Origin: a bacterium
GTDB taxonomy: Bacteria; UBP14; UBA6098; JAFGQG01
NCBI GenBank assembly: GCA_016935765.1
Contig: JAFGQG010000042.1
Span: 1-62,148, forward strand
DNA: 62,148 nucleotides
Direction of reading: 5' to 3'
Below, piece by piece: positions 1 to 62,148 of the stretch. The position numbers were made by a program, and so were the translations under genes. Numbering within the stretch: position 1 is the stretch's first letter; every line of letters starts with the position of its first letter. A model generated the notes under the pieces. That model ran no database searches. It was not told the DNA's origin and saw only the letters and a list, made by a program, of their open reading frames with translations.

Positions 1-123
1 AAAGAAAATATGTATAAATGATTGTTTTAACATAAAATTAAGTTCGGTGGTAGTAGTATGATGCCGATAATTATGAACGATACCAAATATTTATATTCTG
101 TATTCCGTCTTCTGTCCTCTCCC

Positions 124-1419
124 TCAAACCGATTCCGTTTTCGAGCTGAAGGTGAAGTTCCTGCTCATTATCGCGGGAACCTTTGCCCACGAACCCACTC
201 TCTGCGGCTTGCTCATCGCGACTATATTGCTCAGGAAGACCACGGGCGACTCATTGAAACGAAGATTCTTGACCGGGGCGACTATTTTGCCGTCCTCCAC
301 CAGGAAGAATCCATCCCTTGTCATACCGGTCAGGAGCAGCTCCTTTCTGTCAACGTAGCGTATGTACCAAAGCCTTTTTACGAGTACTCCCTTTTCACAC
401 ATGGAGACAAGGTCATCGATCGCCCTATCTTCACCTTCCATGAAGATGGGATAGAGGACGGGATCGGGTTCGGTGTTTTTTTGTGCCGCCCAGAAGCGGT
501 CGTGACGGAGCCTTTTTACCACGCCGTTCTCAACCCATGTGGTTCTTCGTACGGGTAATCCATCGAGCCCGTAGGGTGGCGCGGGAAGTTCCGGATCGTC
601 TAATTCGGTGGTAAGAGTAACCTTATCGCCGAACAGCTTTTCTCCAACCTTACCGGCGAACACGGTAGTGCCTTCGTCTGCGTCCCGCTGGGTCATGTTG
701 TAAGCGAAGAAACCGAGGAAATCAATAACAGCCTGGGGTTCGAATATCACGGTATAATCACCGGGCTCTATATCCTGTGGGTTCTGAGCGGAGATCGCGG
801 TATCCAGCGCTCTCGATGCCATAGCTTCCGCGTTGACCTGCGAAACCGCTTCGCCGCTTTCAGTAGCGCTGCCGCTTCCTCGCGGTCCGTGGAAGGTCGT
901 AGAGTATTCCATGCCCGAATACTTGTCATAGGCGAACAAGCCCTCTGAATTTGCGATCGCCCTGATCCCGTAGTTAGCTTCGAAGAGACCGCTGGCTTTG
1001 AAGTTCTCTCCCTTTGCCATCTGCACGACTTTATTTATCTCCTTCGCAATGTGTTCCGGGGATAGTTCGGTAACATCCTTGAAAAAACGAGGAGGCACGT
1101 CGGGGTATTCCTGTGGTTTTACGGGCGGCATGTATTCAGGGTCTTCCGGCGAGTTCTTTGCAATATCTTCGGCACGTTTTACCAGGTTTGTCAATGATTT
1201 TTCCTGGAGTTTGTTGGTTATCGAGCTTCCGTGTTTCTTATCGTAGGCAGTTATCAGTCTTATGTTTTCCTCTTCTCCGCCCATGTTCTGGGTGATGGCG
1301 TTTTCACCGAAGCGAGTAGCAAGACTGTGCCCGAAGTAATATTCCGCCTGAGCCTGAGGCGCGGTCACTTTCGCCAGGACGCTCGTCAACAAGCCCTTTA
1401 TCTCTTCCTTTGTTCTCAT
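124..1419 (-). CDS. tldE: TldE/PmbA-family protein, partner of TldD
   Basis: A 431-residue protein of the TldD/PmbA (peptidase U62) family. In characterised bacteria TldD and TldE form a cytoplasmic heteromeric protease that trims unfolded peptides and modified-peptide precursors; TldE normally lacks the metal-binding HExxxH motif, and none is visible here. Family-like stretches include the N-terminal coiled region with ATRFGENAITQN (about 35-46) and the C-terminal FNESPVVFLSNIVAMS region (about 385-402). The start codon overlaps the stop of tldD in an ATGA arrangement and has a GGAGGAG Shine-Dalgarno site inside the end of tldD, so the two are co-translated. Assignment as TldE rather than TldD rests on the missing metal motif and gene order. 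The 123 bases beyond its stop, to the window edge, hold nothing recognisable. Confidence 0.9.
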   Translation of the reverse strand: MRTKEEIKGLLTSVLAKVTAPQAQAEYYFGHSLATRFGENAITQNMGGEEENIRLITAYDKKHGSSITNKLQEKSLTNLVKRAEDIAKNSPEDPEYMPPVKPQEYPDVPPRFFKDVTELSPEHIAKEINKVVQMAKGENFKASGLFEANYGIRAIANSEGLFAYDKYSGMEYSTTFHGPRGSGSATESGEAVSQVNAEAMASRALDTAISAQNPQDIEPGDYTVIFEPQAVIDFLGFFAYNMTQRDADEGTTVFAGKVGEKLFGDKVTLTTELDDPELPAPPYGLDGLPVRRTTWVENGVVKRLRHDRFWAAQKNTEPDPVLYPIFMEGEDRAIDDLVSMCEKGVLVKRLWYIRYVDRKELLLTGMTRDGFFLVEDGKIVAPVKNLRFNESPVVFLSNIVAMSKPQRVGSWAKVPAIMSRNFTFSSKTESV

Positions 1420-2864
1420 ATCTTCGCTCCTCCTACGTTTATGTTACGGAAACGAGCATAGCTGGCTCCATGGGTCATCTTCATTATCTGCATTGGTTCT
1501 CCCTTTCCGCAATTCATTACGCCGTGGGGTCTCCAATAGCTTTTACCAGCAATACCATCACAACTTCCCCAGAACTGCGTCGTTTGAGCCTGGTAGGTTA
1601 CCTTCTTCAGAGGCTTGGTCTTCTTGCCTCCTTCTATCAGCCAGAACATGTCTCCGCCGAACTGGAAGTTGTTCCGCATCTGGTCGATAGAGAAGCTTCC
1701 CTGCCCTTCAATGTAGATGCCCTTGTCGATGCCGGCAATGAGGTCGTCAGGCTTAACGCTGTCATCGGTGCCGGGTTCCATGTAGAGGTTGGGAATCCGG
1801 TTTATTGGAAAGTGGTCGAAAGTGTCAGCCCGGCAGCATCCGTTTGAGTTTTCCCAGCCGATGATAGGTACGGTTTCGCGGGTGGTTCCGAGGCTCACCA
1901 GAACGCCGTCCTTGATGATGGGGAATTTCTTCATTTTCACGCCATCGTCGTCATAGAACCAGCTTCCCAGTCCGCCCTCCAAGATGTTGTTTACAGTGAA
2001 GTTGACCAATCCGCTTCCATACTTGAGTTTGCCAACCATTTCCGGATTAATGAACGATCTACCCGCCATGTTGGCTTCCCAACCGAGGATCCTGTCCAGT
2101 TCGGTTGGATGACCGACTGATTCGTGCATGGTGAGAGCGAGGTGGTCGGGGTCGAGGATGAGGTCCATTACTCCGGCGGGGCAATCTTCCGCTCCGCATT
2201 TAAGGACAGCTTCCTCAGCCCATTTCTTAGCATTGCCAACGAGGTGGGCATTTCGAATGAATTCGAATCCCGCCTGCCGCGCTCCGCCCTGGTAACTCCG
2301 GGTTTGAGATTCGGTACCTACAACGGCTACCGCCTGGAGCATCGGATTAGAGAAGGTGTTGGTCAGGTCGAGGAAACTTCCATCAGTGTTGGCGATTATC
2401 CTTCTCGTTCTGACGAACTGCAGAAATCCCCACGCCATTACGACGTTCGGAACGTTAAGTATGGTATCCAGGGCGGTGAGAATAAGTTCTGCCTTCTCCT
2501 TGTTCGGCACCTGGAAAGGGTCCTCCTGGCATGGTCCGGTCAGGGTTTCGGTATTCGCGCTTTCCGGCGCCATTCGCGCCGGCACATCCTTCGGAACCTT
2601 TGCTGAGGCCCTCGCAGCAGATACTGCCAACTCAGCAGTTTTGGCTACTTCATCCTTGTTAAGCCGTGTATTTGAAGCAAAACCCCAAGCGCCATTCAAA
2701 AGCACACGAATGCCGTAGCCGAAATTCTCGGTCTCATCGATAAGCTTCAGAGAACGACGAACCGCGTACACACGGTTCTGCCTCTCCTCTACAATGCGCA
2801 TATCAGCGTAATCCGCGCCGGCATTCTTCGCTATATCAAGCGCTAGATCAGTAAATTCCTTCAT
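1416..2864 (-). CDS. tldD: Metalloprotease TldD
   Basis: A 482-residue TldD, the catalytic metal-binding subunit of the TldD/TldE protease. The HESVGH sequence (about residues 247-252) matches the family HExxxH motif that binds the metal. The N-terminus (ADYADMRIVEE, GYGIRVLLNGAWGFAS) and the C-terminus (GGDMFWLIEGGK, then WGSCDGIAGKSYWRPHGVMNCGKG in two stretches) are also family-like. The gene starts at an ATG with an AGGAGCG ribosome site 5 bases upstream and overlaps tldE downstream. In known systems the pair matures RiPP-type peptides or degrades antitoxins; no peptide substrate gene is obvious beside it. Full length for the family. Confidence 0.93.
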   Translation of the reverse strand: MKEFTDLALDIAKNAGADYADMRIVEERQNRVYAVRRSLKLIDETENFGYGIRVLLNGAWGFASNTRLNKDEVAKTAELAVSAARASAKVPKDVPARMAPESANTETLTGPCQEDPFQVPNKEKAELILTALDTILNVPNVVMAWGFLQFVRTRRIIANTDGSFLDLTNTFSNPMLQAVAVVGTESQTRSYQGGARQAGFEFIRNAHLVGNAKKWAEEAVLKCGAEDCPAGVMDLILDPDHLALTMHESVGHPTELDRILGWEANMAGRSFINPEMVGKLKYGSGLVNFTVNNILEGGLGSWFYDDDGVKMKKFPIIKDGVLVSLGTTRETVPIIGWENSNGCCRADTFDHFPINRIPNLYMEPGTDDSVKPDDLIAGIDKGIYIEGQGSFSIDQMRNNFQFGGDMFWLIEGGKKTKPLKKVTYQAQTTQFWGSCDGIAGKSYWRPHGVMNCGKGEPMQIMKMTHGASYARFRNINVGGAKI

Positions 2865-3021
2865 TTGCGCTCCTATGTTTAAACGTTAATTGTTATCCTC
2901 TCCATAGAAATTTATAATAAATTAATGGGTAATTTAAAGTCAAGTGAAAAATATTTCCGTTATTTCGATTATAAGATTTAATATTTCTAATATTTTTTTT
3001 ATGGGATATTTTCATTATTTA

Positions 3022-3050
3022 TTGACAACATACTTTTAGATGGTTTTATT
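3022..3050 (+). promoter_or_regulatory. Possible sigma-70-like promoter for the 3142 gene
   Basis: TTGACA at 3022-3027, a 17-base spacer and TTTATT at 3045-3050 (four of six matches to the -10 consensus) lie 92 bases upstream of the start codon of the secreted protein. The surrounding 277-base gap between two divergent genes is very AT-rich and shows nothing else. A second TTGACA at 3102-3107 has no -10 at a useful distance. Confidence 0.35.
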
Positions 3051-3141
3051 TACTTCCAAATATCAGGTAAATAAAGTAAACATACTTTATGATATAAATC
3101 ATTGACAATATCATGAAATAATGCCAACAAAGGAGTAAGAG

Positions 3142-4656
3142 ATGAAGTTGAAAAACAACATTTTTCTTGGTAGCCATATTCATTTTTGGATTCTTATTTT
3201 CACATTGCTAATTGCTAATTTTGCATTGTCAATTGCCTCTGTTCCTCCTTTGATGAGCTACCAGGGCAAATTAACCGGCAGCGATGGGGTGGGTATTAAC
3301 GATAGCCTTGAAATTAAGTTTAGTATCTGGAACGCTGAGACCGGTGACGATTCACTCTGGGGGGAGATTCAACCCAATGTGCCGGTAATTAAGGGGTTGT
3401 TCGACGTTCAGCTTGGGTTTGTGAACCCAATAGATATACTATTTGACTCAACTTACTGGCTTCAGATAATTGTGGATGGCGACCTTCTCGAGCCGCGGGT
3501 AAAATTGACCGCAAGCCCCTATGCTTACCGGGCGGCAGTAGCCGAGAGTTTAGCTGGAGGCGCAGTTGATAACGATTGGGGAATTGATGGGGATGATGTG
3601 TACGCTAAACCTGCTGGGAACGCGGGCATTGGTACGACTTCCCCGGAATACAAATTGCACGTCGTGAACTCGACCTCTGAGAACGAACCCGTAGGTCTTT
3701 TTGTAAATACAGCCGAAGCTAATGCTTTTGGTGTACTAGGGCGATGTAATTCAGCGGACAATCTCGGATATGGAGTAGTCGGTCAGGGTGGATACGTTGG
3801 GGTGTATGGTGAGGTTTACCCCTCAGGGACAAATGATTATATTGGTGTTTATGGTTATGTAGAAGGGGGATCGGGAGCCAGAAATTGCGGTCTGTACGGT
3901 GAAGCTATCGGAGATAGCGTCAATTGTGGAGTTTACGGAATAGCCATTGACGATGGAAGCGGTACAAGTGAGAATTATGGAGTTTATGGAATAGCTGGTT
4001 ATGGCGCTGATAACTGGGCGGGTTTCTTCGTCGGGGATGTAGCTATTACCGGAAGCCTGTATATTGATAAAATACTCAACGAAACTGACACAATAGTTTC
4101 CGGCTCCAAGTTCAAAACCGACGAATTGATCGTTGACTCCATCGAATCGAGCGGCACTCTCCTGAAGATAAGGGATGATGTAGAGATCACCGGAAAGCTA
4201 ATATCCTCTCTTCCAGGCGGCACTGCACCATTGGCGGTTACCTCCACCAACGCATGTATCAATCTGAACGCTGATATGGTCGATGGCATCCACGGCGCAA
4301 GCTTTGCAAGAAGGGACAGGTTTTCTTTACCCGGTGGTGGCGGAACAACTTCAATAGATATACCACATTACAATGTCTGCACGATTACTATAGGCGAAGC
4401 ATACGGTTCTCCCGCAGATATTGCTTTTATACATGTTGTTGAGAACGACCACTATATCGCCTGGGTGGGTTATAAATCCGAAGGCGGTACGATGACCCCA
4501 ATAAGCGGTACAGCGTCTCTTTACACAAGCACTACTATCCTAACGCTAGCCGGTGGCAACATTACGCTTAAATGTCCCAACGATAGTACGTTTAATTTAA
4601 TTGTAACTTCTACAGGTACTCCAGCCCCTGACGTCCGCGGAATGGTGGTCTGGTAA
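3142..4656 (+). CDS. Secreted SYQGKLT-domain protein with GVYG repeats
   Basis: A 504-residue exported protein without an assigned function. A signal peptide (about 1-33) is followed by a domain beginning LMSYQGKLTGSDGVGIND and ending SPYAYRA (about 37-133), which is clearly paralogous to the N-terminus of the 1221-residue protein at 10999. The sequence GNAGIGTTSPEYKLHV (about 159-174) is the kind seen in tail-fibre-like repeat proteins. Then come irregular GVYGxxxx repeats (about 195-295) that look like a beta-solenoid, and a C-terminal domain (about 400-504). There is no sorting domain at the end. Good ribosome site (AAAGGAG). The DNA coding for the signal peptide contains an AATTGCTAATTGCTAATT-like stretch (3198-3232) related to repeats elsewhere in the window. 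Role on the cell surface is an inference from the signal peptide. Confidence 0.85.
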   Translation: MKLKNNIFLGSHIHFWILIFTLLIANFALSIASVPPLMSYQGKLTGSDGVGINDSLEIKFSIWNAETGDDSLWGEIQPNVPVIKGLFDVQLGFVNPIDILFDSTYWLQIIVDGDLLEPRVKLTASPYAYRAAVAESLAGGAVDNDWGIDGDDVYAKPAGNAGIGTTSPEYKLHVVNSTSENEPVGLFVNTAEANAFGVLGRCNSADNLGYGVVGQGGYVGVYGEVYPSGTNDYIGVYGYVEGGSGARNCGLYGEAIGDSVNCGVYGIAIDDGSGTSENYGVYGIAGYGADNWAGFFVGDVAITGSLYIDKILNETDTIVSGSKFKTDELIVDSIESSGTLLKIRDDVEITGKLISSLPGGTAPLAVTSTNACINLNADMVDGIHGASFARRDRFSLPGGGGTTSIDIPHYNVCTITIGEAYGSPADIAFIHVVENDHYIAWVGYKSEGGTMTPISGTASLYTSTTILTLAGGNITLKCPNDSTFNLIVTSTGTPAPDVRGMVVW

Positions 4657-4964
4657 AGATAATATACTGCTGAACTGGTTGATCGGTTTTGCTCCCCCTT
4701 AATCCGGCCTATTGTCGGGATCACGTTGTATGGACAGGCATCCCTGCCTGTCATCATGTATTTTCGCAGAAAATTAGATTATATGGTCTATATGCAAATA
4801 AGTCGCAAAAAAAAAATAGCAGAAAAGATTTTTGTAAATTGATAAATGATGTCTTAACCAAACGTCCCTGCATCCAATCTTCCAACCATCAAGTATTCAG
4901 TTGAAATGAGTTTTGTTTATACTCATGCAACTAAACTGAATAAAAACCGATTATATCAGGTTAA
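4657..4964. other. Intergenic region with one palindromic repeat
   Basis: This 308-base gap between the convergent genes at 3142 and 4965 contains the palindrome at 4733-4752 and an A-tract near 4807. No gene, promoter or clear terminator hairpin was seen. Confidence 0.6.
4733..4752 (-). repeat. Palindromic element, GACAGGCA family, intergenic copy
   Basis: A perfect 8-base dyad, GACAGGCA and TGCCTGTC, with four bases between, identical on the minus strand to copies inside the sorting-domain genes at 38991-39063, 41417-41517 and 43894-43913. The flanking CCATACA on the same strand is also shared with the 39 kb and 43.9 kb copies. This intergenic copy shows that the sequence is a dispersed DNA element and not simply a protein repeat. 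Confidence 0.8.
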
Positions 4965-5141
4965 TTATTCGTCCAACTGGGCTTCTAATGCAACGAGCAG
5001 ATCACCCTCACTTATCTTCTCCATCGCAATAAGTATCTGACCGAGAAGCCTGTTGTCACCATTTTGCTGCAGATCAAGAGCGCCTATTATATCGCTTTCC
5101 TGACAAAAACCTTTCTCGGTTAGTATCTCACCTATTAACAT
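4965..5141 (-). CDS. 58-residue MshEN-like (GspE N-terminal) domain protein
   Basis: A short gene beginning MLIGEILTEKGFCQESDIIG and ending LLVALEAQLDE. It has the two-part helical pattern of the MshEN/T2SSE_N fold: (L)IGEILxEKG, then xxxDIIGALDLQQ, then RLLGQILIAMEKISEGDLLVAL. MshEN domains normally sit at the N-terminus of type II secretion or pilus ATPases and some bind cyclic di-GMP; a free-standing single domain is unusual. It starts 16 bases after the stop of the secreted hydrolase gene with a strong AGGAGGT ribosome site, so it is probably the second gene of that operon. Whether it binds a nucleotide is unknown; the canonical Arg of RLG is Leu in the first half. It could be a small adaptor for a secretion ATPase. 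Call made by eye. Confidence 0.7.
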   Translation of the reverse strand: MLIGEILTEKGFCQESDIIGALDLQQNGDNRLLGQILIAMEKISEGDLLVALEAQLDE

Positions 5142-5157
5142 CGATACCTCCTGTATA

Positions 5158-6840
5158 TTATTTCAGATACACCACTCGCCGGGTTATTTCTTTGCTGCCG
5201 GCATGAACACGAATAAAGTATATACCTGAACCAACGTTTTCGGTCGGTTGCCAGGTGAATTCATAAGATGAATTTTGGATAAGATATCGTGTTTTTGGAA
5301 TATTGTCAAGAAAAATCTTCTTCCCTTTGATATCAAAAATTTCTATTTGAAGAGGCGTTACATGCAACGCCCTTACATTGGCAACTCCAATCTTTAACAT
5401 CGTGTTAAAAGGATTTGGATAAGCAGTGATTTCCCAGTTAGGCGGTAACATGCTTCTTTCCTCAATCCCCATTGTGAAGAAATCCCTTGGGAAGGGGCGG
5501 ATATTAAAATACTGTCCCGGGGGCACGTGCGGCACGGACGAAAGCCATAGCCCTCCGGACCGGGCTTCAACGTAATATATCAGGTTGTCGAGAGAATAAG
5601 ATGAAGTATTCGGCAATTTTTTTTCGAAGTATGAATGCAGCCCCAGGTGAAAATCCATTGTAATGCTATTGAATGTCCATGCTGAATCCGTGCTTATCCA
5701 AAGTTTGACGTTTCTGGCTGTAAGAAAAATTGGAGGCACTTCCGCGATGAATTCTATACTGTCACCAACTATGGTAGCCGTTACGGTTGGTATTTGAGGA
5801 ACACGAATGCCGTGTCTTAGATTGAAAATGATGGTGTTTGCGGTTCCCAGGATCTTGGAGTAGAAGGTTATGGTATTATCGAAACAATCGTAATCGGTAG
5901 TGAGACCATAGGGTGTGAAGTAGCAATGGTGGTCGAAGTTGCCCACAATTTCCAGTCTAGAGTTTGCGCTATCCAGGAGAGTGTAGGTTGAGTATAGGCA
6001 GTTAAGTGGTTCGAATTCGTCCTGGGATCCGCAGATGAAAACATTGAATCCGTGAAAATATTCGGTGTATTGAACAGGGGCGATGTAACGCTGCATATAG
6101 TATAGGCTTGAATCTTCTGATGGTAGTCCGCTCTCTTCCAGGATATTAACCATCCATCCTGAATCGGCGGCTCCGCACTCGAAGTCTGTTTGTGGAATGA
6201 TAGCGACGCATAATGCGCATCGGGGGTCAACGCCGTTAGCGAGAAGCGCCGCATCCGCTCCGCTGGAGAACCCGAGAGTGCCCATCCAGTCGGGGTTAAT
6301 CATAGGGAGACTCTCCATGTATGTGAAACCGCGCATCATCGCGTACCCGAACTGGTAAAGATGGCTATTCCTTGGATTTGGATAAGCGTTTAAAAGTTGG
6401 GGATAATCGTACCCGGGAGCTCCTTCGGATTCGTCGTATCCCGGTCCGCTTATGCCGAGAGCGTAACATCCGAATGCGGCGGCAAATATCTCTGTCCACT
6501 CCATAGAACTTCCCATAAGAATTCCGTGCCCGATGACCAGGGCGGTCAGGTCGGTACCACCTGCAGGATAAGCGAAATATGCTTGAATACGAAGTACACC
6601 GCTGTCCCCACCAAACGAGGAAAACTCGATCTTGCCAACGGAGAGATTGACATAATTTAAACCTATCGGGTCTAAAACAGATGTGTCCGCTGTCCAGAGG
6701 GTCTCAGCGTTTAACCAGCGGGTGTCCATTATAGCGTCGAGATCCCAGATGTCCAGGACTTCTTGAGCGCCGGCAGGTATGGTGGTACTCAAAACCAACA
6801 GAAGTGCAATAAATAGACAAATTCGACAAAAACTGCTCAT
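5158..6840 (-). CDS. Secreted alpha/beta-hydrolase-like protein with C-terminal sorting domain
   Basis: A 560-residue exported protein. Signal peptide 1-25 (ends AGAQ). Residues about 90-330 look like an alpha/beta hydrolase: LVIGHGILMGS oxyanion region (about 102-112), nucleophile elbow GFSSG (190-194, Ser192), a possible acid Asp274 in GSQDEFEP and His304 or His305 in NFDHHC. Substrate unknown; an esterase or peptidase is likely. About 330-450 is a beta-rich linker. The last 90 residues are a type-IX-style sorting domain, from AYPNPFNT through IEIFDIKGKK to GSGIYFIRV and RRVVYLK, which should send it to the cell surface. The loop before IEIFDIKG carries a GGGCGTT-type palindrome at 5354-5372. 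No Shine-Dalgarno site is visible; the start was chosen because it gives the signal peptide. Confidence 0.85.
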   Translation of the reverse strand: MSSFCRICLFIALLLVLSTTIPAGAQEVLDIWDLDAIMDTRWLNAETLWTADTSVLDPIGLNYVNLSVGKIEFSSFGGDSGVLRIQAYFAYPAGGTDLTALVIGHGILMGSSMEWTEIFAAAFGCYALGISGPGYDESEGAPGYDYPQLLNAYPNPRNSHLYQFGYAMMRGFTYMESLPMINPDWMGTLGFSSGADAALLANGVDPRCALCVAIIPQTDFECGAADSGWMVNILEESGLPSEDSSLYYMQRYIAPVQYTEYFHGFNVFICGSQDEFEPLNCLYSTYTLLDSANSRLEIVGNFDHHCYFTPYGLTTDYDCFDNTITFYSKILGTANTIIFNLRHGIRVPQIPTVTATIVGDSIEFIAEVPPIFLTARNVKLWISTDSAWTFNSITMDFHLGLHSYFEKKLPNTSSYSLDNLIYYVEARSGGLWLSSVPHVPPGQYFNIRPFPRDFFTMGIEERSMLPPNWEITAYPNPFNTMLKIGVANVRALHVTPLQIEIFDIKGKKIFLDNIPKTRYLIQNSSYEFTWQPTENVGSGIYFIRVHAGSKEITRRVVYLK

Positions 6841-6941
6841 ACTTATAAATTAAACATAATAAAAGATAGAAGCAAGAAAAATTGAAGTGAAATAATTCCC
6901 TTCTTCTGTCAGACGACAATAAGAGATTGAAATAGTGGAAA

Positions 6942-7607
6942 TTATTTAAACAGCTTCATGGCTTTGGATATGCTTTTCATTCTCTTCATGGCTTTGAAGT
7001 TCTTCTCCACGGCTGTCTGAATATTCAGTACCTCTTTATCGTTGAAGCCGGTATAGATGTAAAGCAAATTGCCTTCGGTTTGAATCCCTTCGGACTCCGG
7101 TTCTTCTCCCATTTCTTCTTCATAACCGGGCGGAGGAGTTGTTGAAGGATAAGGTGTTCCACCGGGATATGGCATATCTCCCGGCATTCCGGTGGGCATG
7201 CTTGCTGCAAGCTCAGCCAAGCCTATGTCGATAGTGCCGTAGTGCATTATGGATACGCCATGGACTTCGTTATTTGTTCGTCTATCGGTAGCGGTGAATC
7301 CTACCTCTACCGCCCAGAGTTTATCCCCTTCCTTGGTTTTGAAATAGTGAGTGATTTTAGCATCCTCAGCTCTCAGGTCGTCGAGGTCGTAGCGGAGCTG
7401 CGGCTCGTGCCGGGCGTCCACGTTCGGGTCGAATTCCATGATACGGAACCCGAGTTCTACGAGGAACTTCGTAGCAGGATTCTCGAGATCGATTTTCGCC
7501 GTGGCTACCTTCTCCGCTTCGTTCTCTATCTTCTGGGGAAGTGAACAGGCTATTGCCAGCGTCAGGATAAGTATTGTTATTAACAAAATCAGTGATCGGA
7601 TTTTCAT
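6942..7607 (-). CDS. Lipoprotein of unknown function
   Basis: A 221-residue protein with a lipoprotein signal (hydrophobic run, then LAIAC; lipidated Cys at about 21). The mature part has a soluble alpha/beta region with VELGFRIMEFDPNVD, LWAVEVGFTATDRRTNNEVHG and a Pro/Gly/Met-rich stretch (about 140-175) rich in GGTPYP and TPPPG, then a basic amphipathic end (KNFKAMKRMKSISKAMKLFK). No family recognised. ATG with AAAAGGAG ribosome site. It is on the same strand as the hydrolase gene downstream, separated by 101 bases, so co-transcription is possible. Confidence 0.75.
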   Translation of the reverse strand: MKIRSLILLITILILTLAIACSLPQKIENEAEKVATAKIDLENPATKFLVELGFRIMEFDPNVDARHEPQLRYDLDDLRAEDAKITHYFKTKEGDKLWAVEVGFTATDRRTNNEVHGVSIMHYGTIDIGLAELAASMPTGMPGDMPYPGGTPYPSTTPPPGYEEEMGEEPESEGIQTEGNLLYIYTGFNDKEVLNIQTAVEKNFKAMKRMKSISKAMKLFK

Positions 7608-7912
7608 GGTTGCTCCTTTTTCTTATTCGATTAACGTAAAGCAGTTGACGGTTGTAATGTTCGAAACAGCAAAGGTTAAAGGTTGGGGGAAAACCCCTTT
7701 AAATACACTAAACATTGTGGTTATTTTTTTGTATTGTTTCTTCAGCTTTTTTCTGATATCATATCTTGAATCCGATAATATATTGTAAAATTACAAGACA
7801 CTACCATGAAAGTCAATTCCATTAAGTTTTTTTTGAAAATAAAATTTACCCTTCTCATTTTTACTTGCCAAACCGGCATAAATTACTTAATTTATATTAA
7901 AGAGGTGAGTTT
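7608..7912. other. Divergent intergenic region
   Basis: This 305-base AT-rich gap lies between the divergent lipoprotein gene and the antitoxin-like gene and must hold promoters for both. I see no convincing -35/-10 pair and no other structure. Confidence 0.5.
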
Positions 7913-8077
7913 ATGAAAATGCTAACAGTAACTGAAGCGGGAGCAAAAATATACAGACTCCTGGAGGAGATCGCTACTTCCCATGAGCTTATTAAAATTA
8001 TCGGGAAAAGGGCTAATGCGGTCCTGCTGTCGAAAAACGATTGGAATGCAATACAGGAAACCCTTTATCATGATTAA
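7913..8077 (+). CDS. YefM/Phd-family antitoxin-like protein, short at the C-terminus
   Basis: A 54-residue protein starting MKMLTVTEAGAKIYRLLEEI and ending NDWNAIQETLYHD. It matches the DNA-binding N-terminal half of Phd/YefM antitoxins: a TVTEA start, a helix with xxLLEEIATSHE, a beta pair with IKIIGKRANAVLLS, and the closing NDWNAIQETLY. Family members usually continue for 20-35 more residues that wrap the toxin; here the gene stops right after ETLY. No RelE/YoeB-type toxin follows. Instead its stop codon overlaps the start of the membrane protein gene at 8070. It has an AGAGGTGAG ribosome site. It may be an orphan regulator or a decayed antitoxin. Confidence 0.75.
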   Translation: MKMLTVTEAGAKIYRLLEEIATSHELIKIIGKRANAVLLSKNDWNAIQETLYHD

Positions 8078-8741
8078 AACAAGATTTAAAACTGAAATGC
8101 ATAAACTGGTTTTGCTACCCATCTTGCTCCTTATCATGGCTTCGAGTTTATTTTCCCAGGTAAATCTCACCCTTGACCTCAACATGACATGTAATAAGCA
8201 ATTATTTATTCCCCGTCTTGCTGCAGCCCAGGCGCAGCCCGACATACGGTTAGATGATTTCAATATTAGAAGGGATCGCTGTTTAATGGCTGGTAAATGG
8301 ATAGGCGGTCTCGCCGGGAGTACGATCGGGATTATGCATCTTACCTTTGCAGCTACAGGAGCATCTGGCATTCATGGCTCCTTCGCGCAAAACCTTCTAA
8401 CAGCTGTTCCATCGATTGCATTTGGTTCTTACATTGGCGTTAAAATGAACGAATGGACTACGAAGCAGATCTTGAAGGGAGAGCCTAAACTGCTTAAAGC
8501 TTTCTTAAAAGGCGTTGGATACGGAGCTCTCGATGGCGCAGTCATTCTCTCCGCGTCTATTGTGCCCCTGTTCATCGTAGCATATTACCTCGACACCATC
8601 CACTTCAACTTTGATACCGGCAAAGCACTCTTTGGTATCATCGGAACAGGTATCCTTGGCGGTATAGGTTACGGGGGGATGTATGGGATAATGATCGGGG
8701 GGATTTACGGACCTTGTATCTCTCTGTATATGAAATTTTAG
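8070..8741 (+). CDS. Glycine-rich membrane or outer-membrane-associated protein, unknown
   Basis: About 223 residues from the ATG at 8070. The next in-frame ATG at 8097 begins MHKLVLLPILLLIMASSLFS directly and is the alternative start. A signal peptide is followed by about 60 soluble residues and then hydrophobic Gly-rich segments, including AGKWIGGLAGSTIGIMHLTF, SIAFGSYIGVKMN, GVGYGALDGAVILSASIVPL and GIIGTGILGGIGYGG, each likely a membrane span. No family recognised. The reading frame stays open further upstream through the antitoxin-like gene, but that part has no membrane or signal character. The 8070 start overlaps the antitoxin stop, so the two are probably translationally coupled. Confidence 0.65.
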   Translation: MIKTRFKTEMHKLVLLPILLLIMASSLFSQVNLTLDLNMTCNKQLFIPRLAAAQAQPDIRLDDFNIRRDRCLMAGKWIGGLAGSTIGIMHLTFAATGASGIHGSFAQNLLTAVPSIAFGSYIGVKMNEWTTKQILKGEPKLLKAFLKGVGYGALDGAVILSASIVPLFIVAYYLDTIHFNFDTGKALFGIIGTGILGGIGYGGMYGIMIGGIYGPCISLYMKF

Positions 8742-8766
8742 TTCAAACGAACAGGATAGAATTCAT

Positions 8767-9021
8767 TCAAGTCTTTTCCATTACTGGTTCAGGCTCACCA
8801 TTTTGTATTAAAATTGTAGGGTTCTTGTTTTCTTCAGGTACAGGTAATCCTTTTTCTCTTAATAAAGCCACATGTTCTTCCATACCAAACTTGGCTTTGT
8901 ATAAACAATCCTCGATGGAGTGACCAACGCCCGTAAAACCTTCTAATTCTGGTGAATAGAAGCAGAAAAAATTAGGGTCTTCGGTAGATTCAATAATGAG
9001 TGAGTATTTAATTTCTATCAT
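8767..9021 (-). CDS. Orphan HicB-like (UPF0150) protein
   Basis: An 84-residue protein with the partial RNase-H-like HicB fold: strand MIEIKYSLIIES, then FCFYSPELEGFTGVGHSIED (the family has P-x-L-x-G-x-x-x-x-G-x-[ST]-x-E-[DE] here), a helix CLYKAKFGMEEHVALLREKG and LPVPEENKNPTI. HicB proteins usually neutralise the HicA mRNA interferase, but no hicA-sized gene lies in the 123 bases upstream or the 25 bases downstream. Solitary members of this family are common and may be antitoxin remnants or have another role. No DNA-binding C-terminus is present. The ribosome site is weak. Confidence 0.75.
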   Translation of the reverse strand: MIEIKYSLIIESTEDPNFFCFYSPELEGFTGVGHSIEDCLYKAKFGMEEHVALLREKGLPVPEENKNPTILIQNGEPEPVMEKT

Positions 9022-9144
9022 TATTAATAACTGTTGGAGTGTTTAAGTTTTAATCTTCTTTATGACAAAATAATGATAAAGACAAAAAAAGCAATTAATT
9101 TCTGTTTATTACAGACAATTTTGGCACAGGTGTGGCTTTAAGAA

Positions 9145-10782
9145 TTACTTAATAAACAACATTTTACTTGATCGTTTTATTCCGCCAATATCTACAACAT
9201 AAAAATACACGCCGGAGTTGACTTCTTCATTTGCATCATTAATCCCATCCCAGTTTATTTTTTGGATGTTTGTGTTTTTAGAAAAAGACAGGGATAAAGA
9301 GCGTATCTTTCTTCCACTTAAATCGAATATCTCTATGCTTCCCGTATCGGTGTTCGGTTCGTTGCAGCTGATTATAATATTGGTGGATGAGTTAAATGGA
9401 TTAGGCTGATTGGGGAGTAGTTCGAACTCGGGGGTCATCTGGCTGGAGTAGCCTATACCCACGGATGTACTCAGTCCTTCTCTGACGCAGCGTACATAGT
9501 TGTATATTCTAATCACGTCCCCCTGGGGTCCTCTGCCATAAACGGGATTTCCGAGGGAATCGACCGCGCCGGGAGCGACCAGGTAGCTGGATGGAGAGCC
9601 GCTTTTTGGCTCGCTTCTCTGGCACCCCGCGCCGTGGACATCGACATAGGAGTAATAGGTGTTGCCCATCAACCTCATCCAGCCGGGTCCTGTGCCAAAA
9701 CATACGTAAGCCGCAGCGTCGCCGGATAACAGGCTCACATGCGATGTGCTCGTCCAGAAGTACGGCCAATCGGTTCTTCCCGCCTCGTTAGTGATCGATG
9801 AGCAGTCGAAAATGGGATCGATTGCCGCGGAAGCTGTGGTAATAGGCGCTCGTGTATAATCGACAATACTCTGCAGTTCCTTTGCGTTCGGTAACCTCCA
9901 GTCATCATAGCCTGCCAAATTAAGATTTTCAGCGTAATCCAGGGCATCCTGCCAATTCAACCCGGCTTCGCTATCCCCCTTCTGCCACATCAGCCCCGTA
10001 GCGCTGTCGGTTATTGTGCCGTCGCCATTGTCTGCGAAATTATTTTCACCATATTCGGTATTGCCCCGGACACAAAGCAGCAAAAATGTTTTGTCGCCCA
10101 TTCCGGGCATTGTCAAGCCATATCCCTTTATCCTGCCGTCTGCGAAGTTCACCCCGAACAGCTTTCCACCTCCACCCATGTCACCATCAACGTACAGGTT
10201 GCAGGAGGCGTATTGCACATCGATTATCCGTTCTCCGTTGAGGGTATCGCCGTAAGCGAACTGGAAATAGGTCGAATCCATGAATGGAATAAGCGAAGAG
10301 TAATCTCCAGGCGCGCTGGGATCAAGACCATTGAATTTTATAAGCGAATAAAGCTCCTTGATGGTGGGCACCCGCCAATCGTTGAAACCTCCATAACTTT
10401 CTGCGTTTAAAACCGCCGGGTAAGCCTGAACCTCCGTCCACGTGAGTTTGTCGTAAATGTCGATGTCGCCATCGCCCTCAGTGTCCGGGGTTTGCTGCCA
10501 GGTTAAACCAGTAACATTGTCGTAAACGGTAAGCCCATCCCCGCTGAGTGTATATGATGGTTCATTCCCTGCATATTGCGCGTCCTGACCATAGAAGGAC
10601 CCGCCAGGTGACGGACAGGATATCACAGCTTCATTGTTATAGCAAAGTTCCTGCCCGGTATCGACTATGGGATAGCCGAGTTCTACCTGAGAATAAGCCG
10701 CGCTTGAGAAAAGTGAAAGAGAAATAAAACCCAAAACCATCAAACAGGTTTTTATAATGTTATTCGGTATCCAATTCTTCAT
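9145..10782 (-). CDS. Secreted DUF1566 (Lcl-type) double-domain protein with sorting domain
   Basis: About 545 residues from an ATG with an AAAGGA site; upstream in-frame codons lack any signal-like sequence, so the shorter start (MKNWIPNNIIKTCL) is preferred. A signal peptide ends SSAAYSQ. Two DUF1566 (Lcl C-terminal) repeats follow: one with TGLTWQQ and NDWRVPTIKELYSLI, the second with TGLMWQKGD, GYDDWRLPNAKELQSIVDY and CVRE near its end. DUF1566 proteins are cell-surface proteins, in Legionella a collagen-like adhesin, with a lectin-like fold. The end, from QPNPFNSS through IEIFDLSGRK to NSGVYFYVV and SKMLFIK, is a sorting domain. Unlike most sorting domains here, its loops hold no DNA repeat. 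Confidence 0.85.
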   Translation of the reverse strand: MKNWIPNNIIKTCLMVLGFISLSLFSSAAYSQVELGYPIVDTGQELCYNNEAVISCPSPGGSFYGQDAQYAGNEPSYTLSGDGLTVYDNVTGLTWQQTPDTEGDGDIDIYDKLTWTEVQAYPAVLNAESYGGFNDWRVPTIKELYSLIKFNGLDPSAPGDYSSLIPFMDSTYFQFAYGDTLNGERIIDVQYASCNLYVDGDMGGGGKLFGVNFADGRIKGYGLTMPGMGDKTFLLLCVRGNTEYGENNFADNGDGTITDSATGLMWQKGDSEAGLNWQDALDYAENLNLAGYDDWRLPNAKELQSIVDYTRAPITTASAAIDPIFDCSSITNEAGRTDWPYFWTSTSHVSLLSGDAAAYVCFGTGPGWMRLMGNTYYSYVDVHGAGCQRSEPKSGSPSSYLVAPGAVDSLGNPVYGRGPQGDVIRIYNYVRCVREGLSTSVGIGYSSQMTPEFELLPNQPNPFNSSTNIIISCNEPNTDTGSIEIFDLSGRKIRSLSLSFSKNTNIQKINWDGINDANEEVNSGVYFYVVDIGGIKRSSKMLFIK

Positions 10783-10998
10783 TTTGTTTCCTTTCAAGTG
10801 TGGCCTAAGTGAGACTAAATTTCTTATTTTCATATAATAAGACGTAATTTGAACAATATAACTTTCGCTGCTTCTTTCTGGATCGAAGTAAAATATATTG
10901 AAAAGTGATACAAATCCTATTGCCATAGTATGAAATCTAATTAGATTAAAACGAATGCAGAAGAAGAAAAAAACAACTATTTAAAAAGGAGTTGCCAA

Positions 10999-13900
10999 AT
11001 GAAACGATATCTTTTAGTATTTTTCGCCTTCGTAATTCTTCAAACGTTAATCGTTGATCATCATTCGTCCCTGCTCGCCTCCGTTCCCCATCTCATGACT
11101 TATCAGGGAAAGCTTACCCATTCGGATGGTGTAGGAATAAATGACACTGTCCAGGTAACCTTCGGGCTTTACAGGACCGCGGCTTTAGGTGAAACGCTCT
11201 GGACGGAGATTCACGATTCGGTAGTGGTTAAAAAGGGTTTGTTCTCTGTGGTTCTGGGTTCGATAAAGCCCCTTAACCTGCCTTTCGACACAAGTTATTT
11301 CCTTCGAATAGTAGTGGATGGCGATCCGCTTGTTCCGCGAGTTCGTCAAACCTCTTCGCCGTATGCCTTTCGAGCGATTTATGCAGATACTGTTGACTTA
11401 TCGAACTTTGCGCTTTGGGAGCTTGGAGACGTAACCTATGTCGGTCTCAGCCCGGGGGATGTTTTGAAGTGGAACGGCACATTCTGGGTTCCGGCGGTGG
11501 ACGCCGGCGCTGGCGGCGCGGATGGAGATTGGGAGATATCGGGCGCGAATATGTACTCGGTCCCTGTCGGAAATGTGGGCATCGGGGAGGAGACCCCCAC
11601 CGCGAAACTGCATGTGAACGCTGTCGATAAGATCGGTTTAAAAGTGGGTGAGTCGGACAGCATAGGCATCCATATAGACAACGCAGAATGGCATGGAATC
11701 TACGTTGATTCAGCCGGGTATGCCGGGATCTATGTGAACCAGGCGCACGATTGGGCGGGATATTTCAACGGCGCGGGTTTCTTCAGGGGATTCGTAGTGG
11801 CGGGATCACTCTATTCTAACCTGTACCGGGACGGCAGTTACCAACCCCTGCTCCGCTCAAGCGACAGTTCGATAGACATCACCGAGGATGCTGACGGCTC
11901 GTACGACATTACTACCCCGCACGGTCTTGGCGGCACCGGCACGGACAATTACCTCGCAAGGTGGGACGGCACAAACTCTGTCGAAGCTTCGATGGTTTAC
12001 CAGAGTGATGTGGGAAATGTTGGAATCGGCACCCCGGCAACTACCGCGAGACTCGCAGTTTACGGAAGCAGTGACGGACTCAGCATCCGCAATTCTACAG
12101 ACGATGCGGTTGAGATATTCAATATCGCAGATGATGGAATTGGTATTTACGAAGTTGGGGGTGTCGGGATTCAAATCGACAGTACAGGGTCGTCAGGTAT
12201 AATTATCGACGGGGCTTCGGAATACGGCTTGAGAATCAATAACGCCAAATGGGCAGGCGTTCGTATCGACTCGTCTGGAACCCACGGAATATCGGTATTA
12301 AACTCAAACTTGACTGGGATTAGAGTAATTAATTCCGGCGACGAAGCCGTTCAAATAGACAGCGCCGGGACTTCGGGCATAATCATCGATGACGCTGCTG
12401 AATTCGGATTACGCGTAAATAATGCCGGCTGGGCTGGAGTGCGAATAGATTCCTCCGGAACCCATGGTATCTCAGTAACCAATTCCACAAATGATGGTAT
12501 TCGAGTTACGAATTCCGGCGGCTGGGCTGGTAACTTCCTTGGTGATGTTAATATTACTCAGAGTCTCTTCGTTGGTGATGTGCCCACAGATACCGATCCC
12601 GATTTTCTCCTAACGGTAATAGGTGACCAGATTATGAAGGTCGATGCCACCGCTTATGAAGGTTCGGGCTTGGACGCTGATTGGGGAGTTAACGGGAACC
12701 ATATCTATAACGCGCTTCCAGGTAACGTGGGAATTGGAGTGGTGACTCCCCTCGCCAAACTGCATATTGCTAATGCTTCCGATGATGGTATCCTTGTGCA
12801 GACCTCGGGTGAATATGGGATTAGGCTGATAGATTCTCATTTTCATGGCGTGTTCGTTGATTCTACTGATGCGAGTGGCGTGTATGTTGGAAGGGCAGCC
12901 GATAATGGAGTGTGGGTAAATGTCGCTGGAGAACACGGTGTAAACATTGCCTATGCCGGGCTGAATGGCGTGAACATCACTTATCCAAATGAATACGGCA
13001 TAAGAGTGTACCGCTCCGGGATGGAAGGCATTTATATCAAGGAACCCGACAGCTCGGGAATACTGATTAAAAACCCCGGGGAAAATGGAATTATCATTGA
13101 TAGCGTATCAACCGCTTCCCGGGACGGGATAAAGATACAAAACATCGCGGATGATGGTATAGAGATAAAGAATACTGCAGACGAAGGGATTTATATAGAC
13201 CTTGCGGGTGATAACGGTCTCTATGTGAACGCCCCGGGAGATAACGGTATAGTTGTTGCCACAGCCTCAAACAGGGGTATGTATGTATTTAATCCCGGAT
13301 CCGATGGGATCGAGATATCTGGAATGGCGACAACGGGTCGCGGTATCTTCATCCACGATCATTCCGGAGAAGGGGATCCGGATACAGGCATTGTTATCCA
13401 GGACGCGGGAGATGACGGGATCGTTGTCCGCGATGCCGGCAGCAACGGAATCGTCATCGATTCGCCTGCCGAAGCGGGTATGTTAATAGACTCTCCAGGA
13501 AGCAGTGGCTTAATTATAAATGGAACCAATTATGGAAATGGCGAATATGGTGTCTATGCCGTTAGCGTAGCAGCAGGAGATACCGCAGCATTTCTAGGGG
13601 GTGGGGTCTATATATCCGAAGATTTAAGCGTAGATGGAGACATTGGTGTGGGTAGCAACTTAAACATCGATGGCAACTTAAGCGCTGATGGGAAATTGAC
13701 AGTCAATGACACTGTCGTTTCCACCGGCATTCGAATCGACGATTTTAATCCCACCCTTACTATGGACGGGGAAGGAGGAGGGGCAGATATAGTCGTCAAA
13801 TATAACGATAACAATAAATGGCGGATGCATTATTCAACGGGTTTCAAACGTTTAAGTTTTGATTACTTTAGTGGATCTGATTGGTACTCAAAATTAACTC

Positions 13901-14664
13901 TGGATGATTCTACTGGTTATGTTGGAATTGGTACAACTGTTCCTGACAAAAACCTTGAAGTAGTTGGCGAAGGGCGGTTCCGCTCGGACGCTGACGCTGA
14001 CGGCAGTGTGGGTTCAGGAGTATTGCAAATCCTTAACGCTGCCGGTACCGCTGGTCTCCACCTTGATAACAATGAAATTCAAACACTCGGACAAGACCTG
14101 TATATAAACCAGTCGAATATGAGTAATACGCATATAAATGCTTTTGTGCATGTGGATACATCAGGAAAAGTAGGGATTGGCACATCAAGTCCACAGGAGG
14201 TTTTTCATGTTAATGGAACCGCTAAGGTTGATGTATTGAAGATCGCAGGAGGAGCAGACCTCTCGGAGCAATTCGAATTGGAAAAAGAACCTGAACCTGG
14301 GATGGTCGTATGTATAGATGACAGAAATCCGGGCAAGCTTATTGTCAGTGAGAGTGCCTATGACCGCAGGGTGGCAGGCATTATTAGTGGAGCTGGTGGT
14401 GTTAATCCCGGTATGCTCATGGGGCATGATGGAACGATAGCCGATGGCGATTATCCTGTCGCATTAAGCGGGCGAGTGTATTGCTGGGCGGATGCTTCGA
14501 GCGGTCCGATCAAGCCGGGTGACCTTCTCACGACATCCGGAATTCCCGGGCATGCCATGAAAGTTGGGAATTATGAAAAGTCACAGGGGGCGATACTCGG
14601 GAAAGCGATGAGCTCCCTCGAAAGAGGTCAGGGTTTAATCCTGGTACTTGTTGCGTTGCAATAG
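10999..14664 (+). CDS. Large secreted decapeptide-repeat solenoid protein
   Basis: 1221 residues. A signal peptide (about 1-29) precedes a LMTYQGKLTHSDGVGIND domain (about 34-135) paralogous to the 3142 protein. The middle is built from 10-residue repeats of the form G[IVL]x[IV]xx[AS]xxx, for example GVRIDSSGTH and GIRVINSGDE, in two main blocks (DNA about 12070-12520 and 12780-13530), predicting a long beta-solenoid. Within the first block a six-repeat unit is duplicated almost exactly. The C-terminal 130 residues (DLSEQFELEKEPEPGMVVCI, then YDRRVAGIISGAGG, then VALSGRVYCWADAS, then AILGKAM) form a conserved domain that resembles tail-spike/autoproteolytic chaperone C-termini, a family link I cannot confirm by eye. 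No sorting domain. AAGGAG ribosome site. The C10 peptidase gene starts 17 bases after its stop, so the two may be co-transcribed. Confidence 0.85.
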   Translation: MKRYLLVFFAFVILQTLIVDHHSSLLASVPHLMTYQGKLTHSDGVGINDTVQVTFGLYRTAALGETLWTEIHDSVVVKKGLFSVVLGSIKPLNLPFDTSYFLRIVVDGDPLVPRVRQTSSPYAFRAIYADTVDLSNFALWELGDVTYVGLSPGDVLKWNGTFWVPAVDAGAGGADGDWEISGANMYSVPVGNVGIGEETPTAKLHVNAVDKIGLKVGESDSIGIHIDNAEWHGIYVDSAGYAGIYVNQAHDWAGYFNGAGFFRGFVVAGSLYSNLYRDGSYQPLLRSSDSSIDITEDADGSYDITTPHGLGGTGTDNYLARWDGTNSVEASMVYQSDVGNVGIGTPATTARLAVYGSSDGLSIRNSTDDAVEIFNIADDGIGIYEVGGVGIQIDSTGSSGIIIDGASEYGLRINNAKWAGVRIDSSGTHGISVLNSNLTGIRVINSGDEAVQIDSAGTSGIIIDDAAEFGLRVNNAGWAGVRIDSSGTHGISVTNSTNDGIRVTNSGGWAGNFLGDVNITQSLFVGDVPTDTDPDFLLTVIGDQIMKVDATAYEGSGLDADWGVNGNHIYNALPGNVGIGVVTPLAKLHIANASDDGILVQTSGEYGIRLIDSHFHGVFVDSTDASGVYVGRAADNGVWVNVAGEHGVNIAYAGLNGVNITYPNEYGIRVYRSGMEGIYIKEPDSSGILIKNPGENGIIIDSVSTASRDGIKIQNIADDGIEIKNTADEGIYIDLAGDNGLYVNAPGDNGIVVATASNRGMYVFNPGSDGIEISGMATTGRGIFIHDHSGEGDPDTGIVIQDAGDDGIVVRDAGSNGIVIDSPAEAGMLIDSPGSSGLIINGTNYGNGEYGVYAVSVAAGDTAAFLGGGVYISEDLSVDGDIGVGSNLNIDGNLSADGKLTVNDTVVSTGIRIDDFNPTLTMDGEGGGADIVVKYNDNNKWRMHYSTGFKRLSFDYFSGSDWYSKLTLDDSTGYVGIGTTVPDKNLEVVGEGRFRSDADADGSVGSGVLQILNAAGTAGLHLDNNEIQTLGQDLYINQSNMSNTHINAFVHVDTSGKVGIGTSSPQEVFHVNGTAKVDVLKIAGGADLSEQFELEKEPEPGMVVCIDDRNPGKLIVSESAYDRRVAGIISGAGGVNPGMLMGHDGTIADGDYPVALSGRVYCWADASSGPIKPGDLLTTSGIPGHAMKVGNYEKSQGAILGKAMSSLERGQGLILVLVALQ
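11044..11069 (-). repeat. GACGAATNATGATYAACGAT-family repeat inside a signal-peptide coding sequence
   Basis: Read on the minus strand, this segment begins GACGAATGATGATCAACGAT and matches the intergenic repeat at 16336-16367 and, less well, the one at 18012-18047. Here it codes for the end of the signal peptide of the 1221-residue protein (QTLIVDHHSS). Confidence 0.65.
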
Positions 14665-14681
14665 TAAATGGAGAAAGTACT

Positions 14682-16313
14682 ATGAGAATAAGATATAAAC
14701 AAATATTAAGATATATAATTCCCTGGTTCTTGATCTGCATAACAGGAGTGGTGACCTTACATGGGGAAAAGCTTCCGGAACAAGACATTCGGGCAGCGGT
14801 GCAGACGTGGGTTAATTATGTTACTGCTGATGCCCGTCCGGATGCCGTTATTGAATCTATGGAACCATTTGTAACCGGGGGTGAAACAATGGCTTACATA
14901 GCTCATTTATGGAATGGCGGTTTCTGCCTTTGCGGCGCAGACAATATTGTTTTACCGGTGTATCTTTATAGCCCAACTGGGGAATACGATCCCGACATCC
15001 CTGACTACCAGGATGTGCTTTATGAGATATCCTCAAGGACATTAACTTTAAGAGATTTCCTGGATAAAGGTAGTCCCAAGGTTAGGGAATATCAGTCTTT
15101 TCTTGCACGGCGAGATACCTTCTGGATGGATTTAACTGCAGGGAGGATTCCCAGGAGGCTTCAGCGCAGTATGGGTACTCTTGCTGTTCCGGAGTCGATG
15201 AGAGTACCTTTAACTTCCACCTGGAACCAGGATTCCCCATATAATGACCAGTGCCCTGAACTTACCCCCGGGGAAGATGAACATACAGTTGTTGGCTGCG
15301 GCGCTACAGCTTTAGCTCAAGTTTTATACTACTGGAAATGGCCAAATGCCGGTGAAGGCAAGGATAGTCTTTATTATGTTTACAGATATAGGAATACGTG
15401 GATTGCTCAGACGCTCTCAGCTGATCCGGGGATTCCCGTAGGTTGGGATACCCGTCTCAGGTGGGTTTCTACTGGCGGAGGTCAACTCCAGATGAAAGGG
15501 TATTGGGATAATTCCGTATATGGCACAGCCAGGACCCTTAATGAGAACCCTGGTTATTTAAATGCTCTTGATTCCCTCTGGGGGAAAATGTACCGTGATT
15601 CGACGTTTTGCCGGGTGAATTTCGGAGCAGCTTCGTATAATTGGGCAATTGCAAAGGATAGTCATGGGGATCCCCCAGATGCGAGTGCCGCCGAAGCTGC
15701 CAAGATTTCGTACCATTCTGGGGTATCAGTTGGGATGTCTTATGGGATAATGGGTTCCAGTTCACATTCTCCGCATGCTGCGGAAGCTTTATCCAGCCAT
15801 TTCAAATATGACCCGGATGCTTACTGGGCAGAGCTGGATATTGACTCGATGACATTGGAAATGCAGTGGCTTCGACCTTGCACCTTTAAAGGAGAGTGCG
15901 GGTCGGGAAGCCACATCTGGGTTATTATGGGTTACAATAAAGCCACCGACCCGGATAGGCAATTCCTGATGAACCTTGGATGGGGAGGCGCGCCAGCCTG
16001 GTACACCTGCGACAGCATCGATACTGATGGCGATGGAACTCCTGAATTCGATTTCTGGCAAGGTCATGCTGTTTTGATCGCGCCGGAGGATGTTGTTAGA
16101 TTTGTAGGAGCAGCAGACACGGGTGATGGCAGCCCCAATAGCCCACACGAAAACATCGAGGCTGCACTCGGTGATCCAACCCTACCCGATAGAGGCACCC
16201 TGATATTTAAAGCTGGTTCAATAAATACCTTCACCCCGGGAAGCGACCTGATTATTAACAAAGAACTGACACTTAGGGGTTATAATGCGACGATTCGACA
16301 TGGAGGACCGTAG
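14682..16313 (+). CDS. Secreted C10-family (streptopain-like) cysteine peptidase, copy 1
   Basis: 543 residues. Signal peptide about 1-28. A propeptide resembling the streptopain inhibitor region (KLPEQDIRAAVQTWV, about 30-110, with GGFCLCGADN) precedes the peptidase domain (about 170-430). The catalytic Cys is Cys206 in VVGCGATALAQVLYYWKWP, the family's GCxATAxAQ; the catalytic His is His411 in GSGSHIWVIMGYN. The last 75 residues (RFVGAADTGDGSPNSPHENI to RGYNATIRHGGP) resemble the first turns of a beta-helix (DUF1565 type) and stop there, with no sorting domain. Starts 17 bases after the solenoid protein and is 69 bases upstream of a paralogue, so they probably form an operon. Likely degrades extracellular protein. 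ATG with GGAGA site. Confidence 0.9.
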   Translation: MRIRYKQILRYIIPWFLICITGVVTLHGEKLPEQDIRAAVQTWVNYVTADARPDAVIESMEPFVTGGETMAYIAHLWNGGFCLCGADNIVLPVYLYSPTGEYDPDIPDYQDVLYEISSRTLTLRDFLDKGSPKVREYQSFLARRDTFWMDLTAGRIPRRLQRSMGTLAVPESMRVPLTSTWNQDSPYNDQCPELTPGEDEHTVVGCGATALAQVLYYWKWPNAGEGKDSLYYVYRYRNTWIAQTLSADPGIPVGWDTRLRWVSTGGGQLQMKGYWDNSVYGTARTLNENPGYLNALDSLWGKMYRDSTFCRVNFGAASYNWAIAKDSHGDPPDASAAEAAKISYHSGVSVGMSYGIMGSSSHSPHAAEALSSHFKYDPDAYWAELDIDSMTLEMQWLRPCTFKGECGSGSHIWVIMGYNKATDPDRQFLMNLGWGGAPAWYTCDSIDTDGDGTPEFDFWQGHAVLIAPEDVVRFVGAADTGDGSPNSPHENIEAALGDPTLPDRGTLIFKAGSINTFTPGSDLIINKELTLRGYNATIRHGGP

Positions 16314-16335
16314 GGGGATAGATGAAAAAATGATT

Positions 16336-16367
16336 GACGAATAATGATTAACGATTAGCGATTGAAG
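16336..16367 (+). repeat. Dispersed ATTAACGATT-type repeat after C10 copy 1
   Basis: Starts GACGAATAATGATTAACGAT. It begins 22 bases after the stop codon of the first C10 peptidase gene; a related copy at 18012-18047 begins 18 bases after the stop of the second. A minus-strand copy lies in the signal-peptide coding region at 11044-11069. Confidence 0.7.
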
Positions 16368-16382
16368 AAATGAAAGAGAAAA

Positions 16383-17993
16383 ATGAAAAATAATTTTAAA
16401 TTCCACTTGTTAATAATCCTGATGTTTGCAGTTAGTTTGAATAATGTTCGTGCGGAAAAACTTGCAGAGCGGGATGTTCGGGAAGCGGTTCAGACCTGGG
16501 TGCAGAATGTAACCGCGAATGCCCGTCCGGACGCTGTTGTAGAGTCAATGGAACCTTACATAGTTGATAGTGAAACTCTTGCTTATATTGCCCATCTCAA
16601 CGATAGCGGGTTCTGTCTGTGTGGAGCAGATAATTTGCTCTACCCGGTTTACTACTACAATCCACACAGTGATTATGATACTGATAATCCAAATTATAAG
16701 TACATTCTTGACGAAATCTCGGGCAGGAGAAACTTCTACAAGACGGGAATAGATACTGGGGATACCCTGGTATTGCAATATTTGGAAGAGTTCGCATCCC
16801 GTGAGGCAATCTGGAGAGAATTAAGCTCCGGAAGAATACCCCCCCAAAGAGCCAGTTCTGAAAGCCCCCTGTCGAACCCGGACAGTATGAGCATTTTGTT
16901 CAATTGCCAGTGGGGGCAACACAGTCCTTTCTGGCACTATTGCCCCACACTGACTCACAATCCGTTGACTCCCGACACCTGCGTTGTGGGTTGCGTAGCG
17001 ACTGCGACAGCGCAAATTATGTATTATTGGGAATGGCCGCCCAACGGCACAGGCATCGTGAACACGGACTATATTTACAAGTGGAATAATGTCTGGCTGA
17101 CGCAAAATTTAGCGGATGACCCCGGAATAGATACAACCGGAGGTTTCAGGCAGCGCCTTCAGTGGGTAGCAACAGGTGGGGGCCAACTCCAGATGAGGGG
17201 CAGATGGGACAGCAGCCTGTATGGCTCTGCTGAAGCGATCGATACTTCCGCTGCTTACCTGACTGCCCTCGAAGCCCTGTGGAACGCCATGAATGTCGAC
17301 ACAGTGCACCTGGAAGAAAACCTTTCTTCGCATTCTTACAATTACGGCATCATGGGGGACCATCCGGGAAGCGCTGCATCCAACCTGGAAATGGCAAAGC
17401 TGAGTTACCATCTTGGGCTGGCTGTGAATATGGATTATGGTATAAATGGTTCTGCAGCTAATACTTATGACGTACCCGGTGTGATTATTCCCCGGTTCGA
17501 TTACGATCCGGACGCCCATTATATTGAGGTTAATAAAGACTCCATAACTACAGAGCTCCTTTGGTCGCGTCCTGTGCAAATACGCGGTTCTATCCCCGAT
17601 GGAGGCGGACACTCATGGGTGATTTTTGGTTACAACAAAGCCACAGACCCGAACCGGCAGTTCAGAATGAATATGGGTTGGGATGGCGGCAGCGATGGTT
17701 GGTACACCCTGGATAATGTACCATTGAATTTAACAGAGGACCAGGGGCATAATGTTTTTGTTGCTCCAGATAGCGTAGTCAGGTTCGTAGGTAACTCCGG
17801 TACTCCGGGTGACGGCTCGCCGAACAACCCCCACGGAGACTTTGACGAGGGTTTAACAAATGTGCCCGAAGGAGGAACGCTGATTATGAAAGCAAATTCG
17901 GTGCATAATGTTGACGCTGCCGGTGATTATGTTATCTCCAAGGAAGTGGATCTTAAAGGATACAATGTGGAGATTCGGCATGGAGAACCGTAG
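16383..17993 (+). CDS. Secreted C10-family cysteine peptidase, copy 2
   Basis: 536 residues, a tandem paralogue of the preceding gene along its whole length. Signal peptide about 1-24, propeptide region KLAERDVREAVQTWV with SGFCLCGADN, catalytic Cys204 in VVGCVATATAQIMYYWEWP and His410 in GGGHSWVIFGYN. It ends in the same truncated beta-helix-like segment (RFVGNSGTPGDGSPNNPHGD to LKGYNVEIRHGEP), showing that this ending is a conserved module and not a chance truncation. No sorting domain. The 3' flanks of the two copies are also alike (TAGNGGGATAGA plus a dispersed repeat), so the duplication included downstream DNA. The copies have diverged in loops and may differ in specificity. Confidence 0.9.
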   Translation: MKNNFKFHLLIILMFAVSLNNVRAEKLAERDVREAVQTWVQNVTANARPDAVVESMEPYIVDSETLAYIAHLNDSGFCLCGADNLLYPVYYYNPHSDYDTDNPNYKYILDEISGRRNFYKTGIDTGDTLVLQYLEEFASREAIWRELSSGRIPPQRASSESPLSNPDSMSILFNCQWGQHSPFWHYCPTLTHNPLTPDTCVVGCVATATAQIMYYWEWPPNGTGIVNTDYIYKWNNVWLTQNLADDPGIDTTGGFRQRLQWVATGGGQLQMRGRWDSSLYGSAEAIDTSAAYLTALEALWNAMNVDTVHLEENLSSHSYNYGIMGDHPGSAASNLEMAKLSYHLGLAVNMDYGINGSAANTYDVPGVIIPRFDYDPDAHYIEVNKDSITTELLWSRPVQIRGSIPDGGGHSWVIFGYNKATDPNRQFRMNMGWDGGSDGWYTLDNVPLNLTEDQGHNVFVAPDSVVRFVGNSGTPGDGSPNNPHGDFDEGLTNVPEGGTLIMKANSVHNVDAAGDYVISKEVDLKGYNVEIRHGEP

Positions 17994-18011
17994 AGGGATA
18001 GAGGCAAAATT

Positions 18012-18047
18012 GAATAACGAATATCGATCAACGATTTAGGATTTGAG
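18012..18047 (+). repeat. Dispersed AACGATT-type repeat after C10 copy 2
   Basis: Contains AATATCGATCAACGATTTAG, related to 16336-16367 and to the minus-strand copy at 11044-11069. Its position after the second C10 gene mirrors the first. Confidence 0.6.
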
Positions 18048-18121
18048 AAGTGAAAGTAAAAACCAATTAATCAACTAATAACCAAGAAGCGATAATAAGT
18101 CTTGTAATATATTTCCATAAA

Positions 18122-18168
18122 AGTCCCCTCTTGAGAGGGGGGGGGCCGCGAAGCGGTGGGGTGTGTCC
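18122..18168 (+). repeat. G-rich interspersed inverted repeat
   Basis: CCCCTCTTGAGAGGGG (an inverted repeat) runs into a G9 tract and then CCGCGAAGCGG, a second inverted repeat, followed by TGGGGTGTGTCCC. This kind of two-hairpin sequence occurs as a dispersed element in many FCB-group genomes; this is the only full copy in the window. Confidence 0.6.
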
Positions 18169-18521
18169 CAAATGAAATGTTTTAAACCCAGAAAATGCAA
18201 TTGATATTCAACATATCATTGGAAACGCTTAGATTACAGATAACAGAGTACATTTAACAGAAAAAAGTGGTCATTGAATGCACTTTTTTGTACAAAGGGT
18301 ATTCCTGGTAAAGGCTTATTTGACAATGAAATGACAATATACACGAATATCTATTGCAATAATGGGATAAATCTTTTCTATGAATTAACCGCGAAAATTC
18401 GTTACATCCGCGTCATTCGCGCGCTATTATTTTATCCCAAAGAAATTGAATATTTATACTGGACAATCTTATATAATTTTGTTCATTATAGGGGATAATG
18501 TTCAGAAAAAGGAGAAGCTTC

Positions 18522-19676
18522 ATGCACAAAATGACTTTAAGAGTTACAAATATATTCTTAGTAATTATTTCACTTTTAATTCTGCTCCTGGCAGGCTGTT
18601 CAAACTCCCCAACCGAATCTGAACCGGAAGACGAAATCCTCAACTTCAAGATCGGACAAATGGTCATGATCGGGTTCCGGGGAACAGAGTTAACTGATAC
18701 AAACCACGTTAGATCTGACATTCGGGAACTGCACATCGGTGGTGTTGTGCTCTATGACCTGGATGTACCTGACGGGGTATCGTACCCGCGAAATATCGAG
18801 TCACCGGAACAGCTTTCGGGATTAGTTAGCGACCTTCAGGATTTGGACACTATCCCCCTCCTTGTAGCTATCGATCAGGAAGGGGGGATTATCACCCGTC
18901 TCAAGGAAAGTTATGGTTTTCCTGCAACGGTTTCGCACCAGCATCTGGGTGATGTAAATGATCCTGACACAACACACTATTGGGCGGGAGTGATAGCTGC
19001 CACTCTCCAGGAGATGGGGATAAACATGAACTTCGCGCCAGTTGTGGATCTCAACGTGAACCCCGATTGCCCGGTGATCGGGCATTACGAGCGCAGCTTC
19101 TCCGCAGACCAGGATACCGTTACGTTTCATGCTTCCATCTTCATCGAAGAGCACCATGACAGGGGCGTCCGTTGCACCGTTAAGCATTTCCCCGGGCATG
19201 GGAGTTCTACGGAGGATACACACATGGAGATGGCAGATGTAACAGAAACATGGTCGGCGGTCGAGTTAGAGCCATACGCAAATATAATCAGTGCGGGGGA
19301 TTGCGATGCAGTGATGACAGCCCACATCTTTAACTCTCACCTTGACCCTAATTATCCAGCCACGCTTTCGGAAAACATCATCACGGGTATCCTGCGGGAT
19401 AGTCTCGATTTCGATGGCGTGGTTATCTCGGATGATATGCAGATGGGGGCTATCGTCGAGAACTTCGGTTTCGAAACTGCTATCGAGCTGGCAATAAAAG
19501 CTGGTGTGGATATCCTGTTATTCTCTAACAATTCGTCCGAGTACAGCGCGGATATTGCTGAGCAGGCGATTAATGTGATCAAGAATTTAATCGGTGATGG
19601 CGAAATAACAGAAGAAAGGATCGAGGAGTCTTACCAGAGAATACGGTTGTTGAAACAGGGCGCGGTAGTGCTATAA
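18522..19676 (+). CDS. GH3-family lipoprotein, beta-N-acetylhexosaminidase (NagZ-like)
   Basis: About 384 residues from the ATG at 18522, chosen because AAAGGAG lies just upstream and it gives a compact lipoprotein signal (MHKMTLRVTNIF, then LLAGC, Cys about 26); an upstream ATG at 18498 is possible. The body is a GH3 TIM barrel: IGQMVMIGFRG, IDQEGGIITRL, NFAPVVDLNVNP, and the NagZ signature KHFPGHGSSTEDTH holding the His of the Asp-His acid/base pair, then VVISDDMQM with the likely nucleophile Asp. Family members remove N-acetylglucosamine from muropeptides or chitin fragments; the lipid anchor suggests work in the periplasm or outer membrane. About full length for a one-domain NagZ. Confidence 0.9.
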   Translation: MHKMTLRVTNIFLVIISLLILLLAGCSNSPTESEPEDEILNFKIGQMVMIGFRGTELTDTNHVRSDIRELHIGGVVLYDLDVPDGVSYPRNIESPEQLSGLVSDLQDLDTIPLLVAIDQEGGIITRLKESYGFPATVSHQHLGDVNDPDTTHYWAGVIAATLQEMGINMNFAPVVDLNVNPDCPVIGHYERSFSADQDTVTFHASIFIEEHHDRGVRCTVKHFPGHGSSTEDTHMEMADVTETWSAVELEPYANIISAGDCDAVMTAHIFNSHLDPNYPATLSENIITGILRDSLDFDGVVISDDMQMGAIVENFGFETAIELAIKAGVDILLFSNNSSEYSADIAEQAINVIKNLIGDGEITEERIEESYQRIRLLKQGAVVL

Positions 19677-19890
19677 AAGCATACAAATATGACGGGTGAA
19701 ATGTGGAAATTAAGTATTAAATGCTTGAGTTTGAACGACTATAATGTATATTTAGAATTAGAAAAACCAGTGAAGATAATCTATTTACAAGGGGGCAAGG
19801 ATGTTGAAAGTATTTCCTATTTTTTTTTTGTTGCACACATACAAAGTTTGTATATTTTTCTTGTAGGAATATAATAAGAGGAGAAAAGAA

Positions 19891-20142
19891 ATGAGTACCA
19901 GTACGGTGAATATATCATTCAAAAAAGACTTGTTGAAAGAAATCGATGAACTTGCTCGTAAAGAATCGCGAACACGTTCGGAATTAATCAGGGAAGCTGC
20001 AAGGCTTTACATTGAGCGAAAAAGTAAGTGGAAAAGAGTTTTTGCATTTGGGGAAGAGCAGGTTAATAAGTTCAATCTAAAGGAAGAAGATGTCGAAAAA
20101 GAGATAAAGAAAATTCGGTCCAGGGTTAAGAATAAGAAGTGA
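19891..20142 (+). CDS. CopG/RHH-type antitoxin
   Basis: An 83-residue protein with a ribbon-helix-helix DNA-binding domain: strand STVNISFKKDLLKEI, then helix DELARKESRTRSELIREAARLYIERK. The C-terminal 35 residues are charged and likely bind the partner toxin. It overlaps the PIN-domain gene by four bases (the PIN gene starts on GTG within AAGTGATC). Strong AGAGGAG ribosome site. As in other CopG-PIN pairs it should repress its own promoter, but I see no clear operator. The 214 bases upstream of it hold no gene. Confidence 0.88.
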   Translation: MSTSTVNISFKKDLLKEIDELARKESRTRSELIREAARLYIERKSKWKRVFAFGEEQVNKFNLKEEDVEKEIKKIRSRVKNKK

Positions 20143-20540
20143 TCAAAGTAGTCCCAGACACAAACGTTCTCATTTCGGCCATAGTATTTGGTGGTAATCC
20201 CCGAAACATTCTAGGGCTTGCAATCGAGGGGAAAATCCAATTTGCAGTTTCAGAGTTCATTTTAAATGAAACCAAACAAGTATTAATAGGAAAAAAATTC
20301 AAATATCAATCAGCTATACCTAATTTAGTTATTGATGAAATTAGGGTGTTATCCGATGTTGTTGTTCCCTGTAAGAAAATTCATTTGATAAAAAAAGACA
20401 TCTATGACAATTTTATTCTGGAGTGTGCTATCGAATCAAAAGCGGATTTTGTTATAACAGGGGACTCTCATCTTCTGGATTTGACAGAATATAGAAACGT
20501 CAAAATTCTTACCCCGTCTGATTTTTTAAAGTTAATTTAA
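20139..20540 (+). CDS. PIN-domain toxin, VapC-like
   Basis: A 133-residue PIN-domain protein of the 'putative toxin-antitoxin system toxin component' group. Acidic residues typical of the Mg-binding nuclease site are visible: Asp in VVPDTNVLISA, Glu in FILNETKQVL, Asp in KDIYDNFILECAIESKADF and Asp in ITGDSHLL. Such proteins cut RNA (often tRNA) when freed from their antitoxin. GTG start inside the stop region of the antitoxin gene, so translation is coupled. Intact length. Confidence 0.9.
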   Translation: MIKVVPDTNVLISAIVFGGNPRNILGLAIEGKIQFAVSEFILNETKQVLIGKKFKYQSAIPNLVIDEIRVLSDVVVPCKKIHLIKKDIYDNFILECAIESKADFVITGDSHLLDLTEYRNVKILTPSDFLKLI

Positions 20541-20570
20541 ACTATATCTTATTATATTTAAGGAGTATAA

Positions 20571-22229
20571 TTGATTCACTTTAAAATGCCGTATGTGAGA
20601 GGTTTTATCCCGTTTATGTTGTTTGCAGCAATTTCAATACTAAATGCAAGCACGTACTACGTGGATGTTGGTCATCCCTCAGCGAGCGACTCGAATCCCG
20701 GGACAATGGGATTACCCTGGGCAACTATCCAGCATGCGGCAGATGAAGTCGCTGCTGGAGATACCGTGTTTATCCGCGAGGGAACCTATAATGAGAATGT
20801 CTATATTGGAACAAGCGGGACGCCTCCTGACGACTACATTATTTTTAGAGCCTATCCGGGCGAATCCCCGGTTCTTGATGGTACTGGCGTCGAGGCTGAA
20901 AATGGGCTGGTGGTTGGCTCTTCATATTTAAAACTAATCGGACTTGAGGTCTGCAACTGGTATGGGAACGGAATGTGGTTTGAGAGTGGAGGTTTTACCG
21001 AAATCTGGGACTGCGAAGTTCACGATGTAATGTACGGGATAGGCTTCGCTTATGGCGCTCACGACTTCACCCTGAATAATGTACTGATGCATCATTTCGA
21101 CCTTTACGGTTTCGATGCCTCACCCTCCGGAGGTGACCCGTGTTACAACGGGACCCTGAACGACTGTATTGCGCACACTGGTCGATCTCCTGGTGAAAAT
21201 GTGGACGGCTTCGCGTTCGGGCACGGTGACCAGCATGATTATGTGCTTAACAATTGCACCGCTTACGGGGTGTTCGACGGCTTCGACATAAGCGCTCGAA
21301 ATACCACCCTGAATGCTTGCCTCGCCTATGATTGCGACAACGGCTGCTACAAACTCTGGCAGGAAGAAGTCCGCCTGGTCAACTGCATCGGGTACGACGC
21401 TTCAGGCTCGATCACGGAGATCGACTGGGATGGCGACCCGGGTACAACGTACCTGACAAACTGCACTTTCTTCGACTCGGAGACATACGTCCTCTGGATC
21501 GAGAACCCTGGGGATGAAGTTTACATGTACAACTGCATTCTCGCGGGTGGCGATAATATCTGCCTGGCGTTCGAGTTGATGGGCACCTCCAATTACCATG
21601 GTGATTATAATATTTTTCACACGGATGACGGTTCGCGCGCTGTAGCTGTTGGTTATACGGATGAATTTTCGCTTACAGAAGTCGAAGCGGGTGACTGGAC
21701 GGCTTACAGCGGTCAGGATGCGCACTCGCTCGTAGTGTTTGACCTTGATACTTTGTTCATCAATCCATCAGTTTATGATCTTCACCTGCCTTCATGGAGT
21801 CCCGCGGTGGACCGTGGAGCCGCAGGAGGAGCGCCAACTGTTGATTTTGAGGGTAACCCGCGACCGGTGGGAGCAGGATATGATATTGGCGCTTATGAAT
21901 ATACGCCGGGAGGTGCGATTAATGAGGGGCTGCTTAAGCCAGAGAATTTTGAGATTATCGCCTATCCCAATCCGTTTAATTGTGCAATTTCTATTGAAAT
22001 TTCTGGGGTAGGGACAGATTATAATCTATCCCTACAAAACCAAATTAAAATTTTCGATATAACTGGGAAGATGGTTGAAAACCTTACTCCTCTCTGTTCC
22101 CTGTATCCTGCTCCCTGTTCCCTACTATTATCCTGGTCACCCGAGGCTGTAATTCCCTCAGGTGTCTATTTCATTAATGTGGTCATGGGAGAAAATTCGT
22201 TAGCGAATAAAGTTGTTTATTTGAAATAA
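20571..22229 (+). CDS. Secreted right-handed beta-helix protein with sorting domain
   Basis: 552 residues from a TTG start, which has AAGGAG five bases upstream; an ATG 15 bases further in (MPYVRGFIPFML) is the alternative. Signal peptide ends NAS. A DUF1565-type opening (TYYVDVGHPSASDSNPGT, then WATIQHAADEVAAGDTVFI) leads to a parallel beta-helix (about 70-400) with repeated LxxCxAYxxxDG patterns, as in polysaccharide lyases; no catalytic residues can be assigned. The sorting domain runs from IIAYPNPFNC through IKIFDITGKM to SGVYFINVV and NKVVYLK. Its first loop holds a 28-base near-palindrome (22008-22035) and the second a CTGTTCCC-rich repeat (about 22093-22128), both in frame. Confidence 0.85.
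   Translation: MIHFKMPYVRGFIPFMLFAAISILNASTYYVDVGHPSASDSNPGTMGLPWATIQHAADEVAAGDTVFIREGTYNENVYIGTSGTPPDDYIIFRAYPGESPVLDGTGVEAENGLVVGSSYLKLIGLEVCNWYGNGMWFESGGFTEIWDCEVHDVMYGIGFAYGAHDFTLNNVLMHHFDLYGFDASPSGGDPCYNGTLNDCIAHTGRSPGENVDGFAFGHGDQHDYVLNNCTAYGVFDGFDISARNTTLNACLAYDCDNGCYKLWQEEVRLVNCIGYDASGSITEIDWDGDPGTTYLTNCTFFDSETYVLWIENPGDEVYMYNCILAGGDNICLAFELMGTSNYHGDYNIFHTDDGSRAVAVGYTDEFSLTEVEAGDWTAYSGQDAHSLVVFDLDTLFINPSVYDLHLPSWSPAVDRGAAGGAPTVDFEGNPRPVGAGYDIGAYEYTPGGAINEGLLKPENFEIIAYPNPFNCAISIEISGVGTDYNLSLQNQIKIFDITGKMVENLTPLCSLYPAPCSLLLSWSPEAVIPSGVYFINVVMGENSLANKVVYLK
22008..22035 (+). repeat. Near-perfect 28-base palindrome in sorting-domain loop 1
   Basis: Starts GTAGGGACAGATTA and ends with its reverse complement apart from one mismatch (ATAATCTATCCCTAC side). 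A diverged copy is at 43825-43852 in the corresponding loop of another sorting domain. In this gene it codes for GTDYNLSL. Confidence 0.8.
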
Positions 22230-22249
22230 ATCCATTGAAACTATAACAA

Positions 22250-22555
22250 TTTTTCATAATTTTAGGTTAATATTAAAATTTTTCATATTATTATCGATTT
22301 GTAATTATTTTTCATAAAAAGTGATCGTTTTTCACAAAAATAAATTTTAGGCAATATATTAAAGAAATAACTTGACATTATTTTAGATTTTCATAAATTT
22401 ATAATTATAAATATGCTTTTTCATAAATAATGTAATAAATAACTGTTTTTCACAATACATGAACATTATTCATAAAAAAACCAGATAAATTACTATATTT
22501 CACAAAAAGTAATGAAAAATAAGCGTTTTTCACAAGAAATTGCCGTTTTTCATGG
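22250..22555. promoter_or_regulatory. Helically phased array of TTTTTCAYAA sites upstream of fic
   Basis: Eleven copies of TTTTTCATAA or TTTTTCACAA (with small deviations) start at 22250, 22279, 22308, 22328, 22387, 22417, 22446, 22466, 22496, 22526 and 22546. Spacings are 29, 29, 20, 59, 30, 29, 20, 30, 30 and 20 bases, so nearly all copies fall on one face of the helix. The last two copies lie inside the first codons of fic. The sequence between copies is not repeated. A TTGACA at 22372 lies within the array but has no -10 at normal spacing. This fits an operator for a cooperative repressor; what binds is unknown. The array fills the whole 282-base gap before fic. Confidence 0.75.
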
Positions 22556-24047
22556 CCGTTTCGCCCCCGAAAAAGGACTATTAGCTGGCTATAGCGCTCT
22601 GATTAATGCATATAACCTGAAAGTTCCCCTTCCTGATCGGCTTTCACTAATCAGTGCAAAACACAGACGTTATGATTCAGATGAATGGAGTGTTTTTACT
22701 CCCCGGTATAAACCGCGGGACGATTTGTATGATCATCTTACATTTGCCTTAAAATATGAAGGCATCGAGTTAGGCGTTCTTAAGGCTTTGTTTGAAAAAG
22801 TAAAAAGTACTGAGATCAAAGAAATAATAATCAAAGATCCTACCGGCAAGTATAGCAGGAAGATCTGGTTTTTATATGAATGGCTGTTGGGGAAAAAGGT
22901 TGCATTCCCTGATATTAAAAATGCCGAGTATGTTGAGTTAATTGATCCGTACCTGCAATACCCGGGGCCATCCCAAAACTCCGGAAGACATCGCATTAGA
23001 AACAATCTACCTGGTGTTCGTAATTTCTGTCCGATAATTAGAAAAACCGACAAATTGGAAAATTTCCTTTCTTTGAAACTTTCCCTGAAAACCGACTCAT
23101 TATTGGAGAAGATACCCAAAGATATATTGATGCGCGCAGCTTCATTTTTAATCTTGAAGGACTCAAAAGCTTCTTATACTATTGAAGGCGAAACTCCCCC
23201 TCAGACTAGAATTCAAAGATGGGGAAAAGCTATAGGGGAAGCTGGGAAATACCCAATTTCAAAGAATGAATTATTAAGGCTTCAACAGATCGTTATCGAG
23301 AATAATCGGTTCATAAAAATGGGGTGGCGAAACGCCGGAGGATTTGTGGGTGAACGTGATAGGGTTACACTCAATCCGATCCCTGATCATATTTCAGCGA
23401 AACCAGATGATCTTGACTTATTAATGGAGGGTCTCATAACAATGAACAACAAACTCCGGAAATCTAATTATGATCCGGTTCTGGCTGCTGCTTTGATCGC
23501 ATTTGGCTTTGTTTTTATTCATCCTTTCGAAGATGGAAACGGGCGTATTCATCGCTATTTTATACATCACATCCTGGCCAAAATGGGTTTTACACAAAAG
23601 GGTATGATTTTCCCTGTATCATCTGTGATCTTAGAGAAAATTGATGAATACAGAGAGGTACTCGAGGCTTTCTCTTTCCCCCGTCTGGATTTAATTGAAT
23701 GGAAACCCACACCTGAAAAAAACATAGAGGTACTTAACCATACCATCGATCTTTATCGCTATTTTGATGCAACGAAACAAGCAGAATTCCTATACAGTTG
23801 TATCCAGCAGACAATAGATGTTACTATACCTGAAGAGATAAATTACCTAAGAAATTATGATAAAATGAAGGTGTTTCTTGAAGAGCAATTTCAAATGCCG
23901 GATAATATGATTTCTCTTTTAATGAGTTTTTTGTACCAGGGAGAAGGTAAACTTTCAAAAAGAGCGAAAACCAAAGAATTTAAACCTCTAACTAAAAAAG
24001 AAGTAAAAATTATTGAGGATGAATACGACAATATTTTTAATCCGTAA
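22512..24047 (+). CDS. Class II Fic-domain AMP-transferase-like protein
   Basis: A 511-residue Fic protein. N-terminal FHGRFAPEKGLLAGYSALIN to HRRYDSDEWSVFTPR is the module found in the large soluble Fic family. The inhibitory helix motif [ST]xxxE[GN] is present before the core (SYTIEG, about 221-226), which makes it class II. The catalytic motif HPFEDGNGRIHRYFIHHIL (about 338-356) is the intact HPFx[DE]GNGRxxR. Fic enzymes transfer AMP to hydroxyl side chains of target proteins. The C-terminal 100 residues (FLEEQFQMPDNMISLLMSF, then LSKRAKTKEFKPLTKKEVK) could be a winged-helix-type end. The start is the only ATG before FHGRF; the repeat array extends into its first 15 codons, suggesting autoregulation. 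The GH99-like gene follows after 15 bases. Confidence 0.92.
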   Translation: MKNKRFSQEIAVFHGRFAPEKGLLAGYSALINAYNLKVPLPDRLSLISAKHRRYDSDEWSVFTPRYKPRDDLYDHLTFALKYEGIELGVLKALFEKVKSTEIKEIIIKDPTGKYSRKIWFLYEWLLGKKVAFPDIKNAEYVELIDPYLQYPGPSQNSGRHRIRNNLPGVRNFCPIIRKTDKLENFLSLKLSLKTDSLLEKIPKDILMRAASFLILKDSKASYTIEGETPPQTRIQRWGKAIGEAGKYPISKNELLRLQQIVIENNRFIKMGWRNAGGFVGERDRVTLNPIPDHISAKPDDLDLLMEGLITMNNKLRKSNYDPVLAAALIAFGFVFIHPFEDGNGRIHRYFIHHILAKMGFTQKGMIFPVSSVILEKIDEYREVLEAFSFPRLDLIEWKPTPEKNIEVLNHTIDLYRYFDATKQAEFLYSCIQQTIDVTIPEEINYLRNYDKMKVFLEEQFQMPDNMISLLMSFLYQGEGKLSKRAKTKEFKPLTKKEVKIIEDEYDNIFNP

Positions 24048-24062
24048 AATAAGTCCAGTAAT

Positions 24063-25775
24063 ATGAACCTAAAAATAATTACATTGATTTTTATTTTCGT
24101 ATTAATCTCAACATCCCTCGTCTTCCCTCAGCTTTCCGGATATAAGCTCGACATTTACTTCCAGACAACCTCCGACTGGGCAAGCCTCGAATTCCCGGAC
24201 GCTATGATAGTAGCGGTGGACTACACGGTTGAAATCGACTCGTCCGGGGCGGCGGACATCCACGTGTTCCACATCACCAAGCCGGATACGAAAATGGTCG
24301 CTGTCACTTACCACTGCGTTATGCTGGATATCCCCGATTCCGTGACTATGGTCTCCACGAAGGGCGATTGGGGAAATGTGCTGGTGCGAGTGACAAACAT
24401 GAATGGTGAGATGCCGCCATACCCCATGCTAGAGTACTGCAATTACGGTTCCACACCGGGGGATCCCACCAACCGCAGGGAGTTTTACGTTTCGCAGGGT
24501 TTTCTAGCAGAAGGAGGTCCCATAAGCCTGGGTACAGACCCCTGGGTGACGCCCCAATATTTCATGGCATTCTACTACCCATGGTACGGAAATCCCACGG
24601 GTCCGCATGGTTATTGGTTCCATTGGGATCCCTTCAATCATTACGCATCCACACATGAACCCCTGCTGGGTTACTACGACTCACGGGACACCGCCATCAT
24701 TCGCCAGCACATCGCATGGGGTCTGGATTACGGCATCGATGTATTTATCGTATCATGGTGGGGAGAAGGTTCGCATGAAGATGTTACACTCGGAAGGATA
24801 CTTCACGCTGCCGAGGGAACTGACATGCTTTTCTCGGTTTACCTGGAATCCTGTGGGATAGATGCGGTGTTGGACACACTCCGCCCTGATGCTTTTTTAT
24901 ATCAATTAAATTATGTGCTTGTCAATTATTCTTCGCATCCGAACTTCTTAATTTTAGATGGCTTACCAGTGGTCTTCGTGTATGGCTATCCAATCTCACT
25001 CATGTCCCCCGATGACTGGCAGTATGTGGTGGACAATCTGAGCGTCCCTTGTATCCTCATCGGTGATTCCTTCAGTCCAATCTACCTGGATATCTTTGAT
25101 GGGTGCCACACCTACAACCCGCTGGATACGCCTGTAGATGAACTGCTGTTCACTTACACCCAGGCTTCACTGCGGAGCTCCATGACGCACAAGATTTTCT
25201 GCGCTACGATGCTCCCCGGGTACTGCGATACGATAATTCGGGATCCCGGGGCAACGGTTGAGAGACTCGATGGAGTATTTTATAAAACCCGCTTTGATGT
25301 GTGCGTTGCTGCTTCCCCGAACTTCATTCTAATCACCTCATGGAACGAGTGGCATGAGGGCTCGGAGATCGAACCTTCGGTGGAAAACGGCTACCAGTAC
25401 CTTGATTCAACGCTGGCGTTCAAAGCACGCTGGACCGGGGGGACTGGAGTTGCTGACGAGATAATTATCCCTGACAAGTTCGACATTTTATGTTATCCTA
25501 ATCCGTTTAATTCGGTTGTTCATATTGATGTCATAGGGGCGTTAAATTTAACGCCCTTACAGATTGAAATTTTTGATATTAATGGCAGGAAGGTTAGAGA
25601 GTTAGAGTATTCGAGTGTTGGAGCGTTCGATCGACCCGGATCTCCGGATACTCGGATTACCGGATCCACATTCTATTCCTGGACACCAGATAAATCCGCT
25701 CCTTCCGGCATATACTTCATTCGAGTGACTTCGAATGCAATGCAATTAACAAGGAAAATCATATACTTGAGATAA
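24063..25775 (+). CDS. Secreted GH99-like endo-mannosidase-type protein with sorting domain
   Basis: 570 residues. Signal peptide ends LVFPQ. The central part (about 165-460) has hallmarks of glycoside hydrolase family 99-like proteins: FMAFYYPWYGNPTG, IIRQHIAWGLDYGIDVFIVS, WWG, HPNFLILDGLPVVFVYG, and ITSWNEWHEGSEIEPSVENG, which carries the conserved Glu residues near the active site. GH99 enzymes are endo-alpha-mannosidases or mannanases acting on glycans. Residues about 25-160 form an extra N-terminal beta domain. The sorting domain runs from ILCYPNPFNS through IEIFDINGRK to SGIYFIRV and RKIIYLR, with a perfect 20-base palindrome in loop 1 and a CCGGATCTCCGG element in loop 2. It follows fic by 15 bases. 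Confidence 0.85.
   Translation: MNLKIITLIFIFVLISTSLVFPQLSGYKLDIYFQTTSDWASLEFPDAMIVAVDYTVEIDSSGAADIHVFHITKPDTKMVAVTYHCVMLDIPDSVTMVSTKGDWGNVLVRVTNMNGEMPPYPMLEYCNYGSTPGDPTNRREFYVSQGFLAEGGPISLGTDPWVTPQYFMAFYYPWYGNPTGPHGYWFHWDPFNHYASTHEPLLGYYDSRDTAIIRQHIAWGLDYGIDVFIVSWWGEGSHEDVTLGRILHAAEGTDMLFSVYLESCGIDAVLDTLRPDAFLYQLNYVLVNYSSHPNFLILDGLPVVFVYGYPISLMSPDDWQYVVDNLSVPCILIGDSFSPIYLDIFDGCHTYNPLDTPVDELLFTYTQASLRSSMTHKIFCATMLPGYCDTIIRDPGATVERLDGVFYKTRFDVCVAASPNFILITSWNEWHEGSEIEPSVENGYQYLDSTLAFKARWTGGTGVADEIIIPDKFDILCYPNPFNSVVHIDVIGALNLTPLQIEIFDINGRKVRELEYSSVGAFDRPGSPDTRITGSTFYSWTPDKSAPSGIYFIRVTSNAMQLTRKIIYLR
25537..25556. repeat. Perfect 20-base palindrome in sorting-domain loop 1
   Basis: GGGCGTTAAATTTAACGCCC is an exact 10+10 palindrome coding for GALNLTP just before LQIEIFDINGRK. 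Its halves reappear, split by 30 bases, at 41321-41371, and a diverged form (GGCGTT/AACGCC) is at 5354-5372. Confidence 0.85.
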
Positions 25776-25904
25776 TCTATAGACTAAGCGAGTGAAGAAA
25801 TTGAAGCGCCCTCCAGTTAAATTACTGTTTTCGGTTTGTTCTTATTATGCTTACAACTACGTAGTAGAAAATTATAATTTTAATACAGGTTTAAAAGGTG
25901 AAAA

Positions 25905-27536
25905 ATGGATAAAAAAAATCTGGTCATTGTTTTATTCCTTATTTTTATAGTTCCCTTAGTAGTTATTCTGGTGGCTTATTATTCGGGGTCTTTAAGGTCT
26001 TCCCTGGATTACAAAGATAAGGAAAAAGGATTGTCGGCGGAGATTTCAAGACATGAAAAAATGATTGAGAGAAAAGGGGCATCTCCTGAAAACTATCTCG
26101 AAGCTGGAAAACGGGTAATCAAGGAGAATATCGATGGTGCGAAGGGCTGGAAGCTGCCGGATTCGACCACATATAACCCGGTCGATGTGGGAATTTATCT
26201 TTTGAATAAGGCTGTATCTCTGGACCCGAATAGCCAGGAAGCTCACTATTGGCTGGGTGTTGCATACCAGAAGCATGAGGGTCCAATGATAGAGAACCAG
26301 ATACCATATTATCCCGAATATGTAGAGTTGGCCTCGGAACACTTCAAAACCGCGTTAGAGATCTCGCCATCTTATAAAGGGGAAATCAACGTACTGGGAC
26401 CTTATTCGAAACTCACCTCGGTTTGGGGTTCACTGGCGCTAAGGTATATTAATGAGGACAAGCCCGATTCAGTTGTATGGGCGTTCGAGAGAGGCGCGCA
26501 GGAGGGGGCGTTTAACAAGTACCAACGGCAATTCGCGAGGAATCTTCTCAATTCGTGTGGTGGGGAAGCCATCTTATTCACGAACGGAGATGTGGACACA
26601 TACCCGTTGATGTACCTGCAATGGGTGGAAGGTTTCAGAAAGGATGTCCGGATAGCCAACCTGAGTCTGCTGAATACCGTCTGGTTCATCAAGCATCTGA
26701 AGCATCGAAGAGGAGTGGATATTGCACTGTCGGACGAGGAAATTGAAAAATTGAGACCCAGGAGAGAAGGTGGGGATATAATAAGAATCCAGGATATAAT
26801 GATGAAACACATCATAGATAATGCTGAAATGGTTGAAATTGCTGACAGCGAATATGCCTATTCACCGCCTATTTATTTCTCCATAACGGTTGCCATGGAC
26901 AACAAGGAAGAATTCAAGAACTTTTTGTCGCTTGAGGGTCTGGTGTTCCGCCTGGTTGCGACAGAAGGCGAAACGCAGCGAAATTGGGGGAAACTCAGAG
27001 AGAATCTGTTCGAGGTCTATGATTACGATGGATTAACTGATACTACTCTCACCCGGTATTCTTCATCTGTTGCCCTTCAGCGAAACTATGCTGTTATTTT
27101 CATGATACTGGCGAACCAACAAGTGGAGGATGGCACCCTTGCGGAGGCTATTTTAACCCTGGAGTATGCACGGAATGTTTTACCTTATGACAGTGGGCGC
27201 AATACTCGATTAGTAGATTTATACCTTGATTCAAGCGAGGAAGTCGAGGCAGAGAAAACTTTCGCGGAAGCGATGGAAGTTGATAGCGCTAATCCATATA
27301 TATATCCGGCTTACGGGGAAATATTCATAAAGCATGGTATGAGGGAAAAGGGAATGGAAATACTAAATAAAGGGCATAAACTCTTCCCGGCAGATAATGG
27401 AAATTTCATAACTCTTGAGTATTACCTTCACGAGTATGGTCCGGAGGAGGAGTATAAGAGGTTGTTAAAGGAGTGGATCAAGCTGCACCCGGAAGACAAA
27501 GATTTGTATGAACCGCTTCTGGAACGCGAGGAATAG
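25905..27536 (+). CDS. Membrane-anchored TPR protein with DUF2723-like tail region
   Basis: 543 residues. One N-terminal membrane anchor (about 5-28, VIVLFLIFIVPLVVILVAYY) and no cleavable signal. TPR-like helical pairs occur at about 90-130 (VDVGIYLLNKAVSLDPNS, EAHYWLGVAYQKHEG) and again at 400-535. The middle (EAILFTNGDVDTYPLMYLQW, VEGFRKDVRIANLSLLNTVW) closely resembles the soluble C-terminal region of DUF2723 membrane proteins (protein O-mannosyltransferase-like), but none of their multi-span membrane domain is present. Function unknown; probably faces the periplasm. AAGGTG ribosome site. The next gene encodes a lipoprotein in the same direction. Confidence 0.8.
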   Translation: MDKKNLVIVLFLIFIVPLVVILVAYYSGSLRSSLDYKDKEKGLSAEISRHEKMIERKGASPENYLEAGKRVIKENIDGAKGWKLPDSTTYNPVDVGIYLLNKAVSLDPNSQEAHYWLGVAYQKHEGPMIENQIPYYPEYVELASEHFKTALEISPSYKGEINVLGPYSKLTSVWGSLALRYINEDKPDSVVWAFERGAQEGAFNKYQRQFARNLLNSCGGEAILFTNGDVDTYPLMYLQWVEGFRKDVRIANLSLLNTVWFIKHLKHRRGVDIALSDEEIEKLRPRREGGDIIRIQDIMMKHIIDNAEMVEIADSEYAYSPPIYFSITVAMDNKEEFKNFLSLEGLVFRLVATEGETQRNWGKLRENLFEVYDYDGLTDTTLTRYSSSVALQRNYAVIFMILANQQVEDGTLAEAILTLEYARNVLPYDSGRNTRLVDLYLDSSEEVEAEKTFAEAMEVDSANPYIYPAYGEIFIKHGMREKGMEILNKGHKLFPADNGNFITLEYYLHEYGPEEEYKRLLKEWIKLHPEDKDLYEPLLEREE

Positions 27537-27708
27537 TAAACTTCTGGGACAATGGATAAGAAGAAAAGCATACTAGTAATGATGCAGAGAACGAGCGCTT
27601 GTAATTTAAAGGGACTTTTCTCTTGCCTTATCATAAAAAATCCAGTATTTGTATTGGAATTAATAAGGAGTTTTTTAATAGGTTAACATTATTAGAAAAG
27701 GGGGCGTT

Positions 27709-28788
27709 ATGTGTAACTTCAGATTGGGTTTGTATTTTTGTATCATCATTTTATTCTTTTTGACTGGATGCGAAAAAACCACGCCAAGCATTCGGGCGCG
27801 AAAGCAAATCGATTACATTTTATCTAAAAAGCTTTCCGAATTACCGAATGACAGCCTTCATCTGGAATGGACCATCTTCGACACCCTGAGCAAGGTTGCA
27901 GAAGAAGAAGGCAATGACTCCGCACTCTCGCTTCTAGCATATTACTTCGACAACTTGACAGGGAAATCACGTATCGATACACAGTTGGGTGTAAAGCAAA
28001 TGTTAGTATTTACCAGGATGATAATGGCTTCCTGTGACTCCGGTGCTATTTATATCGCTTATAGTCTCATGGACCTCAATCCATGTTTATACCTCCAGAA
28101 AGTGGAGCACTACCGCGAGGACCTCCTGCCCTTAAGTAATTTTTTAATCACTTACCCTGAATACAGGGAATCGTTTAAGGATGAATCCCGCATATCCAAA
28201 CTTTTTACAGAGGAGGAATGGCTTGCCGGGAAGGGTGAAGCGAAGGATCCTATTCACTGGATCGTACCCCGGGCGATAGAGAAGGGAAAGAACGCTCCAC
28301 CTGTGCATTTCACATTGAGTTGTCCCCTGCACCTGGTGATACCCCCCGAGGCTTATTACCAAAAAGGTTTAACCCTGAAGGTTGGCGAGATGCCTGATTC
28401 ACTTTCCTGGGCAAGAATGAATGCTGGGCTTCTCATGGAAAACCTGGTGGATTCTCTGTTAATTATACCGTTGGATAAGAGTATAAACAATATTTCTTTT
28501 TACTTCGCTAACCCGGTGAATCTTGCAATACGAACACTCATAAAACTGGTGAATTATGATGATATGGACCAAGCCCGGGAACTTTATGTGAAACTAACGC
28601 CAGTATTCGATACTAAACCCAATTGGTGGTTAATGGGTCGTAATCTGTCTGAAGATGGAGTGATAGATACCAACTTTATTGTAACCGGAGCAAAAAGTTA
28701 TCTGGCTGACTTGCCGGACTCCCTGGAACTGAAGGGTTGGGATAAAATGGTATCTGATATGATTGAAGAAATGGAAGAGAAGAACTAA
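27709..28788 (+). CDS. Lipoprotein of unknown function
   Basis: 359 residues with a lipoprotein signal (FFLTGC, Cys about 21) and a GGGGG-containing ribosome site. The mature part is mostly helical, alternating in a TPR-like way (LSKVAEEEGNDSALSLLAYY, IYIAYSLMDLNPCLYLQKVE), then contains LSWARMNAGLLMENLVDSLL and NLAIRTLIKLVNYDDMDQ. No family recognised. It lies after the TPR membrane protein and ends 22 bases before the convergent hicB. Confidence 0.7.
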   Translation: MCNFRLGLYFCIIILFFLTGCEKTTPSIRARKQIDYILSKKLSELPNDSLHLEWTIFDTLSKVAEEEGNDSALSLLAYYFDNLTGKSRIDTQLGVKQMLVFTRMIMASCDSGAIYIAYSLMDLNPCLYLQKVEHYREDLLPLSNFLITYPEYRESFKDESRISKLFTEEEWLAGKGEAKDPIHWIVPRAIEKGKNAPPVHFTLSCPLHLVIPPEAYYQKGLTLKVGEMPDSLSWARMNAGLLMENLVDSLLIIPLDKSINNISFYFANPVNLAIRTLIKLVNYDDMDQARELYVKLTPVFDTKPNWWLMGRNLSEDGVIDTNFIVTGAKSYLADLPDSLELKGWDKMVSDMIEEMEEKN

Positions 28789-28810
28789 GCATCCCTTAAG
28801 AGGAAAACAA

Positions 28811-29146
28811 TCATTTGGACTTCACGTTCAATTCATCTATCAACGATTTTTCAACGAATCTATTGAGGGACATATTCATACTACTGGCGGCGATAACAAT
28901 CCTCTCATGAAGGTCGGGCGGAATCCTTACATTGAATTTACCCGAATAGGGTTTTTCAGGCTTTACTCCTTCCTCTTTACACCAGGAAATATAATCGTCT
29001 ATCGAGTTCTTAAACTCTTTCTCAATCTCCTCAACCGTTCTCCCCTGGAAAGTAATCACATCCCTTGTATTTATGACTTCACCATGGAAGATCTTAGCTT
29101 CTTCATCATAAGTTATATGACCTATATATCTTTTATACTTTATCAT
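28811..29146 (-). CDS. hicB: HicB antitoxin
   Basis: 111 residues. N-terminal partial RNase-H-like HicB domain (YIGHITYDEEAKIFHGEVIN, then TFQGRTVEEIEKEFKNSIDD) followed by a ribbon-helix-helix DNA-binding domain (GKFNVRIPPDLHERIVIAAS, then MNMSLNRFVEKSLIDEL). This is the usual HicB layout for a toxin-binding, autoregulating antitoxin. The start codon overlaps the hicA stop by four bases. Intact. Confidence 0.93.
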   Translation of the reverse strand: MIKYKRYIGHITYDEEAKIFHGEVINTRDVITFQGRTVEEIEKEFKNSIDDYISWCKEEGVKPEKPYSGKFNVRIPPDLHERIVIAASSMNMSLNRFVEKSLIDELNVKSK

Positions 29147-29397
29147 GGTTTTACTCCTGCTCTTCTTAAAAATTTACACATTGAGCGTATCGAACCTCTG
29201 TCTGTTTCCTTTTTCGGGTGAGGCCTGTGAAAAACAGCTCTGACTTCGTTAAGTTTTATTCTAATTCTTGAACCTCTTCCTTCAGAAATTTCAGCGCCAA
29301 GTGATTTGAGTAATGATTCAATATCCTTCCAGTCAATATTCGATGGTGTGGGCTTCGAACAAATTGCTTCCAGCGTTTGTCTCTGCTTTTTATTCAC
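29143..29397 (-). CDS. hicA: HicA mRNA interferase toxin
   Basis: 84 residues. HicA toxins have a double-stranded-RNA-binding-like fold and cleave mRNA; the expected elements are here: helix IDWKDIESLLKSLGAEIS, strand GRGSRIRIKLN, and the conserved catalytic His region AVFHRPHPKKETDRGSIRSM, then FLRRAGV at the end. Toxin-first order, followed by hicB with an overlapping ATGA. A near-consensus promoter sits directly upstream, so the transcript is probably close to leaderless with a very short 5' end. Confidence 0.93.
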   Translation of the reverse strand: MNKKQRQTLEAICSKPTPSNIDWKDIESLLKSLGAEISEGRGSRIRIKLNEVRAVFHRPHPKKETDRGSIRSMCKFLRRAGVKP

Positions 29398-29403
29398 AAT
29401 ATA

Positions 29404-29432
29404 ATAGTACTATATATTGGTACTAATGTCAA
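29404..29432 (-). promoter_or_regulatory. hicAB promoter
   Basis: On the minus strand TTGACA (29427-29432), a 17-base spacer and TACTAT (29404-29409), ending seven bases before the hicA start codon. The AT-rich spacer contains ATATAT, a possible HicB operator half-site, but no clear dyad was confirmed. Confidence 0.65.
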
Positions 29433-29559
29433 GGATAATTTTCAATTTTTTGTCCGGATACCCGGTTCCCAAAGTTCCCGAATGCCTGAAGTGGTATCCC
29501 CCGTTGAGCGGTTACTTTACAACTCAAGGTAATACAAAATAACTACAATCAACTCCCTT

Positions 29560-29596
29560 GTCATTTCGAATCCCGATTCTCCGGGATAAGAAATCT
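29560..29596 (+). repeat. TCATTTCGAA...AGAAATCT interspersed element
   Basis: Starts GTCATTTCGAATCCCGATTC and ends GGGATAAGAAATCT; outer arms (ATTTC/GAAAT) and inner arms (ATCCCG/CGGGAT) are complementary. This resembles a dispersed hairpin element common in many bacterial genomes; a single copy here. Confidence 0.5.
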
Positions 29597-29717
29597 ATAG
29601 CAGCAATGGATGATGAATAACATTTCTTCTTGCTTATTCTGTTGAATAGAATAACTTTGGTTACGTTAAAACGGTTGAATATTTCGTTGTGTTAACTTTT
29701 AAGCCAAAGGATTCTCT

Positions 29718-31541
29718 ATGTCTTATCTTAATCGGCTTTGTATTGTTATAGCAATGTTATTTTTATTATGTCTATCTTGCGAGGATCTCCCGCAACTCCA
29801 ACCCGGTGAGTTTGTTACAATTCCCGGAGCAGAAAAACTTTCCCCGGGAGATGATGTTATGGTATATTTCTACCCCGATAAGGAAGGCGCAACACGATTT
29901 TATATGTACATTGGAAGGGAATACGACCAGATCACCAGAATACACCTGCCAATTGAAAGGGATAGAGAACTTCTCAAGACAACTTTCAATGTGCCGGGGG
30001 ATGCCATAGGTTTCAAAAGCTATGTTGAATATCCTGATAAGAGCATCAAAGAATATCCTTCTGAAACCTTCGTTCTCTATGATAAAAATGGTAAAGCCAT
30101 AGCTGGATCAAGACTCTGGTACACAGAATACGCGAAGCAGTATTTCAACGAGGAGCAGGTAGATTCGGTGTTCAGGCTTGAGATCGGGGAGAATCCCGGG
30201 GAGCTGATGCTGTACAAAACGCGGTGGCGCTGGATGTCCCGAACGGATACAACGGAACTTACCGGGGCGGAAATGGAGATTGTTCGCGATAAAGCCAGGG
30301 AGAATGAACAGGGATTAGCCGTTCTGGCATGGGTTTATGCTTACAAGGGGGAGATAGATTCTGCAACAACCTTCCTGGAACGGTATTTCGAACGTGCCGG
30401 CGAACCTGCCTGGGCTCCTGTGGTGGCAAGGTTGATTTATCACGTAACCAATTATTCGGATAGTATGGATGAAAGAACCTGGAGCTTAATTTCCAGGACG
30501 GCAAGGATGTACCCTCTTTCTAAACTTGGGGAGGATTACGTTAATAGGGTTATGTGGAGGAAAAGAGAAGAGAGAATTCCAGATTCACTTGCGGAATGGA
30601 TATTGGACGAAAGGGTGAAAAACGACCCCGGCGAGTACAATTTAATGGCTAATTATAGAGCTATGGTCCTTAAGGATACATCCCTTGCCGCGGAAGCCGC
30701 GGAACACTATATTCAATCAGTAAAGGCTGGAGAGATCGACACTTCGTGGACCCGGGAGGGATTTTTACTTGCGCGAATGTACAAAATGGTCTCGCAGGAC
30801 CTTTTAAAAAAGGGGAAGTTTTCGGACGCCCTTTCCAATGCTGAAGAAGCAATAGAGGTAAATGACGATGATAATTATAGAGGTGAATTCGTGGTACAAG
30901 CCGCACGGTGCGCTCAGGCGGCTGAGAACCCGGAGAAAATGAACGAATATATTATCCTGGCTGTAGCTTACGGTACTTTCGATGACCTCGATTCATTAAT
31001 GCGGGAATTCTATCCGAACGTTGAACCGGAAGAGCAGCTTCAGAAATTATTCAGGGAGGCTGCTGGGAAATGTGAACCAGCCCCGCAGGCAATTATAGTA
31101 TCTTCATCCGGGGAATCCTATGTAGTTGGTGGAGATTACTTGTTGGTGCTGGATTTTTGGGGACCGGGATGCGGACCATGCATACAGGAAATGCCCATTT
31201 TGAGCAGCTTCGCTGGTGATTATATGGACAGACCGGATATAAAGTTACTTGCGGTGACAAACACTCCGGATGATTACTTCAAGAAGCGCCCCATGAACTT
31301 TGAAAATTGGGTGATGTGCAACGGTCAACAGGAGGTTTTTGAAGCATTCAAGGTCACAGCGATTCCCCATTTCTTCATTATTGACACTCAGGGAAGGATC
31401 CGCTTCAGCCAGATTGGAGCTCCCTTAATTGTTAAATCAGCAAGTAAGGTGCTGGATATGCTTATCGTGGAAACTTATTCATCACAAACAGATGATTTAA
31501 TTAGTGAATATGACACGATTACTGTACCGGATAATGAATAA
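29718..31541 (+). CDS. Lipoprotein with C-terminal TlpA-like thioredoxin domain
   Basis: 607 residues. Lipoprotein signal with FLLCLSC (Cys about 21). An N-terminal beta domain (about 30-130), a helical TPR-like middle (about 190-430; for example YNLMANYRAMVLKDTSLAAE, FSDALSNAEEAIEVND) and a TlpA/ResA-type thioredoxin domain (about 455-580). The redox motif is CGPC in LDFWGPGCGPCIQEMP, with the cis-Pro in AIPHFFIIDTQG. TlpA-like proteins reduce or isomerise disulphides outside the cytoplasm; fusion to TPR repeats suggests docking on a surface-protein client. AAAGGA ribosome site. Confidence 0.85.
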   Translation: MSYLNRLCIVIAMLFLLCLSCEDLPQLQPGEFVTIPGAEKLSPGDDVMVYFYPDKEGATRFYMYIGREYDQITRIHLPIERDRELLKTTFNVPGDAIGFKSYVEYPDKSIKEYPSETFVLYDKNGKAIAGSRLWYTEYAKQYFNEEQVDSVFRLEIGENPGELMLYKTRWRWMSRTDTTELTGAEMEIVRDKARENEQGLAVLAWVYAYKGEIDSATTFLERYFERAGEPAWAPVVARLIYHVTNYSDSMDERTWSLISRTARMYPLSKLGEDYVNRVMWRKREERIPDSLAEWILDERVKNDPGEYNLMANYRAMVLKDTSLAAEAAEHYIQSVKAGEIDTSWTREGFLLARMYKMVSQDLLKKGKFSDALSNAEEAIEVNDDDNYRGEFVVQAARCAQAAENPEKMNEYIILAVAYGTFDDLDSLMREFYPNVEPEEQLQKLFREAAGKCEPAPQAIIVSSSGESYVVGGDYLLVLDFWGPGCGPCIQEMPILSSFAGDYMDRPDIKLLAVTNTPDDYFKKRPMNFENWVMCNGQQEVFEAFKVTAIPHFFIIDTQGRIRFSQIGAPLIVKSASKVLDMLIVETYSSQTDDLISEYDTITVPDNE

Positions 31542-31622
31542 AATATCACAATTTTAGGTTGCTTTTTATAGAATACCCATTTATCTTTCCAACTCGAATC
31601 AACAAAACAAGGGTCTGGTTAA

Positions 31623-32807
31623 ATGCCCATAATTATTAAATCAATAATATCTGTAGTTATTGCCTACTTACTGGGTTCTATTTTACCTGCATATCTTTTC
31701 GGCAGGCTGAAGGGGTTCGATATTCGGAAGGTGGGCACGGGCAATCCCGGCACCAGTAACGCGGGTGAGACGATGGGTTACGGGATAGGAGCCATCGTGG
31801 CGATTTATGATCTCGGGAAACCTGTTCTCGCTATCTTCATCGCGAGGTGGCTGGGAACTCCGGTGTACATCTCCCTGCTCTGCGGATTCGTTGCCATCGC
31901 GGGACACCTCGCTCCGTTCTACCTGCGTTTCAAGGGCGGCAGGGGCGGCGCGACCTCAGTGGGAATTATAATGTACTCTCTCACTATTCTCATGATCCAG
32001 GATTGGAGATTCGTTTATTACCTCGTGCCACTGGCAATTATAACGGGCATCCTCTTCTTCTTCAGGAAAAAGATAAAGTACGGCGAGGAGGCAAACTCCC
32101 TGCTGGTTCTTGCGTTGGTCTTGATATTCGTTGTATTATTCTATGGCATCAATCCTTTTAGTATTGCGCTACTTGCTGCGGGGCTATTTAAGCTGGGGGA
32201 GAAAATCCATAGTCTTCTCATGGCGAAGCTCAAGGAACTCCCGGCTGAGGAGAAACCACTGCTAAAGCGGAAATGGCTAAGACCTTTTGCCGTAGTGTTT
32301 CCGATTGGTGTCCTGATCGACAAGAGAATTACTTTATACGTTCTGGGCGCAGTGCTTCTCGCGTTCGTGGTTTTCGAAATTTTAAGGTTCGCCACCCGTA
32401 TGAAATGGTTCCCAATAAAATACAGGGCGAAGGAAAAAACCCGGCTTTCCTCGATGGTTATGTACCTCTTCTCGGTGTTCCTGACCCTCCTTATATTTCC
32501 GCCTTATATCGCTTCCCTGGCGGTAATGTTCGTTACATTCGGTGATCTTTTAGCCTGGGCTGTGGGTTACAGCCTCGGAGGTAAGGGTTTCCTGGGCAAA
32601 ACTTACGTGGGAACTAGCGCTTTCTTCGTGACGACTGTGCTGATAAGTTCTATTTATTATAAATTGGGTATGGGAGCTTTGGGTGTAGGTATCGCTGGTG
32701 GCGCTATGGCTAGCCTGGTAGAAGCCGCGCCTATCGAGGAGGATAATTTCGTGATTCCCATCGCAAGCGCGATAGTGATGTCACTGGTGTCGAGATATGT
32801 TATGTAA
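31623..32807 (+). CDS. PlsY-like acyltransferase fused to a dolichol-kinase/DGK1-like domain
   Basis: 394 residues, two membrane domains. The N-terminal 200 match PlsY, which acylates glycerol-3-phosphate from acyl-phosphate in the membrane: motif 1 GSILPAYLFGRLKGFDIRKV then GTGNPGTSNAGE (about 18-49), motif 2 GHLAPFYLRFKGGRGGATSVG in two halves (about 93-113). Residues about 235-394 resemble the CTP-dependent dolichol kinase/diacylglycerol kinase/phytol kinase family: VTFGDLLAWAVGYSLGGKGF, GKTYVGTSAFF, GIAGGAMASLVEAAPIEEDN. Both would act in phospholipid metabolism: lysophosphatidate synthesis and a CTP-linked lipid phosphorylation step. The fusion is uncommon as far as I know. ATG preceded by AGGGT, a weak ribosome site. 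Confidence 0.82.
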   Translation: MPIIIKSIISVVIAYLLGSILPAYLFGRLKGFDIRKVGTGNPGTSNAGETMGYGIGAIVAIYDLGKPVLAIFIARWLGTPVYISLLCGFVAIAGHLAPFYLRFKGGRGGATSVGIIMYSLTILMIQDWRFVYYLVPLAIITGILFFFRKKIKYGEEANSLLVLALVLIFVVLFYGINPFSIALLAAGLFKLGEKIHSLLMAKLKELPAEEKPLLKRKWLRPFAVVFPIGVLIDKRITLYVLGAVLLAFVVFEILRFATRMKWFPIKYRAKEKTRLSSMVMYLFSVFLTLLIFPPYIASLAVMFVTFGDLLAWAVGYSLGGKGFLGKTYVGTSAFFVTTVLISSIYYKLGMGALGVGIAGGAMASLVEAAPIEEDNFVIPIASAIVMSLVSRYVM

Positions 32808-33114
32808 AAGAGCAAAATAGGGGAAACCACAAAGACACACATTCAGCTTTGTTCAGGGCAAACTCCGACACGGAGTAAGATTAAGTCAAAAGCCAAAGGG
32901 CAAAAATCAAAGGTTAAAATGGGAAGAAGCTTACTATCGCCACTCAGGCACAAAAACGGGAAATTATACTTAAAAAGAGAAAATTCGATTATTTTTTTAT
33001 TTTTTTCTTGACAAAACCAAGGGGGGGGGGGGGCTATATTGGTATTAGGTTAAACATAAACAAAGCATTGATTAGGTGTAACCCAAATACAAATTACACC
33101 AGGGAGGTTAGGAG
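32808..33114. other. Intergenic region with G-tract promoter
   Basis: This 307-base gap contains a small inverted stretch around 32866-32877 (CTCCGACACGGAG) and the G13-tract promoter at 33008-33040. Nothing else recognised. Confidence 0.5.
33008..33040 (+). promoter_or_regulatory. Promoter with a G13 tract between -35 and -10
   Basis: TTGACA at 33008-33013 and TATATT at 33035-33040 flank a 21-base spacer that includes 13 consecutive G (33021-33033). Ideal sigma-70 spacing is about 17, so loss of four Gs would give near-ideal spacing. The sequence from the -10 onward (TTGGTATTAGGTTAAACATA) is closely matched downstream of the promoter at 58183. Homopolymer length may be unreliable in the assembly. 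Confidence 0.6.
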
Positions 33115-33198
33115 ATGCATGCAAAAACGAATTTTGTACTTGCTATGTTTATTTTTACTATTACTTTATTATTAATATCTAAAAATCGTGATTTTTAG
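33115..33198 (+). CDS. 27-residue hydrophobic leader peptide
   Basis: MHAKTNFVLAMFIFTITLLL then ISKNRDF, with an excellent GGAGGTTAGGAG ribosome site. Its 3' end and stop codon lie inside the inverted repeat at 33172-33205 and 25 bases before the next gene. It could be a small membrane peptide, a leader peptide for attenuation, or the broken N-terminus (signal peptide) of an older gene. No family can be recognised at this length. Confidence 0.5.
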   Translation: MHAKTNFVLAMFIFTITLLLISKNRDF

Positions 33199-33205
33199 AT
33201 ATTAA
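33172..33205 (+). promoter_or_regulatory. Perfect 16-bp inverted repeat, possible attenuator
   Basis: TTAATATCTAAAAATC (33172-33187), two bases, and GATTTTTAGATATTAA (33190-33205). The RNA would form a long AU-rich hairpin that includes the leader-peptide stop codon and ends 19 bases before the start of the 33224 gene. No U-tract follows, so it is more likely to act by translation coupling, RNA stability or protein binding to DNA than as a classic terminator. Confidence 0.65.
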
Positions 33206-33223
33206 TTAAATGAGGTGATGAAA

Positions 33224-33790
33224 ATGAAGAAGACCGTTTTATTTTCTGTAATAACAATTATTATTCTTGCTTTTCTAAATATCAGTATATCGAAAGAATT
33301 AAATATAAGAGTTACAGAGGTGGCTACAATAACCCCTCCCGAAGAGAGCAGACATGCCGACAACATACTTGTTAAGCCGGTTATCCCATTAGAATTGAAC
33401 GATAAAGTCATAGATTTCGCCACTTTAAAGATACCGGTAGAAGGTGAGATCGACCCCCTTAAAGAGTTAATTTATGTGGATTTTAGACCACTGAATACTT
33501 CCTGGTCAGCGGGAACACGCTGGAGCTCCATCTGGCACGACGAAGAATCAGGTTCATTTGTCGTGGGAGTCGTCTCCTGCTCCAATGTTATTAAGGACAT
33601 ACATGGGAACTTTTACATCGAGCTAAGTATCGAAAATATCCTGCAGGATTGGATCGATGGAAAATACCCCAATTATGGGCTCTGTTTGACTCCTTATGTT
33701 GATTCAGGTGAAGTAAGGTCGCACTCATTCATAAGGATTACAGGTCCCCCCCAACTGAAGATTGACTATTCTTTAAAAGTTACAGATTAA
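33224..33790 (+). CDS. Secreted protein, possible DNRLRE-like domain
   Basis: 188 residues from ATG 33224, chosen because GAGGTG ends six bases upstream and the protein then begins MKKTVLFSVITIIILAF, a normal signal peptide; ATG 33218 and GTG 33215 are in frame. The mature part (NILVKPVIPLELNDKVIDFA, IYVDFRPLNTSWSAGTRW, IENILQDWIDGKYPNYGLCL, SHSFIRITGPPQLKI) follows the pattern of DNRLRE/disaggregatase-related carbohydrate-binding beta domains, where a strand pair, NxxW and QxWxxG...N.G[LI].L recur. That family link is tentative. No sorting domain. Expression may be switched by the G-tract promoter. Confidence 0.7.
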   Translation: MKKTVLFSVITIIILAFLNISISKELNIRVTEVATITPPEESRHADNILVKPVIPLELNDKVIDFATLKIPVEGEIDPLKELIYVDFRPLNTSWSAGTRWSSIWHDEESGSFVVGVVSCSNVIKDIHGNFYIELSIENILQDWIDGKYPNYGLCLTPYVDSGEVRSHSFIRITGPPQLKIDYSLKVTD

Positions 33791-34252
33791 GTTGCATATT
33801 TCTCCCTCTTTCTGTTAGTATTTTTGGTTCTTCTGCAATTTAGTTGTTAATTTAGCCCAATTCTTTTCTCGGGATCTACAGGATGACTGGATGACTGGAT
33901 GGCTGGATGGGTGTTTCTTCATAATTATAACTGGTTTCTTATTAATTTTAGTTAAGTTATATTGATTATTACGATTCTATATATAAATTTGATTTACTTT
34001 ATCTTTCTGTTACATGTTTTACTAATTGAGTTTGTCAAATATTATAAAAGCTTACAATGTGATTTCTTATCTGTATCCAGCCATCCACTCATCCATTGCG
34101 TTAAAATAGCATCATCTCATAACATTCCCTGCAACTAATTTGTATATGAACCGTATTTTTTGAGTTCTAACATGATTTTAAGTGTAGAATTCCTCAAGGG
34201 TCAGGTATCAAATAGAAATTGTTCAATTATTCCTGAAAAGTTTATTTAAAAG
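33791..34252. other. Intergenic region with an inverted-repeat-flanked segment
   Basis: The 462 bases up to the next promoter contain the 20-base inverted repeats described at 33889-34094 and otherwise AT-rich sequence with no gene. Confidence 0.5.
33889..34094. repeat. 206-bp segment with 20-bp terminal inverted repeats
   Basis: GGATGACTGGATGGCTGGAT (33889-33908) is complementary, with one mismatch, to 34075-34094. The left arm is also part of an 8-base tandem run (GGATGACT repeated from 33881). The 166 bases inside are AT-rich and non-coding. The layout is like a miniature inverted-repeat element, but no target-site duplication was recognised. Confidence 0.5.
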
Positions 34253-34280
34253 TTGACATACGCTATTTTTTATGTATATT
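34253..34280 (+). promoter_or_regulatory. Sigma-70-like promoter of the OmpA gene
   Basis: TTGACA (34253-34258), 16-base spacer, TATATT (34275-34280), giving a short leader of about 40 bases to the ATG at 34326. Confidence 0.65.
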
Positions 34281-34325
34281 ATTATGAAATTCGTTTATTG
34301 TACATATTTGAATAAGGAGCTTGGA

Positions 34326-35543
34326 ATGAAGAAGAATAGTGTTATTTTGTATTTTGTATTTGTTGCAATCATTATATTAAAAGTATTTATACCCACAAAT
34401 CTCGATGCACTTGAGCATCAGCGTTATTTCCTTGGATTGAATGGAAGTACGATCAAGCTTATTGGCGACAATGTTGACTTCTGCGCTATTCGAACGTGGG
34501 AGAACGCTTGTTTGGGCACATATTTCTCGCCGAAAGTGGGTTTGGAATTGAGCGCGGGATATGGAATGGTCGTAGTGCGTGACTGGGATAATTCCTCGAC
34601 GTTAGCGAGTTATTTCAAGGAGTATCCGAACTCTACTTACCGCACGTATTTATACCCGATAGGCATGGCGTTGCATTATAACATTCTGCCCCAATCAAGG
34701 TGGCAGCCCTACGTTGCGGTCGGCGGAATGCTAATGTTCTGGGAGTTGAAGGAGGATGTGGATGGGCGCGTTCACAGGGTAAGCGGCTTAAGGGCTAATA
34801 TGATGGGAACTTTGGGTGGAGGTATTGAATTCATGGTTAATGAGGATGTTGGGCTGGAAGTAGGGGGAAGGTTTCATATCTTCTTTACCCAGGATAACGA
34901 TATGTCAGGCTACGACGACGTTCAATCAGCCGCCATCGATTTTGTAAGGGTGGGAGTGAATTTCTATTTCGGGGGAACAGGGGAAAAGGTCGTGATCAAA
35001 GAAGCGGAACCGATAGTGGTGGAAAAGAGGGATACGCTGGTTATCAAGGAGAAAGAAACGGTCATGATCCCGGAAGCGGATACAGATGGCGACCGAATTA
35101 TCGACAGGCTGGACAATTGTCCGGACGAACCTGAAACCTATAACGATTACCAGGACCTGGATGGCTGCCCGGATAAAAAACCAGAGGTTATCTTCGAGAA
35201 GGAAGCCCCAATAATACTTGAAGGTGTAACCTTTGAAACTGGAAGCGCCACACTCACCTCCAACGCGAAAAAGGTTCTGGACCAGGTAGTGCAAACGCTG
35301 AAGGACTATTCGGAAATGAAGCTGGAAATCAGCGGACATACGGATAATGTCGGTTCAAAATCCGCTAATCAGAAGCTGTCAGAGAGAAGAGCGAACTCGG
35401 TGAAGCAATACCTCGTGAATAACGGTATTGACTCGGCGCGGCTGACAACGGTGGGTTACGGAGAGGATAAACCCATCGACACAAATGGAACGGTAGCCGG
35501 CAGAAGCCGCAACCGGAGAATAGAGTTCCTGCGAACGGAATAA
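34326..35543 (+). CDS. OmpA-family outer-membrane protein with TSP3 repeat
   Basis: About 405 residues from ATG 34326 (AAGGAG six bases upstream); an earlier in-frame ATG at 34272 would put non-signal residues first and overlaps the -10 element. Signal peptide, then an eight-strand-type beta-barrel (about 35-220, ending VRVGVNFYFGG as outer-membrane strands do), a linker, a thrombospondin type 3 calcium-binding repeat (DTDGDRIIDRLDNCPDEPET, then YQDLDGCPD) and the OmpA peptidoglycan-binding domain with TFETGSATLTSNAKKVLD, ISGHTDNVGSKSANQKLSERRA and GYGEDKPIDTNGT, SRNRRIEF. It anchors the outer membrane to peptidoglycan. Confidence 0.92.
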   Translation: MKKNSVILYFVFVAIIILKVFIPTNLDALEHQRYFLGLNGSTIKLIGDNVDFCAIRTWENACLGTYFSPKVGLELSAGYGMVVVRDWDNSSTLASYFKEYPNSTYRTYLYPIGMALHYNILPQSRWQPYVAVGGMLMFWELKEDVDGRVHRVSGLRANMMGTLGGGIEFMVNEDVGLEVGGRFHIFFTQDNDMSGYDDVQSAAIDFVRVGVNFYFGGTGEKVVIKEAEPIVVEKRDTLVIKEKETVMIPEADTDGDRIIDRLDNCPDEPETYNDYQDLDGCPDKKPEVIFEKEAPIILEGVTFETGSATLTSNAKKVLDQVVQTLKDYSEMKLEISGHTDNVGSKSANQKLSERRANSVKQYLVNNGIDSARLTTVGYGEDKPIDTNGTVAGRSRNRRIEFLRTE

Positions 35544-35961
35544 AACACATTCCGACATAGCTGGGTTAGGGATGAACCTTCCAGAGGTTTCAAACCTCTA
35601 TGGTTATAAGTTTATAAGTTTCTCTAATCATATTGTGGCTTGAGTTTTTCAGGGGGTGTTGCTGGAAACTGCTAATGTCATAAGGTTGGGTTTAACAACA
35701 ATAAACAGTCGATATTTTCTTCAACCACCGCCCTGCTATGTTCTTCGGGCTTCGAATAATATACTTTAGCGCCAGCAGTTAACCCTCAGCCGTTGGATGT
35801 ATTCACCTTTAAATCATTTTCTACGTACTTTTCGCACCACATATACGCTATATCCCCGATTGTTGGGTTGTAATATAGTAATTAATATTGGAGTAGATTT
35901 TATGATTGATTGAACTATAAGGAAGGAAATTAAAGTAATAACAAAAATAGGCAGGTAGAAG
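35544..35961. other. Intergenic region with one hairpin repeat
   Basis: This 418-base gap holds the palindrome at 35583-35599 with extended arms 35576-35607 and otherwise AT-rich sequence. No gene, and no convincing promoter for the HD-GYP gene. Confidence 0.5.
35576..35607. repeat. AGAGGTTTCAAACCTCT palindromic element
   Basis: AGAGGTTT, one base, AAACCTCT is a perfect dyad (35583-35599), extended outward by AACC at 35576-35579 and GGTT at 35602-35605. The composition resembles dispersed hairpin repeats known from many environmental genomes. No U-run follows, so it is not an obvious terminator. Confidence 0.55.
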
Positions 35962-37092
35962 ATGATAGAGATGAAGCCAATAAGAGTTTTGATTTGTGAT
36001 GATGATCCAGGGGATCGTTTACTTATTAAAAGAATGCTCATGAGCTACGATGATATGGAGTTTGTGACAGTAGAGGCGGGAACGGAGAGCGAGATCAGGG
36101 AAGCGCTTGAGCACGAGGAAATAGACCAGATTCTGCTTGACATGGAGATGCCGGGGAAATCAGGTCTTGAATGGTTGCTCGAGATCCACAGAAAAGAGAT
36201 CGCCCCGGTCATAGTGATTTCGGGAGTTGAAGATGATGAAGTGATTTATGAAACGATCAATCGGGGAGCTTCAGATTATATTCATAAGAATAATCTATAC
36301 ACATTTACACTGGTATCCGCCATCGCAAACTCGATGCACAAGTGGCGTCTTGGAAAATCGGTAAGCAGGAATTCCTATAAGTTCAAGATTTACCAGGTGC
36401 TGAGATTGGTCCTTAAAGAACAGATAGACAACCATAGAAAGGTTCTTGCCAGGCTCAGGGTTAATGGTATAAATTACATCAATAATTCAAATATTACCGG
36501 TGGTTACGAAATGTTCCAGCAGCATTTTGAGAATACTATATACACGATTTCTGAGATTTTGGAACCCAAGGATAGTTTTACGTTTGAGCACCAGAGAAGA
36601 GTAAAGCAGCTTGCAGGCGCCATCGCCCGGGAAATGAAGCTCCCGAGAGAGCAGGTCTTTACGATTGAAATGGCATCCCTGGTTCATGATATAGGCAAGA
36701 TCTCTGTACCCTTGGAGGTGCTCAATAAGTCGGGAAGGCTAACCGAAGAGGAATTCGACCAGGTAAAAAATCACCCCAGAATTGGTAACGAAATATTAAT
36801 GATGCTCGAATCACCGTGGCCAATTTCAGAGATAGTTATGCAGCATCACGAAAGAATAGATGGTTCGGGATATCCAAAAGGTTTAACCGAAAATGAAATA
36901 AACGTAGGATCAAAAATAATTGCTGTAGCCGATGTAGTTGAAGCGATGAGTTCGGATAGATCCTATCGTAATGCTTTCCCAATCCCGGTCGCGCTTGATG
37001 AGATAGACAAGAATAAAGGAACACTCTATGATATCCAGGTAGCGGATATTTGCAGAAGGATGTTCCTTAAGAAAAACTTCAGATTTGAATAG
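35962..37092 (+). CDS. Response regulator with HD-GYP c-di-GMP phosphodiesterase domain
   Basis: 376 residues. A receiver domain (1-120) with the acidic pair DDD at 13-15, phosphoacceptor Asp60 in LLDMEMPG and Lys109 in YIHKNN, a helical linker (about 130-200) and an HD-GYP domain (about 203-376). The HD pair is in VHDIGK (His242-Asp243) and the motif HHERIDGSGYPKGL (295-308) is intact, so c-di-GMP hydrolysis is expected, controlled by phosphorylation from an unlinked histidine kinase. Start at ATG 35962 with AGGTAGA upstream; ATG 35971 is possible. No neighbour with a clear c-di-GMP role, except possibly the MshEN-like protein at 4965. Confidence 0.93.
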   Translation: MIEMKPIRVLICDDDPGDRLLIKRMLMSYDDMEFVTVEAGTESEIREALEHEEIDQILLDMEMPGKSGLEWLLEIHRKEIAPVIVISGVEDDEVIYETINRGASDYIHKNNLYTFTLVSAIANSMHKWRLGKSVSRNSYKFKIYQVLRLVLKEQIDNHRKVLARLRVNGINYINNSNITGGYEMFQQHFENTIYTISEILEPKDSFTFEHQRRVKQLAGAIAREMKLPREQVFTIEMASLVHDIGKISVPLEVLNKSGRLTEEEFDQVKNHPRIGNEILMMLESPWPISEIVMQHHERIDGSGYPKGLTENEINVGSKIIAVADVVEAMSSDRSYRNAFPIPVALDEIDKNKGTLYDIQVADICRRMFLKKNFRFE

Positions 37093-37169
37093 TTCGAGTT
37101 GATGTTAAAATAAAAAGCGGCAGGTTGTTTTTTAGGGAAGAGCCCAGGGAAGTAAGTAGAGAGAAGAGT

Positions 37170-37205
37170 TGTCAATTATCAGTTATCAATTATCAGTTAT
37201 CAATT
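37170..37205. repeat. ATTATCAGTTATCA tandem repeat
   Basis: Alternating ATTATCAGTTATCA units, about two and a half copies. Related stretches occur inside a coding sequence at 38866-38898 and in the intergenic region at 48707-48741 and 48799-48822. Confidence 0.7.
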
Positions 37206-37278
37206 GAAAGATTCATATAGACTGTTTTTAGCGAATTTTAAAAACCGGGTGTTCTGATTTGCTTATTCAAGGGGTTGC

Positions 37279-37307
37279 TTGACTTTTTTAAAAAGAAATC
37301 CTATTTT
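37279..37307 (+). promoter_or_regulatory. Probable promoter of the 37365 gene
   Basis: TTGACT (37279-37284), 17-base spacer, TATTTT (37302-37307), 57 bases before the ATG. Confidence 0.45.
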
Positions 37308-37364
37308 TGTATAGACGGATTGGTGCTAAGATAACTACCTTAACCCGATGATGAACGGGAAGGC

Positions 37365-39218
37365 ATGAATAATATAATTATCTTGTCGCTTGAATTTAAT
37401 AACCGGCTGTTGTATGTTTCATTAGCGATGCTTTCATTGGTCCTGGTCGAAACGCCATTGATTGCAGCTACTTACAGCGTAGGTTCCGGGCTGGCTTACG
37501 ACTGCATAGGCGATGTTCCGTGGGATGTGCTTGAGGCAGGGGATTCCGTCCTGATACATTACAGGGACAGCGTTTATCATGAAAAGTGGGTGCTTTGCTG
37601 CGTGGGGACATTCGCAGAGCCTGTCGTAGTAAGGGGCATTCCTGATGAATTCGGCAATCTGCCGGTGATAGACGGAAGGGATGCGGTTACACCGCCGGGG
37701 CTCAATTTCTGGAACGAGGAGCGTGGAGTTATCAAGATCGGAGGGGCGAATAATCCCCCGGATACCATGCCTGCGTACATAATTATTGAGAACCTTGACA
37801 TCAAAAGCGGTCGCCCACCGTATGCATTTACCGGCAGGTACGGATTAGATAATTACGTGAATAACTGCGCAGCGATCTACATCGAGAAAGGGGAACATAT
37901 TATTATAAGGAATTGCACGCTGCGGGATTGTGGTAACGGTCTTTTCTGTGGGCACCAGGCAACGGACCTCGTGGTAGAAGGCTGCTATATAGTCAATAAC
38001 GGCATAGAGGACAGGATCTATGAACACAATAATTACACCGAAGCCTTCGGAATTCTCTTTCAGTTCAACCACTTCGATTCCTTAAGAACGGGATGCGAGG
38101 GGAATAACCTTAAAGATCGCTCTGCAGGATGCATCATACGGTATAACTGGATTGAAGATGGCAACCGCCAGCTTGACCTGGTGGATACCGATTATGAAGC
38201 GTTTTATAGCGATTCTATCTACAATAAAACCTATGTCTATGGAAACATCCTGGTGGAGAATGAAGGAGAGGGAAACAGCCAGATAATACACTATGGCGGC
38301 GATTCGGGAGTAGAGGAGAGATACCGCAAGGGTACGCTTCTCCTGTATAACAATACGATTATCTCAACGAGAAGTGGAAATACTACACTGGTGCGATTAT
38401 CCAGCGATGGCGAAGCCTGCGACGCGAGGAACAACATTATTTATACGACAGCGACCGGCGATCACCTCGCCATGCTGAACGATGCGGGTACTATAGAACT
38501 TCGGAATAACTGGTTGAGGTCCGGGTGGGTGAACACCCACAGTCCGGGTACCGGGGTGGTCAATGATTATGGGAACGTTGAAGGCTCAGACCCCGGCTTC
38601 GCGAATTTCCCGCTGGATGATTTAAACCTGTCTGAAAGTTCACCATGCATTAACGCCGGCGCTTCACTTCATGCCGAAATTCTGCCGGAGCTGTTTCCCA
38701 CAATGCATTATATTCGGCATTGCTTATCCGCGCCTCGCCCGGAAGACGACACGCTCGATATCGGCGCTTACGAATATTTGACTGGATTCCTGGTTGATGA
38801 GCCCCAGATTTTGCCTGACAAGTTTGACATATTATGTTATCCTAATCCGTTTTCGGAGAAGACAACTATCAGTTATCAATTATTAGTTAGCAATACTCAA
38901 TCAATCCCATCCCTTTCCTCACCGGTTACCGATTTTCAAATAGCAGGTAAGATAGAAATCTATGATATAAATGGGAGGTTGGTTTTCTTTGACTGGCAGG
39001 GATGCCTGTCCATACAGGGCAGGGATGCCTCAGTGACAGGCAGGGATGCCTGTCCATACAGGGTTGGGGGGAAGGGAATGCATCAACTCATCAACGCTCC
39101 TACCCATCTACCCTCTTTTTCTTGGCAGCCTGACGAATCAATACCCTCCGGGGTTTATATGATAAGAGTCCAATTCCTTAACACCCAAACAACCAGGAGA
39201 GTTGTATATTTAAAATGA
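37365..39218 (+). CDS. Secreted right-handed beta-helix protein with sorting domain
   Basis: 617 residues. Start region is hydrophobic (about 10-36, ends TPLIAATYSV) with a possible long n-region. Beta-helix from about 45 to 450: IIIENLDIKSGRPPYAFTGR, IIIRNCTLRDCGNGLFCGHQ, LVVEGCYIVNNGIEDRI, YVYGNILVENEGEGNSQIIH, LLYNNTIISTRSGNTTLV. This is typical of surface polysaccharide lyase-like proteins, no active site assigned. The sorting domain starts ILCYPNPFSEKTTISYQLLV and ends SGVYMIRV and RRVVYLK. It is stretched to about 130 residues by an ATTATCAGTTATCA-type segment in loop 1 (38866-38898) and GACAGGCA-family repeats in loop 2 (38991-39063), all in frame. First of three consecutive sorting-domain genes with 14-base gaps. 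Confidence 0.85.
   Translation: MNNIIILSLEFNNRLLYVSLAMLSLVLVETPLIAATYSVGSGLAYDCIGDVPWDVLEAGDSVLIHYRDSVYHEKWVLCCVGTFAEPVVVRGIPDEFGNLPVIDGRDAVTPPGLNFWNEERGVIKIGGANNPPDTMPAYIIIENLDIKSGRPPYAFTGRYGLDNYVNNCAAIYIEKGEHIIIRNCTLRDCGNGLFCGHQATDLVVEGCYIVNNGIEDRIYEHNNYTEAFGILFQFNHFDSLRTGCEGNNLKDRSAGCIIRYNWIEDGNRQLDLVDTDYEAFYSDSIYNKTYVYGNILVENEGEGNSQIIHYGGDSGVEERYRKGTLLLYNNTIISTRSGNTTLVRLSSDGEACDARNNIIYTTATGDHLAMLNDAGTIELRNNWLRSGWVNTHSPGTGVVNDYGNVEGSDPGFANFPLDDLNLSESSPCINAGASLHAEILPELFPTMHYIRHCLSAPRPEDDTLDIGAYEYLTGFLVDEPQILPDKFDILCYPNPFSEKTTISYQLLVSNTQSIPSLSSPVTDFQIAGKIEIYDINGRLVFFDWQGCLSIQGRDASVTGRDACPYRVGGKGMHQLINAPTHLPSFSWQPDESIPSGVYMIRVQFLNTQTTRRVVYLK
38991..39063 (+). repeat. GACAGGCA-family palindromes in sorting-domain loop 2
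   Basis: Three copies: a first with GACTGGCAGGGATGCCTGTC (38991-39010), a partial one (39017-39032) and a perfect GACAGGCAGGGATGCCTGTC (39035-39054), linked by CCATACAGGG. They encode repeated QGCLS/RDAC-like residues between the DINGR strand and the WQP strand. Confidence 0.8.
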
Positions 39219-39232
39219 AATGGTAGGAGAGC

Positions 39233-41707
39233 ATGAAGATTATATATCGGTTATTTCTTGTTTTGTCAATAGTATTTTTATTCGGTTTGGCGGAAAGCGC
39301 ACCAGAGCGGCTTGACCTTCTAGGTCAGGTATCCGGCGGTGCGGGTTTTACGGTCGAATATAAGGATGGACGCCTGTATGCAGGCTGCGGCTCCAGTATC
39401 CTGGTGTTTGACGCCACCGATCCGGCTGAAGAGATCATACTCGCCCGGCGGGATTTTCTCTCGATAATGACGAGAATAATCGTGCGGGATGATACTCTTC
39501 TCTTCGTTGGGGTGAATCATGATGGCATCTACGCTTTGGACGGCACGGAACCGGACTTGCCCATACTTGCTTATACACCCATGCCCGACCACGACCACTG
39601 GGTTGCGGATTTCGAATTGACTCCACCTGACACACTCTGGCTTTCTGATATGAAGGGGCTTCGCAAGCTCCATTTTAACGGCAGCTCTTTCATTGAGCTT
39701 GAAAGCTACTTCGAGGGTAGAAAGGTGGCGGGTATAGCAATAAGGGATACTTTCATGGCGGTCTGCACGAGGGAAATTTTTTCCGGGCACGTCGAGCTTT
39801 ATAGTATTGCCCAGGGTAGAATGGAACCCATATATATCTTCAACGATCCGCGTTTGACCCTGGTGCAGGATGTTCAATTCGCGGACCTTCGCGATGACAT
39901 TATTTACGTCCTGGGAGGCAGTCCCAACATTGGGGTGAACGGTGATTTCATCGCTCTCCAGTTCGATAGCGATTCCCTCTTCGAGGTCGCGAGGCACACC
40001 TTCTCGGGGATACCGATATATGCTCAGACCTGCGTGATGAACATGGATTCCCGCAACGACACGCTGTTTCTTGCAACTATGGCGGGTATGTATTGGCCTC
40101 CCGCGCCGGATACCTCCTGGATCGACTGCCCGGTACTGGACGGAACCCTTTTGCCTGATACACTTCCCATTATCGCGCATATCATACCGGGTCTCTGGTA
40201 CTTCGATGTGGCGCTGCACGACGAACTACCGGCGCTGGCGATCGGCTCGGAGTGGCTTGGAATCTATTGGGCGGATATATCCGATTTGAGCGCGCGTTTT
40301 GATACTATCGCCTTCCACCGGACCGGCGGCTGGGGACACAAATCACTACTCCGCGGAGATACTCTCTGGCTTGCATGGAGAGGTGGCGGCGTTGGGATCT
40401 TCGATGTTTCAGATCCTACGAGACCGATCCAACTCGAAGTAATTTTAGGTCAATTCGCAACCGATGTCGCCATCCTGGACTCCATTGTGTGTGTAGCCAG
40501 GGGAAGCCAATTCCGGTTTCATAATCTAGCGCCCTGGCATCGTGGCTTCGAGATAGAGAAGATCGATTCCTTCTGGCCCCCGAGAGTACTCTTTGAAAAC
40601 CACACATGCTATTCGGTCATAACGATGGAGACGGATGTGGGCGCGAGGTTCCTGTGCGGCACCACCGAATCCGGGTTAGACCTGATCGACCCTCTCGACC
40701 TTCCCGATGTGGAATCCAGGGGACTTTTGTTCGAAAACCAGGATCCCCTCGCAATGGAATGCTCCGGAGATACCCTGTTCATGGTGACCAGTGAAACCCT
40801 TTTTGTAGCTATAATATCCCACGATAGCGCAAATGTGTTGACAAGGTACCCGGTTCCGGGTCCGGCGTATGGTCTCTGCAGGGAAGGGGAATTCGTTGCG
40901 GTGATGTGCCAGACTGCCGGAGCTTACTGGTTCAACTTCACCGGCGATTCGTTGATACTCCTGGGTACCTGGGACCCGGTCAGGGAAGCCAGAATGGTGG
41001 AATACAGGGATAGCCTTCTCTATGCCCCGTGCTCCTCAGAAGGATTGTATATACTGGATATATGGCATAGCCCTGAACCGGAAACACTTGCCTGGTTCCC
41101 GGGAACTGGCGGCTGGGAATTCCTTGATTTCGGCACCAGCCACGTGACCTTTAATGAAGAAGGTATGATCTTTCTCACTGATTTCCATGGCGGGTGTTTC
41201 ATACTCGAGGCTTATGACCGTCATTCTCTTATCGGAGAGATAGGCGAAATAAAACCTGACAACTTCCAGGTTTCGTGTTATCCTAATCCGTTCAATTCAT
41301 CGGTGAAAATTGCTATTGTGGGAGTGTTAAACCTGTCCCTCGAAGCCTTGGCGAAGGGGGATTTAACGCCCTTACAGGCGGATATTTACGATATTAATGG
41401 GAGATTGATTTACAGTGACAGGCAGGATTTAGCTGACAGGCAAGGATGCCTCGGTGACAGGCAGGGATGCCTCGGTGACAGGCAAGGATGCCTCAGTGAC
41501 AGGCAAGGATGCCTGTCCATACATTGCAAGGATGCGTATCCAGACAGGGGAGTAGGGAAGGGTGGTACCCCTATACCCGTCAATCCTCCAACCCATATAC
41601 TGTCTTATAACTGGCAGCCTGACGAATCTGTACCCTCAGGTATTTACCTGGTAAGAGTCCGATTTATGAATAACACGGTGACTAAAAAGGCTGTATATCT
41701 TAAATAG
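39233..41707 (+). CDS. Secreted beta-propeller protein with sorting domain, paralogue 1
   Basis: 824 residues. Signal peptide about 1-22 (ends LAESA). About 700 residues of short beta strands in LVIVP/propeller style: GQVSGGAGFTVEYKDGRLYA, DATDPAEEIILARRDFLSI, GIFDVSDPTRPIQLEVILGQ, YILDIWHSPEPETLAWFPGT. Each blade alternates an observation strand with a 'DxSDPxxP' turn. Binding partner unknown. The sorting domain, beginning VSCYPNPFNSS and ending SGIYLVRV and KKAVYLK, is about 140 residues long because loop 1 holds a nested palindrome (41321-41371) and loop 2 five 21-base repeats (41417-41517). GGAGAG ribosome site. Nearly the same protein is encoded next. Confidence 0.85.
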   Translation: MKIIYRLFLVLSIVFLFGLAESAPERLDLLGQVSGGAGFTVEYKDGRLYAGCGSSILVFDATDPAEEIILARRDFLSIMTRIIVRDDTLLFVGVNHDGIYALDGTEPDLPILAYTPMPDHDHWVADFELTPPDTLWLSDMKGLRKLHFNGSSFIELESYFEGRKVAGIAIRDTFMAVCTREIFSGHVELYSIAQGRMEPIYIFNDPRLTLVQDVQFADLRDDIIYVLGGSPNIGVNGDFIALQFDSDSLFEVARHTFSGIPIYAQTCVMNMDSRNDTLFLATMAGMYWPPAPDTSWIDCPVLDGTLLPDTLPIIAHIIPGLWYFDVALHDELPALAIGSEWLGIYWADISDLSARFDTIAFHRTGGWGHKSLLRGDTLWLAWRGGGVGIFDVSDPTRPIQLEVILGQFATDVAILDSIVCVARGSQFRFHNLAPWHRGFEIEKIDSFWPPRVLFENHTCYSVITMETDVGARFLCGTTESGLDLIDPLDLPDVESRGLLFENQDPLAMECSGDTLFMVTSETLFVAIISHDSANVLTRYPVPGPAYGLCREGEFVAVMCQTAGAYWFNFTGDSLILLGTWDPVREARMVEYRDSLLYAPCSSEGLYILDIWHSPEPETLAWFPGTGGWEFLDFGTSHVTFNEEGMIFLTDFHGGCFILEAYDRHSLIGEIGEIKPDNFQVSCYPNPFNSSVKIAIVGVLNLSLEALAKGDLTPLQADIYDINGRLIYSDRQDLADRQGCLGDRQGCLGDRQGCLSDRQGCLSIHCKDAYPDRGVGKGGTPIPVNPPTHILSYNWQPDESVPSGIYLVRVRFMNNTVTKKAVYLK
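41321..41371 (+). repeat. Palindrome split by a second imperfect palindrome
   Basis: GGAGTGTTAAA (41321-41331) and TTTAACGCCC (41362-41371) are the two halves of the element intact at 25537-25556. Exactly 30 bases lie between them (41332-41361, starting CCTGTCCCTCGAAGCC and ending GGCGAAGGGGGA), themselves an imperfect inverted repeat. The insert adds ten in-frame codons (LSLEALAKGD region). Confidence 0.8.
41417..41517 (+). repeat. 21-base tandem repeats of the GACAGGCA family in coding sequence
   Basis: A degenerate copy at 41417, then copies starting 41435, 41456, 41477 and 41498, unit GACAGGCARGGATGCCTCRG plus T. The last ends in the perfect palindrome form (GCCTGTC) followed by CCATACA. 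The 21-base period adds seven residues per copy (DRQGCLG or DRQGCLS) without frameshift. Confidence 0.9.
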
Positions 41708-41721
41708 AACGGCTGGATAAA

Positions 41722-44100
41722 GTGAAAGTATTATATCATATTTTTGTTGTTTTGTCAATATTATTGGCATTCAATTCGGCTTCGAGCACTCCGGATACTC
41801 TCGAACTTCTCGGGCAGGTTTCTGGAGGAGCTTGTTTCACCGTGGAATACAAGGACGGACGCCTTTATGCCGGAGGAGGCACCGCTATCATTGTTTACGA
41901 TGCAGCTGATCCAGCGGAGGAAATAATCCTCGCCCGTCGTGATTTCTTGTCTATCGTATCCGACATTATTGTCAGGGATGATACCATAATCTTTGTTGGA
42001 GCGAACCATGACGGTATTTATGCGATAGACGGAACCGATCCATCTCTCCCTATTCTTGCTTATCTGCCGATGCCTGATCATTCTCACTGGGTTGGTGACT
42101 TGGAGCTTATTCCGCCGGATACGCTGTGGCTCTGTGATTTAAGGGGTCTGAGGAAATTGTATTTTAATGGCAGTGCATTCATCGAGCTGGAGAGCTATTT
42201 CGATGGCAGGAAGGTTTCAGGTGTGGGCATTCGTGACACGCTCATGGCGGTCTGTACGCGGGAGTTCTTATCAGGGCACGTTGAGCTTTATAATACTGCT
42301 AACGGAGGGATGGAACTCGTCGATATCTACAACGCTTCAGTGCTTTCGTACGTTGTTGACGCACAATTCGCGGACCTTCGTGATGACATTATTTATGTTC
42401 TCGGTGGCAGTCCCAATCTTGGTCTGAACGGCGATTTCATTGCGCTTCAGGTGGATGGAGATTCGCTATTTGAGATAGCTCGCAGGAATTTCCACGGTGT
42501 GCCGGGATTCGCACAGACTTTCATTATGAACATGGACTCCCGTAACGACACTCTCTTCCTCGCGACCATGGCTGGAATGTATTGGCCGGCAGCCCCGGAT
42601 ACTCCATGGACAGACTGCCCCGTCCTGGACTGCACGCTTCTTCCCGATACTTTCACCATAATCGGGCACATTATTCCAGGGCTATGGTTCTTTGATGTCG
42701 CCCTTCACGATGAGCTACCCGCCCTGGCTATAGCGTCCGAATGGTTCGGTGTCTTATGGACCGATATCTCAGACCTTTCCGTGAGAGATGACACGATCGC
42801 GACACACGCAACCGGGGGCTGGGGGCAGCATGCTTACCTTTATGGCGATACTCTCTGGCTCGCCTGGGAAGGCTATGGGGTGGGGATATTCGACGTGTCG
42901 GATCCCTCGTTCCCTATCCAGATCGGTAGAATTCCCGGTTCGTTCGCATCCGACCTCGTAATCGTGGATACTATCCTGTATCTCTCCCGTTCTTCACAGT
43001 TCATTTTCTACAATCTAGCTCCGTGGCGCCGGGGATTTGATATTGAGCCTATCGATACTTTCGCGCCCCCGATCGTGCTCTTCGAAATCCATATCTGCCA
43101 TGGCATCGCTGCGATTGAAACGGACGTTGGAACCCGAATACTCTGCGGAACGAGTGAAGTGGGCGTGAATTTGATAGACCCTCTCGACCTTCCCTTCGCT
43201 GAATCGGTTGGGCTTCTCTTCGAGGATAAAAACCCGCTGCAGATGAGATGCTTTGGGGATACCCTCTTCATGGTCGGAAGCGAATCACTCTTCATTGCTA
43301 TAATTACGCATGACTCGGCTATTGTGCTGGCTAAGGCGGGATTTCCGGATGCCGCAACAGGTTTATGCCGGGAAGATAACTTCGTCGCGGTGATGTGTGA
43401 GCTCTCAGGGGTTTACTGGTTCCATTTTACTGGAGATTCCCTGGTCCCGCATGGGAACTGGAATCCGGTTGCGGAAGGCAGGGATGTTGAATACAGGGAT
43501 AGTTTGCTCTATGCGTCATGTTCCTCGGAGGGTATATATATCCTTGATTTGTGGCACAGCCCTGATCCGGAAACCCTCGCCTGGTTCCCGGGTACAGGGG
43601 GCTGGGAATTCCTTCATTTCGGCTCCAGCCATATCACCCTAGCGGATGATGGAAAAATATTCCTTACAGACTACCATGGAGCGTGCTTCATCCTGGAATC
43701 CTATGACGATTTCGTTTCAATAAGTGGATACAATAACACAAATTTACCTGACAAATTACAGATTTCATGTTATCCTAATCCTTTCAATGGTGCACTTTCT
43801 ATTGAAATTTCTGGGCTAGGAACAGTAGGGACAGATTATAATCAATCCCAACAGATGGAAATCTACGATATAAATGGTAGAATGGTTTATACTGACAGGC
43901 GGGAATGCCTGTCCATACAGGGTAAGAATACCCGTCAATACGAAAGTGGATGGGAAGGGGATCTCTGTTTCCTATCACCTCTTTCCTGTTCCCTATCCTT
44001 CTCCTGGAAGCCTGAAGAATCAATACCCTCCGGAATTTATCTGGTTAAAATCAAGATATGGAATAATGTCATGTCCAGGAAGGTAGTTTATCTGAAGTAA
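41722..44100 (+). CDS. Secreted beta-propeller protein with sorting domain, paralogue 2
   Basis: 792 residues, a tandem duplicate of the preceding gene, very similar from GQVSGGACFTVEYKDGRLYA to YILDLWHSPDPETLAWFPGT. GTG start 14 bases after the previous stop, with only GGATAAA upstream; it is chosen because it gives a signal peptide (VKVLYHIFVVLSILLAFNSA). The sorting domain, from ISCYPNPFNG through MEIYDINGRM to SGIYLVKI and RKVVYLK, differs from paralogue 1 in its loops: loop 1 has the GTAGGGACAGATTATAATC element (43825-43852), loop 2 one GACAGGCA copy (43894-43913) and a CTGTTTCC/CTGTTCCC stretch (about 43964-44000). The repeats therefore came or changed after the gene duplication. Confidence 0.85.
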   Translation: MKVLYHIFVVLSILLAFNSASSTPDTLELLGQVSGGACFTVEYKDGRLYAGGGTAIIVYDAADPAEEIILARRDFLSIVSDIIVRDDTIIFVGANHDGIYAIDGTDPSLPILAYLPMPDHSHWVGDLELIPPDTLWLCDLRGLRKLYFNGSAFIELESYFDGRKVSGVGIRDTLMAVCTREFLSGHVELYNTANGGMELVDIYNASVLSYVVDAQFADLRDDIIYVLGGSPNLGLNGDFIALQVDGDSLFEIARRNFHGVPGFAQTFIMNMDSRNDTLFLATMAGMYWPAAPDTPWTDCPVLDCTLLPDTFTIIGHIIPGLWFFDVALHDELPALAIASEWFGVLWTDISDLSVRDDTIATHATGGWGQHAYLYGDTLWLAWEGYGVGIFDVSDPSFPIQIGRIPGSFASDLVIVDTILYLSRSSQFIFYNLAPWRRGFDIEPIDTFAPPIVLFEIHICHGIAAIETDVGTRILCGTSEVGVNLIDPLDLPFAESVGLLFEDKNPLQMRCFGDTLFMVGSESLFIAIITHDSAIVLAKAGFPDAATGLCREDNFVAVMCELSGVYWFHFTGDSLVPHGNWNPVAEGRDVEYRDSLLYASCSSEGIYILDLWHSPDPETLAWFPGTGGWEFLHFGSSHITLADDGKIFLTDYHGACFILESYDDFVSISGYNNTNLPDKLQISCYPNPFNGALSIEISGLGTVGTDYNQSQQMEIYDINGRMVYTDRRECLSIQGKNTRQYESGWEGDLCFLSPLSCSLSFSWKPEESIPSGIYLVKIKIWNNVMSRKVVYLK
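43825..43852 (+). repeat. GTAGGGACAGATTATAATC element, diverged copy
   Basis: Same left arm as the near-palindrome at 22008-22035, with the right arm mutated (ATCAATCCCAAC). Both lie after an identical context, CTATTGAAATTTCTGG, in loop 1 of a sorting domain. Confidence 0.7.
43894..43913 (+). repeat. GACAGGCA-family palindrome, single copy
   Basis: GACAGGCGGGAATGCCTGTC, followed by CCATACAGGG as in the 39 kb copies, in loop 2 of the sorting domain. Confidence 0.8.
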
Positions 44101-44140
44101 ACCACTCCAGGAAGCTTTTTTATCGTTTTAAATTTCTTAC

Positions 44141-44168
44141 TTGACCTTAATAATTAATTTGATAAAAT
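44141..44168 (+). promoter_or_regulatory. Possible promoter of the 44261 gene
   Basis: TTGACC (44141-44146), 16-base spacer, TAAAAT (44163-44168), about 85 bases ahead of the start codon. Confidence 0.4.
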
Positions 44169-44260
44169 GTTTTTTATGTTGTTATGAAAGTTATTGAAAT
44201 TAGATGCGTAGGTTTCAATTTACTGGGCAATTAAATAAAACATATTATTAAGGGATTTTG

Positions 44261-45634
44261 ATGCACGAAATCGAATGGATGGGGGTCACAATTGGATGGG
44301 AGATAGTTACCTATAGAAGAGGCACTTTTCTGCAGGTGAACTGGAACCTCTATATCAATGATGTGTTTGTTGCGAAAAAAGAATACCCCAAGATGAATGA
44401 TACTTTAAGAACCAGTTTCGTGCACGATTCACAAGTTCTAAATGTTGAACTCAACCGTAGGGGAGGTCTTTTCGGGAGTTTATATGTGTTAGCTATAGAC
44501 GATTTCGAAATAGACAGGGTGTATTTCCCCTTCTGGAAAATGAAGGGTTGGGCTTCTTATTTCATCATAAATTTTCTTTTTAGAGGAATACCGCTGGTAG
44601 TCGTAGGAACTCTGCTCATAGGTTTGGTGGCAAGTGTTGGCATTTTTTCCAGGGTTAGGAAAATAGTGTTTCGCACAGAAGTAGAAGAATTGAATACATC
44701 TTTAGTACAAGGCTCAATCTATTATGTTGATCACCTGGGTAAACTAATGAAATATACTCCCAGGACTTCCGCGACGACGACCGTTTTTGTGCCGGATTCT
44801 ATGGAGGTAAGAGCGATCTCCCCAGATAGAAAAAGCATTATCTTATCATATCCTAAAGGCTACACCAGGGGTAAATATCCTCTCAGGAAAATATTCTGGA
44901 TGAATCTTGCTAACCGTTCCAAGAAACTGTTATTCGAAGAAAAAATCGGAATGTTAAGAACCTCTTTCACTCCGGATGGTAACAGTATATATTTGTTTTT
45001 CAATACCCCGACTCGCACTTCTGGAGATGCGATTCTTGCAGATTCCCTGGGAAACATAGTCAATCTTGATGATAACTTTGGGAATTACGCCCCTTATGGT
45101 TATTACATAATTGGGCATAATAAAAGTTTTCAACCGTGGCAGGTTTATGATCTTAGAAGCGGAGAAGAGCTTGAACTGGATCCCGAGACCTTCCCCAGCA
45201 CGATTTTTGCATTCTGGTGGCGTGGAGATACCCTGTTAGTGAAGCCTTTTCAGGAAGCCAACTGGGGGATTTTTGTCCCTCTCAGCACCATGGATACTGA
45301 AACCCTGTACTTTAAGGGTGATAACTTCGAGTATGTCAAAGAACCCGAACCACGGATAGTCTCAAAGGACTTTGGAGCAGTACTCAATATCTTTTCAATG
45401 AAGGTGTACGATCACCTGTATATTTACGAGAAAAAACGTTTAGTCTGGGATACCTGGACTACCGGCACTCCCAGTATCTTCGTTTTCTCCCCGGATGGAT
45501 CCGTTTTCCTCGCTACCCATTACCAGTATGACCCACAGGAGAAAGAATGGTATGCCATACATGGACCGAATGGAGCCGAACAGATCTTGCCGATTAGACC
45601 GCCTGCAAGATTGCTTTGCTGGGCTGAAGATTGA
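44261..45634 (+). CDS. Membrane-anchored beta-propeller-like protein, unknown
   Basis: 457 residues from ATG 44261 (AAGGGA upstream; TTG at 44258 is less likely). No signal peptide: the protein opens with a cytoplasmic beta domain (about 1-90) containing WNLYINDVFVAKKEYPKMND, LRTSFVHDSQVLNVELNRR and LYVLAIDDFEIDRV, which in pattern recalls FAIM1-like small beta domains, a weak guess. One or two membrane spans follow (about 100-132, IINFLFRGIPLVVVGTLLIG). The rest is a TolB/WD-like propeller (AISPDRKSIILSYPKG, TSFTPDGNSIYLFFN, FVFSPDGSVFLATHYQYD) probably outside the membrane. Partner unknown. Confidence 0.7.
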   Translation: MHEIEWMGVTIGWEIVTYRRGTFLQVNWNLYINDVFVAKKEYPKMNDTLRTSFVHDSQVLNVELNRRGGLFGSLYVLAIDDFEIDRVYFPFWKMKGWASYFIINFLFRGIPLVVVGTLLIGLVASVGIFSRVRKIVFRTEVEELNTSLVQGSIYYVDHLGKLMKYTPRTSATTTVFVPDSMEVRAISPDRKSIILSYPKGYTRGKYPLRKIFWMNLANRSKKLLFEEKIGMLRTSFTPDGNSIYLFFNTPTRTSGDAILADSLGNIVNLDDNFGNYAPYGYYIIGHNKSFQPWQVYDLRSGEELELDPETFPSTIFAFWWRGDTLLVKPFQEANWGIFVPLSTMDTETLYFKGDNFEYVKEPEPRIVSKDFGAVLNIFSMKVYDHLYIYEKKRLVWDTWTTGTPSIFVFSPDGSVFLATHYQYDPQEKEWYAIHGPNGAEQILPIRPPARLLCWAED

Positions 45635-45772
45635 TGGTGAATCCAGCAGTATAAGAGTTGAATACTATTGATTTTTTGAATAAAGGTTATGATTTAGACG
45701 GTTTTGTCTTTTAAACTCATTTATTTTATGGTGAAAATTTCCTTGATAAATCTTTAGAATACGGGAGTCTTG

Positions 45773-48652
45773 ATGTACAGGATTATTATATTTATTTTGG
45801 TAGTTATGGTTACGGTTTCGTCTGCTCAATTTTATGAAGAATCAGATAGCTTCCCGCCTGCAATGGATTCGGTTGCCTGGTCTTATCTTGATTCAGCGAT
45901 TTATTATTCCGGCGGCACGAAGTACGACCCGGAATTCGAAAAAAAATGGGCTGGAGATACCCTTTTTCGCCTCCCCGTTGTGGAACGCATATTGGACCAT
46001 CCCCTGGAATTGCCTGACACCATTGACTCGTGGACAAGGTATGTGCTCGACCACTCAATCGAACTGTCTTCCCTCACAAGATGGGCTTTCTCAAGAATTG
46101 ACATCGAGGCAGAAATAAAACAACTGGATAAGATTGAGAACAAAATAAATGAAATCGCTGGAAAAGACACCACAGGGAGTGGTCTTGGCGAAAAAATCCG
46201 GCAACCGGTAAGGATACTCCTCGCTTCATTCGATGTTGCTTCCCTGCATCGCCAGAAAATGCTGGCTTCGATACCGGAGGGTACCCTGGATTCACTGCTT
46301 CAGCTTTTGCCTCTATTTTGGACGGATGGAGAAGATAGCGCTGCAGACACACTCGAATGCTACTTTATAGACCTTCTTGGTCATGAGTGCGATACTTCAA
46401 AAGATATCCATTTGGATTCCCTGTACGAAGCGATAGCAGGCATTGATCTGCAAGAGCTGGAGTTGGCGACTTACGCGCTTGCGAGGGGAGTTGAACTGGC
46501 AGTTGAGATGTTGACTTCGGAGTCGATAGCTCAAGTCATTGAAAACAAGCATTTACTTGACACACGCTGGGGAAAGGTCGTCATCGGCAGTAACGGTACG
46601 GACATCTTCGATGGTGCGAACATAATCCTTGATCCCGGCGGGAACGATATATACTTCGGGGAAGCTTCCAGCGGGGTTATAGGTAGAAACGAATTCGGGG
46701 TTACCATAGATCTTGGCGGAAACGATTACTACGATTCAAGGGGCTCGGTCTTTTCCCAGGGCAGTGGAGTTTTTGGTGTGGGTATTCTCGCGGATGTTTC
46801 GGGAGATGATATCTATACAGCAAGTCACTATTCACAGGGTTCCGGACTGTTCGGTTCGGGTTTGCTGATAGACTTCGCTGGTGATGACCAGTATTCGAGC
46901 GGTGTGTTCGTTCAGGGAGCAGGGAACTTCGGCATTGGGTTGATTATCGACGTCGAAGGAGAGGACAGCTATCGCTCGTACGAGCACGCGCAGGGCTTTG
47001 CCGGTCCGGCAGGTATGGGATTATCGATAGACATGGAGGGCGCGGACGGTTATTACTCCGGCGGGAAATACTCTCACGACCCCCTTGCACCTTTCGATTA
47101 TCACTCCTTCGCGCAGGGGTTCTCCATTGGTTGGCGACCAGATGTGTCCGGAGGTATCGGCTTTCTCTTCGATAAATCAGGAAACGATACCTACACTACC
47201 GGAGTGTACGGTCAGGGGGTGAGTTACTGGTATGCTCTCGGTTTGCTTGTGGATAACAGCGGCAACGATGTTTATACTTCGGTATGGTATCCTCAGGGTT
47301 CTGGCATACATCTTTCTATCGGCGCGCTCGTGGACCGCGGGGGTAATGATGTGTATGTCTCCCCTCAGGGGCCCGGGCAGGGTTCAGCCCATGATTACTC
47401 GGTCGGCTTTCTCTCGGAATACCAGGGGGATGATATGTACATCGTGGATGGGGGTCAGGGAACCTCTCTCACCAATTCGTTCGTGCTATTCCTGGACCGC
47501 AACGGGGATGATATGTACGCTAAGCGCAAGGAAGGAAGCATAAACTGGGCTTATGGCCGCGGCGCGAGAGGAACGGGAAGCTACGGTATTTTCCTGGACC
47601 TCGAAGGTTCGGATTACTACTCCGATAAAGAGATTCCCGGCAATGAGCATTACTGGTTCCAGGGTGAGTTGGGCATTGGGATAGATATCAAAGGGGTGCC
47701 GTTCCCCGACCCAGTCCAGGAGCTTGCGGAAGAACTGGCAGACGAGGAACCCGACTCCGGTCGCACTATCGAGGATGTGTTCCGGGATGCCTCAACCTGG
47801 GGAGTGGGATCAAAAGCGAAAAAAGCGGAAAACGCATTCCAGGAACTTCTCGACTCCGGAGAAGTCGCGGCAGCTTACATCTGCGATGAACAGCTTGGAA
47901 CGAAATCATCCCTCAAGTTGAGAGTAATTAAAAGGTTTTCGGACGAAAAGCGGGATTTGATGAGACCGTGTCTATATCGAGCGCTCCACGAGAGAGAGAA
48001 GAAAGAGAGATTTGGAAATTCGGTCTACCTTCTCGGGGAAATGCAGGATACGATGGCTGTGGATTCCCTGCTGCCTTTGCTTCAGGAGAAAAAATACAGG
48101 ATATCTGTCATATCCGCCCTCGGAAAAATAAAGGATACAACAGCGATTCCGCATATACTAAAGTGGAAGGACGAGGAACGGCAATCGGCGAGGTATATCG
48201 TCGCGAAGGCGTTAGCTGACATAAAGGATGCGAGAGGCATTCCAGCCCTGCTCGATTTCCTGAACGACGATTACCTTATCGTCCGGCAGGCAGCGCAGAT
48301 AGGCATTCAAAACATGTACAAAGAAACGTTCCCGGTAGCCCTGAAACAGATACCAATCGCAAAAAACCTGCAGCTTATACACCTTATAAGAGCGATACCG
48401 GACATGTGCAGGAACTTTCGTAATAACGAGGATTATGATTCAACTTATGTGGAAGCGAGATATGCTCAGGCAAGAAAAGCGCTGCTCCCCTTGATAGATA
48501 ATCCGAATAACGTTGTTCGGGGACACGCTGTGATGGCGCTTGGAATGCTAAAGGGCGATGAGACGCTCTCGGAACTTCGGCGGAAGTATGAATTCGAACC
48601 AGACGCCTTCGTCCGCTCAATGTATCGCTATGTACTGGAGATGAAGAAGTAA
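45773..48652 (+). CDS. Secreted GGND-repeat beta-solenoid protein with C-terminal HEAT repeats
   Basis: About 959 residues from ATG 45773 (GGGAG upstream; TTG 45770 possible). Signal peptide ends SSAQ. A helical N-terminal domain (about 25-270), then about ten beta-solenoid repeats of 25-30 residues (about 275-630) keyed by [IL]DxxGxDxY: LDPGGNDIY, IDLGGNDYY, ADVSGDDIY, IDFAGDDQY, VDNSGNDVY, VDRGGNDVY, LDRNGDDMY. This pattern resembles RTX-like calcium-binding turns but lacks the strict nonapeptide. Residues about 690-959 are HEAT repeats (VISALGKIKDTTAIPHIL, VAKALADIKDARGIPALLDF, HAVMALGMLKGDETLSEL). No sorting domain. Solenoid plus HEAT in one exported protein suggests a scaffold. Confidence 0.82.
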   Translation: MYRIIIFILVVMVTVSSAQFYEESDSFPPAMDSVAWSYLDSAIYYSGGTKYDPEFEKKWAGDTLFRLPVVERILDHPLELPDTIDSWTRYVLDHSIELSSLTRWAFSRIDIEAEIKQLDKIENKINEIAGKDTTGSGLGEKIRQPVRILLASFDVASLHRQKMLASIPEGTLDSLLQLLPLFWTDGEDSAADTLECYFIDLLGHECDTSKDIHLDSLYEAIAGIDLQELELATYALARGVELAVEMLTSESIAQVIENKHLLDTRWGKVVIGSNGTDIFDGANIILDPGGNDIYFGEASSGVIGRNEFGVTIDLGGNDYYDSRGSVFSQGSGVFGVGILADVSGDDIYTASHYSQGSGLFGSGLLIDFAGDDQYSSGVFVQGAGNFGIGLIIDVEGEDSYRSYEHAQGFAGPAGMGLSIDMEGADGYYSGGKYSHDPLAPFDYHSFAQGFSIGWRPDVSGGIGFLFDKSGNDTYTTGVYGQGVSYWYALGLLVDNSGNDVYTSVWYPQGSGIHLSIGALVDRGGNDVYVSPQGPGQGSAHDYSVGFLSEYQGDDMYIVDGGQGTSLTNSFVLFLDRNGDDMYAKRKEGSINWAYGRGARGTGSYGIFLDLEGSDYYSDKEIPGNEHYWFQGELGIGIDIKGVPFPDPVQELAEELADEEPDSGRTIEDVFRDASTWGVGSKAKKAENAFQELLDSGEVAAAYICDEQLGTKSSLKLRVIKRFSDEKRDLMRPCLYRALHEREKKERFGNSVYLLGEMQDTMAVDSLLPLLQEKKYRISVISALGKIKDTTAIPHILKWKDEERQSARYIVAKALADIKDARGIPALLDFLNDDYLIVRQAAQIGIQNMYKETFPVALKQIPIAKNLQLIHLIRAIPDMCRNFRNNEDYDSTYVEARYAQARKALLPLIDNPNNVVRGHAVMALGMLKGDETLSELRRKYEFEPDAFVRSMYRYVLEMKK

Positions 48653-48914
48653 CCAGTGGCTAGTATTCAGTGGTCAGAAGGAAAATGATGGAGGAAATAC
48701 GAGGGAAATTATCAGTTACCAGTTATCAATTATCAATTAGCAGCGGGGAAAAAATAAAATATCTCGTAGCCGCAGGGCTTCAGCCTGCGCTCCAAGCACA
48801 ATTATCAATTATCAGTTAGCAATTTACCATAAGTAAAATGTGGATTTGGGTAGGTCGGAGCCTCAGCTCTAACACGTGTTGAAATTGGGGTGGGGAATCG
48901 TCAATTGTCAATCG
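48653..48914. repeat. Composite repeat cluster between convergent genes
   Basis: A 262-base non-coding stretch made mostly of repeats: ATTATCAGTTACCAGTTATC-type units (48707-48741), a GCAGGGCTTCAGCCTGC palindrome (48772-48788, in 48766-48793), more ATTATCAATTATCAGTTAGC units (48799-48822) and a GTAGGTCGGAGCCTCAGCTC element (48851-48870). The palindromic element is bracketed by the ATTATCA repeats. Confidence 0.7.
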
Positions 48915-49763
48915 TCATTTTTTTGGGTTGTACCAGTATATCACACCCGCGCATGCGATGATGATAACCGTGCCAATCGCGCTGAGAACATCAGGATGTT
49001 CTCCCCAGAAGGCGAAGCCGAAGAAAGCGGAGAAGATCACCATAATGTAAGTGTACAAAGAGACTTCTGCCGCCGGGGCGTAGCGGTATGCGTTGGTAAC
49101 GAAGAGCTGACCGAGAAGCGCGAATACTCCGATTCCTACGAGGGCTAAAGTCTGTATTAGATTGGGAAGAACGAAAGTGAAAGCCACGAGGGGTATCAGG
49201 AGCACCAGAGGGAAGACATTAAAATAGAATACGACAGTGACAGGGGATTCCCTCTTCCCAAGATATCTTACGAGAGTGTGGGCTACTCCCGAAAAAACAG
49301 CAGAGCATAATGCTATCACTCCGGGTAAAACACTTATATCGAACCGTGGCTTGATTATCATGAGCGCTCCGGCGAATACAACTAATAGAACGGGGATGTG
49401 TATTTTGCTAAGCTTCTCATGGAGAAAGACGTAGGCAAAAACTGCAACGAAGAATGGGGCGAGCCTATTCAGCATCGCCGCGTCGGCAAGGACAAGGTTG
49501 CTAACCGCGTAAAAGTAGCATATCATAGCTAGCAGACCGAAGAAAGCTCTGCCCAGCAGTGGTTTTATGTTCTTTCTCGAACCAAGAAGGGATACACCTG
49601 TCTTTTTGGCAATGATGATTGTGAAAATTGCTCCGATAGTATTCCTGAAGCAAATTTGCTGGAATACGGGTATCCCGGCAGCAAGTTTTATCATCACTGC
49701 CATAAGAGCAAATGATAAAGCGCCAAGGGTAATATTGATTAAAGCTTTTACCTTGTTTTCCAT
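48915..49763 (-). CDS. EamA/DMT-superfamily transporter
   Basis: 282 residues, about ten membrane helices, two EamA repeats. Family-like pieces: FALMAVMIKLAAGIPVFQQI, CFRNTIGAI, YFYAVSNLVLADAAMLNRLA PFF region (about 83-106) and the second repeat with LLGQLFVTNAYRYAPAAEVS and YTYIMVIFSAFFGFAFWGE. Exports small metabolites such as amino acids or nucleosides in characterised members; the substrate cannot be told. Full length. It faces the GGND protein tail to tail. Confidence 0.9.
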   Translation of the reverse strand: MENKVKALINITLGALSFALMAVMIKLAAGIPVFQQICFRNTIGAIFTIIIAKKTGVSLLGSRKNIKPLLGRAFFGLLAMICYFYAVSNLVLADAAMLNRLAPFFVAVFAYVFLHEKLSKIHIPVLLVVFAGALMIIKPRFDISVLPGVIALCSAVFSGVAHTLVRYLGKRESPVTVVFYFNVFPLVLLIPLVAFTFVLPNLIQTLALVGIGVFALLGQLFVTNAYRYAPAAEVSLYTYIMVIFSAFFGFAFWGEHPDVLSAIGTVIIIACAGVIYWYNPKK

Positions 49764-50082
49764 CCCAGAATTATATTATTTCCATTTTCTAAGTCAAGGA
49801 GATATATTATAACAGATACGAAAAGCTCTCAGTAACATAATATAGTTCATTATTTCCTTTAATAATGCCCAATTCCAACGCTTCAACGCATAAGCAAATG
49901 AACCCATTAACTTTTGCCGGTTTTTAATTTGAGATTCCTCGATTTTTCACCAGTACGTATCGACAGTCTAAAAAAAATGAATGGCAAACCAGCGCATGAA
50001 CGCTTACACATGTAAGCCTTGCGCCTTCACTACACTCAATACCCCTGTACTTTATACCCGTAATTGCTGCGGAAAAAAATAC
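49764..50082. other. Intergenic region, nothing recognised
   Basis: 319 bases between the transporter start and the end of the subtilase operon. It should contain the transporter promoter, but no clear -35/-10 pair, terminator hairpin or repeat was seen. Confidence 0.5.
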
Positions 50083-50940
50083 TCACTCGCCTACTGAGAT
50101 CCTTACCCTTACGAATCTGGCTCTTCCCGAGTCGGGCTCCACAAAGATAAGAGACTCGAATCTCTTGCCCTTTAACGCCTCATCGGCAGGGAGTTCCATG
50201 TTTAATTTAATTTCTTCATGCGTGTTCGGGGATATATCAATTTTCTCCACTGAAGGAGTGATCCATGATAACTCAGGTATCCAGGTGTAGCCTCCCCTGT
50301 TCTCTATGGCAAGCTTTCCCTGCTCGACTACTGGAACTTCGTGAGTGATAGCGTATTTGTGACTGAGAGAGTCGTTATTGAATATATTGAACGTGACTGT
50401 GTTAAACGTGCCGGGAAGAACATTTTCGAAAGCGACGATACTCGGAGCTAAACCGAATTCTCCGTACGGTGGTCTGTTGATATCCTCTTTACTCTTTGTC
50501 TCGAAAATATACGCGGGAGCCACACTCGCCTGGAACATACCGCTTCCCACCTGCTTCACCATAACGTAGAACAACCAATGCTGATTGTAATACTCTTCGC
50601 CCGGAAGGGTCTCAAACAGCATGTCGATATACCTTGCTGAGTTGGGTTCGACGATTACTGTGTCACTACATAGAAAGGATAACCACCCTGCTTCCGGCGG
50701 ATCGGTATATCCTCTCAACCAATCTTCCCGAACCTTCGATGGTTTGAGTGGGGTTATCGTATATTTTTGCGCTTCGTCCGAGTCGTTATGAATTGAGAAT
50801 CCGATATCCACCTTGACCTGTTCACCCACGGGTACCCCCATGCTGTTAAAAGAACCCGGGGATACCTTTACCGCATGGGAATACTGGATACAAAGGAGCA
50901 AGGTCATTATTACTGTAATCCAAATATGTTTTTTCACCAT
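50083..50940 (-). CDS. Secreted tandem Ig-like protein, last gene of the subtilase operon
   Basis: 285 residues. Signal peptide 1-23 (ends YSHA). Two beta-sandwich domains with parallel wording: first VKVSPGSFNSMGVPVGEQVK, then FSIHNDSDEAQKYTI; second FGLAPSIVAFENVLPGTFNT, then FNIFNNDSLSHKYAITHEV. This resembles pili-chaperone/DUF916-type Ig domains that cap or anchor surface fibres. ATG with AAGGTGAG; it begins nine bases after the upstream gene, so it is surely co-transcribed. No sorting domain. Likely partner of the two small secreted proteins upstream. Function is inferred from context only. Confidence 0.75.
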   Translation of the reverse strand: MVKKHIWITVIMTLLLCIQYSHAVKVSPGSFNSMGVPVGEQVKVDIGFSIHNDSDEAQKYTITPLKPSKVREDWLRGYTDPPEAGWLSFLCSDTVIVEPNSARYIDMLFETLPGEEYYNQHWLFYVMVKQVGSGMFQASVAPAYIFETKSKEDINRPPYGEFGLAPSIVAFENVLPGTFNTVTFNIFNNDSLSHKYAITHEVPVVEQGKLAIENRGGYTWIPELSWITPSVEKIDISPNTHEEIKLNMELPADEALKGKRFESLIFVEPDSGRARFVRVRISVGE

Positions 50941-50949
50941 AGTCTCACC

Positions 50950-51507
50950 TTATGGTTGTAACGCCACGATTGTTACCTGGATATCATGCTGGCATCCATC
51001 AGAAACCGGATTCGGAAGGCTTAGTCTTGCGAATAAGTGAAAATCAGTTCCGGCTGCGACATCGGTATAGAAATCATTTCCCGGGGTCGAACCCGAAGTG
51101 ATGTTGTACCAGGTTCCGGGATAGTCGGCTCCATCATCGTCATGCCCGAGGTCCAGTTTGTATGTATCCGCACCAACTGAACCACCGGCAGTCCAGGCGG
51201 TGTTGCTGCCGTAACCGCAGGGTCCCGGATTGGCGCTGCTCACGTACGCTGAAAAATCCGTGGTGCAGTTATTCCCGTTAATTACACAAATATGATTTCC
51301 AGCCCCGCCGGTTGTCATGCTGTCTGTATAACCAGCAGCGTGCTGCCCCAGCTTCCATGTCCCGTAAGCATCCACACAATTAGCGCTGTCCAGTTCGATC
51401 TCCAGAAAATCCACGGTAACCGTAATGTGGAAATTATCCTCGACGCTGAAGGCAGCTCCGGCAACGAACAGTAAAAACATCATGCTGAGCAACAAATACC
51501 TTTTCAT
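50950..51507 (-). CDS. Small secreted protein with subtilase-tail-like domain, copy C
   Basis: 185 residues. Signal peptide 1-21. The mature part is one domain that parallels the C-terminus of the giant subtilase: a strand ITVTVDFLEIEL, then AYGTWKLGQHAAGY, a Cys/Asn-rich core (NHICVINGNNCTTDF, GPCGYGSNTAW), DVAAGTDFHLFARLSLPNPV and CQHDIQVTIVALQP. The subtilase has YGTWALGQIAPG, then SGEELYFYFQAPNP and QQDITITIQAVAH at matching places. Four Cys in the core could form disulphides. Strong AAAGGAGG ribosome site. Family unknown to me; similar overall logic to Gram-positive WxL-type surface domains, which is only an analogy. Confidence 0.72.
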   Translation of the reverse strand: MKRYLLLSMMFLLFVAGAAFSVEDNFHITVTVDFLEIELDSANCVDAYGTWKLGQHAAGYTDSMTTGGAGNHICVINGNNCTTDFSAYVSSANPGPCGYGSNTAWTAGGSVGADTYKLDLGHDDDGADYPGTWYNITSGSTPGNDFYTDVAAGTDFHLFARLSLPNPVSDGCQHDIQVTIVALQP

Positions 51508-51588
51508 TTTAAAAACCTCCTTTAAATTTATTTTATTTATTTTTGATAATTCCTTTACGAAAATTTTACGTTCACCTCCTCTAATAAT

Positions 51589-52146
51589 TTAATAAAGGTT
51601 TATTCTTCCCTCAAGATATAATTTTAATCTGTGTTCATAAAAATCAGATGGCGCAGCCGGCGGCTGAAATATCAAATAAAAAAACCTGTCCGCGCCAGTG
51701 GGAATCGAATTTATAATGGTCGATGGAGTTATTTGAAGCGTTATCGCTCCGCTGGTATCCGCCGGAAAGCTTGCCAATTCGGAGAGCACTCCCTCCATGA
51801 CGAAGTAGTTGCCAAAAGGTCTGACCCGTGTTGGTCTCCATGGATAATAATCCGGCGGCACGGGAAACCCAGCAGTGTCATCCGAGATGGACGCATCTAT
51901 GACCAGCGGACCGTTGCAAAGGTTTAAAATATGCAAACCAAGAGAATCATGCATATAAACGACAGAATCGAGCGCTACAGTATCCATGTCCCACTCAAAA
52001 TAATTTTCACCGCGGATCGTTAGAACCTGAAAGCTTAAGTAATCAATGGTCACTTCAATATTGAATTCCTGCGCGAATAAAGACAAAACTAGTATAGCAG
52101 CAAAAATCAGGGTTGTCAATATAATATTTTGTGTCCTGGTTCTCAT
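51589..52146 (-). CDS. Small secreted protein with related domain, copy B
   Basis: 185 residues. Signal peptide about 1-25. Same pattern as the next gene but more diverged: FNIEVTIDYLSFQVLTI, FEWDMDTVALDS, ILNLCNGPLVIDASI, PTGADRFFYLIFQPPAAPSD and EHRLKLYLEGRINL. Its start lies three bases after the stop of the giant subtilase (TGA-TAT-ATG) without its own ribosome site, so it should be translated by coupling. It is followed 81 bases later by the related copy C. Confidence 0.72.
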   Translation of the reverse strand: MRTRTQNIILTTLIFAAILVLSLFAQEFNIEVTIDYLSFQVLTIRGENYFEWDMDTVALDSVVYMHDSLGLHILNLCNGPLVIDASISDDTAGFPVPPDYYPWRPTRVRPFGNYFVMEGVLSELASFPADTSGAITLQITPSTIINSIPTGADRFFYLIFQPPAAPSDFYEHRLKLYLEGRINLY

Positions 52147-52149
52147 ATA

Positions 52150-55100
52150 TCAATGCGCGACTGCTTGTATGGTTATGGTTATGTCCTGTTGTGCTGATAC
52201 GGTATTTGGATTTGGCGCCTGGAAATAGAAGTATAATTCTTCCCCACTGCCGATAGTGATGTCAACACCATCGTTATCACTTCCCGCGAATTTGCCGTCG
52301 GGAGGTGTTCCAGCCGCGCGCATATCCGTTCCCACCAGATCGTATGTTGTTGAGAAATCGCCGGGATTCGGGGGAGTATCTCCGTTAAATAGACCCATGA
52401 GGACGCACTGGTCAGCCCCTGCGGCGTTCGAATAAGCCCAGGCGATTGCTGAAGCCTGGATGCTGACGTCTATCGCAACGCTGCCGCTGTTCTTCACGTA
52501 CACCCTGTCGCCGTCGTTCATTATCTTGACAGTCCCGGGAGCAATTTGTCCCAGAGCCCAGGTGCCATAGTCGCCCCCGCTTTCGTTACCGATCAGCAAT
52601 TCAACACCCACCGCTGAGTAACTCCAGGTTACTGTCCAATCGGTCACTGTAGGGGAGCCTGGACTGTACGTAAATTCACCGACAAGGCGTATCGAATCTT
52701 CGGTGTCCAGGAAGGATATATCGTGTCCGGCTACGTTGTAATCGAGGTCTGTCAGACCGCCGATATTCTGCCAGCTTCCACCTGTAAATTGCTGCACGGT
52801 TACCCGAAAATCGCCATTAGCGCCTGATTCACCCCACTCGAGCTTGTCCCAGTTTATCCCTCCAGTCGCCCAGGAAAAGTGTATGGCTTCTGAGACGATC
52901 GCTCTCCCCAAACGGATGTTGTCAATATAATACTCCCGCTGGTTACCAAAATGGTTGCTGTTCGCGTACATTTCGAAATGCAGGTCGTTGCTCCCTGTAA
53001 AGCTGGATATATCGATAGTAACATCCGTTTCAGCGCCTTCAAGGTCGTTCCTGATTATCTCCTCCCAAACGTTTGTATTGTTTATCCTGATAATCGCTGA
53101 TACATTGTTATTATTGTTCCCGGCAAGGGTGTACAGATCAGTGTACATTATGCTGAAACAGGTCATATCGAAATTCTGAGAGTACCGGCAATAGCTGTTC
53201 TGTGAGAGGTTCGCTGTGCCCACCAATTCATGGTTTTGGTTGCCATGGGTCACGTAGCTTGAACTCTGCTGGTGGCTGTAATCTGCATCCCCGGTTTCAG
53301 TGTATGTCCACCCGGTTGTTGATTCGAAACTCGGTTCAATGACCGGTGTATTAACCTGGTCTGCCTGTGTGAGGGCAGCGATCCCAGTGAATTCGTCCCC
53401 CGAAATCGAGACTCCCCCTCTCATAACACACTTTCCGAGCTGCTCATCCGTTGTCTGGTGCCAATCGATTTCTGACAGTGATGTATTCACCGTGAAGCTT
53501 CGAATTGCCGACCACCCGCCGTAGCCATTTGCATCCCACGCGGATACTCTCCACCAGTACGTATTCCCGTTACTCAATGTCCCTTCGCTCTGAGAGTTGA
53601 CCGTATAGGAGCAAGTACCGCTTCCTTCAGACACGGGTGGCGAACAGCTGAATCCGGTCGCGGATGCCCTGCTTTCGATGGAAGCGTCTGGAGAACCGAA
53701 TGCGCTGTCGGTGTCCCATTGAACCCGGAAATGCAGCAAATCGCCGTCCACGTCCGAAGGTATATTCCACGTTAGCGTAGGGGTGACTGAGTTTCCACCT
53801 GCTCCAAGCCTTGCGTATGGGAACGGAAAAACCAATTCAGGAGCGTCCGGAAGAGTATTACCCGGATCACAAAGATCAACATTGAAGATATCGATACCGT
53901 TGTTCTCGTCCGATGTCCAGGTTATCGTGAATGAAACCGTGTGTGGGCACGGGGTCATTGGATCGATGTCGAAGGCATAGTGGTTAGCATTGGACTGTTG
54001 GGATGCGCTCTGGGCAATATTCGGGAAGGTGGCGTAATTGTCGGTGACCGTAATGTATCCGTCAGATGTGGATAATGTCGCAGATACGTTCGTTGCGCTA
54101 GCCCCGCCATTGTTCAACAAAGTTACAGGCATCACGACCGATTCACCCGGTTCCGGGAAACCATCATTGTCGCCACCCGCATTATCGTCAATGGTGTGGG
54201 ATTGATGCACGAGGTGAGGCGCTGGCGGTCCGAACACCCATGAAACAGCCCAGTCTTCGAGTTGAGGGGTTGTGGTGGTCTTCTCGAGTGTCGCCTTTAA
54301 CCTAATCGAGTCGTAAGTCGTTGTACTTAATGCCGTTAGGTCTATCGGAGATGTTTGGATACCGGTGGAATTGTTCGATATGAGAATATTGGGAACAAGC
54401 GCCCACGAACCGCTATTGCAGTATTCAACCTGCAGCTTTACGGTGTTCCCACCGGGTGGCTCTGTTTCAGTCCATACTGCCTCGTTCCAGCTGCTCGGAA
54501 AACCAGTATTGTCATTATAATCGATGGGAGTCGATGTTGCCGTTCCTGAAGTGGCAATTTCATCAGGGTATTTCACGATAGTTCTTATATAGTCATCGTA
54601 ACCAGTATCAAGCGTCCAGGGTCCGGTTCTATTGGCAGAATAATATGTTTTTTCGTTTATCGGGGTATTGTTTTCTGCGTATAAAAATAATTGTCTGCTG
54701 GTGTTCTGCTGGTTGGGGAAGTATGCCCCGATCCAGAATTGCCCGTCTGAATCATAATAAGGTGTAGGTAAGTTGATAGAATACCACCCGGTAGCAGTCG
54801 GCCTGAAGGCGACCGGTCCATATACCACTGCTCCTGGAGCAATGTCACTTCCCGTGTACTCCCAGACGAATAAGGTGCACGAAGCGGTGGTAACCCCATT
54901 GACGCCGACACTGAATTTCGCTGTCTTTATCGTGCAGGCTTTGGCGGGTTTGAACAAGCACGAAAAATAGTATGGATCGTTAAATATATAGGTTCCGCCG
55001 CCGCCGTCATCCCAGTATAACTCCTCGGAATAACCGGTGATATTAGTCAATTCTACGGCATCACCAACAACAGCTACACTGCTTAAAATATCGGTGCTCC

Positions 55101-58023
55101 ACTGGTCGCCGGTCGTCTGGAACCAATCCGGTTCCGATTGAGTGGTGTTTACGGTAAAGCTTCTTGGAGCGCTCCAGGAGCCGTAACTTGTTCCATCATA
55201 CGCGCACACCCTCCACCAGTAAGTATTTCCATCTGTCAAGTTACTCTGAAATGTATAGGAAATGGTCGCGCCGGTGCCCTCCGTAACAGGGAACGGTCCG
55301 CCCGTGAAGCCCGGGTCGCCCGAAGTTTCTACATCCCCCAATGGAGTATCGAAATCACTGTCATCATCCCATTGAAATCGAAAATGCAGGTCCTCTCCCT
55401 CCAGATCAGAAGGAACCTTCCACTCGATGGTGGGAGTCTGATCGTTCTGCCGTTCATTGTCGAAAAGCACGTTCGTTAATTCGGGGATCTCAGGTGGAGT
55501 GTTCTCATAAGTTTCGCCGGTTATCACTAACCCATAAGGTTGCGGCGCCTGGTTGATATCAGCGCCATCAATAATTACCATGTATGCAGTGTTAGGGCTG
55601 GGGTTCAACCATACGACCTCGGTTGCATTAGTCACGTCGTAGCTTCCGCCGGTCTGCGATAATCCGCCTGAAAACACGTTGCCCCTGTATGTGTTAGCGC
55701 CCACCTTGACTGTCAGGTTAAGGTCGTTTACGAGGGGATCAGAAGCGCCCTGCAAGCCCCAGTAGTCGGTCCAGCATAATACTGCCTTCACTTGCTCGGT
55801 TGTCGATGAACCTGTCGTGAATTCGAAGGTATCCGCTTCTCCGTCCGACAATCCCGGGGATACGTCCTGCACGATGAGTTTCCGGGTATCCGTATCGAAG
55901 TACAGCGCGTCATCGAGCGCTACTCTTCCCCATCCCTGCCCGTTCGTGGGTACGTCCGCGTGGACGGTTCGAGAGCCATTATCCGAGGTGTAATACCCGG
56001 TCATGTTCCTGGTGGAGTTGATTAGAGTGGCTTTCATAAGCGCTGCTGAAGGGGTTAAGGTATTGGCAGGTGTCTTAGTTCCTGACAGGTACCATCCGTC
56101 CACGTAGTACTGCCTGATGAGCGCGCAGGAGCCGGCGGCGTGAGGGCAAGCCATGGAAGTGCCCCCCATCTGGCAGAGGTAGGTGCCGTTACTCGTGGCG
56201 GAATTACAGGTGGTTGCGCCAGTGCCGGGATTCCCGGAGGTTTCGTCTCCGTCCGACCACGCCGAGAATATCTGGTGACCACCTGGGACGCAAACCTCGG
56301 GTTTCATGAGCCCTTCGTCAGTCGGACCGTGTGATGAACTCCAGTTCACCGTTTCGAGCTCGTCGTCGGGGATGCCGTCCGGGTTCCAGTCCCCTGCATT
56401 GTAGCCGTACCTGTCTATCGGATCGCCGGGGTTCTGCCAGATGGTACTTTGGTCACAATACGCGGGAGCGCTGCAGCCTCCACCAGACTGAGACATTCCC
56501 ACCGAGACCATGCTTTTCCCAGTGGCAGGTTCGCCGATAGTGTTCTGTGAAGGTCCGGCATTCCCCATAGCGAAGAAAATAAGAAAATCTTTGTTGTTCC
56601 ACATGAACCTATCGCAGTTCTGGGCGTCGGTGCTGTAATCTGATAATGTGCTCCCCCACGAGTTCGAGTGTATTCTCGCGCCGGCATTATAAGCCCAGGG
56701 GAAATAATCCGTGTAAAGGTTTAGCGGAATACCATTGAGAGCGTCGTTTGTTCCGCAGCCTGGAGTGGTGGATATGTCCTGGAAGGCGATCTTGGCGAGT
56801 GGCGCAGCTCCATCCCCCCGGGCGATCACGGGTGAACCGACTCCACCATGCGCCTGAGCGTAGTCGTAATGATGGTGCGTGCTATCTCCCGCGATGGTAC
56901 CTGCAACATGGGTTCCGTGCCCGGACGAGCCCCTGCTAAGGGCAGTGCAGTTCTTCGAAGCGCCGTCGTGATCATCGCCAAGCGTCTGGTACCCCTGTAT
57001 CTTCGTTCCCGGCGTGCCTGAAAACGTCGAACCGGAGCCGTTCAGGTTTATCGTGCCACTCGTCTCGCAGAAGTACCTCCCATCCCAGTCGATGCCGGTG
57101 TCCCCCGCGCCCACGATCTGACCGTTGCCATAGAGCCCGTGATTGAATATTGGTGCATGGGTAGCGTCAACCGTGGCGATCCGGTACCATCCCGAGGCGG
57201 CGTTCCCCATTCCGGAAGTGTTGTAGGACTGCGTTATCCAGCATGACCAGGAATTGAATATCGTCTTCGTGTAGTACCTTTCCACCCAGGCGATTTCGGG
57301 CATTCGAGAAACTGCTTTTACTATCTCGCTGGAATTTCCCTCGGGTATCCTTATCTTAAAATAACCCGGACTTATACTATTGCCCGAAACCCCCAGGAAC
57401 TCGCAATCGAGCTGGGCAATTCGGTTCTGGACCGCTTGCATATTCTCGTCCTCGAAAACTTCAATTATCAATGTGATCGTGCCCGGCTTGTCTAACTGCT
57501 GGGGATTGCCCATATAATCCCTGACCTCGGCTTTCTGAGGCTCCAAGAGATCGGGGTGAATCCTGAAGGCGGGTTTCAGTTCGCCGACCCAGTCCACGAA
57601 CTGCAGACTGCTTAATTCATCGACCCTATCCTTCGGCACCCTGACCCTGAACGCGTGGTTTGGTATGTACCCGAAGAACTTGCCGCCCATGCCCCTGATC
57701 TCCTTCTTCCAGCTCTCCCTGACCGTGCCTGTGAAATGAACTATCAGGTAAACCTTTTCCCTGCCTGATGGGTTGTCAGTTTTGTCCAGCTCCTGCGGCT
57801 CGAAGGATGGTGAACCGGTGCGAACATCGAATTGCACAGCTTTCAGTCTTATGTAGTGAGGATCCCGCTTATCAGCAAAGGTACCCGCGGGTTTTACGGT
57901 ATATTTAGTTTCTCCGTAAAGGGAAATGAATCCCCCGGACAGGAGAAACAAGAGTAGAAATGCGGAAAACGAGTGATTGATGAATTTTCTATTTATTTTT
58001 GTATATTTAAAAGGACAGATCAT
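52150..58023 (-). CDS. Giant secreted S8 (subtilisin-like) peptidase
   Basis: 1957 residues. Signal peptide about 15-37. Two propeptide-like domains (about 60-150 and 180-250), then an S8 peptidase domain (about 290-680) with the full triad: Asp308 in GAGDTGIDWDG, His369 in SSGHGTHVAGTIAGD, oxyanion Asn488 in MGNAGPS and Ser623 in GGTSMACPHAAG. Next come a P-proprotein/CUB-like beta domain, fibronectin-III-like modules (NTPPEIPELTNVLFDNERQN; LPDAPELVFPFPYARLGAGG; each with NGNTYWWRV), a jelly-roll region, and a C-terminal domain of about 150 residues (VGVELLIGNESGGDYGTWAL to ITIQAVAH) shared with the next two genes. There is no YPNPFN sorting domain. First gene of a four-gene operon; AGGAAA ribosome site. 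Confidence 0.92.
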   Translation of the reverse strand: MICPFKYTKINRKFINHSFSAFLLLFLLSGGFISLYGETKYTVKPAGTFADKRDPHYIRLKAVQFDVRTGSPSFEPQELDKTDNPSGREKVYLIVHFTGTVRESWKKEIRGMGGKFFGYIPNHAFRVRVPKDRVDELSSLQFVDWVGELKPAFRIHPDLLEPQKAEVRDYMGNPQQLDKPGTITLIIEVFEDENMQAVQNRIAQLDCEFLGVSGNSISPGYFKIRIPEGNSSEIVKAVSRMPEIAWVERYYTKTIFNSWSCWITQSYNTSGMGNAASGWYRIATVDATHAPIFNHGLYGNGQIVGAGDTGIDWDGRYFCETSGTINLNGSGSTFSGTPGTKIQGYQTLGDDHDGASKNCTALSRGSSGHGTHVAGTIAGDSTHHHYDYAQAHGGVGSPVIARGDGAAPLAKIAFQDISTTPGCGTNDALNGIPLNLYTDYFPWAYNAGARIHSNSWGSTLSDYSTDAQNCDRFMWNNKDFLIFFAMGNAGPSQNTIGEPATGKSMVSVGMSQSGGGCSAPAYCDQSTIWQNPGDPIDRYGYNAGDWNPDGIPDDELETVNWSSSHGPTDEGLMKPEVCVPGGHQIFSAWSDGDETSGNPGTGATTCNSATSNGTYLCQMGGTSMACPHAAGSCALIRQYYVDGWYLSGTKTPANTLTPSAALMKATLINSTRNMTGYYTSDNGSRTVHADVPTNGQGWGRVALDDALYFDTDTRKLIVQDVSPGLSDGEADTFEFTTGSSTTEQVKAVLCWTDYWGLQGASDPLVNDLNLTVKVGANTYRGNVFSGGLSQTGGSYDVTNATEVVWLNPSPNTAYMVIIDGADINQAPQPYGLVITGETYENTPPEIPELTNVLFDNERQNDQTPTIEWKVPSDLEGEDLHFRFQWDDDSDFDTPLGDVETSGDPGFTGGPFPVTEGTGATISYTFQSNLTDGNTYWWRVCAYDGTSYGSWSAPRSFTVNTTQSEPDWFQTTGDQWSTDILSSVAVVGDAVELTNITGYSEELYWDDGGGGTYIFNDPYYFSCLFKPAKACTIKTAKFSVGVNGVTTASCTLFVWEYTGSDIAPGAVVYGPVAFRPTATGWYSINLPTPYYDSDGQFWIGAYFPNQQNTSRQLFLYAENNTPINEKTYYSANRTGPWTLDTGYDDYIRTIVKYPDEIATSGTATSTPIDYNDNTGFPSSWNEAVWTETEPPGGNTVKLQVEYCNSGSWALVPNILISNNSTGIQTSPIDLTALSTTTYDSIRLKATLEKTTTTPQLEDWAVSWVFGPPAPHLVHQSHTIDDNAGGDNDGFPEPGESVVMPVTLLNNGGASATNVSATLSTSDGYITVTDNYATFPNIAQSASQQSNANHYAFDIDPMTPCPHTVSFTITWTSDENNGIDIFNVDLCDPGNTLPDAPELVFPFPYARLGAGGNSVTPTLTWNIPSDVDGDLLHFRVQWDTDSAFGSPDASIESRASATGFSCSPPVSEGSGTCSYTVNSQSEGTLSNGNTYWWRVSAWDANGYGGWSAIRSFTVNTSLSEIDWHQTTDEQLGKCVMRGGVSISGDEFTGIAALTQADQVNTPVIEPSFESTTGWTYTETGDADYSHQQSSSYVTHGNQNHELVGTANLSQNSYCRYSQNFDMTCFSIMYTDLYTLAGNNNNNVSAIIRINNTNVWEEIIRNDLEGAETDVTIDISSFTGSNDLHFEMYANSNHFGNQREYYIDNIRLGRAIVSEAIHFSWATGGINWDKLEWGESGANGDFRVTVQQFTGGSWQNIGGLTDLDYNVAGHDISFLDTEDSIRLVGEFTYSPGSPTVTDWTVTWSYSAVGVELLIGNESGGDYGTWALGQIAPGTVKIMNDGDRVYVKNSGSVAIDVSIQASAIAWAYSNAAGADQCVLMGLFNGDTPPNPGDFSTTYDLVGTDMRAAGTPPDGKFAGSDNDGVDITIGSGEELYFYFQAPNPNTVSAQQDITITIQAVAH

Positions 58024-58182
58024 AAATTTCCTGTGTGAAATTACTCATTATATTTTAAATATCATACATACTACAAAATCTTTCGTTTTTTAAAGTAGGA
58101 TATATCTATATTGAAGTCAATTTTTTAATTCTGGAATTGGTAGATAAAAATAATTTTTTTTTACCTTTCTCCAATTTTTTCC

Positions 58183-58209
58183 TTGACAAAAAAAAAAACG
58201 AACTAAACT
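58183..58209 (+). promoter_or_regulatory. Promoter with an A11 tract between -35 and -10
   Basis: TTGACA (58183-58188), 15-base spacer containing an A-run (58188-58198), TAAACT (58204-58209). The following TGGTATTAGCTTAAATATAA matches the downstream part of the promoter at 33008. The spacing is two below optimum, so a change in A-tract length would alter strength. The upstream gap (58024-58182) holds the divergent subtilase promoter region but nothing else I can name. Confidence 0.5.
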
Positions 58210-58285
58210 GGTATTAGCTTAAATATAAAATAAACATTTTAAAAGTATTTAAAGAAGTGATAAATTCCGAAGGGGGAGGGAGAAA

Positions 58286-61200
58286 ATGGTGAAAAGAGCA
58301 AGAATTTGGCTTGCATCCTTGAGAATAATAGCTATATTATTATTGATAGCAACTACAGTTTATTCGGGGTCGGATATATGGAGTGGAGCCTCGAGTAACG
58401 ACTGGGATAGTTCCCAGAACTGGAAGGATGGAACGGTGCCAACTTATAGGGATGATGTATATATTTATACGAAATGCCAAAACTTTCCTGAAATAACCGG
58501 AAATGCATTTTGTAATTCGATTAGTATATATGGAGAACTAACGATAGAACCGGCAGGAACATTGAGTATTACAGTTAGAGGAAATTTAACTATCCAGAAT
58601 GGAGGTTCGTTTAAAGCATCAGGAGACTCGAGTGATTATGCAGTTGTGACGAAGTACGGAAACGGTTCTTATACTTTCGATGTAAATTCAGGGGGTGAGA
58701 TTAGCGCAGATTATGCTATTTTCGAATATATGGATACGGATGGAATAAATATTAATTCAGGTGCTGAAATCGATACGATGTATCCATTTAGTAATTGTAT
58801 TTTCCGGCATGGTGCAGAAGAGGGTTTTCTTTTAAGTATAAACACAGACCTTTCCGGCGCTTCCGACACGTTGATTATAGAGGATTGCCGATTCGACAGT
58901 GTATGTTCGGAGAGTTTGAGCAATAATGTTTATCGAGATTCTTCAAGCACCGGTTACATTTATTTTGTAAGTGACACGGGGGGTAATTTCTGGGGGGATA
59001 ATTATGATGATGACGAAGGGGATGAGGTTATATGGAATTTGAAGCCGATAGCCTTTATAAACTTCCCCAATGATAGCGATATTTGTAAAGTTAACTATTA
59101 TATATCTTTCAGAGGAGACAGCAGCTACGATCAGGACGGGAGTATTGTGAATTATATTTGGGAATTTGGTGATATTACAGCAGATTCCGGATTTTTCGTA
59201 TGTCATTCCTATGAAGATACTGGCAGATACACAGTTAATCTTACTGTAATAGATGATTTTTCTTACAATTCTTCTTATTCCATTACTCTTGATATTTTAG
59301 ATTACCGCTTGGGTAGCATGACATTCACAAAGATAAGCGATTTAGAAATGGATGGAGAACAAGAAGTAATTGTAGTAAAAAACCACGCTTTAACTCCTGA
59401 CACTTCATACCTAGAGATATATAAGAGAGTTGAGCCCGAGATATTAATGGCTTATGATACTCTTGTGTGCAGTTATCCATTATTGGGCTATACAGAATTT
59501 CCTGCTGCCATTGGGGATTTAGACCTAGATGATACCCTTGATGTCGTTGTAGCTACAAGTAAATATCTATATTGTTTAGAATGGCATAAATCCTTAGATT
59601 CTTTTTCAAATATGCCCGGAAGTTGGCCTCGGGAATATGAAAGAGCTGATTTAAAACCTCGGACTCCAATAATATGTGATTTCGATTATCACAATGGGGG
59701 AGACAAAAATCCGGAGATATTATTTATACCAACTCAATATGACGCCGGTTACAGGATATTTATATTACAGCATAATGGAGATACTCTTTATTATACAATA
59801 GATAATAGGACTAAAGGACCTTCTTCAATAGCAGATTTTAATATGGATAACACTAAGGAAATAGCAATGATCAATAACTCTTCCTATATTTACTTGTTTT
59901 CCTCTAGTCTAACTGTTCTTTGTTCATTGAGTACCTCTACCTATATAAATGATGAATCACAAATTGCACCTTCAATCGGAGATATAGATTTTAATTCGGA
60001 TAGCAATCTAATAGAATTAGAATTAATTATTCCAAGAGATGGTACAAAATATTCAGCTTATGAAATAAATCCAAGTTCTTTAAATATTTATGAAAAGTGG
60101 GAAAGTGTTATTGATACAACTGATACAATGGATTATGGAGGAGCTTATTGTTCTCCAGCCCTCGGGAGGAATTTTGGAGCTACCGGGAGGGAGTATTATG
60201 ATCTCTGGGCTTTTGCTGGAAGAACCTTCAAGTTTGTTCGTTTAGAACCTGATTCGGGCATTGAACATACTAGAGAGAATACTTCTTGGAACTGGATTAC
60301 ACAACCATCTATAGGAAATATGGATAGTGATTCCGCAAGCGAAATATTTTACGGTATTAATTGGACAAGCATATCAACTAGATCTGTTGATTTTAACCTT
60401 GGTGATGAATCTTACTCTCGGGCACATCCTTCAGCATATAAAGGAGTTTTATCTACTCCAGCAATTGGTGATTGGGAAGATGATAAAGTACTTGACATTC
60501 ATTTTCCTTTTGTTCATGGCAGATATGAATCTTACGATTCATTAATGAACGATGAATTATGGTTTGAATATGATAACTATTCAATTGAATGGGGACAATG
60601 CTACCATGACGAAAGGAATACATCTCTTTATGCCCAGCCTGTTGGTGGAACACTAACAACAAATGCAGTTTGGTGGGGTACATACATTATTTATAAAGAC
60701 TTCAAAATAGCTCAAAATTGCACTCTATACATCGAACCGGGTACGAAAATCTGGGTATTGCCCGATTCAGTAGATGGGGAAGAGATTGCCATTCTTAGCG
60801 ATAATCTCGGAGACGAACCTGGATTGGTTGATATCGTCGTTGAGGGTACTATCGAGGCTCATGGAAAAGAGCATGCTCAAATAGTATTTACTTCGCTTAG
60901 ACCGAATCCAACATACTGTGACTGGGGTGGAATAGAATTTCAAGTAAATGGTGACAAGGGTTATCTGGAACACACAATAATAGAAAACGCTGACAAAGGG
61001 ATTTATATAAAAGAATACGATGTTGACCTGGATATTAGGAATTGCGAGATACACAACTGTAAGCTTTATGGCATACTTTCGAAAAAAACCGGAACAGGAA
61101 ACACTGTAACAATAGACAGCACCCATATTCACCACATTGACTATATAATGTGGCCTAACGGAGGCAATTGTCTAAAATTAAGCAATTCTTCCAATGTAGA

Positions 61201-62148
61201 AATAACCAACTGTATTTTCGATACAAGTTGGTTTTATTGCGTTCATTTTGACAGTTCTACAAATGTTGAAATGAACTACAACACGATAAACAAGGAATTT
61301 TCCCAGGCGCTTTCTGCAGTGCTTTTCGACAATTCTTCCTCACCCGGTTCCGGAGTCGATGGTGAATTTTCATACAATCATATTTTAGGGAAGCAGTGCG
61401 CATACATAATGGGGGCTTCATCTCCTAAAATTGAGAACTGTTTACTTGAAAACCCTTTGAGTAGCACTGGTAGCTATTTAGTTTATGTTTCGGGTTTTGA
61501 TAACGAACCGATCTTGCGGGACGACACACTAACCGGGAATTACTATATCGGTGTTTTTACACCTGCCTCAAAACCGGATTTGGGGGAATATGTAGGTGAT
61601 GACAATAAACCAGAAAATTGCTGTATAGATGATCCTGATACGCTTGATGACAATGGTAATAATTATTTTCACTATAATGATAGTTTAGCATATTATGTTT
61701 ATGTAGATGTCGATTCTCCTGCGTGTAGTGGACCAGATGACCCAACTGCAAGAATTCCCGCAGAAGGCAATTACTGGTGCGAATTCTATATGCCTTATCC
61801 TGATACAACATATATGGTTACACCTACAATTGATGTTGGCTGGGACGAAGAGGGCAATCCCGATGGTGTATTTAATGATCCTTCACTATGCCCTGAATTA
61901 CCTAGGATTATAACACCAAAATCCCCAAAACCTGACAAATTCAGAATTGATGTATATCCAACACCTTTCAATAATAATTTAGGTGTTTATATTACGTTAA
62001 CTAATAAAACAGAAATAAAAATTGGAGTATATAATATAATGGGGAGTTTTATTTGTGAATTAGCTAACAATGAATATGATCCCGGGCAATATAAATTTGT
62101 ATGGGACGGTAAACACTTTTCAGGCAAAGAGTCTCCTACTGGAATATA
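58286..62148 (+). CDS. Large secreted PKD/FG-GAP/beta-helix protein with sorting domain, cut by the window edge
   Basis: At least 1287 codons, open to the last base; the stop is outside the window. ATG with GGGGGAGGGAG upstream. Signal peptide about 1-31 (ATTVYSG). Then a beta-rich opening (WSGASSNDWDSSQNWKDGTV), a PKD domain (about 250-340, FRGDSSYDQDGSIVNYIWEF then YEDTGRYTVNLTV), FG-GAP/VCBS-like repeats (KISDLEMDGEQEVIV, AIGDLDLDDTLDVVVA), a right-handed beta-helix (about 830-1100, including IIENADKGIYIKEY and LDIRNCEIHNCKLYGI) and a sorting domain starting RIDVYPTPFNNN and still running at the edge (SPTGI). Visibly AT-richer than its neighbours, which may mean a different origin. Only the last few residues should be missing. 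Confidence 0.88.
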   Translation, partial: MVKRARIWLASLRIIAILLLIATTVYSGSDIWSGASSNDWDSSQNWKDGTVPTYRDDVYIYTKCQNFPEITGNAFCNSISIYGELTIEPAGTLSITVRGNLTIQNGGSFKASGDSSDYAVVTKYGNGSYTFDVNSGGEISADYAIFEYMDTDGININSGAEIDTMYPFSNCIFRHGAEEGFLLSINTDLSGASDTLIIEDCRFDSVCSESLSNNVYRDSSSTGYIYFVSDTGGNFWGDNYDDDEGDEVIWNLKPIAFINFPNDSDICKVNYYISFRGDSSYDQDGSIVNYIWEFGDITADSGFFVCHSYEDTGRYTVNLTVIDDFSYNSSYSITLDILDYRLGSMTFTKISDLEMDGEQEVIVVKNHALTPDTSYLEIYKRVEPEILMAYDTLVCSYPLLGYTEFPAAIGDLDLDDTLDVVVATSKYLYCLEWHKSLDSFSNMPGSWPREYERADLKPRTPIICDFDYHNGGDKNPEILFIPTQYDAGYRIFILQHNGDTLYYTIDNRTKGPSSIADFNMDNTKEIAMINNSSYIYLFSSSLTVLCSLSTSTYINDESQIAPSIGDIDFNSDSNLIELELIIPRDGTKYSAYEINPSSLNIYEKWESVIDTTDTMDYGGAYCSPALGRNFGATGREYYDLWAFAGRTFKFVRLEPDSGIEHTRENTSWNWITQPSIGNMDSDSASEIFYGINWTSISTRSVDFNLGDESYSRAHPSAYKGVLSTPAIGDWEDDKVLDIHFPFVHGRYESYDSLMNDELWFEYDNYSIEWGQCYHDERNTSLYAQPVGGTLTTNAVWWGTYIIYKDFKIAQNCTLYIEPGTKIWVLPDSVDGEEIAILSDNLGDEPGLVDIVVEGTIEAHGKEHAQIVFTSLRPNPTYCDWGGIEFQVNGDKGYLEHTIIENADKGIYIKEYDVDLDIRNCEIHNCKLYGILSKKTGTGNTVTIDSTHIHHIDYIMWPNGGNCLKLSNSSNVEITNCIFDTSWFYCVHFDSSTNVEMNYNTINKEFSQALSAVLFDNSSSPGSGVDGEFSYNHILGKQCAYIMGASSPKIENCLLENPLSSTGSYLVYVSGFDNEPILRDDTLTGNYYIGVFTPASKPDLGEYVGDDNKPENCCIDDPDTLDDNGNNYFHYNDSLAYYVYVDVDSPACSGPDDPTARIPAEGNYWCEFYMPYPDTTYMVTPTIDVGWDEEGNPDGVFNDPSLCPELPRIITPKSPKPDKFRIDVYPTPFNNNLGVYITLTNKTEIKIGVYNIMGSFICELANNEYDPGQYKFVWDGKHFSGKESPTGI

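Follow-up and report, generated by a model that had tools for sequence, protein, structure and literature searches.

In a bacterial contig stretch of 62,148 nucleotides (JAFGQG010000042.1 of assembly GCA_016935765.1; hereafter, the window), eleven copies of a short motif stand in line ahead of a fic gene and continue into its first codons. The question raised by this locus is which protein reads these copies, and with what consequence for the gene that carries them. An earlier sequence-only reading regarded them as an operator-like array for a small regulator, perhaps the Fic protein itself. The analysis described below indicates that a candidate Fic toxin probably represses itself by binding its own operator array through its N-terminal domain.

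The array and its setting in the window

The array consists of TTTTTCAY sites that all lie on the plus strand, with successive steps of 29, 29, 20, 59, 30, 29, 20, 30, 30, and 20 bp (Table 1); the longer form, TTTTTCAYAA, is matched exactly by 6 of the 11 sites, and the rest have one or two mismatches. The number of sites and the spacings of 20, 29–30, and 59 bases had already been given in the sequence-only reading, and both are upheld; as regards the number of sites, 2000 dinucleotide shuffles of the region produced a mean of 1.2 and a maximum of 5. Likewise, the 59-bp gap had been taken for one lost site, which agrees with its decomposition into 30 + 29 and with the absence of a recognizable site at the intervening position; the extension of the array into the fic coding sequence was also described correctly. 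Pairs of TTTTTCAY separated by 19–21 bp occur only twice in the 4-Mb genome, both times within this array, and a looser pattern of TTTTTCNY pairs, scanned across other genomes, remained at background level and was uninformative, apart from one Fic paralogue. No intrinsic terminators were found near the array.

Two features of the earlier description have to be revised. The conserved site extends beyond ten bases to ~15 bp (rTAAyyRTTTTTCAY), and it is asymmetric and directly repeated, contrary to the proposal that the reverse reading TTRTGAAAAA serves as a half-site. Furthermore, the steps are multiples of ~10.0 bp, so that in relaxed B-DNA, with its 10.5 bp per turn, the array points in all directions round the helix over 300 bp instead of keeping to one face; given this mismatch between 10.0 and 10.5 bp, neighboring bound copies may be slightly rotated around the helix, or the DNA may be overwound.

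Table 1. Coordinates of the array, the fic gene, and their parts within the window
Feature	Coordinates	Strand	Basis
Array of 11 direct-repeat TTTTTCAY sites, one position vacant near 22358	22250..22555	+	shuffles; homologue architecture
Distal sites 22250, 22279, 22308, 22328	22250..22337	+	
Promoter-like TTGACA-N16-TAAATT, site 22387 within spacer	22372..22399	+	consensus match only
Promoter and leader sites 22387, 22417, 22446, 22466, 22496	22387..22505	+	
Two coding-sequence sites, 22526 and 22546 (codons 5–8 and 12–15 of fic)	22526..22555	+	synonymous codons constrained in homologues
fic, 511 aa, PDC-S24 family, class II Fic	22512..24047	+	
N-terminal domain, residues 1–178, proposed sequence-specific DNA-binding domain, no Pfam family	22512..23045	+	
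Residues 51–68, covarying with site positions +4 and +5	22662..22715	+	
Residues 137–138, covarying with site positions -5 and -6	22920..22925	+	
Inhibitory-helix motif S-Y-T-I-E-G (221–226), class II Fic	23172..23189	+	sequence; invariance in homologues
Fic catalytic motif HPFEDGNGR (337–345)	23520..23546	+	

In the window, fic is flanked by genes for secreted proteins (20571–22229 and 24063–25775), beta-helix and GH99-like, both of which carry Por secretion-system C-terminal sorting domains. Farther upstream, at 19891–20540, a ribbon-helix-helix (RHH) gene is followed by a PIN-domain gene in an ordinary-looking toxin-antitoxin pair. Elsewhere, at 38990–39063 and 41407–41546, tandem repeats of ~21 bp are found (unit TGACAGGCAAGGATGCCTCGG), with a short inverted repeat in each.

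Conservation of the array among fic homologues

Among ~120 fic homologues, mainly from Bacteroidota and alphaproteobacterial plasmids, the array is present in most, with lags of exactly 20, 30, and 50 bp; the sequence-only reading had named the absence of the motif upstream of close orthologues as grounds for giving up its view, and the array is instead conserved there with fixed spacing. In 81 orthologues, sites recur at about -89, -59, -39, -14, +16, and +36 relative to the start codon, and the usual layout is that of two triplets (steps of 30 and 20 bp), 24–26 bp apart, placed around the promoter and reaching into codons 5–15. The window has 30–30 steps, unlike the 30–20 alternation that is usual in homologues. 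In Bacteroidota, the site at -39 directly precedes a TAnnTTTG promoter element. In a few orthologues, the arrays are weak, short, or altered; these departures, like the 30–30 steps in the window, count against the self-binding reading given below.

This geometry was also recovered without reference to the motif, by taking the best 15-mer self-match at each lag in 123 homologues. Self-matching peaks exactly at lags of 20, 30, and 50 bp (12.2, 11.8, and 11.5 of 15, over a baseline of ~8.2), with no excess at lags of 40 and 60 bp, and control regions, taken 300 bp inside the gene and 420 bp upstream, give a flat profile. At seven other Fic-family genes from the phylum, peaks at 20, 30, or 50 bp are absent. 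Within the coding sites, the codon for Ser7 is TCA in 75/86 homologues (20 expected) and that for Phe13 is TTT in 95/97 (74 expected), and the same codons are kept even in several genomes of 60–65% GC; this codon constraint implies that selection acts on the nucleotides. The comparison of homologues establishes the array, its conserved geometry, and a DNA-level constraint within the coding sequence. Moreover, when other genomes were scanned for the DNA pattern alone, a second Fic paralogue was reached, which likewise has an array. One genome holds two array-bearing Fic paralogues (L170 and L060) whose site letters are alike, such that cross-repression may be possible.

The Fic protein and its N-terminal domain

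The fic product matches the PADLOC PDC-S24 profile at 652.8 bits (profile positions 6–490 of 497, residues 24–510) and Pfam PF02661 (Fic) at 48.8 bits against a cut-off of 24, and its HPFEDGNGR stretch fits the superfamily pattern HPFx[D/E]GNGR. The class II pattern (S/T)xxxE(G/N), located N-terminal to the Fic core, is found as S221-YTI-E225-G226; S221 and E225 are invariant across 74 homologues, and the key catalytic and inhibitory residues are invariant or nearly so. The AlphaFold2 model (pLDDT 93) has Fic proteins as its nearest solved folds, including CbFic2 and SoFic (8cil and 3eqx). In three orthologues (L031, L034, and L059), the protein is ~617 aa long with a C-terminal extension of ~105 residues that returns only sub-threshold Pfam matches (DUF29).

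A search of 16 further genomes from the phylum yielded no orthologue of fic, and relatives at 55–62% identity are present in Bacteroidota; because of this distribution, the gene of the window was probably gained by transfer. Approximately 260 plasmid records contain fic relatives, and none was found in viral contigs or phage records.

Residues 1–178, modelled alone, give a pLDDT of 92.8 and match no Pfam family, and no solved structure in the PDB is matched significantly. The best Foldseek hits are AbiEi-like chains at E-values of 0.057 and 0.84; homology to AbiEi was rejected by profile comparison, at a probability of 0.15%. Because it has no significant solved relative, the domain is not nameable as a known DNA-binding fold. 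Nevertheless, the order of its predicted helices (87–96, 99–108, and 113–126, followed by a loop with 136–142) would suit a winged-helix-like arrangement, in which the invariant R116 and K117 would lie near the invariant T run of the site.

Covariation between site letters and N-terminal residues

Different homologues carry different versions of the site at the same steps, such as TAAYYRTTTTTCAY (the type of the window), ACCTRTTTTTCC, TTTTTCG, GCGCYTGTTTTTA, and others, and the protein columns were ranked, one site position at a time, by their power to predict the letter. Because automatic lag-based picking of sites often locked on a shifted register, the site letters were read with a TTTTC anchor and an A at -7; this choice makes the result conditional on the main type of motif, and loci of the GCGC type received a separate treatment. 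The best predictor of position -6 is residue 138, and that of position -5 is residue 137; for position +4 the best predictors are residues 63, 66, and 53, and for position +5 they are residues 51 and 67. Neighboring residues therefore pair with neighboring bases (137 with -5, 138 with -6, 63–66 with +4, and 51 with +5), all within the N-terminal domain. For example, homologues with K138 have C at -6 in 31 cases and A in 2, and those with G, A, S, or R at 138 have A in 62 cases and C in none. Outside residues 1–180, the best column reaches only 0.35 (adjusted).

These associations persist when phylogeny is considered. With a tree computed solely from the Fic part, ~15 switches of the letter at -6 are seen, and all eight supported independent switch pairs are concordant with residue 138 (sign test, p = 0.008); the letter at +4 agrees with residues 63 and 66 in about 8 of 10 pairs, and none is opposite. 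Homologues fetched later do not contradict the residue-to-base rule where their sites can be scored. The link is not circular, because the covarying residues are encoded well away from the site-bearing codons. The comparison establishes the residue-to-base covariation as well. A tree of the N-terminal part has 8 switches of this letter instead of 15, a hint that the domain may at times travel as one unit with its array.

These results bear on the earlier suggestion that the binder is the C-terminus of Fic: Fic itself is retained as the best explanation, and the C-terminus is replaced by the N-terminal domain, since specificity maps to residues 51–68 and 137/138. A C-terminal winged helix was rejected as the binder, there being no covariation in that region. 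One observation counts against a single binder. In four loci (L036, L051, L052, and L069), the arrays are mixed, with ACCT..TTTTTCC upstream and TAA/ATA..TTTTTCAC around and inside the start, and one protein would have to tolerate both types of site.

Proposed mechanism and alternative explanations

In the proposed mechanism, the N-terminal domain would bind the ~15-bp asymmetric sites, which begin ahead of the promoter, cross the leader, and end at codon 15; several copies of Fic would occupy adjacent sites at the constant steps of 20 and 30 bp, presumably as cooperative oligomers. Newly made Fic would fill this ladder of sites and cover the promoter, the leader, and the start codon, thereby shutting off its own gene. 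A site within the promoter-like element makes it plausible that an occupied array would block transcription, and the position of the sites points to repression rather than activation. One protein would thus form a negative feedback loop by itself, and a class II AMP-transferase with toxic potential would be kept scarce; this low steady-state level, together with the inhibitory helix, would prevent the enzyme from doing harm. The array accompanies the gene, and its letters change in concert with the residues proposed to recognize them.

An extended form of this mechanism, in which the array acts as a safety catch, appears unlikely: head-to-tail copies of Fic would be stored inactive on the DNA, an attack that strips, copies, or degrades the DNA would release active AMP-transferase, and diversified pairs of sites and residues would keep co-resident copies from silencing one another.

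Alternatively, a distinct regulator, belonging to the host or to a defence island, could occupy the array; regulators of defence islands are exemplified by the WYL-domain family and RptR, and an RHH protein is encoded 2.4 kb upstream of fic. The sequence-only reading had looked to such a nearby RHH/HicB-like regulator. However, the RHH gene (19891–20142) is paired with the PIN-domain gene and is not conserved with fic, and no partner gene is conserved beside fic at all, given that no neighbor family (ORFs of at least 60 aa) exceeds 13 of 55 loci, the commonest being type I restriction genes. In addition, the paired sites of this genome occur only at fic, the array is kept across phyla, and the site letters covary with Fic residues in a phylogeny-controlled test; a separate regulator is hence quite improbable. 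In the same 13 loci (e.g., L022, L046, L057, and L069), fic lies within restriction-modification operons, between hsdS upstream and hsdR downstream, and these neighbors are a suggestive pointer to a defence role of the candidate PDC-S24 family.

Other explanations dispense with a DNA-binding repressor. Recognition of UUUUUCAY at the RNA level, by Fic or another factor that blocks translation from the leader and the mRNA start, would account for sites that flank the start codon and enter the open reading frame; nevertheless, sites of the same kind and spacing also precede the promoter-like element and so would not be part of the predicted transcript, and exact 10-bp-based steps suit double-stranded DNA, which makes this reading very unlikely. 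Phased A-tracts are less probable still, even though T5 runs centred in the sites at multiples of 10 bp would bend the DNA and might merely curve the promoter. The missing excess at lags of 40 and 60 bp, the conserved TAA and CAY flanks that shift in step with protein residues, and the TTT and TCA codons kept in high-GC genomes led to the rejection of A-tracts as a sole cause. Finally, a repeated motif with spacers might resemble the remnant of a tandem duplication or a CRISPR-like array, a possibility that the sequence-only reading had already dismissed and that can now be given practically no weight: the spacers are not conserved, the core has 10 bases, the steps alternate between 30 and 20 bp, Tandem Repeats Finder reports no repeat at the array, and the sites reach into codons across lineages, such that the comparison of homologues refutes it.

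Comparison with known systems

In toxin-antitoxin operons such as Phd-Doc and AbiE, negative feedback on the toxin operates via repeated operators, and the DNA binder is a separate antitoxin. In the Fic of the window, by contrast, toxin and repressor would be one polypeptide, and no conserved adjacent antitoxin gene, as expected of a two-gene system, was found at the 55 loci among ORFs of at least 60 aa.

A precedent for an autorepressing Fic protein is CccR of Yersinia pseudotuberculosis, a secreted effector and AMP-transferase that binds its own promoter and represses itself, using a C-terminal HTH as a dimer on one inverted repeat with 10-bp arms and a 26-bp spacer (PMC9755527). The two proteins would be alike in this respect, and they share class II-like inhibitory S and E residues. 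However, the Fic of the window shows no sign of secretion, and a C-terminal HTH acting on an inverted repeat does not describe it: its sites are repeated on one strand at 20/30-bp steps, in a long array that continues into the coding sequence, and the site letters are predicted by the N-terminal domain.

The class II protein SoFic, the product of a single-gene system, carries its own inhibitory helix and has been proposed as an abortive-infection toxin in phage defence (PMC12249575). It shares the class and the inhibitory helix with the Fic of the window and is among its nearest fold matches; the N-terminal domains are unlike, and the fic product scores 26 bits against the cut-off of 550 of the SoFic equivalog NF046030. 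No operator array is reported for SoFic in the available portion of the text (PMC12249575), whereas the window has one.

The family to which the Fic of the window does belong, PDC-S24 (PADLOC-DB 2.0), is a candidate label only, and its entry is without the array, the DNA-binding domain, and the recognition residues described here. Neither the name PDC-S24 nor a description of such an array was found in the literature searched, which left out most subscription journals and bioRxiv, so that this absence is provisional.

Implications

A self-repressing Fic protein is already known in CccR; what is new here is a previously undescribed DNA-binding domain, as proposed, together with an unusual co-evolving operator array. 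A widespread candidate defence toxin, whose toxicity and role in phage defence are presumed, thereby gains a testable mechanism, comprising an unclassified putative DNA-binding domain, its sites, and the residue-base pairs that would set specificity. The findings point to a Fic toxin that would serve as its own repressor via a long array of direct repeats, rather than via an antitoxin or a palindrome. Moreover, the parallel change of sites and residues, with ~15 switches on the Fic tree, may be regarded as a natural experiment in which the specificity of a repressor evolves and moves between phyla.
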